From assembly GCA_944331805.1 (NCBI GenBank), contig CALVIS010000009.1, positions 1 to 36,948 of the forward strand: 36,948 nucleotides of DNA, given 5' to 3'. The translations under genes were made by a program, and so were the position numbers. The stretch comes from an uncultured Bacilli bacterium (lineage in GTDB: Bacteria > Bacillota_I > Bacilli_A > RF39 > UBA660). Position 1 is the first letter of the stretch, and the number at the start of each line of letters is the position of its first letter. Below, piece by piece: positions 1 to 36,948 of this stretch. Below the pieces are notes generated by a model, which did not search any database, was not told the origin of the DNA, and worked only from the letters and a program-made list of their open reading frames with translations.

Positions 1-1412
1 TCATCTAACTTCTTAACAGGTACATCATGTTGATAAAGACCAACACCTATACTTTTAGGATCTATTTTAACAAGTTCCGATAAAGCATCTTGCACTCTTC
101 TACCAATACTAACGGCACTTCTTTTTTCCACAGTTAATTGTGGAAACTCTTCTATTGCAAGCTTACTTGCAGAATATACTGATGCCCCTGCTTCACTAAC
201 AATTATATAGGAAACATCTCTTTTAGCATCTTTAATTGCCTCTGCTACAAAAGCTTCACTTTCTCTTGATGCTGTACCATTACCGATAGCGATTACATCA
301 ATATTATATTTATCAATAAGTTCAAGTAATTTCTTCTTAGAACCTTCTATATCATTATGAGGTTCAGTTGGATAAATTACATCAATATCTAAGACTTTAC
401 CAGTTTTATCTAAAACAGCAAGTTTACAACCCGTTCTAAAAGCAGGATCATAACCTAATACAGTTTTATCTTTTAAAGGTGGTGTAAGTAACAGTTTCTC
501 TACATTAAATGAAAAGTTTTCAATAGCACGTTCCTCACCTTTTTCTTTTAATTCACTACGTACTTCTCTATCTACACTAGGAAGTATTAAACGTTTAAGA
601 CTATCGTTAATCGCCTCAAGAATTATTTCATAACAAAAAGATTCTTTATTCTTAATAACTTTAGTCTCTAAGTACTTAACTATTTTCTCTACATCATAAT
701 CTAACTTAACAGAAAGTACTCCTTCTTTTTCCCCTCTATTAATCGCTAAAATTCGATGAGGTTTAATATGTTTAACTGTTTCACTAAACTCATAATAGTT
801 ACTATAAGTCTTATTTTCATCTTCTGCATTTTTCTTTAACTTACTAACAATTACCCCTTCCCTAAAGATATAACTTCTAATCCATTTACGATAATAAGCA
901 TTGTCACTTATCCATTCAGCGATAATATATTTAGCCCCAGTAATAGCATCTTCCGCAGTCTTAACTTTATCATTAAGGTACTTAGAGGCAATAGTATTAA
1001 TATCCCCTTTAGTAGGACATGACATGATAATCTTGGCAAGAGGCTCTAATCCATTATTAATAGCATCCGTTGCTTTAGTCTTTTTCTTCTCTTTATAAGG
1101 ACGATATAAATCATCTACTTCCACAAGCTTAGTACACTTCATAATAGAAGATTTCAACTCATCACTAAGTAAACCCTTCTCATCAATTAATCTAATAACA
1201 TCTTCTTTTCTTTTCATTAAATTAACTTGATACTGATAAACATCATCAATAGACTTAATAACTTCTTCATTTAAAGCTCCAGTCGCTTCTTTACGATATC
1301 TTGCAATAAAAGGAATAGTATTACCTTCCTCTAATAGTTTTAAAACAGTCATTACTTGTTTCTTACTAATATTTAAATCTTTACTAATTTCTTCAATAAT
1401 TACTTCATTCAT
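1..1412 (-). CDS. tex: Tex-family S1 RNA-binding protein, 3' end cut by the window
   Basis: The frame is open from an ATG at 1412 to the window edge, giving 470 codons of the N-terminal and central part of Tex. Tex is a cytoplasmic nucleic-acid-binding protein of roughly 700-plus residues linked to transcription and RNA quality control. The visible part starts MNEVIIEEISKDLNIS and contains the family signatures FIARYRKEATGALNE, DDLYRPYKEKKKTKA, the YqgF/RNase-H-like segment with GYDPAFRTGCKLAVLD, and VQDALSELVKIDPKSIGVGLYQHDV close to the edge. The C-terminal helix-hairpin-helix and S1 domains lie outside the window. AGAGGA about 6 bases before the ATG supports the start. The gene follows the surface-protein gene on the same strand after a 98-base gap in which I see no convincing terminator. 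Confidence 0.95.
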   Translation of the reverse strand, partial: MNEVIIEEISKDLNISKKQVMTVLKLLEEGNTIPFIARYRKEATGALNEEVIKSIDDVYQYQVNLMKRKEDVIRLIDEKGLLSDELKSSIMKCTKLVEVDDLYRPYKEKKKTKATDAINNGLEPLAKIIMSCPTKGDINTIASKYLNDKVKTAEDAITGAKYIIAEWISDNAYYRKWIRSYIFREGVIVSKLKKNAEDENKTYSNYYEFSETVKHIKPHRILAINRGEKEGVLSVKLDYDVEKIVKYLETKVIKNKESFCYEIILEAINDSLKRLILPSVDREVRSELKEKGEERAIENFSFNVEKLLLTPPLKDKTVLGYDPAFRTGCKLAVLDKTGKVLDIDVIYPTEPHNDIEGSKKKLLELIDKYNIDVIAIGNGTASRESEAFVAEAIKDAKRDVSYIIVSEAGASVYSASKLAIEEFPQLTVEKRSAVSIGRRVQDALSELVKIDPKSIGVGLYQHDVPVKKLD

Positions 1413-1510
1413 ATAAATCCTCTTTTCTAACACTATCTATTTTAATATAAATAAGAAAAGGATTAAAGTAAAAGAGAAATATTTGACGTAAAAAGAACTA
1501 GAATAATATT

Positions 1511-3334
1511 CTATCCTTGTTCAATTTCAAATGGATTCTGTAAAGTACCATCACCATCTGTTATTATGACATTTGATTTTAAATTAATGGATGGGCGAAT
1601 ATTATATGGATTCCAAGGAGCAAAATTTGCACCATAACCATTGCTAAAGATAATACGTACGTAATAAGAGGTATCCCCAGGAGTTAAAGTCCAAGAATAT
1701 GTGTCACTAACATATTCAACAAATTGTCCTGCCATTAACTCACCAAACCTTAGTAATCCCACTTTCGCAATAGTTGTATTAGAAGTTAATGATGTCATAT
1801 TTATATCTGTATACTTTGCTAATTTATAATTTTGGCCATTTGCCACTGCTCCTAAATACCAAGTAGTATTATTTTCTATCATATTAACTTGTTCATTTGT
1901 TAAATAATCACCGTTAGTTAAATATTCTCCATTAAGAAAGCTTCCTATTGTATTTGTACTTGAATAGTTTACATTACCTCCAAAGGCAAGTGATTTATAA
2001 TTTCCATTTTCTTTTAATGGCTCTACACTTGCTATTTTTGTTAATCCTTCAGTCTCATGACTTACTATTTGATATAAATTATTTTCTCCTATTCCAAAAC
2101 TTATATATTCCCCACTATATCTTGTATTTAATAGTGTTCCTTCTAAATTAGTATCCTTATCTCCTTCAAGCCGATAAGGATTATCTTCCGTTCCATCTCC
2201 TGCTACTATTTTAATATTAGGTTTTAAATTTACCACTGGTCTTATACCACGACCATTTGTAACTCCAAGTGTTCCAATAGAGCCATCATAACTAACTATA
2301 TAATTAGTTGAAGAATTATTTGCAGTTATAGTCCACCAATAAAGATTATTATTTAAATAACTATTACTGCCACCAGTCATATTATACTCATAAACATTTA
2401 AAAGTCCTACAGCATCTTCTACTATTGTTCCACCTTCTTCTTCACTTGGTGGTTTACTAGTATCGGACATCTGGCTTGCATTCCATTTACTATCCATCTT
2501 TATAAATTTCTCTGGTTCTCTTAAATTATATAAAAAGCCATCTACTGTTGTATCATTTAACCAAGATTCCATATAACTTCCTGCAAAGGCACTACTATCA
2601 TTGTCATAGTTAACTGTACTTATATTCCACTGCGTTACTAACTTAACACTATTATCACTTGGGCTTATACTTACTACTCTCCATAATTTACCAGAGTACC
2701 ATATATAATTATAAGGATTACTCCCCGTTACAAAGGTCTGTTCAGAGTCATCATAATTTAACCTATTCATTATATCATCTTCTATTACTTCTTTAACTGT
2801 TCCAGTTGATATTATTTTCCTTAGTAAATGTCCGTTTTCTGGTAACTCTAAATCATTATAATCTAATCCTACACTTACTCCTAAATTAATTGTTACACTA
2901 CTATTTGTAGTATTTGCAACTCTTACTATATAAGTATTACTACTTCCTGTTGTATCTACTTTCTCTAAATTTATTCCTGTACTAGATGGTGGTGTATTTA
3001 CTCCTTCTTTTTCTATATATCCTATATCTACTCCATCAGGTAAACTTTCTTCATAATAAAAGTTAAATCTTCCTACTCTATTATTAGGGTTAGATAAACT
3101 TACTATAAAATCTTTTCTACTATTTGCAGATACTGTTAAAGTATTTTCTTCTTCGCCATCTACTTTTAATTCATAAGTTAAATTACCTGTTACTATACTT
3201 ATAGCATTTTCTTTTTCTTTTGTTACTGTAAACATAGCATAAGAAAAGTATCCTCCTAATATTAATAGAGTTATTATAATCATTACTATCATATAAATTT
3301 TACTAAAACTTGTTTCTAATAATATCTTTTTCAT
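1511..3334 (-). CDS. membrane-anchored surface protein with two DUF6273-like modules and a variable C-terminal core
   Basis: The protein has 607 residues. A short basic N-terminus precedes one membrane segment (about 14-34). A beta-rich region (about 45-160) follows and recalls the CalY/TasA-type layout. Then come two tandem modules, about 208-390 and 398-607. Each begins with a Y-I-x-G-LW/LY-VVS type strand and ends with RPxxNLKxN..I..GDGTxxNP. This pattern resembles DUF6273 domains of gut Firmicutes surface proteins; that family assignment is from memory. There is no LPXTG-type tail, so the N-terminal helix is probably the anchor. I chose the ATG at 3334 rather than the upstream one at 3361 because AAAGGAG sits 7 bases before it. 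Residues 537-580 differ strongly from the truncated copy at 36156-36881 while the flanks are conserved. The leader carries a G9 tract and a terminator-like hairpin. Ligand and role are unknown. Confidence 0.85.
   Translation of the reverse strand: MKKILLETSFSKIYMIVMIIITLLILGGYFSYAMFTVTKEKENAISIVTGNLTYELKVDGEEENTLTVSANSRKDFIVSLSNPNNRVGRFNFYYEESLPDGVDIGYIEKEGVNTPPSSTGINLEKVDTTGSSNTYIVRVANTTNSSVTINLGVSVGLDYNDLELPENGHLLRKIISTGTVKEVIEDDIMNRLNYDDSEQTFVTGSNPYNYIWYSGKLWRVVSISPSDNSVKLVTQWNISTVNYDNDSSAFAGSYMESWLNDTTVDGFLYNLREPEKFIKMDSKWNASQMSDTSKPPSEEEGGTIVEDAVGLLNVYEYNMTGGSNSYLNNNLYWWTITANNSSTNYIVSYDGSIGTLGVTNGRGIRPVVNLKPNIKIVAGDGTEDNPYRLEGDKDTNLEGTLLNTRYSGEYISFGIGENNLYQIVSHETEGLTKIASVEPLKENGNYKSLAFGGNVNYSSTNTIGSFLNGEYLTNGDYLTNEQVNMIENNTTWYLGAVANGQNYKLAKYTDINMTSLTSNTTIAKVGLLRFGELMAGQFVEYVSDTYSWTLTPGDTSYYVRIIFSNGYGANFAPWNPYNIRPSINLKSNVIITDGDGTLQNPFEIEQG
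1595..1726 (-). other. hypervariable core of the second surface-protein module (expressed copy)
   Basis: This segment encodes residues 537-580 of the surface protein, between the conserved GELMAG and the conserved PSINLKSN. The corresponding segment of the copy at 36237-36368 has nearly the same length (44 versus 44 codons), but few residues match apart from aromatic and glycine positions. The flanking DNA is clearly homologous, including a 35-base identical run at 2112-2146 and 36751-36785. Sharp loss of similarity inside conserved flanks is the usual picture of a diversified exposed loop region. Confidence 0.6.
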
Positions 3335-3360
3335 CTTCTTACTCCTTTCATTTATGCACA

Positions 3361-3392
3361 TAAAAAAGAATAGAATTATCCTCTATTCTTTT
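3361..3392 (-). terminator. terminator-like hairpin in the leader of the surface-protein gene (candidate attenuator)
   Basis: On the minus strand an 11-base-pair stem (AAAAGAATAGA with TCTATTCTTTT, positions 3382-3392 and 3364-3374) encloses a 7-base loop and runs into a T-rich tail. It lies about 20 bases before the Shine-Dalgarno of the surface-protein gene and about 150 bases after the stop of the upstream gene. That position suits an attenuator better than a simple 3' terminator of the upstream gene. Confidence 0.6.
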
Positions 3393-3425
3393 AAGCCATA
3401 ATGAAAGAAAGTAACTAAATTACTA

Positions 3426-3473
3426 CTAAACTGCCCCCCCCCAAGTAACATATTGTAAACATAACATCTTCAT
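3426..3473 (-). CDS. putative 15-residue leader peptide containing the G9 tract
   Basis: The ORF starts at an ATG preceded by AGAAGG seven bases upstream and reads MKMLCLQYVTWGGAV before TAG. The G9 homopolymer supplies the W-G-G codons. With one G fewer (or two more) the frame would extend to 29 residues and stop inside the 5' arm of the hairpin at 3364-3392. With one G more it would stop after 19 residues, still short of the hairpin. The ORF overlaps a second promoter candidate (3452-3480). If transcription starts there, the ATG is not in the transcript and this ORF is meaningless. Confidence 0.35.
   Translation of the reverse strand: MKMLCLQYVTWGGAV
3434..3442 (-). repeat. G9 homopolymer (C9 on the plus strand), candidate slipped-strand tract
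   Basis: Nine consecutive G on the minus strand in a very AT-rich genome, and by far the longest G/C run I see in the window. It lies in the leader of the surface-protein gene, either 9-10 bases downstream of the -10 of the 3452-3480 promoter candidate or inside the small leader ORF. Such tracts are classic sites of polymerase slippage in phase-variable surface genes. Confidence 0.7.
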
Positions 3474-3480
3474 AGTTCAA
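3452..3480 (-). promoter_or_regulatory. promoter candidate P2 of the surface-protein gene
   Basis: TTGAAC (3475-3480) and TACAAT (3452-3457) are separated by exactly 17 bases on the minus strand. Transcription would start a few bases before the G9 tract, placing the tract in the initially transcribed region. Confidence 0.5.
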
Positions 3481-3507
3481 CCTTCTTTCTTATCTTTTGT
3501 TAATTTA

Positions 3508-3536
3508 ATGTTATCACAAATTACTTTAAATAACAA
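3508..3536 (-). promoter_or_regulatory. promoter candidate P1 upstream of the leader ORF
   Basis: TTGTTA (3531-3536) and TAACAT (3508-3513) are 17 bases apart on the minus strand, just after the stop of the 3D-domain gene. A transcript from here would contain the leader ORF, the G9 tract and the hairpin. Confidence 0.35.
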
Positions 3537-3541
3537 TATTT

Positions 3542-4219
3542 TTAATAACCAACTCTCAATATTTTAAAAGTAACATTCCGACTAACACCATAGTTTATCG
3601 CTTCTTTACTTGTCTTAAACAATAAATCAAAGTCATATACTCTACCAAATCCAATATTACGTCCTGTATCTAAAACAATTCCAATAAAACTACCAGCATT
3701 GCTATTACTAACTTCTATAACAGTACCAAAAGGAATACTTCCATCTCCTGCTAATATTCTAATATCACCATAAGTAGAATCAGAATAATAAATACTATCA
3801 CCTATATAATGTCCTGAAGCCGTATAATTACCAATATCAGAACCATATCCACTCATAGTACCTTTAAAAGTAGAACCAACTGTAATAGAAGGAACATAAA
3901 CTTCTTCTGAAGGTTTACTATCAATAGGAGTATTATCTTCTATTACTTCGTCTTTTCCTACAACTACTTCTTCTTTAGGCTCCTCTTCTACAACCTCTTC
4001 TTGAACTTCTTCCTCTACTACTTCAGGTTCTTCTTCTACCTCTTCTACTATTTCAACAGGTGCAACTTCAATAACTTCTTCTTTTGTAATCGCATCACTA
4101 TTTACATAAGTAATTTTATTATTTACATCTATATCCTTTACATTAGGTGTAGTTGTACTAACAAGTAAACAACACCCCATAAATAAAATTGCATTAATAA
4201 TATAAATGGTTCTCTTCAT
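3542..4219 (-). CDS. secreted 3D-domain protein (putative cell-wall-active)
   Basis: The protein has 225 residues. It has an N-terminal hydrophobic segment (MKRTIYIINAILFMGCC...), then a Glu/Val-rich low-complexity linker (about 55-95), then a C-terminal domain of about 105 residues. This domain carries the 3D signature: GTMSGYGSD..., ASGHYIGD, and the DTG...GFGRVYDFDLLF stretch with the spaced Asp residues. The same domain occurs in YocH- and YuiC-type muralytic proteins and resembles the MltA catalytic region, so peptidoglycan cleavage is plausible but not shown. ATG at 4219 is preferred over the in-frame GTG at 4228 because AGAAGG lies 11 bases before the ATG and only 2 before the GTG. The acidic linker probably spans the wall. 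The surface-protein gene follows 207 bases downstream on the same strand. Confidence 0.8.
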   Translation of the reverse strand: MKRTIYIINAILFMGCCLLVSTTTPNVKDIDVNNKITYVNSDAITKEEVIEVAPVEIVEEVEEEPEVVEEEVQEEVVEEEPKEEVVVGKDEVIEDNTPIDSKPSEEVYVPSITVGSTFKGTMSGYGSDIGNYTASGHYIGDSIYYSDSTYGDIRILAGDGSIPFGTVIEVSNSNAGSFIGIVLDTGRNIGFGRVYDFDLLFKTSKEAINYGVSRNVTFKILRVGY

Positions 4220-4303
4220 AAATATCACTGCCTTCTATATACATTTATATCTTAACACATAGACACTTATAAGACAACCACTTGACAAAAAGATTAGTGT
4301 AAA

Positions 4304-5716
4304 CTACTGTTCATAATAACTCTTAATAACATCATAATCACAGTATGGTAAATACTTATCATCAATAGCCATATAATCATCCCTACCCTTACCAGCAATT
4401 AATACTATATCATTATCTTCTGCCATATCTAAAGCTTTATAAATAGCTTTCTTTCTATCTACAATTCTAAAATAATTAGTTTTATCTGAACCACTAACTA
4501 AATCATCTATTATTTTATTAGGATCTTCATACCTTGGATCATCCATTGTAAATATTACATAATCAGACTTTTCTAATACCACTTTACCCATACCAGGTCT
4601 TTTAGTAGTTTCTCTTCCTCCTGCACTACCTGTAACTGTAATTATTCTAGATTCTTTAACCATATCTAAAAACGATAATATATTATCTAAGGCATCAGTA
4701 GTATGAGCATAATCAAGTATTACTGTATATTTAGAGACAAAAGGCATTATCTCCATTCTCCCCTCTATTTGTTTAATATTACTAACTCTTTTAATTATCT
4801 CATCAAAACTAATACCTTTACATAATAAAGCAAGGATAGCAGATGCTAAATTATCAACATTAAAACTACCAAGTAATGGAGAAATAACTTCATAAGTTTT
4901 ATTATTATATTTAAAGTTAATAATAGTTTTATCTCTTTTTAAAGTATAATCTTCTATCTTTAAAGTATCACTATCTTTATAACCATAACTAACTATATTA
5001 CCATTCGCTTCCTTCTTAAACTTATCGAAGTATTTATCACTACTATTTAATATAGAGTATCCATCATCCTTAACTTGTCTAACTAACTGACATTTACAGT
5101 CTACATAGTTTTCTAATGTCTTATGAATATTTAAATGATCTTCTGTAATATTAGTAACTATTCCTATATCATATCTAATATCATCAAGTCTATGCCTATA
5201 AAAAGCTTCGCTGCTTGCTTCCATACAAATAGTATTACATCCTGCATCAACAAATTCTCTAAAGTACATATAGAGTCTATCTACATCAGGACATGTATTT
5301 CTAATACTTTCCTTTTTACCTTTATATTTTTTCCCATTAGTACCTATATAAGCACAAGCATCTCCTAATAATTGAAAAATTATTTCTGCTACAGTAGTTT
5401 TACCATTAGTACCCGTTACGCCTATAATACAAGCTTTATCACATGGATAATCATAGAACTTAGCACTAAGTTTTCTAAGTTCTAAATTAGTATTATCTAC
5501 TTTAATAACAGGAACATTCTTCTTTCCAACATCACGACTAACAACAATAGCACTAGCACCATTTTTAATCGCTTCATCTATAAAATCATGCCTATCTGCA
5601 GTAACACCCATTGTACATACAAAAATATCTCCATTCTCTACTTCTTTAGAATTTATTTTTATACCTTTAATTAATCTATCATCATCAATATTATATAATT
5701 CACTCAACTTTTTCAA
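4304..5716 (-). CDS. murE: UDP-N-acetylmuramoyl-tripeptide synthetase MurE
   Basis: This cytoplasmic Mur ligase adds the third stem-peptide residue to UDP-MurNAc-L-Ala-D-Glu using ATP. It has 470 residues, near normal length. Visible motifs are the P-loop GVTGTNGKTT (about 99-108), EASSEAFYRHR, NITEDHLNIH, DYAHTTDAL, GSAGGRETTKR and GKGRDDY. The substrate-choice loop reads DDPRYEDP (about 392-399). DNPR marks meso-diaminopimelate enzymes, and Arg is kept here, but the second Asp and the GKGRDD loop (GKGHE in classic DAP enzymes) leave the third residue uncertain. The start is TTG at 5716, 5 bases after AGGTGG, giving the family-like MKKLSEL. An upstream in-frame GTG lies inside the Shine-Dalgarno. 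No other mur genes are adjacent. Confidence 0.93.
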   Translation of the reverse strand: MKKLSELYNIDDDRLIKGIKINSKEVENGDIFVCTMGVTADRHDFIDEAIKNGASAIVVSRDVGKKNVPVIKVDNTNLELRKLSAKFYDYPCDKACIIGVTGTNGKTTVAEIIFQLLGDACAYIGTNGKKYKGKKESIRNTCPDVDRLYMYFREFVDAGCNTICMEASSEAFYRHRLDDIRYDIGIVTNITEDHLNIHKTLENYVDCKCQLVRQVKDDGYSILNSSDKYFDKFKKEANGNIVSYGYKDSDTLKIEDYTLKRDKTIINFKYNNKTYEVISPLLGSFNVDNLASAILALLCKGISFDEIIKRVSNIKQIEGRMEIMPFVSKYTVILDYAHTTDALDNILSFLDMVKESRIITVTGSAGGRETTKRPGMGKVVLEKSDYVIFTMDDPRYEDPNKIIDDLVSGSDKTNYFRIVDRKKAIYKALDMAEDNDIVLIAGKGRDDYMAIDDKYLPYCDYDVIKSYYEQ

Positions 5717-5766
5717 TAAAACCACCTACTATACAATACATCTTTTTATTAAAAGTGTTACATTTA

Positions 5767-5798
5767 TTATAACTCAATAATATCTTATTGAAAAGGAA
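5767..5798 (-). promoter_or_regulatory. murE promoter candidate with internal inverted repeat
   Basis: On the minus strand TTTTCA and TATAAT are 17 bases apart. The spacer contains CAATAA-4-TTATTG (5775-5790), a perfect inverted repeat that could be an operator or could be chance in AT-rich DNA. Confidence 0.35.
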
Positions 5799-5822
5799 AA
5801 GACTTCTTATAAAAGAAATCTT
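5799..5822 (-). terminator. terminator after the coiled-coil protein gene
   Basis: A minus-strand stem AAGATTTCTT/AAGAAGTCTT (one G-U pair) with a 4-base loop is followed by TTCCTTTT, a few bases after the stop codon at 5834. Confidence 0.6.
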
Positions 5823-5833
5823 CAAACAATATT

Positions 5834-6673
5834 TTAAAAGTTAGTAATAACATAATATACTCCAAAACCAACAGCAAGGATTAAGATTAGTGAGAATAAG
5901 AATTTTAAGAAGCCAATAAACTTTAATGGTTTAATCTCTTCCTCATCATCACTTTCAAAGTCCTCTTCACTTAAATCAAGGCTTTTAGTATAGAATGATT
6001 TATCTATTTCATCTTTTAAAGACATGGTCTTTTCTTTAACTTTATCTAACTTCTTAGTATCATCTTCTATCTTAGTAGCGATAGGTTTTAACACTTCTTC
6101 ATTTACATTAGTAGCCATTAAATCACTAAGTAAACTATTATTATCATTTACCTCTGCTTTATCTATTTCTTCTCTTAATTCTTTAGAAGTAATAGTATGA
6201 ATTAACTCTTCAAGTTCTTCTTCATTTTCAATAGGTTTATGTCTTAGTTTAGTCTCTTCTTTAAATTTCTCTAAATCCTCTTCACTACTTTCTAGAATAT
6301 TATATTTTTCATTATGTAGTTTTCTTTTCTTTTCTAAAGCATCTTTTTCTCTTAGTTCTTTCGCTTCTTCTAGGACTTTATTAATATCATAGGTTTTATG
6401 TTCATTATTATATAAGAAATTAAATTCATCTAACTCTTTTCTTTCTTTAGGTTTTTCTATATCTATATCATAATCCTTTAAACTGTGATATCCTTCTCTT
6501 GTACGATAATTCTTTTTCGCTGCATTTAACTCAACTGCTTCTATTTTAGATACATCTGTTAGAGTAGTATATTTTTCTAATCTTCCTAAATCATTATATA
6601 GATCTTGATTTTTTTCTGTTCTGCTTCTAACTGTACTTCTATTAGAATTATCATACCGTTCCATTCTTCCCAT
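5834..6673 (-). CDS. coiled-coil protein with C-terminal membrane anchor, function unknown
   Basis: I do not recognise this 279-residue protein. It is highly charged and rich in Glu, Lys and Asp, with long predicted helical or coiled-coil stretches (about 85-150 and 160-235). An acidic patch (EEDFESDDEEE) precedes one C-terminal membrane helix (about 258-277, FLFSLILILAVGFGVYYVI). There is no signal peptide, so the bulk should face the cytoplasm with the tail in the membrane. This layout is seen in some envelope or division scaffold proteins, but nothing specific can be assigned. AGGTGAT lies 3-4 bases before the ATG. It is transcribed divergently from the ferredoxin gene and followed by its own terminator, so it may be monocistronic. 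Confidence 0.75.
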   Translation of the reverse strand: MGRMERYDNSNRSTVRSRTEKNQDLYNDLGRLEKYTTLTDVSKIEAVELNAAKKNYRTREGYHSLKDYDIDIEKPKERKELDEFNFLYNNEHKTYDINKVLEEAKELREKDALEKKRKLHNEKYNILESSEEDLEKFKEETKLRHKPIENEEELEELIHTITSKELREEIDKAEVNDNNSLLSDLMATNVNEEVLKPIATKIEDDTKKLDKVKEKTMSLKDEIDKSFYTKSLDLSEEDFESDDEEEIKPLKFIGFLKFLFSLILILAVGFGVYYVITNF

Positions 6674-6731
6674 GATATCACCTACTTTACTATATACTTC
6701 AATAATATCATACTATTAAAAAAATTTAAAG

Positions 6732-6760
6732 TAGGCAAAAGAGGAAAAATAAGATATAAT
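6732..6760 (+). promoter_or_regulatory. ferredoxin promoter
   Basis: TAGGCA (6732-6737) and a consensus TATAAT (6755-6760) are 17 bases apart, about 20 bases before the ferredoxin ATG. Confidence 0.6.
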
Positions 6761-6779
6761 TAAAGACGAGGTGAAAAAA

Positions 6780-6998
6780 ATGAAAGTAAAAGTTAATAAA
6801 GATGCTTGCATAGGATGTGGAGCATGTGCAGCGATATGTGATGAAGTATTTGAAATTAATGATGAAGGATTAAGTGAGGCAAAGGTAGAAGAAGTTAAAG
6901 AAGAACTTCAAGATGAAGTAAGAGATGCTGCTGATTCTTGTCCTACTGGTGCAATTGTGATTGAAGAAGGTCAAGAGGAAGAAGAAAAAGCTGCTTAA
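6780..6998 (+). CDS. fer: [4Fe-4S] ferredoxin
   Basis: This small electron carrier has 72 residues. The cluster ligands are in CIGCGACAAIC (first three Cys spaced as C-x2-C-x2-C, with a fourth nearby) and SCPTGAI, the typical single-cluster Bacillus-type arrangement. The C-terminus is very acidic (EEGQEEEEK), which suits docking to redox partners. Start: ATG at 6780, 6 bases after GAGGTG; the in-frame GTG at 6771 is part of that Shine-Dalgarno. It stands alone between a TATAAT promoter and a hairpin terminator and is divergent from its neighbour, so its redox partner cannot be read from context. Confidence 0.92.
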   Translation: MKVKVNKDACIGCGACAAICDEVFEINDEGLSEAKVEEVKEELQDEVRDAADSCPTGAIVIEEGQEEEEKAA

Positions 6999-7017
6999 TC
7001 TTGATAAATGTATTTTT

Positions 7018-7051
7018 AGAAGAAGAGGCTTTATTTAAGGGCTTCTTTTTT
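7018..7051 (+). terminator. terminator after ferredoxin
   Basis: AAGAAG (7020-7025) pairs with CTTCTT (7042-7047), with further partial G/C pairing inside, and runs into a T tract. Confidence 0.55.
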
Positions 7052-7119
7052 GTATGATTTCAAATAATATATATATGCTTAAGTTGCTTATTCTAAAAGT
7101 AATAATGTAATTAATTCCT

Positions 7120-7141
7120 ATTTTGGTGTAAACACCAAAAT
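7120..7141. repeat. perfect intergenic palindrome
   Basis: ATTTTGGTG-TAAA-CACCAAAAT is a 9-base-pair inverted repeat with no T tract on either side. It lies between the convergent ends of the ferredoxin and rluB genes. Role unknown: possibly a processed RNA end or a protein site. Confidence 0.4.
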
Positions 7142-7149
7142 CGTTAAAA

Positions 7150-7180
7150 GTAAAAAAATAAAAGAGCAAACGTGCTCTTA
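7150..7180 (-). terminator. rluB: terminator of the rluB transcript
   Basis: On the minus strand AAGAGCA-4-TGCTCTT is followed by TTATTTTTTT. The stem begins within the rluB stop codon. Confidence 0.8.
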
Positions 7181-7894
7181 TTTCTTTTCTAAGCTATAAA
7201 CAATAGCTACTTCTTTAGGAGTTAGTTTTCTATATTCTCCACTCTTTAAGCCTTTTAAATCAAAGATAAAAACTCTATCTCTTCTAAGCTTTAAGACAGG
7301 AAAACCAACTGCTTCAAACATTTTCTTAACTTCATGATTACGTCCTTCATGTATTGTTACTGTGAGCATAGAAGTATTTGTTTTATAATCAGTTTTTCTT
7401 AACTTAACTTTGGCTTTCTCATATGAAACACCATCTACTGTTACACCATTTTTAATAGTATTAATGGCATCTCCTTTAATAATACCTTTTACTTTAACTA
7501 TATATACTTTCTCTACCAAATCACTTGGATGCATAAGTATATTTGCAAACTCTCCATCATTAGTAAGTAATATGACTCCTGTTGTATCATAATCAAGTCT
7601 ACCTACAGGATAGATTCTTTCATTACAGGGTATTAAGTCAACTACAGTCTTCCTTTCCTTATCATCAGTAACACTAGTAATAATACCTCTTGGTTTATTA
7701 AGTAGATAATAAACCTTTTTTTCTTTTTCTATCTCTTTACCATCTACTTTAATTATATCTTTATTAGTTACTTTAGTACCAAGTTCAGTTACTATTACAC
7801 CATTTACTGTTACTCTACCTTCTTTAATTAATTCTTCAGCTTTACGTCTTGATGTAACTCCTGCATTTGCAATTACTTTTTGTAATCTTTCCAT
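7178..7894 (-). CDS. rluB: rRNA pseudouridine synthase, RsuA/RluB family
   Basis: The protein has 238 residues. It has an N-terminal S4 RNA-binding domain (MERLQKVIANAGVTSRRKAEELIKEGRV, about 1-60) and a catalytic domain with the family motif GRLDYDTTGVILLTNDGE containing the nucleophilic Asp (about residue 100). It later carries HEGRNHEVKKMFEAVG. The expected reaction is uridine-to-pseudouridine isomerisation in rRNA, most likely 23S as for B. subtilis RluB. The strict 23S versus 16S target cannot be told from sequence alone. AAAGGT lies about 11 bases before the ATG. The gene follows pepF by 18 bases and is the last gene of the minus-strand run, closed by a strong terminator overlapping its stop codon. 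Confidence 0.93.
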   Translation of the reverse strand: MERLQKVIANAGVTSRRKAEELIKEGRVTVNGVIVTELGTKVTNKDIIKVDGKEIEKEKKVYYLLNKPRGIITSVTDDKERKTVVDLIPCNERIYPVGRLDYDTTGVILLTNDGEFANILMHPSDLVEKVYIVKVKGIIKGDAINTIKNGVTVDGVSYEKAKVKLRKTDYKTNTSMLTVTIHEGRNHEVKKMFEAVGFPVLKLRRDRVFIFDLKGLKSGEYRKLTPKEVAIVYSLEKK

Positions 7895-7912
7895 TATTCA
7901 TCACTACCTTTT

Positions 7913-9640
7913 TTAAAGTTTTTCATACTCATTTAATAATTCATTAAAATAGTTCATTGTTTCTATATAGATCTCTTTATTGTCTAAGTTTATTTCTAAT
8001 ACTTCTAAGGCATCTAACGTTTTCATACTTCCACCAATTGTTAAAAAATGTAAATACTTTTCTAACATATTATTATTTGAATTTATTATATCATTAGATA
8101 TTTTTAATGCTACTATTGTACCAGTTGCATACTGGAAATTATAATATCTATATTGATGAAAAAATAAATGTAGTCTTGTTTGCCATAAGTATTTAACATT
8201 ATCAGTACTTTCTATAGAAGGATGATATTTTTTATATAAGTTATAATAAATATTATTAATTGTATCTGCAGTCAGAGCTTTATTTTTAGATACTATATTG
8301 TATAAATTCTCTTCAAATTCTAAATACATTGTTGAAAAGAAAAGATCTTTTACTAATCCTGACAGTTTTTGTTCTATTAAATATCTTTTCAATGCTTTTG
8401 TACTAGCATTTCTTATTAGATAATTAAATAGAATATTTTCATTGACTTTAGATGCTATCTCAGATAGAAAAACAGAAAAATGAAAATCTTGATAACTTTG
8501 TTTTTCTTTTACCATAATACCATTAACGGCATGTCCTAGTTCATGTGCTAATACATAAGTACTTTTATAATCATTATTATAATTCATTAGTATCATAGGT
8601 TTAACATAGTTACGCCAATGATAACTTCCTGTAAATTTATACTTTTTAGGAAAAGCATCTATAATACCACTTTCTAAGGCTTTTGATAATTTATTAGAAT
8701 AGTCTCTTCCCATAATAGATAAAGCATCTTTAACAATATTAATACTTTCTTCAAATGATATTTCTTTATCATAACTATTACTTATATCTAAATCATAGGG
8801 ATATAGTTTAGATAAATTTAAACTTTTTCTTCTTAATTTAAAGTATCTTTCTAATAGATTAATATTACCATTTATTACTTTTTCTAGGTTATTTATAATA
8901 TTTATGTTTAAATCACTTTCTGTTAAAACTTGGTCTAGGACAGAAGTATATTTTTTTGACTTAGATATATCTTGACATAATTTTAATCTAAGTTCTAAAA
9001 GTCCTGAAATACTTTTATTAACCATAGATAAACTATCTGTATAAGCATAAAATGCTAGTTTTCTATCTTCTTTCTTTTTACTAGTTAAAATTTTACTAAA
9101 GTTTTGATACGTTACTTTAAACTTTTTATTGTTAATATCTATTTCTTTGTAGTTTAATTCAACATTTTTAATAGTTGCATATAAATCATTTATTTTAGAT
9201 ATCATTAAAGTAGCATTTTGAATATATTCTTCATTATTGCAATGTTTCTTTAATCTTAATACTTCATATAGATGCATCTTGTAAGCTTTTAATTCTTTAT
9301 TTTTTTCTAAATATTTATCTAATGGTTCATCTATTTCATATATCTTTTCATCGATTATATTTAATATTTTATTTAATTTACTATTTTCCTCATAAACTAT
9401 ATTTTTATATTCTAAATATTTATGATTAGACATATCAACATCGTATTTTAAAGTAGTATATGTCTGTAACTTTTCATATCTAAAACTATATTTATAATAT
9501 TCTTCTAACATAGTACTTAAAGATAGAGACGTTAAATTATCATTAAATTTATCTAAATCCTTTTTTAATATTTCTAGCTCTTTACAAAAATCATTATCAT
9601 TTTTAAAAAAATCATCAAAATTCCAACTATATTTTTCCAT
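7913..9640 (-). CDS. pepF: M3-family oligoendopeptidase (PepF-like)
   Basis: This cytoplasmic zinc metallopeptidase is expected to cut short peptides. It has 575 residues, close to the M3B average of about 600. The zinc motif HELGH is at about 366-370 and the third ligand Glu is in SEIAS at about 394. Upstream, FTGSYHWRNYVKPMILMNYN matches the substrate-binding strand found before the zinc site. The long helical N-terminal half is typical of PepF. AAGGAG precedes the ATG by 8 bases. It lies downstream of the LTA-synthase-like gene and a membrane-anchored hypothetical, and 18 bases upstream of rluB, suggesting co-transcription. Whether it serves peptide nutrition or signal-peptide turnover cannot be decided here. 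Confidence 0.92.
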   Translation of the reverse strand: MEKYSWNFDDFFKNDNDFCKELEILKKDLDKFNDNLTSLSLSTMLEEYYKYSFRYEKLQTYTTLKYDVDMSNHKYLEYKNIVYEENSKLNKILNIIDEKIYEIDEPLDKYLEKNKELKAYKMHLYEVLRLKKHCNNEEYIQNATLMISKINDLYATIKNVELNYKEIDINNKKFKVTYQNFSKILTSKKKEDRKLAFYAYTDSLSMVNKSISGLLELRLKLCQDISKSKKYTSVLDQVLTESDLNINIINNLEKVINGNINLLERYFKLRRKSLNLSKLYPYDLDISNSYDKEISFEESINIVKDALSIMGRDYSNKLSKALESGIIDAFPKKYKFTGSYHWRNYVKPMILMNYNNDYKSTYVLAHELGHAVNGIMVKEKQSYQDFHFSVFLSEIASKVNENILFNYLIRNASTKALKRYLIEQKLSGLVKDLFFSTMYLEFEENLYNIVSKNKALTADTINNIYYNLYKKYHPSIESTDNVKYLWQTRLHLFFHQYRYYNFQYATGTIVALKISNDIINSNNNMLEKYLHFLTIGGSMKTLDALEVLEINLDNKEIYIETMNYFNELLNEYEKL

Positions 9641-9675
9641 AAATACTTTCTCCTTTAAATAGAAAAAGGATTAAC

Positions 9676-10293
9676 CTATTCTACTTCAACTAATGATAGT
9701 TTATTATCTTCATGTACAAAGATAAGTGTAGCTTTAGTAGGATAATCCATATCTTCTTTATACTCTATAGAAACTTCTACTTGATAAGCATTATCATCTG
9801 TAAAATCTGTTCCTATAGTATACTCAATATTTTCTATATTTTCAATAGTTACTTCAGTAACTTCTGGTAATTCTTGGTCTCTATTACCATAAATATCACT
9901 TTCTACATACTTATAAACTGTATCTTCACTCTTTTCTAAGAAGTTAGTCTTAGCATTAGTATGAACAAAATCAATTCCCCCAACATCAGTATTAGCAAGT
10001 TTATCATCTAAAGTATAGAAATCCATTATAAACATTTTACTAATCTGTTCAAGATATGTTTCTTCATCAACATTTTTCTTACTTAAGATGTCTTTTAATT
10101 CTTGAAATTCCTCTTTATATCTAGCATTTCTTGTAGATTTTAGAGTATATCCATAATCTTTTATTTCATTTTCAACTGTTGCCGTTTTGACTGTTTTAGG
10201 TTTTATACTCTCATATGCTATAAAACCTACTCCTGTTAGTATCAATATAATTGCTATTACTAATATCACTTTTACTTTTTTCTTTAATCTCAT
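9676..10293 (-). CDS. membrane-anchored extracytoplasmic protein, function unknown
   Basis: I do not recognise a named family for this 205-residue protein. A basic N-terminus (MRLKKKVK) and one hydrophobic helix (about 9-28) are followed by a soluble domain of about 175 residues. The domain has a helical half (about 45-115, including KEEFQELKDIL and QISKMFIMDFYTLDDKL) and a beta-rich half ending in TLIFVHEDNKLSLVEVE. This suggests an exported domain tethered outside the membrane. GGGGAG lies 8 bases before the ATG. It starts 14 bases after the LTA-synthase-like gene ends and is therefore likely co-expressed with it. An accessory role in anionic-polymer metabolism is a guess from position only. 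Confidence 0.75.
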   Translation of the reverse strand: MRLKKKVKVILVIAIILILTGVGFIAYESIKPKTVKTATVENEIKDYGYTLKSTRNARYKEEFQELKDILSKKNVDEETYLEQISKMFIMDFYTLDDKLANTDVGGIDFVHTNAKTNFLEKSEDTVYKYVESDIYGNRDQELPEVTEVTIENIENIEYTIGTDFTDDNAYQVEVSIEYKEDMDYPTKATLIFVHEDNKLSLVEVE

Positions 10294-10307
10294 AGTTTTT
10301 CTCCCCT

Positions 10308-12377
10308 CTAATTATCTTCAGATACAGCTTTACTTGCCTCTTCTTCACTATTTGGATTAAATAAATCAAAGACAATCGCTTTATTAGAAACATCTAATAG
10401 TTTTTCTGCATATTCATTATTTTCTCTTATATAGTTTTCATCAATTATTTCATCTTTAAGAAGTTTATATTCACCTTTTTGACTATTATAATACATTAAG
10501 TTTGTTACCCAGTTACCATTAGGGAATACTACGATGTTATCATCTTTAGTTTCAAAGATATCATGACCTAAAGCATATTTATTATAGAAGCCTAACATAT
10601 TACCAATAGTAGGCATAACATCATACATACCCATTGTATAGTCAACTTGTCCAGAAACTGCACCATCTTTTGTCCAGATTATTAATGGTACTTTACGGTC
10701 TAATTCATAATCAAAACTATCATAGTCAACATAAGTAGGGTCTTCTTCATCTTTTATATCATCAGTTGCAGGGTCATAGTTATACATTAAGTTAAATTCA
10801 CTTCGAGGAAGTCTTGCATCATGGTCTCCAAAGATGATTACAACTGTATTATCTAAAAGACCTGCTTCATCCATTTCACTGAAGAACTCTCCTAAAGCTT
10901 CATCAGCATAGTGAACTGATTTAAAATAATTACCTAGCTTAGTTCCTTCTAAGTATGGAGCTTCCACCTCTTCTGTTGTACCATCTTCATTGGTTATAGT
11001 TGTTTTCATGGTAACAGAGAATTCTCCATATTTATCAGTATCAGAGAATGGTGTATGATTAGTTAATGTTATTATATATCCATAATATTTATCATGTTCT
11101 TCACTAATTTTCTTTAACTTCTCTACTGATTGGGCAAAGAATGATTTATCAGATAATCCTAGTCCAATAACATTATCATCTGTTACTTCATATGTTTCTT
11201 TACTATAGAACTTATCATATCCTAAAGACTCATGCATAGCCCTTCTATTCCAGAAGTCAGCATTATTAGCATGCATACTAAATGTATAATAGCCTTTTTC
11301 TTTAAGTAGAGATGGAGTTGAGATATAAGTTCTATCAAAGTAACTTACGAAAGCAGTACCATTTTGAGTAGGCATTAGGCTTGTATTATAAGTTAATTCG
11401 GTATCACTACTTGTCCCTACACTAACCTGTGAATAGAAATTATCAAAGTACATTCCTTCTTTAATTAATCTATTTAAATTAGGAGTTACTTCTTCCCCAT
11501 TAAAGGTTCTATTTATGGCAATTCCTTGCATAGACTCAGCATGAATTACAATAACATTACGTCCTTCAAGGATATTAGTATATTCATTAGTATAATCTTG
11601 TTCATCTGGTCTATCCTCATAATACTCAGTAAATTCTTTCTTAGCATCATCATAGCCAAACATGGCAGATATTTGAGGTTGAATACTAGCGACAATATCA
11701 TTACCTTGATATAAATAGATACCAAATCTCATAACTATATATTCTCTATTCCATTGTTTAACAAATCTACTTATCTCAAGACTTGATAGAGAGACAATAA
11801 ATAAGACAAGGATAACTGCCCCAGTTATAATAGTGTTTTTAAACTTTTTAATTCTTTTTTCTTTAGTATAGATTTTATACTTATCTTTCTTAACAAGACG
11901 GTGATAGTAATAAATAAAGAATATAAGAGGAAAAATATAAACTAAGTCTTTTATTTGTAAAACATTTTCGACAACGGCATCCCCTACTTCACCAATATAC
12001 TGAGTAAGTGATAACATAGAAACACTTGCAAATGATGTATAGAATGTATAATAAGCTGAGTTAATTGTACATATTGCAGTAAATATTATGGCCCATACTA
12101 ATAGATAAACATATCTTTTCTTTCCTTTAAAAAGGTACGAAAAAGAACCAATAATAGTAACAACTGCTATATCTGCGACAATAGGTTTAAAAGATAGATA
12201 GTTTTCCATTGTCGGCATCGTAAATATTCTTAGTAATGTAGAATTTAGAACACACACTAAAACATAGACAAGAAAAAGTCTATTATCTTTAAAATAATTA
12301 CTTATCATCTTTTCTTCTTTTATTCTTTTTAAATTTTTAATAATTTTATCTTTGAATTTAGTTAATTTTCTCTTCAT
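10308..12377 (-). CDS. ltaS: LTA-synthase-family membrane phosphotransferase/sulfatase-fold protein
   Basis: The protein has 689 residues. About five N-terminal membrane segments (30-200) precede an extracellular alkaline-phosphatase-superfamily domain (about 270-610). Metal and catalytic positions are visible as Glu281 (HAESMQG), the nucleophile region GTSSDTE (Thr322/Ser323), and Asp518-His519 (IIFGDHDAR). In LtaS these coordinate manganese and transfer glycerol phosphate from phosphatidylglycerol to lipoteichoic acid. The residue aligned with the LtaS Thr nucleophile may be Ser323 here; alignment is needed. After the catalytic domain the protein has an acidic tail. GAGG precedes the ATG by 5 bases. 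Related enzymes can instead be primases or phosphoethanolamine transferases, so the substrate is inferred. Confidence 0.88.
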   Translation of the reverse strand: MKRKLTKFKDKIIKNLKRIKEEKMISNYFKDNRLFLVYVLVCVLNSTLLRIFTMPTMENYLSFKPIVADIAVVTIIGSFSYLFKGKKRYVYLLVWAIIFTAICTINSAYYTFYTSFASVSMLSLTQYIGEVGDAVVENVLQIKDLVYIFPLIFFIYYYHRLVKKDKYKIYTKEKRIKKFKNTIITGAVILVLFIVSLSSLEISRFVKQWNREYIVMRFGIYLYQGNDIVASIQPQISAMFGYDDAKKEFTEYYEDRPDEQDYTNEYTNILEGRNVIVIHAESMQGIAINRTFNGEEVTPNLNRLIKEGMYFDNFYSQVSVGTSSDTELTYNTSLMPTQNGTAFVSYFDRTYISTPSLLKEKGYYTFSMHANNADFWNRRAMHESLGYDKFYSKETYEVTDDNVIGLGLSDKSFFAQSVEKLKKISEEHDKYYGYIITLTNHTPFSDTDKYGEFSVTMKTTITNEDGTTEEVEAPYLEGTKLGNYFKSVHYADEALGEFFSEMDEAGLLDNTVVIIFGDHDARLPRSEFNLMYNYDPATDDIKDEEDPTYVDYDSFDYELDRKVPLIIWTKDGAVSGQVDYTMGMYDVMPTIGNMLGFYNKYALGHDIFETKDDNIVVFPNGNWVTNLMYYNSQKGEYKLLKDEIIDENYIRENNEYAEKLLDVSNKAIVFDLFNPNSEEEASKAVSEDN

Positions 12378-12408
12378 AATAACCTCACTTCCTAGACATT
12401 ATATCATT

Positions 12409-12990
12409 TTACTTTGTATTTTTCAATTTACTATGTCTAATATAACAAAAATGATAGATTACTTTGTAAAGTATTAGTATTATAAAGATAATCTGGCTAA
12501 ATAAAACTATTATAAACATATTATCATGTTGATAAATATTAGCAATATCTGTTAGAGAAGTATTATTAGTAATCGCTAATGATATAAAATTAGTAAATAA
12601 GTATAGATGGATAAGTGTAAGTATGTATGTAATAATTTTATTTAGTTTAGTAAGATTATTTTTTAAGATAGTATATATTAGTATAACTAAAGAGATTATT
12701 GCTGTTAAATTATAAAAGACAATATTAGGAAAATAGAAACATCTCATAATAGTTTTAATTATTTCACTTAGAACAGTTACTATATCATCAAAGAAATAGA
12801 ATACTAATAACGAAAAAAAGAAGATAATAAGAGCGATTATGGCAATTTTAACTTTATTATTTTTCCTTTTTTCATTATACAATAAAAATATAAGAAGAAT
12901 AATAAAGATTAAAAGTATTTCAATCGTTAAAAATGATTGAAATGGTAGTGTTATAAATGTCATTAATTGTTCTAGTATACTTAAGTCCAT
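12409..12990 (-). CDS. polytopic membrane protein, function unknown
   Basis: This 193-residue protein is almost entirely hydrophobic. It has five to six likely membrane helices (for example about 18-38, 48-68, 85-108, 117-140 and 155-180), short loops and a basic C-terminus (RHSKLKNTK). I see no catalytic motif. GGGAGG lies a few bases before the ATG. It sits between the sortase and LTA-synthase-like genes on the same strand with 20- and 31-base gaps, so it belongs to the envelope-gene run. It could be a partner or flippase-like protein for that locus, but this is only positional. Confidence 0.7.
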   Translation of the reverse strand: MDLSILEQLMTFITLPFQSFLTIEILLIFIILLIFLLYNEKRKNNKVKIAIIALIIFFFSLLVFYFFDDIVTVLSEIIKTIMRCFYFPNIVFYNLTAIISLVILIYTILKNNLTKLNKIITYILTLIHLYLFTNFISLAITNNTSLTDIANIYQHDNMFIIVLFSQIIFIILILYKVIYHFCYIRHSKLKNTK

Positions 12991-13010
12991 ATTTTTCCTC
13001 CCTTTTATTC

Positions 13011-13664
13011 TTATATTTCTTCAAAAATGTAGATTGTTTGATTATAATCATCATTATGAGTACAAGTTATTAGTGTTAATGTTTTCATATTGGGATTACG
13101 ATATATTGCAACAGTTCCTGTTTTAGCTTGATTATAAATATTAGTTAAACGATAATTATAGGTATTAGCATTATAACTGACACTAGCTTCATCACCTATC
13201 TGTAGTTTATATAATTTGTCAAAAAAGGATATATAAGCATTACCTGAATGAGCCATAAGAATAAAGTTTCCTAGAGGAACATCCGGATAATTAGCTTCTT
13301 GTGCTATAGTTATATTATATTCTATATTGTTATATCTTGATTCTTTAGATACAAAGCCTCTTCTTAGTTTGATTTTAGGTATTGATAATTCTCCTATATA
13401 AGAGTAATTAGCTTTTTTATCATTTTCTTCTGCTTCTGTAGTATTCTCGGAAGTTACTTCTAGATTTTCAGTATTTACATTATTAATAGTTGTGTTATTT
13501 GTTTCATTAATATTTAATTGGAATATTGCAAGTCTCATTTCTTCGAAAACTTCCCCCTTTAATTTTTTTAAAGGAGTACTTATAAATATTAGTATTCCTA
13601 CTATAAGGAACAAAAAGCCAACCTTAGGAAGTTGGCTTTTTATGTTTTTACTTTTTCTTTGCAT
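13011..13664 (-). CDS. sortase (cysteine transpeptidase) with atypical active-site residue
   Basis: The protein has 217 residues from the ATG at 13664. A basic N-terminus and membrane helix (about 13-31) precede an Asn/Thr/Glu-rich linker and the sortase barrel. His139 (MAHSGN) and Cys201 (TLITCTH) are the catalytic pair. The Arg normally found 7-9 residues after Cys is absent; Gln209 occupies that place. The expected job is to cleave the VPDTA signal of the adjacent surface protein and link it to the wall. The start overlaps the end of that gene by 17 bases without a clear Shine-Dalgarno, pointing to translational coupling. A TTG at 13685 gives a longer but less likely N-terminus. A strong terminator hairpin (13612-13641) lies inside codons 8-18. 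Class assignment is open. Confidence 0.85.
   Translation of the reverse strand: MQRKSKNIKSQLPKVGFLFLIVGILIFISTPLKKLKGEVFEEMRLAIFQLNINETNNTTINNVNTENLEVTSENTTEAEENDKKANYSYIGELSIPKIKLRRGFVSKESRYNNIEYNITIAQEANYPDVPLGNFILMAHSGNAYISFFDKLYKLQIGDEASVSYNANTYNYRLTNIYNQAKTGTVAIYRNPNMKTLTLITCTHNDDYNQTIYIFEEI
13612..13641 (-). terminator. intrinsic terminator between surface protein and sortase, inside the sortase 5' coding region
   Basis: AAAAAGCCAAC (13612-13622) and GTTGGCTTTTT (13631-13641) form a perfect 11-base-pair stem with an 8-base loop and built-in T tract, usable on both strands. It begins 7 bases after the stop of the surface-protein gene and overlaps codons 8-18 of the sortase frame. Confidence 0.8.
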
Positions 13665-15003
13665 TTTTTGGTTTTCTAGCCACAACTATTAAGACAATAC
13701 CTGCTATTATAACTAGTGCTCCTATTCCATATACTAAGTATGATGTACTAGCGGTATCTGGAACATCAATACTTGGTGCTTCTAAATCTAGAGAAGTAGA
13801 CGCTGATTGTCTTTCTATTTGTCCTAATAAAGCTCTTTGTAAACCAGAACCTTCAGGTGGGTTATAAATATAAGCATCATAATAATCTTTAAAATAACCT
13901 GCTATAGTAATATTTGCTTTAAATGCATCACCATTAAGTTCAGATATAGGAATACGAATTTTAAATCCTTGTGTTGCACTAATTGAGGAAGCATCTAATA
14001 AATTATTATTTTCATCAACAATTTCAACATTTCCAACAGCATTATTTACTTGTACTGAATATGACTCGAAAGTGGAGTTTGAACTAGTTGGTCTTACTAA
14101 ACTAGTTTCAACATAATCATTATTCATTGTATATGTTATGTTACTTTCATCAATATTAATATCAATGCTACCTTTATCGCCAGTATAATCACTCTCATGT
14201 GCTTTAGCATCAACTACTAATTGCTTTATAGATTGTCCTATACTATTATTTTCTAGCATTTTTTTATCTAGTACTGATAAATTGTTTAAAAATTTGTAAT
14301 TAGTCGCCTCTCCTAAGTCGTTTTTTTCATATTTGTCTTCATAACTAGTTTCAATTGCGGTATCAGATGTACCATCTTCTTTTTTGTAGTTTACTGCATC
14401 ATCAAATCCATTCGCTCTATCGACATACCACCATACTGCAATTTGAGTGTAATAATAATTTTGTTCTGCACTTCCACCTAGGCGTTCATGTTCTTGAAGA
14501 ATATATATAAGTCCTGGATAATCCGCTGTAACATCTAATGCTTCAATACCATTTGTTTCTGGGGCAATATCACTTAGAGATTTTACTGAATTACCTTTGA
14601 CATATATATCACTTTCCATCTCTAATCTTCTATCCATACAATATATGTAGCTTATAAATTTACCATCAGCTGTTTGACCTGAGAAGTTTTTTGGCAATTG
14701 TATATAATTATAAACTGAAGGGTTTTCTTCATTCATATTTACATTTCCTTCTATTAGTATTTGATAATTACCTTGACCTACTGATATTACCGATGTAAAT
14801 TGTTCTGGAACTGGCACAAGAAAATCAGCAGCATAGCTTTCTTCTGTGTCAATAAATATTCCTATTACTATAAGAACTGCTATTAAACAACAAGAAATAA
14901 TTCCTATCTTTTTAACGTCATTCATGGCTTTATCCATTTTGTCTTGACTTCTTTTTTCTTTACTTCTTTTTATTTGTCTTTTAGAACTCATTTTAGAACT
15001 CAT
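13648..15003 (-). CDS. sortase-anchored surface protein with thioester (TED-like) domain
   Basis: The protein has 451 residues. A basic N-terminus, membrane/signal segment (about 33-50) and processing region (ESYAAD) lead into a domain whose Cys122 (YIYCMDRR) and Gln187 (YYTQIAVWWYVDR) match the internal Cys-Gln thioester pair of bacterial thioester adhesin domains. These domains can bond covalently to host surfaces. Beta-rich segments follow, including IDINIDESNITYTMNN and SVQVNNAVGNVEIVDE. The C-terminus has a canonical sorting signal: VPDTA at 414-418, a hydrophobic helix and a basic tail RKPKNAKKK. The sortase gene is immediately downstream and overlapping. AGGTGAT precedes the ATG, and a TTGAAA-17-TATACT promoter lies just upstream. 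It is likely a wall-displayed adhesin; the thioester assignment rests on motif recognition only. Confidence 0.82.
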   Translation of the reverse strand: MSSKMSSKRQIKRSKEKRSQDKMDKAMNDVKKIGIISCCLIAVLIVIGIFIDTEESYAADFLVPVPEQFTSVISVGQGNYQILIEGNVNMNEENPSVYNYIQLPKNFSGQTADGKFISYIYCMDRRLEMESDIYVKGNSVKSLSDIAPETNGIEALDVTADYPGLIYILQEHERLGGSAEQNYYYTQIAVWWYVDRANGFDDAVNYKKEDGTSDTAIETSYEDKYEKNDLGEATNYKFLNNLSVLDKKMLENNSIGQSIKQLVVDAKAHESDYTGDKGSIDINIDESNITYTMNNDYVETSLVRPTSSNSTFESYSVQVNNAVGNVEIVDENNNLLDASSISATQGFKIRIPISELNGDAFKANITIAGYFKDYYDAYIYNPPEGSGLQRALLGQIERQSASTSLDLEAPSIDVPDTASTSYLVYGIGALVIIAGIVLIVVARKPKNAKKK

Positions 15004-15025
15004 ATAATCACCTTACCTTATTTAG

Positions 15026-15054
15026 AGTATAACAAAATGAAATGCTTTTTTCAA
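15026..15054 (-). promoter_or_regulatory. promoter of the thioester surface protein
   Basis: TTGAAA (15049-15054) and TATACT (15026-15031) are exactly 17 bases apart on the minus strand, overlapping the 3' end of the phosphorylase gene. This gives the surface-protein/sortase unit its own start. Confidence 0.65.
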
Positions 15055-16274
15055 GATATTTCAAATATTCTTTCAAGATTAAACTTAGGATTGTCAATAT
15101 TTGTATAAAGACTTGCTAAAACATCTCCTTCTTTTATTTCATCACCAATATCTTTTTTTATTACAACTCCTGCATTATAATCTATTTCATCATCTTTACT
15201 CTTACGCCCTGCTCCTAAGCTTTCACTAAGTTTAGCGATGGATAAAGCATTTATATCTTTTAAAGTACCATTTTTATTAGATTTTATATTATAAACTTTG
15301 GCATTAATCTCTGATTCTTCTATATTACCATGTTGATATTTAACAAATTCTATAAATTTCTTTAAGGCTTTGCCATTTTCTAAGTTTTCTTTTACTTCTT
15401 TTTTTGCCTCTTCTTCACTTATTCCTTTTCCCATTGATACCATCTTAGTAGCAAGTTCAAGTGATAAATTTAAAAGTTCTCCTTTTACATTACCTTTTAA
15501 CACATCAATAGCTTCTAATATCTCTAATTTATTGCCTATATTATGTCCTAGAGGTCTATCCATATTAGATATAACTGTTCTAACTTCTTTTTGATAGTAT
15601 GAACCTATCTTAATTAATAAGCTTGATAGTCTTTCTGCTTCTTCTTTTGTTTTAATTAAGGCACCATTACCAACTTTAATATCAATAACTATTTTATCGG
15701 CACCACCTGCTATTTTTTTGCTCATAATACTACTTGCTATTAAAGGAATGGAATTAGTTGTTGCAGTTACATCACGTAGAGCATAAACTTTTTTATCTAA
15801 AGGGGCAAGGTCTTTAGTTTGGCTTGTTATAACAATTCCTATATCTTCAGCTTGTTTTTTTATTTCATCTTCTGTTAGGTCAACTTTAAAACCTGGAATT
15901 GATTCTAATTTGTCTATAGTTCCTCCTGTATAACCTAGGCCTCTACCACTCATTTTAATAACTGGAACATTACAACTAGCGACAAGAGGAGCGACTATTA
16001 AAGTAGTTTTATCTCCTACTCCACCAGTTGAGTGTTTATCTACTTTTATTTCATCTATAAAACTCAAGTCTAGAACATCACCACTTTTAATAAAAATATC
16101 AGTTAATGCAAATATTTCACTATCACTCATATCATTAATACAAATTGCCATTAAAAAAGCACTCATTTGATAGTCTTTTACTTCATCATTTAAATACCCT
16201 AAAAGAATCGTTTCTAGCTCTTCTTTAGTTAATTCATATTTATTTGCTTTCTTATTTATTATATCTAATATCAT
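15051..16274 (-). CDS. pdp: pyrimidine-nucleoside (thymidine) phosphorylase
   Basis: This cytoplasmic salvage enzyme splits pyrimidine nucleosides with phosphate to give base and (deoxy)ribose-1-phosphate. Its 407 residues are slightly shorter than the usual roughly 430, with the C-terminal lobe trimmed. Signatures include KHSTGGVGDKTTLIVAPLVA, KMSGRGLGYTGGTIDKLES (the family phosphate/substrate site), DLAPLDKKVYALRDVTATTNSIPLI and ISNMDRPLGHNIGN. The end keeps the biotinyl-like fold hints (GVVIKKDIGDEIKEGDVLASLYTN). AAGGTGAT precedes the ATG. It has its own TTGTAA-17-TATTAT promoter. No other deo/cdd genes are adjacent, so a pathway context is missing. deoA is an equivalent name; substrate range cannot be told. 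Confidence 0.93.
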   Translation of the reverse strand: MILDIINKKANKYELTKEELETILLGYLNDEVKDYQMSAFLMAICINDMSDSEIFALTDIFIKSGDVLDLSFIDEIKVDKHSTGGVGDKTTLIVAPLVASCNVPVIKMSGRGLGYTGGTIDKLESIPGFKVDLTEDEIKKQAEDIGIVITSQTKDLAPLDKKVYALRDVTATTNSIPLIASSIMSKKIAGGADKIVIDIKVGNGALIKTKEEAERLSSLLIKIGSYYQKEVRTVISNMDRPLGHNIGNKLEILEAIDVLKGNVKGELLNLSLELATKMVSMGKGISEEEAKKEVKENLENGKALKKFIEFVKYQHGNIEESEINAKVYNIKSNKNGTLKDINALSIAKLSESLGAGRKSKDDEIDYNAGVVIKKDIGDEIKEGDVLASLYTNIDNPKFNLERIFEIS

Positions 16275-16293
16275 CTTTTATCACCTTGATTTA

Positions 16294-16322
16294 ATAATAA
16301 GTTAAAAAGTCTCTAATTACAA
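16294..16322 (-). promoter_or_regulatory. promoter of the nucleoside phosphorylase gene
   Basis: TTGTAA (16317-16322) and TATTAT (16294-16299) are 17 bases apart on the minus strand. Confidence 0.55.
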
Positions 16323-16354
16323 GAGAATTCACAATATTTTACATTTCCTTAATA

Positions 16355-16387
16355 ATAGAAAAAAAGAGATTAGTCAACTAACCTCTT
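16355..16387 (-). terminator. terminator of the XRE regulator gene
   Basis: A minus-strand stem AAGAGGTTAG/CTAATCTCTT (one mismatch) with loop TTGA is followed by seven T. It overlaps the stop codon of the regulator gene. Confidence 0.7.
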
Positions 16388-16726
16388 ACTTATAAGCTCA
16401 AGAGCCTTTTTAGGATCTTCTATTATCAATTGATGAATAGATTCTATTTCTCTTAATCCTTTAACAAACTCTATTTCTTCTTCTGCCATAGTAGTAACTT
16501 TTTTATTCTTACCCTTTGGCTTAACAGGATTATCATATCCTAGTAGATAATCGACATCAACATCTAATACCTTTCCTAATTTAGTTAATGTGTCTAGAGT
16601 TGGAACTCTTGTGCCATTTTCATAACAACAAATACTTACTTTTGTAACATTTACACGCTCGCCCAACTCGCGTTGCGTTAATCCGTTTGAGATACGCAAC
16701 TCTTTTAAACGTTTACTTAAAAGCAT
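16370..16726 (-). CDS. XRE-family helix-turn-helix regulator
   Basis: The protein has 118 residues. The N-terminal 60 form a Cro/C1-type HTH: RLKELRISNGLTQRELGERVNVTKVSIC with the recognition helix around 26-37, then YENGTRVPTLDTLTKLGKVLDVDVDYLLG. A basic linker (KPKGKNKK) leads to a short helical tail (about 80-118), possibly for dimerisation. AAGGAG precedes the ATG. It sits between ssb and the nucleoside phosphorylase on the same strand with its own promoter-like element (TTGACT-18-TATAGT upstream) and terminator. Targets are unknown. Direct TTTAGT repeats near its promoter could be an autoregulatory site but are weak. Confidence 0.85.
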   Translation of the reverse strand: MLLSKRLKELRISNGLTQRELGERVNVTKVSICCYENGTRVPTLDTLTKLGKVLDVDVDYLLGYDNPVKPKGKNKKVTTMAEEEIEFVKGLREIESIHQLIIEDPKKALELISKRLVD

Positions 16727-16827
16727 ATTTGTCTCTCCTTAATTAATTGTTTACTAAACTATAAATCTTTTTAATAGTAAAAGTCAACTAAAATTTCAAA
16801 ATTATTGAAAAATAAGTCTAAAAATGA

Positions 16828-17175
16828 CTAATTATCGATATTCTTGACATCATTTTTCTTCTTATTTGACAGAAAAGTTACTTTATCTGCTACTACTTCT
16901 AGAAAGTATCTTGAACCTTCTTCTGTCTTAATAATATTACTTTGAAGTCGACCTCTAACACCAACAATATCACCTACTGTGCAATATTCTTTAGTTAGTT
17001 TAGCTTTCTCTTCCCAAAGAGTACAATTAATAAAGTCTGTTTCATAAACACCATCCATATTCTTAAAAGAACGTGGTACTGCTAAAGAAAGAGTTCCTAC
17101 TTTCTTACCAGATTCTGTTTCTTTAATATCGATATCTTTAGTTAGACGACCTACTAAAATTAAACTATTTAACAT
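16828..17175 (-). CDS. ssb: short single-stranded DNA-binding protein, no acidic C-terminal tip
   Basis: The protein has 115 residues, an OB-fold SSB (MLNSLILVGRLTKDIDIKET, NCTLWEEKAKL, GVRGRLQS). It binds ssDNA during replication, repair or uptake. The protein stops shortly after the OB fold and ends NDVKNIDN. It lacks the Gly/Pro/Gln linker and the acidic DDDIPF-type tip that recruits partner proteins in housekeeping SSBs. Length and lack of tip resemble B. subtilis SsbB, the competence paralogue (113 residues), although a reduced housekeeping SSB is also possible. AAAGGAGG precedes the ATG. It does not lie between rpsF and rpsR, the usual place for ssbA, supporting a second-copy role. Confidence 0.9.
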   Translation of the reverse strand: MLNSLILVGRLTKDIDIKETESGKKVGTLSLAVPRSFKNMDGVYETDFINCTLWEEKAKLTKEYCTVGDIVGVRGRLQSNIIKTEEGSRYFLEVVADKVTFLSNKKKNDVKNIDN

Positions 17176-17238
17176 ACAATTCCTCCTTTCGAGAGATAAG
17201 GTAACACAGTTTTAAAATCTATGCAAAAAGAGAAAATT

Positions 17239-17291
17239 GCAAATTCAGGCAAATTTTGGCTCGAATTTTGTAAATTCATGGGGCGAATTTT
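17239..17291. repeat. cluster of phased RAATTY words upstream of ssb
   Basis: Five (A/G)AATT(C/T) words follow each other at roughly 9-13-base intervals. Two are the 8-base repeat CGAATTTT (17262-17269 and 17284-17291). The cluster lies between the suf terminator and the ssb start. It could be a binding array or chance in AT-rich DNA. Confidence 0.3.
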
Positions 17292-17293
17292 AA

Positions 17294-17322
17294 AAATTGA
17301 CCCTCATTTTGGGGGTCAATTT
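17294..17322 (-). terminator. terminator of the suf operon
   Basis: AAATTGACCC (17294-17303) and GGGTCAATTT (17313-17322) form a perfect 10-base-pair stem. On the minus strand it continues into TTAAAATT, just after the sufB stop. Confidence 0.75.
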
Positions 17323-17328
17323 GCAAAA

Positions 17329-18639
17329 TTACAAGTTTTTTTTCAAAATTTGATTTAGTTCTACGGCATACTCCATTGGTAGCTCTTTTCTAAACTCTTC
17401 TAGGAAACCTAAAACTATTAATTCTTCACAAGTTTCTTTAGGGATTCCTTTACTTTCAAGATAGAAAATACTAGCATAATTTATCTTAGAAACAGTCGCT
17501 TCATGTTCTATAGTACTAGTATTATTAGAGACTATATTTGTAGGTATAGTATCACTTATACTATCTTTATCTAGTATTAAAGTGTCGCATTTTATCATGG
17601 AGTATGAGTTAGTAGCAGTTTCTTTAATCTTAACATCTCCACGATATGTGGCATTACCTCCACCTCTTGCAATACTTTTAGAGATTATCTTACTATTAGT
17701 ATTTTTACCTAAGTGAATCATTCTAGCCCCTGTATCTTGAGTTTGTCCATGGGATGCGACAGCGATACTAATACAAGTACCGGTAGAGTTATCGCCTTTT
17801 AAGATACAACAAGGGTATTTCATAGTAAGTTTACTACCGATGTTACCATCAATCCACTCCATTGTACCATTTTCTTCGACTAAGGCTCTTTTAGTAACTA
17901 AGTTATAAACATTAGGAGCCCAGTTTTGAATAGTTGTATAACGACATTTACTATTTTTACCAACATAGATTTCGACAACGGCAGCATGAAGTGATGAAGT
18001 AGCATAAGTAGGAGCGGTACATCCTTCAATATAATGTAATTCACTATCATCATCGACAATGATTAAAGTTCTTTCAAACTGCCCCATTCCTTTACTATTA
18101 ATTCTAAAATAACTTTGTAGAGGTCTATCTAATCTGGTATGAGGTGGTATGTAGATAAAGCTTCCACCCGAAAATACAGAACCATTTAAAGCAGAGTATA
18201 AATTATCAGTATTTTTGACAATTTTACCAAAGTACTTTTTGACAAGGTCAGGATATTCTTTAATGGCATTATCAATGGATGTAAAGATTACTTTTTTGTC
18301 AGTAAGTTCTTTAAGCATATTATGATAGATTACTTCACTTTCATATTGAACACCCATACCAGCCATATATTGTTCACTTTCAAGGACACCTAGTTTATCT
18401 AATTCACTTTTAATTGGCTTCATTACTTTAGACCAGTCATCAGTTAATTCATCAGTTGTACTCTTATAGTAAATAATATCATCAAAGTTTAGTTTAAACT
18501 TAGGCCCAAATGGTAAGTTTTTATTCATTTTTTCAAAATATTCATATGACTTTAATCGATAATCCTTGACCCAATCTGCTTCTTTTTTATGTTCTGATAT
18601 TTTTAAAATATTCTCTTTGGTTAGTCCCTTAATCTCCAC
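17329..18639 (-). CDS. sufB: Fe-S cluster assembly scaffold SufB
   Basis: This is the scaffold subunit of the SufBCD complex, where Fe-S clusters are built before transfer to apo-proteins. It has 436 residues, slightly under the usual roughly 465. Conserved stretches include GMGVQYESEVIYHN, VFSGGSFIYIPPHTRLDRPLQSYFRIN, ELHYIEGCTAP, NVYNLVTKRALVEENGTMEWIDGN, KYPCCILKG and STIEHEATVSKI. Start is a GTG at 18639, 6 bases after AAAGGAGG, overlapping the end of sufU by 11 bases, so translation is coupled. It is the last gene of the operon, as in the Bacillota order C-D-S-U-B, and is followed by a strong terminator. Confidence 0.96.
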   Translation of the reverse strand: MEIKGLTKENILKISEHKKEADWVKDYRLKSYEYFEKMNKNLPFGPKFKLNFDDIIYYKSTTDELTDDWSKVMKPIKSELDKLGVLESEQYMAGMGVQYESEVIYHNMLKELTDKKVIFTSIDNAIKEYPDLVKKYFGKIVKNTDNLYSALNGSVFSGGSFIYIPPHTRLDRPLQSYFRINSKGMGQFERTLIIVDDDSELHYIEGCTAPTYATSSLHAAVVEIYVGKNSKCRYTTIQNWAPNVYNLVTKRALVEENGTMEWIDGNIGSKLTMKYPCCILKGDNSTGTCISIAVASHGQTQDTGARMIHLGKNTNSKIISKSIARGGGNATYRGDVKIKETATNSYSMIKCDTLILDKDSISDTIPTNIVSNNTSTIEHEATVSKINYASIFYLESKGIPKETCEELIVLGFLEEFRKELPMEYAVELNQILKKNL

Positions 18640-19060
18640 TATTTTCCTCCTTTAGAATCTTATTAATTGTATCGACAGGCAGAAGGGCACAGTGTTTTCT
18701 ATTAGGTTGCATATAGATAGTATCATAGGCCATAAGTTCACCTAATTTTTCTTCATCATAATCTTTTTCATCGATTAGATGTTCATAGTTTTCTATTAAA
18801 TCTTTAACTTCATCAACACTCTTCCCTATTATTTTTCTTAAGAAAATAGAGGTAGCGGAAGTTGAGATTGCACATGCTTCACCATCAAAGTTAGCATCTA
18901 CTACCTTACCATCTTCTATTTTTAGTTCTATATCGATATTATCAATACAAGATTCATTATTAGTATTCGCTTTTTTATAGCCACTTTCATTTTTTAGACC
19001 CTTATGATAAGGATTATTATAATTATCTAGTATTATTTCTCTTTTTAATTCTGCATCCAT
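18629..19060 (-). CDS. sufU: SufU sulfur-transfer protein
   Basis: The protein has 143 residues of the IscU-like fold. The three conserved Cys are in NESCIDN, GEACAISTSATS and NRKHCALLP, and Asp in IDNID lies beside the first. In Bacillota, SufU binds zinc and accepts persulfide from SufS rather than acting as a scaffold. The 18-20-residue insertion that distinguishes SufU from IscU appears present (about 90-112, YEHLIDEKDYDEEKLGELMAY). GGAGG lies 5 bases before the ATG. It sits 9 bases after sufS, its enzymatic partner, and overlaps sufB. Confidence 0.95.
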   Translation of the reverse strand: MDAELKREIILDNYNNPYHKGLKNESGYKKANTNNESCIDNIDIELKIEDGKVVDANFDGEACAISTSATSIFLRKIIGKSVDEVKDLIENYEHLIDEKDYDEEKLGELMAYDTIYMQPNRKHCALLPVDTINKILKEENSGD

Positions 19061-19069
19061 AAATACCTC

Positions 19070-20275
19070 CTACAATATTACTTTAAATAAATCATCAGAC
19101 TTTTCTAAGACTTCTACTAACTTATCTATTTCTTCTTTAGTATTATAAAAATATAAACTGATACGACAAGTATTTTTAATATTTATTTCATCTTTTAAAA
19201 TTTTCGCACAGTGATTACCAGCTCTTACACAGATATTATAATGGTCTAGGTAAATGGCTGTATCTTGACTAAATATTCCTTCTAGGTTAAATGCTAGGAC
19301 ACCACTATCAGTACTTTTGTTATATAAAATTACTTTAGTATTACTTTCTAGTTTAGAGACAAGATATCTCTTTAGTTCTTTTTCGTATTCATAGATTTTA
19401 TCCATACCTATTTTTTGTAAATAATCAATGGCAGAGCCTAGTCCTATTACTTCAGCGATAGGAGGAGTTCCAGCTTCAAATCTTGTTGGAATGCTCTTAT
19501 ACTCTACTTCTCCTGTTACTTCAAAGTATTGATTCATGCCTCCACCATATTCTATAGGTCTCATCTTTTCTAAATATTCTTCTTTAGCATAAAGTACTCC
19601 TACTCCAGTTGGTCCTAACATTTTGTGAGCAGAAAAGGTTAGAAAATCGATATCATCTTTAATAACATCTGTAGGCATATGAGGAACACTTTGGGCACCA
19701 TCTACTACTAATATTATGTTATGTTTATGAGCGATTTTACTTATTTTATTAATATCTCTAACATCTCCTACAACGTTAGTAATATGAGCGATAGAGATTA
19801 CTTTAGTATTTTCATTTATAGTATTAGTTAAAGCTTCTAGAGTTAATTCATGATTATCATTTAGAGGAATATAACTTATCTTTATCTTTTTATCTTTAGA
19901 TAACTCTAACCAAGGTAAGACATTTGAGGCATGTTCACTTTTAGTAAGTAAAACTTCATCACCTTCATTTAAATAATTTTTCATAAAGCCAAAGACTATT
20001 TTGTTAAGTGAATCTGTATCACCTGCTGTAAAAACTATCTCTTTACTACTCTTAGCATTTATAAAGTCTTTTACTTTATCTCTAACTTTTTCATACTCTT
20101 CACTTGCTTTAAGAGATATTTTATAATCTCCTCTATGAATATTCGCTCCATAATTATAGTAGTAATCATCCATCGCTTCAACTACACATTTAGGTTTTAG
20201 GGTTGTCGCTCCATTATCAAAATATATTATATCATTATTTAAAATAGGAAAATCTTCACGATTAATAATAATCAC
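19070..20275 (-). CDS. sufS: cysteine desulfurase SufS
   Basis: This PLP enzyme (401 residues from the outer start) takes sulfur from cysteine and delivers it to SufU. Visible are YFDNGATTLKP, HRGDYKIS, TKSEHASNVLPWLEL, VDGAQSVPHM, FSAHKMLGPTGVG with the PLP Lys, RFEAGTPPI, and the catalytic Cys in RAGNHCAKIL. The start is unusual. GGGAGG lies at 20275-20280, so the in-frame GTG at 20273-20275 overlaps the Shine-Dalgarno. No ATG, GTG or TTG exists at normal distance; three ATT codons (20264-20272) do, at 2, 5 and 8 bases. The coordinate given is the outer limit; AUU initiation at 20269 or 20266 is likely. Downstream the protein aligns well from REDFPIL on. Confidence 0.94.
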   Translation of the reverse strand: MIIINREDFPILNNDIIYFDNGATTLKPKCVVEAMDDYYYNYGANIHRGDYKISLKASEEYEKVRDKVKDFINAKSSKEIVFTAGDTDSLNKIVFGFMKNYLNEGDEVLLTKSEHASNVLPWLELSKDKKIKISYIPLNDNHELTLEALTNTINENTKVISIAHITNVVGDVRDINKISKIAHKHNIILVVDGAQSVPHMPTDVIKDDIDFLTFSAHKMLGPTGVGVLYAKEEYLEKMRPIEYGGGMNQYFEVTGEVEYKSIPTRFEAGTPPIAEVIGLGSAIDYLQKIGMDKIYEYEKELKRYLVSKLESNTKVILYNKSTDSGVLAFNLEGIFSQDTAIYLDHYNICVRAGNHCAKILKDEINIKNTCRISLYFYNTKEEIDKLVEVLEKSDDLFKVIL

Positions 20276-20287
20276 CTCCCTTGTACT

Positions 20288-20806
20288 TTACTTTCTTCCA
20301 AAAATATCTGGTGTACCACCAATAAATTCTATTTTTCCATCATTATATACAACAGCTTGACTATCTTTTATGGCATAGACTTTAAACTCATTATCTTCTA
20401 AGACTCTTTCAAAAAAATCTTTAGTCCACTTTTTATGGTCTTCTCTCATGTAATGAGGAATTATATTGAAATCTACTAAGTTGAGTTCTTCTTCTCTAAA
20501 AAGTTTTTCTAATAAATGTTGTTTACCACCAATTATATAAATTAAGTCTGCCATATTTAAACGTTTCTTTATTTCTTCTTTGGTATAGGCTCTAAAGTTA
20601 ACAAAATCTATAATTCCACCAATATATTTTTCAATGTTAGATAGTTCTTTTATTAGCCATCTTTTATCTTTTGTGCCATCAAGTCCTACATAGGCTTCAT
20701 TAATTATAGCAATGTTTATTTCTTTTAAGGGCTTTCCTACTAATTTTTCTACTTCTTTAGCAATTTCATTAGTAGTAAATCCTTGTGATGCTAAAACTAA
20801 TTTCAA
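20288..20806 (-). CDS. peptidase S51 (PepE)-like protein lacking the serine-nucleophile loop
   Basis: The protein has 172 residues from a TTG at 20806 (GAGGTGA 5-8 bases before). It begins MKLVLASQGFTTNE and shows the S51/PepE layout: an ADLIYIIGGKQHLLEKL strand-loop (about 87-102) equivalent to GGN-T-LL, then PHYM (117-120), then KVYAIKDSQAVVYNDGKIEFIGG. S51 enzymes of about 210-230 residues carry a GxSAG nucleophile elbow between the GG loop and the PHY motif. Here KLFREEELNLVDFNIIPHY joins the two directly, so about 50 residues with the serine are missing. It is therefore probably not a working peptidase. It sits in the suf operon between sufD and sufS, spaced like the other genes; a binding or structural role is a guess. 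Confidence 0.75.
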   Translation of the reverse strand: MKLVLASQGFTTNEIAKEVEKLVGKPLKEINIAIINEAYVGLDGTKDKRWLIKELSNIEKYIGGIIDFVNFRAYTKEEIKKRLNMADLIYIIGGKQHLLEKLFREEELNLVDFNIIPHYMREDHKKWTKDFFERVLEDNEFKVYAIKDSQAVVYNDGKIEFIGGTPDIFGRK

Positions 20807-20811
20807 TGTAA

Positions 20812-21480
20812 TCACCTCATTACTTTATCTAAAATATTATCAAGTAGGCTCTCATAATCTTTAGGTAACTCTACCATTTTCATAAAACCATTTAATAAAA
20901 GATTAAAAGCTGCTTTCTTACTTATTCCTTTTGTTTCTAAATAGAATAATAATTTATTATCAAAGGGACCTGTATATGCAGAATGATTTGCAACAGAATC
21001 AAACTCATCGATAAAAAGATTTGGTTCTATTAAACTTTTACCCTCATCTAAATTAATTATTCTACTAGACTGATTACATATTGAACCTATCATACCCTTT
21101 TTAATATAGCCATTAACACTAAACTTTAAATCTCCCCTACCATAACTAATACCATGACATATAACATTACTTATAGTATCTTTGTTTTGATGATAAACAT
21201 TTACTTCATTAGTTATCTTTTTATCAGTAACAGTCATATTATAAAAATCTAGTTTAGCATTATTATAGATATTAATATTAATAGTAATACTTTCAGTAGT
21301 AATATTATAAATAGTTGTATAGTTTAAAATATTAAAATCAACTTTTATATTATTTTTTGTTACAAGATATAGTTTTACATTATTACTTTTAATGTTAATA
21401 GTAGTATCTTTATCTAGTTCTAGTTTAAAGGTACCTTCTTTATTAAAACAAACTGTACTATCTAATAATATATTATTCAT
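20812..21480 (-). CDS. sufD: shortened SufD-like protein
   Basis: The protein has 222 residues, about half the usual SufD length (roughly 430). It keeps the beta-helix core and C-terminal part shared with SufB, with the recognisable run LIEPNLFIDEFDSVANHSAYTGPFDNKLLFYLETKGISKKAAFNLLLNGF near 160-205. It lacks the helical N-terminal domain. SufD pairs with SufB and SufC; the C-terminal helices that contact SufC appear intact, so it may still complete the complex. ATG at 21480 overlaps the sufC end by 8 bases; a GTG at 21489 is the alternative. Its stop codon overlaps the Shine-Dalgarno of the S51-like gene. The frame is open with no sign of a recent frameshift, so it looks like a stable short form. 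Confidence 0.85.
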   Translation of the reverse strand: MNNILLDSTVCFNKEGTFKLELDKDTTINIKSNNVKLYLVTKNNIKVDFNILNYTTIYNITTESITININIYNNAKLDFYNMTVTDKKITNEVNVYHQNKDTISNVICHGISYGRGDLKFSVNGYIKKGMIGSICNQSSRIINLDEGKSLIEPNLFIDEFDSVANHSAYTGPFDNKLLFYLETKGISKKAAFNLLLNGFMKMVELPKDYESLLDNILDKVMR

Positions 21481-22234
21481 GATTTTCACTCATTTCTACT
21501 TCATTTACCCCAGTAAAACCTGTTTTTTCTATTTGTTTGGCAAGAGTAATATCTCCTGTTTTGATTATCTTACCATCTTTCATCTCATGAACAAAGTCTG
21601 GTTTAATTAAATCTAAAACTCTACTATAATGAGTAATGATTAAGACACTAGTATCTTGATGTTCTTTTAAATATTCATTGATGTTTTTGGCAACTACTTT
21701 TAGACTATCTACATCTAGTCCACTATCTAATTCATCTAAAATAATAAAACTAGGAGCTAAGACTTTTAGTCCTAAAACTTCATTTTTCTTTCTTTCACCA
21801 CCAGATAATCCCTTATTAATAGATCTATGCATAACGTCTTTTGGTAGATTTAGAGAGTCTAATTCTTTTTTCATCTTAGTAATAAAAGTATATAGATTAG
21901 TATCACTACCTCTTTCTTTTAGGGCAGTTCTTAAAGCTTCACTATTACTTACACCATCAATAATAGATGGGTCTTGCATAAGTAAATATATTCCTAGTCT
22001 TGCAATGGCATCTGTTGATAAGTCATTTAGAATTTTATCATTATAAGTAATAGTACCAGCATTAATAACATAATCAGGATGGTGCATTATTACTTTTGAT
22101 AAAGTACTTTTACCCACTCCATTAGGTCCCATAATAGCATGAATTTCTCCATCATTTATTGTAAGAGAAAAATCTTTTAATATTTCTTTATTAGTATCTT
22201 TTGTTAAAACATTTAATTTATCTATTTTAAACAC
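21473..22234 (-). CDS. sufC: Fe-S assembly ATPase SufC
   Basis: This ABC-type ATPase (253 residues) drives conformational change in SufBCD. The Walker A is GPNGVGKST, the signature region LSGGERKKNEVLGLKVL, the Walker B FIILDELDSGLDVDSL, and the switch His is in LIITHYSRVL. Start GTG at 22234, preceded by AAAGGGTGAT. It is the first gene of the suf operon. A TTGACA-16-TATCAT promoter lies about 20 bases upstream, giving a short leader. It overlaps sufD by 8 bases. Confidence 0.96.
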   Translation of the reverse strand: MFKIDKLNVLTKDTNKEILKDFSLTINDGEIHAIMGPNGVGKSTLSKVIMHHPDYVINAGTITYNDKILNDLSTDAIARLGIYLLMQDPSIIDGVSNSEALRTALKERGSDTNLYTFITKMKKELDSLNLPKDVMHRSINKGLSGGERKKNEVLGLKVLAPSFIILDELDSGLDVDSLKVVAKNINEYLKEHQDTSVLIITHYSRVLDLIKPDFVHEMKDGKIIKTGDITLAKQIEKTGFTGVNEVEMSENHE

Positions 22235-22255
22235 GTTATCACCCTTTCTAATTGT

Positions 22256-22283
22256 ATGATAAAATATATTATAATATTGTCAA
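22256..22283 (-). promoter_or_regulatory. suf operon promoter
   Basis: Consensus TTGACA (22278-22283) and TATCAT (22256-22261) are 16 bases apart on the minus strand, just before sufC. A palindrome overlaps the -35 box. Confidence 0.75.
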
Positions 22284-22287
22284 TATT
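22273..22287. promoter_or_regulatory. operator-like palindrome over the suf -35 box
   Basis: AATATTG-T-CAATATT is a perfect 7+1+7 inverted repeat covering the -35 hexamer, in the position of a repressor site. No known regulator is assigned. Confidence 0.45.
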
Positions 22288-22320
22288 TATGTTAAAAGAC
22301 ATGCTTAGTATAACACATAA

Positions 22321-22349
22321 TTGCTTATATTTAAAGAATTTGATAAAAT
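22321..22349 (+). promoter_or_regulatory. promoter of the membrane-anchored hypothetical/HIT unit
   Basis: TTGCTT (22321-22326) and TAAAAT (22344-22349) are 17 bases apart, divergent from the suf promoter. Confidence 0.6.
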
Positions 22350-22374
22350 AATAGTTAGATGGATTGTGATATTT

Positions 22375-23034
22375 ATGAGTAGAAAAAAAATGAATAGTTT
22401 AATGATAGGACAAGCTTTACTTTGGGGACTGATTATTATTTTTTTTGGAATTATTGTTGTTAGAGAAAAAGTTCCTAGCCTAAAGTCTAAGACTGTAGAA
22501 GAAGATATTAATGCTTATTATGAAGAAAAATATAAGGACTTAGACGTATTAAGCAGTGATTTAGAATATAACAAAGATGATAATAGTTATAGTATTACTT
22601 ATTATAATAAAGATTATCGTGAGTTAAATTTTACTATTACTTCTTTAAATAATAAGATAACAGATAATTATAAAGAGAATTATATAAAAGGAAAAGAAGT
22701 ATTGGAGAAAGCTAGTAAAGAGGTTTTAGATAAGTATGAAGAGATTTTTAAAAATACCAACTTTCAAAATATTAAGATAGAGTTTAAAGACTTAGATAAG
22801 TATAGTGATGCGGAAGTGATAGATATCTTAGAAGGAAATATTTATAATACAGGTTATTACTCTGTTAGTTACTATGTTAAAGTTGATAGTTTAGATGATG
22901 TTTATCTTAATAATTTAATTAATAGTTTTAATAGCATTGCCGCAAGTAATGGCTTAAATACAAATAATTATAGTGTTACTTTTGATAATAATGGTATAAT
23001 AAAGTTAGTTGAAGGAGGAGATTTTAATGAATGA
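22375..23034 (+). CDS. membrane-anchored protein, function unknown
   Basis: I do not recognise this 219-residue protein. Basic MSRKKMNSL precedes one membrane helix (about 10-30). The rest is an exported soluble domain rich in Asp, Tyr, Asn and Lys with alternating beta strands and a central helical part (ENYIKGKEVLEKASKEVLDKYEEIF, about 103-127). The ATG at 22375 is chosen because the TTGCTT-TAAAAT promoter sits upstream of it; the longer in-frame TTG at 22321 is the -35 box itself. The Shine-Dalgarno is weak. It overlaps the HIT gene by 8 bases, so the two are translationally coupled, although no functional link is obvious. Confidence 0.7.
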   Translation: MSRKKMNSLMIGQALLWGLIIIFFGIIVVREKVPSLKSKTVEEDINAYYEEKYKDLDVLSSDLEYNKDDNSYSITYYNKDYRELNFTITSLNNKITDNYKENYIKGKEVLEKASKEVLDKYEEIFKNTNFQNIKIEFKDLDKYSDAEVIDILEGNIYNTGYYSVSYYVKVDSLDDVYLNNLINSFNSIAASNGLNTNNYSVTFDNNGIIKLVEGGDFNE

Positions 23035-23425
23035 TTGTTTATTTTGTAAAATAATTAAAGGAGATATTCCATCTTATAAATTATATGAAGATGATAAAGT
23101 ACTAGCATTTTTAGATGTTAATCCTAATAGTGATGGTCATACTTTAGTTATTCCTAAAGAACATTATGAAAATTTATTTAGTACACCTAATGAAGTTATT
23201 ACTTATATGATTGATACTATTAAGACGAAGATTTATCCTATCTTAAAAGAAAAACTTAATATTGATGGTTTAACTATTTGTCAGAATAATTTCTATGGAC
23301 AAGATGTTAAACATTATCATATCCATTTAATACCAAGATATGATAGTGATAGTTTTAAATGTACTTTTGATAGTAGTAAAGTTAGTGATATTAAAAATGT
23401 TTATGAAAAGTTAAAAACTGAGTAG
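23027..23425 (+). CDS. hit: HIT-family nucleotide hydrolase/transferase
   Basis: The protein has 132 residues. It begins MNDCLFCKIIKGDIPSYKLYED, typical of bacterial Hint-like HIT proteins. GHTLVIPKEHYENL and the triad motif HYHIHLIPR (His-x-His-x-His, near 105-112) form the nucleotide-binding active site. These enzymes hydrolyse phosphoramidate or adenylyl nucleotides in the cytoplasm; the physiological substrate is unknown. AAGGAGGAG lies 6 bases before the ATG at 23027. The outer in-frame TTG at 23009 overlaps that Shine-Dalgarno and is rejected. It ends just before a bidirectional terminator. Confidence 0.93.
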   Translation: MNDCLFCKIIKGDIPSYKLYEDDKVLAFLDVNPNSDGHTLVIPKEHYENLFSTPNEVITYMIDTIKTKIYPILKEKLNIDGLTICQNNFYGQDVKHYHIHLIPRYDSDSFKCTFDSSKVSDIKNVYEKLKTE

Positions 23426-23447
23426 AGATTTTTCTTTACTCATAGTT

Positions 23448-23480
23448 AAAAGTTTTACGGTTAGAGTCGCAAAACTTTTT
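23448..23480. terminator. bidirectional terminator between convergent genes
   Basis: AAAAGTTTT (23448-23456) and AAAACTTTT (23471-23479) form a 9-base-pair stem with T tract on the plus strand and A/T runs on the other. It lies between the HIT gene and the convergent membrane-protein gene. Confidence 0.65.
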
Positions 23481-23998
23481 TATTTTAAGAAGAAACTAAA
23501 AATAAAGTCAGTTATTATTAAAATTAAAAGAATAATAGAGATAAATTTAGGTATTTTTTCGATAAATTTATCTGTTAGAGGCTTTACTATATATAAGAAG
23601 ATTAGACAAGCGATGCCCCAACCTATACTTACTTCTAGAGCGATATATTTGCCAAAGTTAAATTTTAAATCAGTATAATCCCAAAAACTTTTATGAAAAA
23701 CAAATTCTGTTAAGTATCCTCCTGCTAGTTCTAATATTGTTAAGATAATTGTAACTGTTAAGAAAAGAATAATAATTTTTAAAGGTCTATTTAACTTTAG
23801 CCTATTAAATACTAGTCTGGTTAAAAAAATCATGATAATTACTCCAAAACCATATATCGGCATCCAAGGTCCATAGAAAGGATTGTTAGTTAGGCTTCCT
23901 TTTGTTATTAAATGCATGATATTTTCAAAGAGAAAACCAAAAAAAGAGAATAAAATAAAGTTATTTAAATAATAATATAGATTCTTTTTAGAAGTCAT
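23480..23998 (-). CDS. putative ABC-transporter type IV (CmpB-like) membrane protein
   Basis: The protein has 172 residues with four to five membrane helices. The pattern FSFFGFLFENIMHLITKGSLTNNPFYGPWMPIYGFGV near the N-terminus, LELAGGYLTEFVFHKSFWDYTDLKFNFGKYIALEVSIGWG in the middle and a final helix match the PF06541-type family, annotated as putative ABC transporter permease but of unproven function. Conserved Glu, GP..PIYGFG and W-DY residues are in place. AGAGGTGA precedes the ATG. It is convergent with the HIT gene and divergently separated from prsA by a cluster of micro-ORFs. Confidence 0.65.
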   Translation of the reverse strand: MTSKKNLYYYLNNFILFSFFGFLFENIMHLITKGSLTNNPFYGPWMPIYGFGVIIMIFLTRLVFNRLKLNRPLKIIILFLTVTIILTILELAGGYLTEFVFHKSFWDYTDLKFNFGKYIALEVSIGWGIACLIFLYIVKPLTDKFIEKIPKFISIILLILIITDFIFSFFLK

Positions 23999-24045
23999 TT
24001 AAGTTCACCTCTTTGTTATTATGTCCATATATCTTTATATCATAC

Positions 24046-24074
24046 AAAAAAGAAACTCTAGTAAAGAGTTTCTT
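24046..24074 (-). terminator. terminator after the micro-protein pair
   Basis: A perfect 9-base-pair stem AAGAAACTC/GAGTTTCTT (24050-24058 and 24066-24074) with a 7-base loop is followed on the minus strand by T residues, right after the stop of the 42-residue ORF. Confidence 0.8.
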
Positions 24075-24076
24075 AA

Positions 24077-24205
24077 TTAATAAGTCATACAAGAACCTAA
24101 GATAATAGCTAGTAAGATGTATAAAACAATTATGATTACAAAACTATTTCTTGGTCTAGATGTACAGCAGCTTGTAGTTACTGTTTGATTATTTGAACAA
24201 GACAT
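24077..24205 (-). CDS. 42-residue Cys-containing single-span micro-protein
   Basis: The micro-protein begins MSCSNNQTVTTSCCTSRPRN and continues with a hydrophobic helix (about 22-37) ending GSCMTY. GGAGGTG lies at good distance before the ATG, and a perfect terminator follows the stop, so the ORF is very likely expressed. Five Cys in 42 residues, four of them outside the helix, are unusual. It lies 22 bases downstream of a second micro-ORF on the same strand. Its layout recalls the short YjcZ-type family of Bacillota, but the fit is weaker than for its neighbour. Function unknown. Confidence 0.65.
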   Translation of the reverse strand: MSCSNNQTVTTSCCTSRPRNSFVIIIVLYILLAIILGSCMTY

Positions 24206-24227
24206 TTTTACACCTCCTTATTATATC

Positions 24228-24308
24228 TTAGATATAGGCACCTATAATTATAACTAGTAAGATAAATAATACTAGAACTATAGCACTGCTTGAATTACAA
24301 TTACCCAT
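24228..24308 (-). CDS. 26-residue YjcZ-like membrane micro-protein
   Basis: It reads MGNCNSSSAIVLVLFILLVI and then IIGAYI. This closely follows the YjcZ/YtrI-type small protein pattern (SSFALIVVLFILLIIVG) annotated as sporulation-associated in Bacillus. AAAGGAGG lies 8 bases before the ATG, a strong Shine-Dalgarno. It is the first gene of a two-gene micro-operon ending at the terminator at 24046-24074. A single-span membrane peptide is expected. Whether any sporulation link holds in this organism is unknown. Similarity is recalled, not computed. Confidence 0.65.
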   Translation of the reverse strand: MGNCNSSSAIVLVLFILLVIIIGAYI

Positions 24309-24388
24309 AACTTAATCCTCCTTTTTTCTAGTGTTCACATTATTTTATGGTAATTAATAAAAAAGTGTGATAAATTTGCCTTATTTAT

Positions 24389-24417
24389 TTGCAAGTTAGT
24401 TAAGTTAATGCTATGAT
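24389..24417 (+). promoter_or_regulatory. prsA promoter
   Basis: TTGCAA (24389-24394) and TATGAT (24412-24417) are 17 bases apart, about 40 bases before the prsA ATG. Confidence 0.7.
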
Positions 24418-24457
24418 ATTAATTGAATTATTAATGATTAGGAGGAGAAATTAAATA

Positions 24458-25462
24458 ATGAAGAAAATAGTTAAAGCAACTGCTTCTCTTCTTGCAATTT
24501 GTCTTTTAGTTACTGGTTGTGGAAATAATGCTGAACTTAAAGATAACAATACAGTAGTTAAAACTGATGAAGGAAAGATTACAGCAGATGCATTATATGA
24601 AGAATTAAGGGATAAATATGGTATTAGTGTTTTAGTTGATATGATTGATCATCAATTATTTGATGAGAAGTATGAAACTGATGATACTGAAACAGAAACA
24701 ATTAATTCGCAAATTGAACAAATGAAGAGTCAGTATAATAATGATGATGAGGCTTTTCAAGCTGCTATTAAGCAATATTTAGGTGTTGAAGATGAAGATG
24801 AGTTAAGAGATATGTTATCACTTGAATATAAGAGAAATTTAGCGATTGAAGACTATGTAAAGAATAGTGTTACTGATGATGAGATCCAAAAATACTATGA
24901 TGATGAAGTTATCGGTGATATTAAAGTTAGACATATCTTAATTAAACCTGATACTAATGATGATATGTCTACTGAAGAAAAACAAGAAGCTGAAGATAAA
25001 GCTAAGGAAGAAGCAGAAGACTTAATCAAACAATTAGATGATGGGGCAGACTTTGAAGAACTTGCTAAAAAGTATTCTGATGATACTGGTAGTGCTAGTG
25101 ATGGTGGCTTAATTGATTATTTCAATAGAGATGATAATATGGATGAAGCTTTCTTAAATGCCTCAATTGACCTTGAAAAAGGTAAATATACAGAAGAGCC
25201 TGTTAAGTCTAGTTTTGGTTACCATATAATTCTTAAAGTTGATCAGAAAAGTAAACCTAAATTAAAGAAAGTTAAAGATGATATTATAAAAACACTTGCT
25301 GATGATAAGCTTAATGAAGATGCATCTTTAAGATATAATGCTTTGATTGCTATTAGAGAAGAAGCAGGTATTAAGTTTAATGATGATAGTCTAAAGAAAG
25401 ATTATGATGATTTAATGCAACAACTATTAGATAGTGTTAATAGTAGTTCAACTGCTAGTTAG
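24458..25462 (+). CDS. prsA: PrsA-like lipoprotein foldase (parvulin peptidyl-prolyl isomerase)
   Basis: The protein has 334 residues. The lipoprotein signal peptide ends in LVTGC with the lipidated Cys at 21. An N-terminal SurA/PrsA-like helical chaperone region (about 35-150) leads to a parvulin domain (about 152-265): VRHILIKPD, FEELAKKYSDDTGSASDGGLIDYF and FGYHIILKVD. A C-terminal acidic helical tail completes it. It acts outside the membrane, folding secreted proteins such as the surface proteins encoded elsewhere in the window. GGAGGAG lies 9 bases before the ATG. It has its own promoter and terminator and is monocistronic. Confidence 0.93.
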   Translation: MKKIVKATASLLAICLLVTGCGNNAELKDNNTVVKTDEGKITADALYEELRDKYGISVLVDMIDHQLFDEKYETDDTETETINSQIEQMKSQYNNDDEAFQAAIKQYLGVEDEDELRDMLSLEYKRNLAIEDYVKNSVTDDEIQKYYDDEVIGDIKVRHILIKPDTNDDMSTEEKQEAEDKAKEEAEDLIKQLDDGADFEELAKKYSDDTGSASDGGLIDYFNRDDNMDEAFLNASIDLEKGKYTEEPVKSSFGYHIILKVDQKSKPKLKKVKDDIIKTLADDKLNEDASLRYNALIAIREEAGIKFNDDSLKKDYDDLMQQLLDSVNSSSTAS

Positions 25463-25481
25463 GAAAAAAAATTTAATATTT

Positions 25482-25518
25482 AAGAGAAGTACCCAATAAA
25501 GTGTTACTTCTCTTTTTT
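25482..25518 (+). terminator. prsA terminator
   Basis: AAGAGAAGTA (25482-25491) pairs with TACTTCTCTT (25505-25514), a perfect 10-base-pair stem with T tract. The T run merges into the next promoter's -35 box. Confidence 0.85.
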
Positions 25519-25545
25519 GACAAAATAAAACTTTTGTAGTATAAT
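25517..25545 (+). promoter_or_regulatory. fully consensus sigma-70-type promoter of the orphan gene
   Basis: TTGACA (25517-25522) and TATAAT (25540-25545) with a 17-base spacer match the consensus at every position. The -35 box begins within the T tract of the prsA terminator. Confidence 0.85.
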
Positions 25546-25576
25546 ATGCGACACAAGAAAAGAAAGGGATGATATT

Positions 25577-26269
25577 ATGAGAAAAAATATAACAGAAGAA
25601 ACTAAACAAAGATTAATTCCTATTTATGAGCAAGTAGAAAAAGATTTTAAAGAATTTCCTGAGATTAAGACAACAGAAGATTTCTTTATTTGGAGAGATA
25701 TTATAAAAAATGGAATAGAAGAACAGGCCATTAAGCTTCAAAAACCATGTGATGATAAAACAAAAAAGAAATTACGTAATAAAATAGTTGAAGAAGCAAT
25801 TGAGGGTAATGATTCTTTAGAACTTCTTTATGCATGGACTAAATGTACAAGAATGATAACAGGGGCAAAAGCTTTTGTCAGAATGGTAAATCATGAATAT
25901 AACATAGAAGGTAATGACCATGTAATTAAAGCGACTACTATATTGCATAATCATCTTAAAGAAAATGGAAAAGCTAATACTAATGATTTATTTGATATTC
26001 TACAAATAAGAGAACTTAGTCTATTAGTAAAATATCCTTCTATGCAAAGGACAATAAACACACCTTATGAATTTGAAAGAGCGATTGTTAAGGAAGATGA
26101 AAGTGAGGCTTGGTCTGCTCCTTTATTCGTAACTATGCTTAAAGCTTATGGAATTGAAAAAGATGACTTGCTAATAATAGGAAGAAAAGTTATAGAAGAA
26201 GGTAAAGATTATATACAAGAGACAAGAAATAAATATAAAAATACTCAAAAAGTTAAAAAAATAGCCTAA
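25577..26269 (+). CDS. soluble helical protein, function unknown
   Basis: I do not recognise a family for this 230-residue protein. It appears cytoplasmic and mostly alpha-helical, with no signal peptide or membrane span. Notable stretches are TTEDFFIWRDIIKNGIEEQAIKLQKPCDD, a DSLELLYAWTKCTRMITGAKAFVRMVNHEY segment, and a basic C-terminus (NKYKNTQKVKKIA). The Cys pair is too sparse for metal binding. AAAGGGATGAT precedes the ATG. The promoter is a perfect consensus and the gene is closed by a hairpin (26278-26301), so it is a strongly expressed monocistronic gene by sequence. Neighbours (prsA, recX) give no clear functional hint. Confidence 0.7.
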   Translation: MRKNITEETKQRLIPIYEQVEKDFKEFPEIKTTEDFFIWRDIIKNGIEEQAIKLQKPCDDKTKKKLRNKIVEEAIEGNDSLELLYAWTKCTRMITGAKAFVRMVNHEYNIEGNDHVIKATTILHNHLKENGKANTNDLFDILQIRELSLLVKYPSMQRTINTPYEFERAIVKEDESEAWSAPLFVTMLKAYGIEKDDLLIIGRKVIEEGKDYIQETRNKYKNTQKVKKIA

Positions 26270-26277
26270 TTAATAAA

Positions 26278-26308
26278 AGAGATAGCATTATTGTTATCTC
26301 TATTCTTT
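26278..26308. terminator. terminator between the orphan gene and recX
   Basis: AGAGATAGCA (26278-26287) pairs with TGTTATCTCT (26292-26301, one G-U) over a 4-base loop and is followed by a T-rich stretch. It serves the plus-strand gene and possibly the convergent recX. Confidence 0.7.
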
Positions 26309-27049
26309 TGGAATCTTAAAACCTAAGCTATACATCTTTTGTTTAAGTTTATATTCTAGTTCTTTACCAGAGTATTTTTTACTTAATTTATTATAATATT
26401 TTTGATATTCTTTTTTAGCAATATCACTGTTTTCTTCTATATCAGTAGAGTTTAATACTTCTTTTATAATATCTTGGTTGAAACCATTATTAATTAAGTC
26501 TAACCCTAGTTTTTGTTTTAAGACTTTAGCACTTTTATTATGATTAGATTTTATTTTCTTAGAGATTAACTTCTCTATTTTTTCTTTTTCTAAGACGTTC
26601 GTAAACTCATCTAGTGCTTCATTATAATCAATGGGATTTACTCCTTTTTTATCTAGTTCTAAAGCTATTTTTTTAGGACCTTTATTAGTAGTTATAATAG
26701 CATTATGAACATAACTCTTAGCATAGTTTTTATCATTAATATAGCCTTGTTTTTCTAAAGTATTGATAGCAAAAGATATACTTTCTTTACTATACTTTTT
26801 GTCAGTTAATAGCTTTCTTATCTCTTCTTTAGTTTTAATAGTTCTTTTTAAAGTCTTTAAGGCATCATAGTAACTCTCATAGTTTTTATTATCTTTAATT
26901 ATCTTGTCAAGTTCATCTTCTTCTATAGTCTTGGTTATTAGTAATTCATACTTTAATATTATCTCTTCATAGAAATCATAACTATTAAAATTATCTAAAT
27001 ATATAGTATATAGACCATTAGGTCTTTTTTTAAACTTTTCTATTTTCAT
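26300..27049 (-). CDS. recX: RecX, regulator of RecA
   Basis: The protein has 249 residues of helical repeats typical of RecX, which binds in the RecA filament groove and limits or tunes RecA activity. Motifs are ALKTLKRTIKTKEEIRKLL, SISFAINTLEKQGYINDKNYAKSYVHN, KGPKKIALELDKKGV and the C-terminal KMYSLGF. A Bacillota-type N-terminal extension (about 1-60) is present. AAGGAG lies 7 bases before the ATG. It starts 10 bases after the radical SAM gene and probably shares its transcript. recA itself is not in the window. Confidence 0.88.
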   Translation of the reverse strand: MKIEKFKKRPNGLYTIYLDNFNSYDFYEEIILKYELLITKTIEEDELDKIIKDNKNYESYYDALKTLKRTIKTKEEIRKLLTDKKYSKESISFAINTLEKQGYINDKNYAKSYVHNAIITTNKGPKKIALELDKKGVNPIDYNEALDEFTNVLEKEKIEKLISKKIKSNHNKSAKVLKQKLGLDLINNGFNQDIIKEVLNSTDIEENSDIAKKEYQKYYNKLSKKYSGKELEYKLKQKMYSLGFKIPKE

Positions 27050-27059
27050 ATATTTCTCC

Positions 27060-28124
27060 TTATTTTATTACTTTATTAAAATGATATAACTGTTTACACA
27101 AAGGCTGTTTTCTAGTACCATTATGTATTTCTACTTCTTCTAAATTAGTATAGATATTAGGGGTTTTTATTCCCATACTATTAAGTGTTTTTAAATCATA
27201 TTCTTTAAAGGCTGCACATGGTAGAACTGTACCATCATATTTAATAACTAGTTTAGAAAGCCCAGCTGTGCACTTATGAATATCTTCTTCTTGTAAATGA
27301 ATACCTACTCTTAAATTCCCTTTAAATTCATTTTTACATTTTTCATAGATTTCAAGGAACTCTCCAAATTCTTCTTCTGTTAAAGATAGTAAATCTTTAT
27401 TAGTTTTACCTCTTCCTTGGGGAACAAAATTAAGAATGCTTAACTCATCAAATTCTGTAGCATTAAGCATCTCAATAATATCAACGAGCTCTTTATAATT
27501 AATTTTTGTAGGAATGAAATGAGCATCAGTATAAAGTCCGGCACTTTTGGCTTTTATCATTGATAATGTTACTAAATCAAATAAATCTTTAGTTCCCATA
27601 ATTTTGTCATATACATCTTTGTTCCAAGCTTCAAAGTCAAAAACGATTTTATCAAGTCCACTTTCTTTTAATAGTTTACAATCAGATGTTGATAGAGAAT
27701 CAAAGCTTTTTTCATTATACCATAAGTAAACCTTCATTTGTTTCTCAATCAATGCATTAAATTCTTCTTGAGACATACCTTCATTTAGATATGATTTATA
27801 TTGATTTCTTAGATTTAACTCTAACATTTCTTTAGCTTCTTCTGTCATTTTAGTTCTTAATTTTATACCACTAGTAAATAAGATTGTTTTAATATTTTTT
27901 AGTTTACAATATCTAATCATTCTTAATAGCTCAGGATGTAATAGAGGTTCTCCTCCAGATATAGATATTTCTTTTATTCCGCCTATACTAATAAAATAAT
28001 CTATTACTTCTTTAAACTTTTTATAATCTATCATTCTTTTTTTATTAATAGATGAACAAGAAGAACAAAATAAACAATTATTAGGACAGGTTTCTATTAT
28101 TTCAAAGCATAAATCATTTAGCAT
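27060..28124 (-). CDS. radical SAM protein with C-terminal Cys cluster
   Basis: The protein has 354 residues from the ATG at 28124. The radical SAM cluster is Cys13-x3-Cys17-x2-Cys20 (CPNNCLFC), followed by EISISGGEPLLHPEL (SAM-binding GGE). The C-terminal region has KCTAGLSKLVIKYDGTVLPCAAFKE and QPLCKQLYHF, a SPASM/twitch-like arrangement that would hold an auxiliary Fe-S cluster. Between the SAM core strands is an extra helical insert (about 95-150) uncommon in small members. No precursor peptide, methylase or cofactor gene is adjacent, so the substrate cannot be named. GAGGGGG sits 8 bases before this ATG; the outer ATG at 28148 lacks a Shine-Dalgarno. The protein depends on Fe-S assembly, supplied by the suf operon here. 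Confidence 0.85.
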   Translation of the reverse strand: MLNDLCFEIIETCPNNCLFCSSCSSINKKRMIDYKKFKEVIDYFISIGGIKEISISGGEPLLHPELLRMIRYCKLKNIKTILFTSGIKLRTKMTEEAKEMLELNLRNQYKSYLNEGMSQEEFNALIEKQMKVYLWYNEKSFDSLSTSDCKLLKESGLDKIVFDFEAWNKDVYDKIMGTKDLFDLVTLSMIKAKSAGLYTDAHFIPTKINYKELVDIIEMLNATEFDELSILNFVPQGRGKTNKDLLSLTEEEFGEFLEIYEKCKNEFKGNLRVGIHLQEEDIHKCTAGLSKLVIKYDGTVLPCAAFKEYDLKTLNSMGIKTPNIYTNLEEVEIHNGTRKQPLCKQLYHFNKVIK

Positions 28125-28177
28125 TATTAATTCCCCCTCTAAAATCATTCTATCACATTAAATAATTAATTTAAATA

Positions 28178-28207
28178 ATAAAACACATACCAAACTGATA
28201 TGTGTTT
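28178..28207 (-). terminator. rpoZ terminator
   Basis: AAACACATA (28181-28189) and TATGTGTTT (28199-28207) form a 9-base-pair stem. On the minus strand a T-rich stretch follows just after the rpoZ stop. Confidence 0.7.
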
Positions 28208-28208
28208 C

Positions 28209-28418
28209 TCATGAGTTTTCTTTTTCAACTACTTTTAATTTTCCCTCTAATATCTCTTCTAAGGCTCTACCAATATTTTTTTCACATTTATATTGGTTTA
28301 AGGCTAGTTGATAGTGTTCATCTTTAGTCATTTCTTTACTACGTCTTGCAGCGATATGAACTAATTCATACTTAGAACTTACAATATTAAGTAATTTATC
28401 AATAGATGGATAATTCAC
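28209..28418 (-). CDS. rpoZ: RNA polymerase omega subunit
   Basis: The protein has 69 residues. It begins MNYPSIDKLLNIVSSKYELVHIAARRSKEM, matching Bacillota omega (PSID..L....SKY.LV..AARRA), and continues KNIGRALEEILEGKL. It assembles with beta-prime and stabilises RNA polymerase. Start is GTG at 28418, 10 bases after AAGGAG. The outer GTG at 28427 is too close to the Shine-Dalgarno. A TTGTAA-17-TAAGAT promoter lies upstream, with two TATGACAT direct repeats immediately before its -35. The usual partner gmk is not adjacent; the gene stands alone with its own terminator. Confidence 0.93.
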   Translation of the reverse strand: MNYPSIDKLLNIVSSKYELVHIAARRSKEMTKDEHYQLALNQYKCEKNIGRALEEILEGKLKVVEKENS

Positions 28419-28440
28419 TTGTATCACACTCCTTATTATT

Positions 28441-28469
28441 ATCTTATAATTATAAAGAACATTTTACAA
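28441..28469 (-). promoter_or_regulatory. rpoZ promoter
   Basis: TTGTAA (28464-28469) and TAAGAT are 17 bases apart on the minus strand, upstream of the rpoZ Shine-Dalgarno. Confidence 0.55.
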
Positions 28470-28473
28470 GTGA

Positions 28474-28501
28474 TATGACATAATTAGACACTTTATGACA
28501 T
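28474..28501. repeat. phased TATGACAT direct repeats upstream of rpoZ
   Basis: TATGACAT occurs at 28474-28481 and 28494-28501, exactly 20 bases apart (two helical turns), ending 4 bases from the rpoZ -35 box. The arrangement is that of a two-half-site activator target. Confidence 0.4.
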
Positions 28502-28504
28502 GTA

Positions 28505-28530
28505 AAAACCAAGATGGTTATCTTGGCTTT
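28505..28530 (-). terminator. terminator of the CotD-like gene
   Basis: CCAAGAT/ATCTTGG with a 4-base loop is followed on the minus strand by TTTTT, directly after the stop codon. Confidence 0.75.
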
Positions 28531-28871
28531 TAACGAAAGTTACAACATGAACCTTGGTCAATATTGCAACAAACATTTTCTTCACAGCAAGTATATCTAG
28601 GACAATAAGTATGTTTGAAAATGTGATGATTAACTATTCTTGTATGGATTGGACATACGTGAGGTACTTGATGAACGAAGGTTCTATTTATTTGACGCTC
28701 TTGTACTGGTTCAATGATTGGAGACTGACTGTCCATCATTTCCATATTATTTTGCCCCATTCCCATACTATTATTGTTCATATTGATATCAATATTCATA
28801 TCTTGGTCAACGACATTATTATTACCATCGATAGTATAATTCATATCGATAGCTTGATTATTAAATAACAT
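28530..28871 (-). CDS. CotD-like spore-coat-type protein
   Basis: The protein has 113 residues. An Asn/Met/Asp-rich N-terminal half (about 1-55) leads to a Cys/His-rich C-terminal domain with VHQVPHVCPIHTRIVNHHIFKHTYCPRY and then CCEENVCCNID and SCCNFR. The P-H-x-C/H-P...T..VNHH..KH.Y.P pattern resembles the inner spore coat protein CotD; this is from memory, not a search. Eight Cys and six His suggest disulfide cross-linking or metal binding. AGAGGAGG lies 7 bases before the ATG and a hairpin terminator follows. No other sporulation gene is in the window apart from the YjcZ-like micro-protein, so a spore role is uncertain. Confidence 0.7.
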   Translation of the reverse strand: MLFNNQAIDMNYTIDGNNNVVDQDMNIDINMNNNSMGMGQNNMEMMDSQSPIIEPVQERQINRTFVHQVPHVCPIHTRIVNHHIFKHTYCPRYTCCEENVCCNIDQGSCCNFR

Positions 28872-28931
28872 ACACTTTCCTCCTCTAGTATTAAGATATT
28901 CACTTAGGAAATTTGTGTATAAATTATTTGC

Positions 28932-30239
28932 CTAAAATGGCATTTTAAAGTTACCATTTTTCATTTGTTTCATCATTTTTTTCATGTTTTCAAACTGGGT
29001 TAATAGTTTATTTACTTCTGATACTGATAATCCACAACCTTTAGCAATTCTTGTTTTACGAGATGCTTTAATAATAGATGGATTTCTTCTTTCTTCTTTA
29101 GTCATAGAAAGGATTATCGCTTCGATATGTGCCATTTGTTTAGGTGGGATATTTACATTAGTTAGTCCCATCTTTTTAGCACCAGGTATTAATTTTAAGA
29201 TATTTTCAAGTGGTCCTAATTTCTTTATTTGTTTTAAAGTACTTAAGAAATCTTCAAGATCAAACTTACCTTCTTGCATTCTTTTTGCAGTCTTTTCAGC
29301 TTCTTTTTCATCAATAGCAGCTTCTGCTTGTTCAACTAAAGAGACGATATCTCCCATTCCAAGAATACGTCCTGCCATACGTTCTGGGTCAAAAGAATCT
29401 AGTCCATCTAGTTTTTCACTTGTACCAATAAACTTAATAGGTACATTAGTTAAATGTCTTACGGATAAGGCAACTCCACCTTTAGTATCACCATCTAATT
29501 TAGTAAGTATTACTCCTGTTAATTTTAATTTATCATTAAAACCTGTTATAACATTAATAGCATCTTGTCCCATCATAGCATCTATTACAAGTAATGTTTC
29601 CTGTGGAGACACTGCTTCAGTAATATTTTCTAATTCTTCCATTAAAGCTTCATCTATTTGAAGACGTCCTGCAGTATCGATTAAGACATAGTCATAACCA
29701 TTTTCTTTAGCATAGTTAATAGCATTCTTACTTATTTCTACAGGGTTACCCTTACCTTCACTATAAACTTCGATATTAAGTTCTTTACCTAATTGTTTTA
29801 ACTGATCGATAGCAGCAGGACGATAAACATCACAAGCGACCATTAGAGGTTTCTTACCCTTTTTCTTACGTAAATAATTAGCAAGTTTTCCAATAGTTGT
29901 AGTTTTACCACTACCTTGAAGTCCTACTAACATTAATATTGCAGGATTACCATTAAGGTTTAGGGGAGCGGAATCTCCTCCTAGTAATTCAGTTAGTTCA
30001 TCTTTTACTATCTTAACAAATAAATCTCCTGGTTTAATACTAGTTCTAACTTCTTCTCCTAAAGCTTTTTCTTTAACATTATTAACAAACTCTTTAACTA
30101 CTTTATAATTAACATCAGCTTCAAGTAATGCTAGTCTTATTTCTTTCATCATATCGCCGATATTATCTTCAGTAATTTTACCATACCCTTTTATTTTATG
30201 TAGAGCATTTTGTAATCTATCTCCTAAGCTTTCAAACAT
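28932..30239 (-). CDS. ffh: signal recognition particle protein Ffh
   Basis: This SRP54 GTPase (435 residues) binds 4.5S/6S RNA and nascent signal sequences and docks on FtsY. It has the N domain (1-90), the G domain with GLQGSGKTTTIGKLA, VACDVYRPAAIDQLKQLG, LIDTAGRLQIDE, TKLDGDTKGG and the methionine-bearing M domain (about 320-435, GMTNVNIPPKQMAHIEAII-like start, SKGCGLSVSEVNKLL-like RNA-binding helix, KKMMKQMKNG). The C-terminal tail is short. GAGAGTGAT precedes the ATG. The usual upstream gene ylxM is absent; a promoter-like TATAAT (30264-30269) lies just upstream, so it is expressed alone. Confidence 0.96.
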   Translation of the reverse strand: MFESLGDRLQNALHKIKGYGKITEDNIGDMMKEIRLALLEADVNYKVVKEFVNNVKEKALGEEVRTSIKPGDLFVKIVKDELTELLGGDSAPLNLNGNPAILMLVGLQGSGKTTTIGKLANYLRKKKGKKPLMVACDVYRPAAIDQLKQLGKELNIEVYSEGKGNPVEISKNAINYAKENGYDYVLIDTAGRLQIDEALMEELENITEAVSPQETLLVIDAMMGQDAINVITGFNDKLKLTGVILTKLDGDTKGGVALSVRHLTNVPIKFIGTSEKLDGLDSFDPERMAGRILGMGDIVSLVEQAEAAIDEKEAEKTAKRMQEGKFDLEDFLSTLKQIKKLGPLENILKLIPGAKKMGLTNVNIPPKQMAHIEAIILSMTKEERRNPSIIKASRKTRIAKGCGLSVSEVNKLLTQFENMKKMMKQMKNGNFKMPF

Positions 30240-30296
30240 TTTATCACTCTCTTTTCTTTAAATATTATAACTGATAAGCATGGAAAAGTAAAAAGA

Positions 30297-30327
30297 AAAT
30301 ATCAAATGCATATATCATTTGATATTT
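30297..30327 (-). terminator. terminator of the 493-residue gene
   Basis: AAATATCAAATG and CATTTGATATTT form a perfect 12-base-pair stem (30297-30308 and 30316-30327). On the minus strand it runs into TCTTTTTACTTTT, about 20 bases after the stop codon. Confidence 0.75.
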
Positions 30328-30343
30328 AATGGCATAATTATTA

Positions 30344-31825
30344 TTAACGATGAGTAAAACCACTTTCTTTTGAAGTAGTAGATTTAATATTCTCTTCTCC
30401 TACAAAACTCATACCATATTTAGCTTGATATAACTCTTCTAGATGTTTAGCAATCTTCTTTTCAACTTCTAAATATCTATTATGCCAATATTCAATAGTC
30501 TCTATCTTATTTTTATTACCATAATATCTTCCTTTAATAACTTCTCCCATAAGTTTTTTTACATCATGGTTTTGAATATGATAATAGAATGCTTCTATAT
30601 TTTCTTTAGAACTTAAACCATTTTCTAATGTCAAAACTAAAGCATTGTCTATACTAGGTCCAGTATTAATATTAAAAACAGGATAAGAACAGTTTCCATA
30701 ACCTCTGGTAAGATTGCCATAGTTTTGTTTTTCGTCAAATCCTTTTGAAACATCATAATTTGCTCGAGCTATTTGTTTAGAACTGAATGTATTTTTAGAC
30801 TGAGGTTCAACATTAATTCCTATCATAAAATTTATATTACTTTCTTCTAAAATATTACTTAAATATATTGCATCTTTGACATCTAAAGTTGGTATATCAT
30901 TACTTTTTATTACATTAATCATTAAATTTGATTCAACATCACCAAACCCTATTTCATTAAGTGAATTAAATAAACGACCATACCATTCATCAACAACTTG
31001 AGCATCATCATAAAAATATTCTTTTAATATTTTAGAAAAAGTTAAATCATATTCTGATGGTTTCTTTATTTCTCTATTAGAATAAGGTAACATAATTTGT
31101 TTCATTTCATTATCTATGCCGTGATTACTTTTATTTGCGTCATAAAGAGCATCATATAAATCACTACCATCTAATAAATGTAGTTTACTATCTATACTAA
31201 GTGATAAATTACTGTTTACTATAGATTTAGGTAGTCTAAAACGTAAGTAATTATATTTATGTCCTCCACGTTCCATATCCTTATTAGTACAAATTCCATT
31301 TTGAATTTGTTTTAGAGGTACTTCTAATATGTAAGGTGTTTCTTTATTATTCGCATCATAATAAATCTTAACATTATTTTTAGCATTACCTATATTATCA
31401 ACACGGTACAAACGTTTATTATATCCCATACTACTAAATTCAGAAAAGAATCCCTCATCACCATAAATAGAGCCTTGCCAATCCACAGGAATATAATCTA
31501 CTTGATTATTAACAGTAACTTCATTTTTTTCTTTAATTTCATCTTCACTACTAGCTACTGCTTCACTTTTGCTTTCTTTTTCTTCTTTTGTACTTTCTTT
31601 CTCTAAAGCTTCTTTCTTTTCTTTATAATAATCATTATAATATTTATAACACTCTTCAAATAAGTCCATTTTTATAGAATGTTTATCCTCAACTACGTCT
31701 TCCAACAATAAATAAATTTCTCCAAGCAAACAACTTAGGTCGACATCATCATCAAAAAGTGTAAGAGCTGTTGATTTTGTTTTTTCCATTAACTGCTCTA
31801 ATAATTCCTTATTTTTTCCTTCCAT
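30344..31825 (-). CDS. large soluble protein, function unknown
   Basis: I do not recognise a family for this 493-residue protein. An N-terminal helical segment (about 1-70, with CLLGEIYLLLEDVVEDK) is followed by a charged Glu/Lys/Ser linker (about 70-105). A large mixed domain (about 110-470) comes next, with stretches such as WQGSIYGDEGFFSEFSSMGYNKRLYRVDN, GGHKYNYLRFRLPKS, and YGNLTRGYGNCSYPVFNINTGPSIDNALVLTLENGLSSKENIEAFYYH. No signal peptide or membrane span is visible. AAGGAG lies 9 bases before the ATG. A TTGATA-17-TATAAT promoter lies about 90 bases upstream, giving a long leader. It has its own strong terminator, so it is a stand-alone gene. Function cannot be inferred from neighbours. 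Confidence 0.7.
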   Translation of the reverse strand: MEGKNKELLEQLMEKTKSTALTLFDDDVDLSCLLGEIYLLLEDVVEDKHSIKMDLFEECYKYYNDYYKEKKEALEKESTKEEKESKSEAVASSEDEIKEKNEVTVNNQVDYIPVDWQGSIYGDEGFFSEFSSMGYNKRLYRVDNIGNAKNNVKIYYDANNKETPYILEVPLKQIQNGICTNKDMERGGHKYNYLRFRLPKSIVNSNLSLSIDSKLHLLDGSDLYDALYDANKSNHGIDNEMKQIMLPYSNREIKKPSEYDLTFSKILKEYFYDDAQVVDEWYGRLFNSLNEIGFGDVESNLMINVIKSNDIPTLDVKDAIYLSNILEESNINFMIGINVEPQSKNTFSSKQIARANYDVSKGFDEKQNYGNLTRGYGNCSYPVFNINTGPSIDNALVLTLENGLSSKENIEAFYYHIQNHDVKKLMGEVIKGRYYGNKNKIETIEYWHNRYLEVEKKIAKHLEELYQAKYGMSFVGEENIKSTTSKESGFTHR

Positions 31826-31915
31826 ACCTTATATTCTCCTTACATATAGTCTATCATATTAATTTTTATTTATGTTTTTCTTTTTAATTCCAAATTTTGC
31901 TATGTAAATAAGCAT

Positions 31916-31944
31916 ATTATAACAGAAAATAGGCAAAGTATCAA
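31916..31944 (-). promoter_or_regulatory. promoter of the 493-residue gene
   Basis: TTGATA (31939-31944) and consensus TATAAT (31916-31921) are 17 bases apart on the minus strand. The start codon lies about 90 bases downstream, leaving an unexplained A/T-rich leader. Confidence 0.7.
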
Positions 31945-31980
31945 GTAAAACACAATGCTACTTAAATATAAAGAAAATGA

Positions 31981-32727
31981 TTAAATATCACTTTCAGTAT
32001 TTTCCATATTATTAGCAAGGGTTGTTAACTCTTCTATTAAATTATTGTACTCATTTAAGATATTATCATCACTAATATAGATATCTGTATCAGTATATTC
32101 TATATAATTAGCATTTGTTTCTAAGAATGTTAGTATTTCATCTATTTTATCTAAGAATTCATTTAAATTATTAGATAGAGTCTCCATTTGTTCTTTAGTA
32201 CTATTAAATATTTCTAAATCTTTTTTAGTATACATAAGATCTAGATAAAAATCATAATAATATTCACTATTACTAAGTTTATCTTTATCTATTAAGTTTT
32301 TAATAGTATCTTCTTCACATAGACTACTAATCTTTTCTAACTCTTTAGTTACTTTACTTTTAGTATTACTTATAAGAGTATGACTCTTTGTATAATTAGG
32401 GCTATCATTTCTTAGACTATCAATAGTTAATATATTAGTTAATTCTTCATCATTTAAATAACTATTTATCGCTTTAACACTGTCTGATAGACTCTTATAA
32501 TACTTTTTAACTGCTTCTTCTACATAGGCTCTATCTCCTGTTGTTTTAACCTCAATAGAATAATCATCTGTCGCTAAGTCTTTATTACTATAGTTAATTA
32601 TTTCTTGTTTTAAAATATCTTCTTCTTGTAATTCTTTATATGCCATAAAGAATATTAATCCTAAAAATATAACAATTACTATTACAATACCTATGATAAT
32701 CTTTTTAATACCTTTTTTATTTTTCAT
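31981..32727 (-). CDS. membrane-anchored helical protein, function unknown
   Basis: The protein has 248 residues. A basic N-terminus (MKNKKGIKK) and one membrane helix (about 10-29) precede an almost wholly alpha-helical exported region. Heptad-like stretches (SDSVKAINSYLNDEEL, SKVTKELEKISSLCEEDTIKNLIDK, KEQMETLSNNLNEFLDKIDEILTFLE) suggest a coiled-coil or helical bundle. It ends acidic (NNMENTESDI). AAGGAG precedes the ATG. The start overlaps the end of the 134-residue gene by 11 bases, so it is the last member of the fmt-led operon. No family recognised. Confidence 0.7.
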   Translation of the reverse strand: MKNKKGIKKIIIGIVIVIVIFLGLIFFMAYKELQEEDILKQEIINYSNKDLATDDYSIEVKTTGDRAYVEEAVKKYYKSLSDSVKAINSYLNDEELTNILTIDSLRNDSPNYTKSHTLISNTKSKVTKELEKISSLCEEDTIKNLIDKDKLSNSEYYYDFYLDLMYTKKDLEIFNSTKEQMETLSNNLNEFLDKIDEILTFLETNANYIEYTDTDIYISDDNILNEYNNLIEELTTLANNMENTESDI

Positions 32728-33121
32728 AAGTTTCTCCTTTATTTTTTAATATTATTTTAGCATAAGAACTATCAATACAATCTATTTCTATTTCTGCTAG
32801 TGGATGCTGTATTGTATGATTAATATTTTCATTCTCTATTATATAAGGAAAAGGATATTTAAGTATTTCATCGTCATTATATTTAGAAGGTATAAGAGAA
32901 AATACAGCCCATATCCATTGTATATCTTTATTATCTTCTAAAAGATTTATTAAATCTTGATGATTTATAATGGTATATTCTCTATTAAAAAGTTCATCTT
33001 CATTAGTTTCAATGTCTGTAATTAACCATTTATAGTTTAAATCTTTTATTTTAAACTCTTGCATTAGTTTATACATATTAGTGTTAAAATCATTTTTATC
33101 TTTATAAATATAACTTTCCAT
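32717..33121 (-). CDS. small soluble protein, function unknown
   Basis: The protein has 134 residues, acidic, with no signal peptide or membrane span. Notable segments are LNYKWLITDIETNEDELF, INHQDLINLLEDNKDIQWIWAVFSLIPSKYND and IEIDCIDSSYAKIILKNKGETYEK. The aromatic-rich middle and the ordered strand pattern resemble small immunity-type or SMI1-like folds only in a very general way. I would not assign one. It lies 10 bases after the 247-residue gene and overlaps the next gene by 11 bases, so expression is coupled to membrane-anchored neighbours. Confidence 0.6.
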   Translation of the reverse strand: MESYIYKDKNDFNTNMYKLMQEFKIKDLNYKWLITDIETNEDELFNREYTIINHQDLINLLEDNKDIQWIWAVFSLIPSKYNDDEILKYPFPYIIENENINHTIQHPLAEIEIDCIDSSYAKIILKNKGETYEK

Positions 33122-33131
33122 ATTATTTACC

Positions 33132-33875
33132 TTAACTTTCTGGAATTTCTATATCTTCTATTTCACCAAAATTAGAGTAACTAACAGTAATTGTTGTTGT
33201 AGTTGAGGTTCCATTAATATATGTAGAATAACTAGATAAGTCATAAGTAATTTTAATTACTTCATCTTCTTCATTTGTTTCTAATACTATTCTATTAGGA
33301 ATATCGGCAATATCAATGTTAGTGTTATTAATAATAGAGTCTATTGTATTTGTAGTTATCTCATAATTATAAGAAATATTACCTGTTTCATACTCTGTTT
33401 TAGAAATAAGTGTCGCACTTTTTAAAATTCTAGATATATTATTATCATCAGTAATATTATTAAAGTGATATAATTCACTAGTTACTTCGTATTTATCAGT
33501 AGCCTTTATTAAATTAATATTACCATAGATAAAGTAATTATAGAAGGTATCATTACTAGTCATTACTCCTTCTATTTTGTCATCATTTTTATCTCCTGTA
33601 AAGTTAGTTATAACTCCATTAATATTTTCTTCTCTTGTAAAATGATAATTACCACTTTCGATACCATCTAATTTATATTCAGTATTAACTTTATTATCAT
33701 TTGGTGTATCAACAGTTCTATTACTATTATAATTTGTTCTTATTAGAGATATCAAAACGAAGAAAAAGATAAAATAAAAGATAAAGAAAAGTATGGCTCT
33801 TCCTCTTTTACTTTTAGATAAATCTTTTATAAATTTTATATATTTATTTTCTTTCTTTTCCTTCTCTTCTTTCAC
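33132..33875 (-). CDS. membrane-anchored beta-rich exported protein, function unknown
   Basis: The protein has 247 residues. A long basic N-terminus (about 1-27, KEEKEKKENKYIKFIKDLSKSKRGR) and one membrane helix (about 27-45, ILFFIFYFIFFFVLISLI) lead to an exported domain of beta strands. Its repetitive folds YKLDGIESGNYHFTREENINGVITNFTGDKNDD and VTSELYHFNNITDDN, and its regular alternating pattern, resemble lipoprotein-like DUF beta sheets. Start GTG at 33875 overlaps the fmt stop codon (GTGA), with AGGAG 10 bases upstream. No family recognised. Co-transcribed with fmt. Confidence 0.7.
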   Translation of the reverse strand: MKEEKEKKENKYIKFIKDLSKSKRGRAILFFIFYFIFFFVLISLIRTNYNSNRTVDTPNDNKVNTEYKLDGIESGNYHFTREENINGVITNFTGDKNDDKIEGVMTSNDTFYNYFIYGNINLIKATDKYEVTSELYHFNNITDDNNISRILKSATLISKTEYETGNISYNYEITTNTIDSIINNTNIDIADIPNRIVLETNEEDEVIKITYDLSSYSTYINGTSTTTTITVSYSNFGEIEDIEIPES

Positions 33876-34816
33876 TTTAATACTACTCCTAACAATTCTT
33901 TTTTATCTATACCATTTAAATAATCTTTTACTAAACATCTTTTCTTACCTTCTATAGCGATATCTGTTAGTATTACTTCTTTATCACCTGTAACTACTCT
34001 AATACCATCTTTTTCAAAACCAACTATTGTTCCAGGAAGTGTATTAGCATAATATCTATCACTAAGTCTTACATCATATACTTTCATTCTTTTACCATTT
34101 AAAGTTGTATAAGCACCTGGAGTTGGATTTAAGGCTCTAACTTTGTTATCTACTTCAGTGTTAGTCTTATTAAAGTCAATCTTCTCATCTTCTTTAGTAA
34201 TGTTATAGCCATAAGTAACTTCAGTTTCATCTTGTTTAATGGGATTAATATTACCACTAATTATATTAGGTAGAGTTTCTAATAATAAATCTTTACCCAT
34301 TTCACTTAATCTATCATGAAGAGAACCTAGGGTATCATCTTTAGTGATAGCAGTTTCAACCTCGCTAATAATATCTCCTGCATCCATTTTAATATCCATA
34401 TACATAATAGTTATACCAGTCTTATCATAACCATCCATAATAGCATGATGAATAGGCGCTCCTCCTCTTAGTTTAGGTAAAAGAGAAGCATGAACATTGA
34501 TACATTTATACTTAGGATAATCAAGTAATTCCTTAGGTAATATTTGTCCATAAGCACATGTTACTATCATATCTGGTTCATACTTTAATACTTCCTCATA
34601 TTCATCTCTTATTTTTACTGGTTGTAATACAGGTATATTATATAAGGCACTAGCTTCCTTAATTGGAGTTGGTGTTAATATCTGTTTTCTACCAACTTTT
34701 TTATCTGGTTGAGTAACGACTGCAACGACGTTATAGTTTTCAGCTTCAGCAAGAGCTTTAAATATTGGGACAGCAAAGTCAGGTGTTCCCATAAATACTA
34801 TTTTAATATCTTTCAT
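33872..34816 (-). CDS. fmt: methionyl-tRNA formyltransferase
   Basis: This cytoplasmic enzyme (314 residues) formylates Met-tRNA(fMet) using 10-formyl-tetrahydrofolate. The formyltransferase domain begins IKIVFMGTPDFAVPIFKAL. It includes VVTQPDKKVGRKQ, the catalytic Asn/His and loop in NVHASLLPKLRGGAPIHHAIMDG, and Asp in MDAGDII. A C-terminal OB-like tRNA-binding domain (about 205-314) holds KVRALNPTPGAYTTLNGKRMKVYD and KDYLNGI. GGAGG lies 6 bases before the ATG. The usual partner def (and priA) is not adjacent; instead fmt is followed by three unknown genes with overlaps and is preceded by the unknown 34819-36057 gene with a 2-base gap. Confidence 0.96.
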   Translation of the reverse strand: MKDIKIVFMGTPDFAVPIFKALAEAENYNVVAVVTQPDKKVGRKQILTPTPIKEASALYNIPVLQPVKIRDEYEEVLKYEPDMIVTCAYGQILPKELLDYPKYKCINVHASLLPKLRGGAPIHHAIMDGYDKTGITIMYMDIKMDAGDIISEVETAITKDDTLGSLHDRLSEMGKDLLLETLPNIISGNINPIKQDETEVTYGYNITKEDEKIDFNKTNTEVDNKVRALNPTPGAYTTLNGKRMKVYDVRLSDRYYANTLPGTIVGFEKDGIRVVTGDKEVILTDIAIEGKKRCLVKDYLNGIDKKELLGVVLK

Positions 34817-34818
34817 GT

Positions 34819-36057
34819 TTAACCTCCTAATACATTTATAATTATAGTTAAAGTCATACCTAATGTTATTAAGAGAAGTCCTGTTAGGGCAACAACATTG
34901 GCATTTCCATAACTAAAAGCATATTTATAATTAAAGTTTAATTTTTCTTTTTTGACTTTTTCTTCTTGATAAGCTTCTCTAGTAATAGGTGTTACTACTG
35001 CTTTAGGTTTATCTTTAATTATAAATTTATTATTCTTTATTTCTCTATAACTAGGCATAGTAATAACAGTTAAATCTAAAGAATTAATATTACTATATCT
35101 TTTTATAATAGGATACTTACTATCAGTAATTTTAGACACTAAGATATTTAAATCTATAGTATCGACACTATTAATAATATCATCGATATTAGATAAATAA
35201 TTCTTTGCTAAATCACTTCTTTTAATAAAGGCAATACAAGGAAGTGATTCAGATAAATTTAAAGCTTTCCATCTTCTATCAAAGGTTTTAAGAATAGTTG
35301 TTTCTTCTTTAGTAGTCATATTAACATGTTGACAAAGAGATGCTAAATTACTTTTACATTTATGATAGTCTTTAAGATAAAAAGCATCTTTATTATAGTC
35401 TTTAAGATAATTATAATACTTACTAAGAGAAGTAATCTCAGCCATATATTCTGGACTTCTAAAAGCATAGTAATAAGCCATAGCAGGGGAATCTGTTATA
35501 TATATCGCTCTACTCTTTTCTTTTAAGTCTCTTGATATAATATTATTATAGTTGTGGTTAGAAAAGATGTAGTCTATTTTCTTTAAATCATTTAATTCTT
35601 TAATATCTACATCTTGTGTTAATCCTACTTCTTCTGTTTTTTCTTTAAAGATAGAAGGAAAACTATGGAAACAATAGCCATTAACGATATATTTATCATA
35701 GATATATTTAAGTATCTCTTTTTTATCTTCAGTTTTAGTAGTAGTTAAATTTAATTTATTAGAGACTAAATCGATTAGTAAAGAGTTACCTTTAATGATT
35801 AGGTCTCCGTGATTAATATAATTATTAGTAATAGTATCTAGTTTATTTAAGAAATAATTATTATAAATATCATCATTAATTATAATTTTATATTTAATTA
35901 CTATATCCATTGTTATTAATAGAGAATATCTATTATAACTATAACTTTCTCCATTAATAGAGACATTAGATACTTTATTTTTAGTAGTTTCATTCATTAA
36001 GACATTATGAAGGATTGATAGTAAATGTTCATTTTTTAATAGTGATTTAAAGTTCAT
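34819..36057 (-). CDS. tail-anchored protein with possible ADP-ribosyltransferase-like pattern, function unknown
   Basis: The protein has 412 residues from the ATG at 36057 (AAGGGT 9 bases before; outer TTG at 36066 rejected). It has a helical N-terminal part (1-120), then GYCFHSFPSIFKEKTEEVGL (about 127-146) and AIYITDSPAMAYYYAFRSPEYMAEI (about 184-208). His followed by a helix ending G-L, then a strand and A-xx-YY-A, recalls the ART fold (His, Tyr, Glu). The fit is weak and I give it as a hint only. A basic linker precedes one C-terminal membrane helix (about 383-408, ending NVLGG), so the bulk faces the cytoplasm. It is the first gene of the fmt operon. Confidence 0.6.
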   Translation of the reverse strand: MNFKSLLKNEHLLSILHNVLMNETTKNKVSNVSINGESYSYNRYSLLITMDIVIKYKIIINDDIYNNYFLNKLDTITNNYINHGDLIIKGNSLLIDLVSNKLNLTTTKTEDKKEILKYIYDKYIVNGYCFHSFPSIFKEKTEEVGLTQDVDIKELNDLKKIDYIFSNHNYNNIISRDLKEKSRAIYITDSPAMAYYYAFRSPEYMAEITSLSKYYNYLKDYNKDAFYLKDYHKCKSNLASLCQHVNMTTKEETTILKTFDRRWKALNLSESLPCIAFIKRSDLAKNYLSNIDDIINSVDTIDLNILVSKITDSKYPIIKRYSNINSLDLTVITMPSYREIKNNKFIIKDKPKAVVTPITREAYQEEKVKKEKLNFNYKYAFSYGNANVVALTGLLLITLGMTLTIIINVLGG

Positions 36058-36098
36058 AACTATCAACCCTTCTTTCTAGTTTAAATTATACCAAGAAA

Positions 36099-36125
36099 AA
36101 AGTACTTTTACAATAAAAGTACTTT
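36099..36125. terminator. hairpin terminator after the truncated surface-protein copy
   Basis: A perfect 12-base-pair stem AAAGTACTTTTA/TAAAAGTACTTT with a 3-base loop has T runs on both strands. It lies 30 bases past the stop of the copy at 36156 and upstream of the 34819-36057 gene. Confidence 0.8.
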
Positions 36126-36155
36126 ATTTTTCTAGCATAAGAATAGATAATTTTT

Positions 36156-36881
36156 TTATTCAAGGGCTAAAGTGAATGGGTTTTGTAGGGTCCTGTCACC
36201 ACCAGTTATTATGACGTTAGATTTTAGGTTTAAAGAAGGACATATATAATTAGTGGCAACTGATGTATTATATGCTGAATAACCATAACTAGTCAATGTT
36301 CGTGGTCCTACTGAACTATATGGGGATAATAACCAATAAGTAGCATTATTTTCATTTCTATCAAATTTCCCTGCCATTAATTCTCCTAATCTTAATAATC
36401 CCGCCTTTGCAATAGTTGTATTTGATGTTAAATTATTCATTTCAGTATCTGTATATTTTGCAAGTTTATAATTCATTCCTTGACCAACTGTTCCTAAATA
36501 CCAAGTTGTATTTTCCTCTATCATATTTAGTTGTTCATCTGTTAGATAAGCACCACTATTTAGATATTCTCCATTTAGAAATAGCCCTATTGTATTTGTA
36601 CTTGAATAATAGACATTACCAAAAGATATAACTTTGTATGTTTCATTTTCTTTTAATAGTTCTGCACTTGTTATTTTAGTTAGTCCTTCGGTCTCATGAC
36701 TTACTATTCTATATAAGTTATTCTCACCTGTTCCAAACTTCATATATTCTCCACTATATCTTGTATTTAATAGTGTTCCTTCTAAGTTAGTATCATTATC
36801 TTCTTCTAAACGATAGGGATTTTCTTCACTTCCATCTCCATCTACTATCTTTATTTCTGGTTTTAAATTTATTGTTAATCT
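36156..36881 (-). pseudogene. truncated, promoterless paralogue of the surface-protein second module (possible silent cassette)
   Basis: A 241-codon frame is open from just after an in-frame TAA (36882-36884) to a stop at 36156. It aligns with residues 365-607 of the surface protein at 1511-3334, starting exactly at the R-P-xx-NLKP module junction. It has no signal peptide, membrane anchor or first module, and no promoter or Shine-Dalgarno at its beginning. An internal ATG (36743) has GGAG nearby but would give an unexported 195-residue protein. Flanks are roughly 80% similar at DNA level by eye, including 35 identical bases. The core (36237-36368) is dissimilar. A GDR replaces the usual GDG near the end. 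It is followed by a good terminator, so it may derive from a once complete gene. Confidence 0.75.
36237..36368 (-). other. variable core of the truncated copy
   Basis: These 44 codons lie between GELMAG and PSLNLKSN. They differ in most positions from the equivalent segment at 1595-1726 but share aromatic/glycine spacing (Y-W near the start, G-Y in the middle, NYI-x-P at the end). Confidence 0.55.
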
Positions 36882-36948
36882 TTAATTTATTTAATGTTAA
36901 ACCTTAGAGAAATTTCAAAATTAAATTAACAAATTGGAAAAAATAGGA

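Follow-up and report, generated by a model that had tools for sequence, protein, structure and literature searches.

In the pyrBI operon of Escherichia coli, a ribosome translating at the terminator prevents its formation, and the input is nucleotide supply, acting through transcription pausing. Slippage also controls surface genes, as in Neisseria porA and Bordetella fim, where poly-G or poly-C tracts between the -35 and -10 elements govern transcription. In Clostridioides difficile, phase variation of the surface protein gene cwpV proceeds via an intrinsic terminator and site-specific DNA inversion, without a leader ORF. The closest described system is pil1 of Streptococcus gallolyticus, in which a slippage-controlled attenuator containing GCAGA repeats was demonstrated through variants, terminator deletion, mutation of the leader start and chloramphenicol treatment (Danne et al. 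2014, PMC3894217). A long pil1 leader extends into or close to a stem-loop terminator, and the downstream surface genes are upregulated, while the short leader ends tens of nucleotides upstream; a second locus, pil3, was reported in the same species (PMC3894217).

The window analyzed here, a stretch of 36,948 nucleotides from an uncultured Bacilli bacterium, contains a minus-strand leader that resembles pil1 in that a simple repeat lies within a leader ORF, slippage shifts the frame, and the long frame ends at the terminator. Whereas pil1 and pil3 are two loci of one species built on a pentanucleotide (GCAGA), the repeat here is a G mononucleotide with up to 32 motif matches per genome; several unrelated leaders occur across genera, and there is a conserved element able to pair with the leader ribosome-binding site (RBS). 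In every sequence feature open to comparison, the element would work as pil1 does. Leaders of the Onthousia genus lack GCAGA repeats, and the likeness to the pil1 leader is assumed to be convergence. As in pyrBI, a ribosome would act at the terminator, but the input is a heritable tract length. Homopolymer slippage is shared with porA and fim, although a spacer tract of that type is found in sister genera of the family and not at the window locus. With cwpV the locus shares terminator-based phase variation of a surface protein, but the element uses a leader ORF and a tract rather than inversion. The initial annotation of this DNA knew of no slippage-controlled attenuator; the principle had in fact been demonstrated at S. 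gallolyticus pil1 in 2014 (PMC3894217). In the open literature (subscription journals fell outside the scope), we found no report of the element in this group of bacteria, nor of a mononucleotide version. The new aspects are the use of a mononucleotide, the scale, the repeated appearance in unrelated leaders, and the probable lock on the leader RBS. The features of the locus, in the direction of transcription, are as follows:

3542..4228, minus strand: conserved upstream neighbor marking the chromosomal slot (flank 70-99% identical in several genomes of the genus)
3508..3516, minus strand: extended -10 promoter element TGaTAACAT (TGATAACAT), 43 nt 5' of the leader ATG
3481..3490, minus strand: leader RBS AGAAAGAAGG (direct reading; kept across copies)
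3426..3473, minus strand: leader ORF in the assembled G9, OFF frame, MKMLCLQYVTWGGAV (direct reading; copy L013)
3443..3460, minus strand: conserved nucleotide block GTTTACAATATGTTACTT, 5' of the tract (base conservation in 141 copies)
3434..3442, minus strand: G9 slippage tract, predicted ON at G8 or G11 (8-11 in the orthologous slot)
3403..3413, minus strand: TACTTTCTTTC, candidate anti-RBS element able to pair with the leader RBS (duplex energy and minimum free energy fold)
3383..3385, minus strand: ON-frame stop TAG within the terminator 5' arm (located to the 5' arm or loop for 138 of 141 copies)
3362..3392, minus strand: predicted intrinsic terminator, hairpin (arms 3392-3381 and 3375-3364) and T-tail (fold; covarying pairs in a selected set)
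3342..3348, minus strand: Shine-Dalgarno sequence of the surface gene (direct reading)
1511..3334, minus strand: surface-protein gene with an N-terminal membrane or signal segment and a DUF6273 domain (domain and segment matches)

The G9 tract is the sole G/C run of six or more in the window. From the leader ATG at 3473 on the minus strand, the G9 reading spans 15 codons and stops at 3428-3426, a G10 reading would span 19 codons, and a G8 or G11 reading would span 29 or 30 codons and stop at the TAG at 3385-3383. These three readings, the tract, and the leader ORF with its own Shine-Dalgarno sequence had all been described in the initial annotation, and direct reading bears them out. The hairpin and T-tail that it had described are likewise present, but the stem has 12 base pairs rather than 11, with a computed folding energy of -10.9 kcal/mol (z -3.3). 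The likely ATG of the surface gene is at 3334; the listed ORF from 3361 begins at an ATG further upstream.

The host genome, which belongs to the genus of Candidatus Onthousia (1.37 Mb, 27% GC), contains 12 G-tracts of at least 8, ranging in length from 9 to 12, where its composition predicts 0.04 tracts of at least 9. All 12 lie on the sense strand in the same type of leader ahead of a gene, nearly always one for a surface protein, and at least two further copies carry shorter tracts (G6 and G7). Genomes were searched with a short tract-anchored pattern, and 31 of the 35 in the genus matched. Counts per matching genome ranged from 1 to 32, a few chance matches inside coding genes included; the reversed control gave almost none. 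When one genome per genus was sampled across the family, matches were restricted to the Onthousia genus, and the records bearing the element are Candidatus Onthousia species together with metagenome-assembled genomes labeled Bacilli or Tenericutes. A search of the element against Rfam at the gathering threshold returned no known RNA family. A viral origin was also considered and rejected: exact-motif matches in viral contigs are due to chance, and the element is absent there. To judge from the genomes, relatives of Candidatus Onthousia among uncultured gut bacteria appear to turn dozens of surface-protein genes on and off through gain or loss of a G in the leader.

To compare reading frames, we extracted 141 copies and defined the ON frame by a conserved ACT TTC TTT (TFF motif) downstream of the tract. 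Each copy carries a tract of G5 to G12 inside the leader ORF, and all three frame states are represented. In the ON frame, the path from tract to TFF is free of stops in 141 of 141 copies, and the stop falls inside the 5' arm or loop of the hairpin in 138; the two OFF frames end at least 21 nt 5' of the hairpin in 139 and 141 copies, respectively. A T-tailed hairpin is present in the sequence of all 141 copies kept for analysis, although the terminators were located through a complementarity search, which biases counts of paired bases. In 123 copies the leader has an in-frame ATG with a Shine-Dalgarno sequence. The linker between tract and TFF is highly variable, and its lengths cover all three residue classes, indicating that the open frame is kept despite insertions and deletions. 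Because the 141 copies share ancestry and are not independent, safer tests are provided by divergent linkers and by a second leader family, described below. Among 26 linkers less than 75% identical to one another, no stop occurs in 265 ON-frame codons, compared with 44 of 244 and 61 of 247 codons in the other two frames; dinucleotide shuffles of the same linkers contain on average 31 stops, with a minimum of 17. Selection, as far as the sequences reveal it, is acting on a reading frame that most copies do not use as assembled. The frame is less strict 5' of the tract: the leader start of five copies falls in a different frame, and the leader of L271 contains a stop codon. Inserted short repeats (TACCAGAATGGTAG and TTTTATCCTTAAGCATAAAA among them) recur in the linkers of L062, L113, L180, L183, and L295, whose ON frame stays open.

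Assigned by the conserved upstream frame, 17 of the 141 copies are ON, 85 exceed an ON length by one G, and the remaining 39 occupy the third state; correction for shifted starts moves L015, L049, L291, and L302 to ON and L314 to OFF, giving an ON share of about one copy in seven. In the window genome, the ON copies are L003, L022, and, through its shifted start, L015, while the window copy is OFF. G9 is the commonest tract, but not among copies whose frame would make G9 an ON length (3 of 21 copies versus 80 of 120; Fisher 1.2e-5), and when only representatives are counted it occurs in 0 of 5 ON-pairing cases versus 15 of 21 others (p = 0.007). These P values serve as guides only, given the common ancestry of the copies and the fact that the frame classes presuppose the usual start. 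The scarcity of G9 where it would be ON implies that ON states are less frequent than expected if length and frame were paired at random. Most OFF copies have the nearest ON length plus one G, in two unrelated leader families (the 141 copies and that of g81), and in most copies this one-extra-G frame is the earliest-stopping of the three.

Tract length varies between closely related loci. The window slot in genome G054 has a flank 99.1% identical to that of the window and a tract of 10 rather than 9, and three other genomes whose flanks are mutually 99% identical carry tracts of 9, 8, and 11. L017 and L034, with flanks 84% identical, have tracts of 10 and 9 and are predicted to be OFF and ON, respectively. 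The initial annotation had proposed comparing tract length in related genomes, and the comparison yields differing lengths, from 8 to 11, between near-identical loci, so that the objection of a fixed tract falls away. While this variation was seen between genomes, it suggests slippage of DNA within living populations. The parts, the frames, the stop positions, and the between-genome tract variation are established by the sequences themselves. The ON frame could also be reached with no change in the DNA, through programmed ribosomal frameshifting or through slippage of RNA polymerase on the G-run. The one-extra-G frame, which accounts for 60% of copies, is the one that a +1 ribosomal shift or the loss of one G from the RNA would correct. 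However, the tract differs between near-identical loci and copies exist in all three states, whereas programmed shifting would favor one fixed length and frame, and we consider this explanation quite unlikely.

The position of the promoter bears on how the tract could act. The extended -10 motif TGnTAWnAT is present in 70 of 118 unique leaders, with a peak 41-45 nt 5' of the leader ATG; shuffled sequences contain 5.6, and a control window has it in 4 of 120. Thus, at the window the promoter-like element precedes the leader, and the tract lies about 30 nt into the ORF, rather than between promoter elements as in a promoter-spacer switch. The initial annotation had offered as its alternative that TTGAAC-17-TACAAT is the promoter and that the tract tunes initiation directly. 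This site matches the consensus at 9 of 12 positions with the right spacing, but such promoter-like sites number 54 in the first 8 kb against 49 expected by chance, and the final T of TACAAT is a T in only 47% of copies, while a strongly enriched and consistently placed extended -10 lies elsewhere, upstream of the leader. Because tuning of initiation would also leave the conservation of a coding frame across the tract unexplained, we regard this alternative as scarcely credible. The ATG of the surface gene is mostly 23-42 nt 3' of the hairpin (about 70-140 nt in a minority of copies), which leaves little room for a promoter of its own and implies that transcription must usually pass the terminator.

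Immediately 5' of the terminator lies TACTTTCTTTC, which is complementary to the leader RBS (GAAAGAAGGTA) over approximately 11 pairs. The predicted duplex has a mean energy of -13.8 kcal/mol, with nearly all copies at about -14 and shuffled sequences at -7.2, and the helix is found both in the minimum free energy fold of the window leader and in the consensus fold of 81 leaders. Within the genus, an RBS and an anti-RBS taken from different copies pair as well as partners from the same copy, and covariation there carries no decisive weight because any purine-rich RBS, that of the surface gene included, pairs with CUUUCUUUC. In some leaders of a sister genus, both partners have changed and yet pair (AAGGAGGTAAT with ATTACCTTCT, CTAGGAGGTAAT with ATTACTTCCTAG, and AAAGGTAG with CTACCTTT), while other leaders of that genus pair poorly. 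We interpret TACTTTCTTTC as a probable lock on the leader RBS, with the RBS of the surface gene another possible target.

Pairing of TACTTTCTTTC with the surface-gene RBS has a mean energy of -12.9 kcal/mol, near that of the leader RBS, and so a translational component is inseparable from the transcriptional one. This similarity speaks for a purely translational switch, in which a ribosome in the ON frame would free the gene RBS from TACTTTCTTTC and the hairpin would serve as a spacer or as the end of the transcript. Such a switch is unlikely, since a U-tailed hairpin with covarying pairs separates leader from gene, the ON-frame stop lies in the 5' arm of this hairpin and not near the gene RBS, and the CUUUCUUUC element would pair with any purine-rich RBS.

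We also considered whether the leader peptide itself is functional. The GTTTACAA block is 94-100% conserved per base in the 141 copies, independently of the search pattern, and the two nucleotide blocks GTTTACAA and TACTTTCTTT show base-by-base conservation that includes synonymous positions. GTTTACAAnnnGTTACCT, at 3443-3460, is conserved even in copies that read another frame and may be a DNA or RNA signal. The peptide ends vary (IRAG, LKE, RIE, or KRE), since the frame in which the hairpin is read differs from copy to copy. The leader might nevertheless encode, under phase variation, a small peptide with a function of its own, its transcript ending at the terminator and the surface gene being separate; recurrence of the motifs LQxVTW and TFFHY among copies would fit such a peptide. 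We find this very improbable, as the peptide end is not conserved, the upstream block falls in a different reading frame in five copies, and the surface gene would be left with little room for its own promoter. A SecM-like arrest peptide was rejected as well: leaders ending in IRAG and a stop, which we take to resemble the end of the SecM arrest motif, are common, but the three other ends show that the arrest end is not conserved. The codon run for an end product that marks an amino-acid-sensing attenuator of the trp or his type was absent from the leaders, whose codons before the tract vary, and the genes downstream encode surface proteins rather than biosynthetic ones, unlike those of such attenuators. 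The amino acids of the leader thus seem unimportant, and it appears to be the position of the ribosome that counts.

We propose that the locus is very probably a phase-variable, slippage-controlled switch operating by ribosome-mediated antitermination, and the comparison of frames and tract lengths supports the slippage-switched attenuator suggested in the initial annotation. In this model, transcription would start at the extended -10, approximately 43 nt 5' of the leader ATG, and a ribosome following RNA polymerase would load on the leader ORF. With a G8 or G11 tract, which sets the ON frame in the window, the ribosome would reach the TAG and cover the 5' arm of the terminator, blocking the hairpin and allowing polymerase to continue into the surface gene. 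With G9 or G10, the ribosome would stop at least 20 nt short, the hairpin would form, and transcription would end. DNA polymerase slippage at the tract would switch the state in a heritable and reversible manner. Furthermore, pairing of TACTTTCTTTC with the leader RBS probably closes the leader after departure of the pioneer ribosome and so tightens the OFF state, while ON-frame ribosomes would keep the leader RBS open. Termination, slippage inside populations, antitermination, and the RBS lock are what we infer from these sequences.

The predicted surface protein of the window combines a hydrophobic N-terminal segment with a DUF6273 domain, and an NCBIfam search of the cargo proteins gave a name to one repeat protein only. 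The flank of the window slot is conserved across genomes, whereas the leader and surface gene in it vary, suggesting that the two are swapped as a pair between fixed places. Different cassettes of leader and surface gene occupy this same slot (3542-4228) in L036, L157, L221, L295, and L259. In L395, a homolog of the window surface protein has neither leader nor tract and lies beside a gene resembling tryptophanyl-tRNA synthetase. Elsewhere in the window, 13648-15003 encodes a possible adhesin, a protein whose match to the Pfam thioester domain (TED) falls just below threshold.

G-tracts of at least 9 occur in 143 of 241 genomes of the family, with up to 59 per genome, and two layouts dominate the sample that we read: the promoter spacer and the leader ORF. 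The first, which many genera share, places the tract between TTGACA and TATAAT, as in a classical promoter-spacer switch. Examples of TTGACA...G10...TATAAT, often ahead of surface or secreted genes, occur at about position 1501 in L322, L327, L335, L337, L338, L344, and L345 and at position 79 in L331. In L325, L334, and L336, likewise from genera other than that of the window, tracts of G9-G10 lie within or at the start of coding genes that read as acetyl- or acyltransferase-like and are candidate coding-phase switches. The second layout includes leader ORFs of unrelated sequence in g81 and g140 (MQKLNFKSLTYCILGGG, MVKRVVKLMFVRGGG, MDKVYYNKLTTMILGGG, and MMKKIINNMLTRGG) that follow the same frame logic. 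In their 29 copies, the ON-frame stop is at +53 to +116 (with two exceptions at approximately +30) and the OFF stops are at +0 to +22; as the ON frame is here the longest of the three, a choice that favors this result, the weight lies in the position of its end with respect to the hairpin. In 20 of the 29 the tract exceeds the ON length by one G. The g140 copies are weaker because the scan located no terminator in most of them and several end at contig ends. The frame logic that the initial annotation had read from a single locus is therefore borne out in 141 copies of the genus and in 29 copies with unrelated leaders from other genera.

A broader model can be tentatively outlined, though we consider it rather less than an even prospect. 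It would describe a self-locking system spread across the family, in which poly-G attenuators have at least three unrelated leaders, an element keeps the leader RBS closed unless ribosomes are in frame, deletion of a single G flips a bistable switch, and cassettes of leader and gene are exchanged between fixed slots, resulting in antigenic variation of the whole surface repertoire with only about one-seventh of the genes ON at any one time.

Slippage-controlled attenuation had been described at two pilus loci in a single Streptococcus species, and it now looks like a main means of surface-protein control in a genus of uncultured gut Bacilli, with up to 32 matches in a 1.5 Mb genome. With the promoter-spacer type present in sister genera, the family offers a natural comparison of two slippage mechanisms. 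Because tract length modulo 3 gives the predicted state of each switch directly from DNA, existing metagenomes allow the surface proteins that are ON in each host to be tracked without culture.
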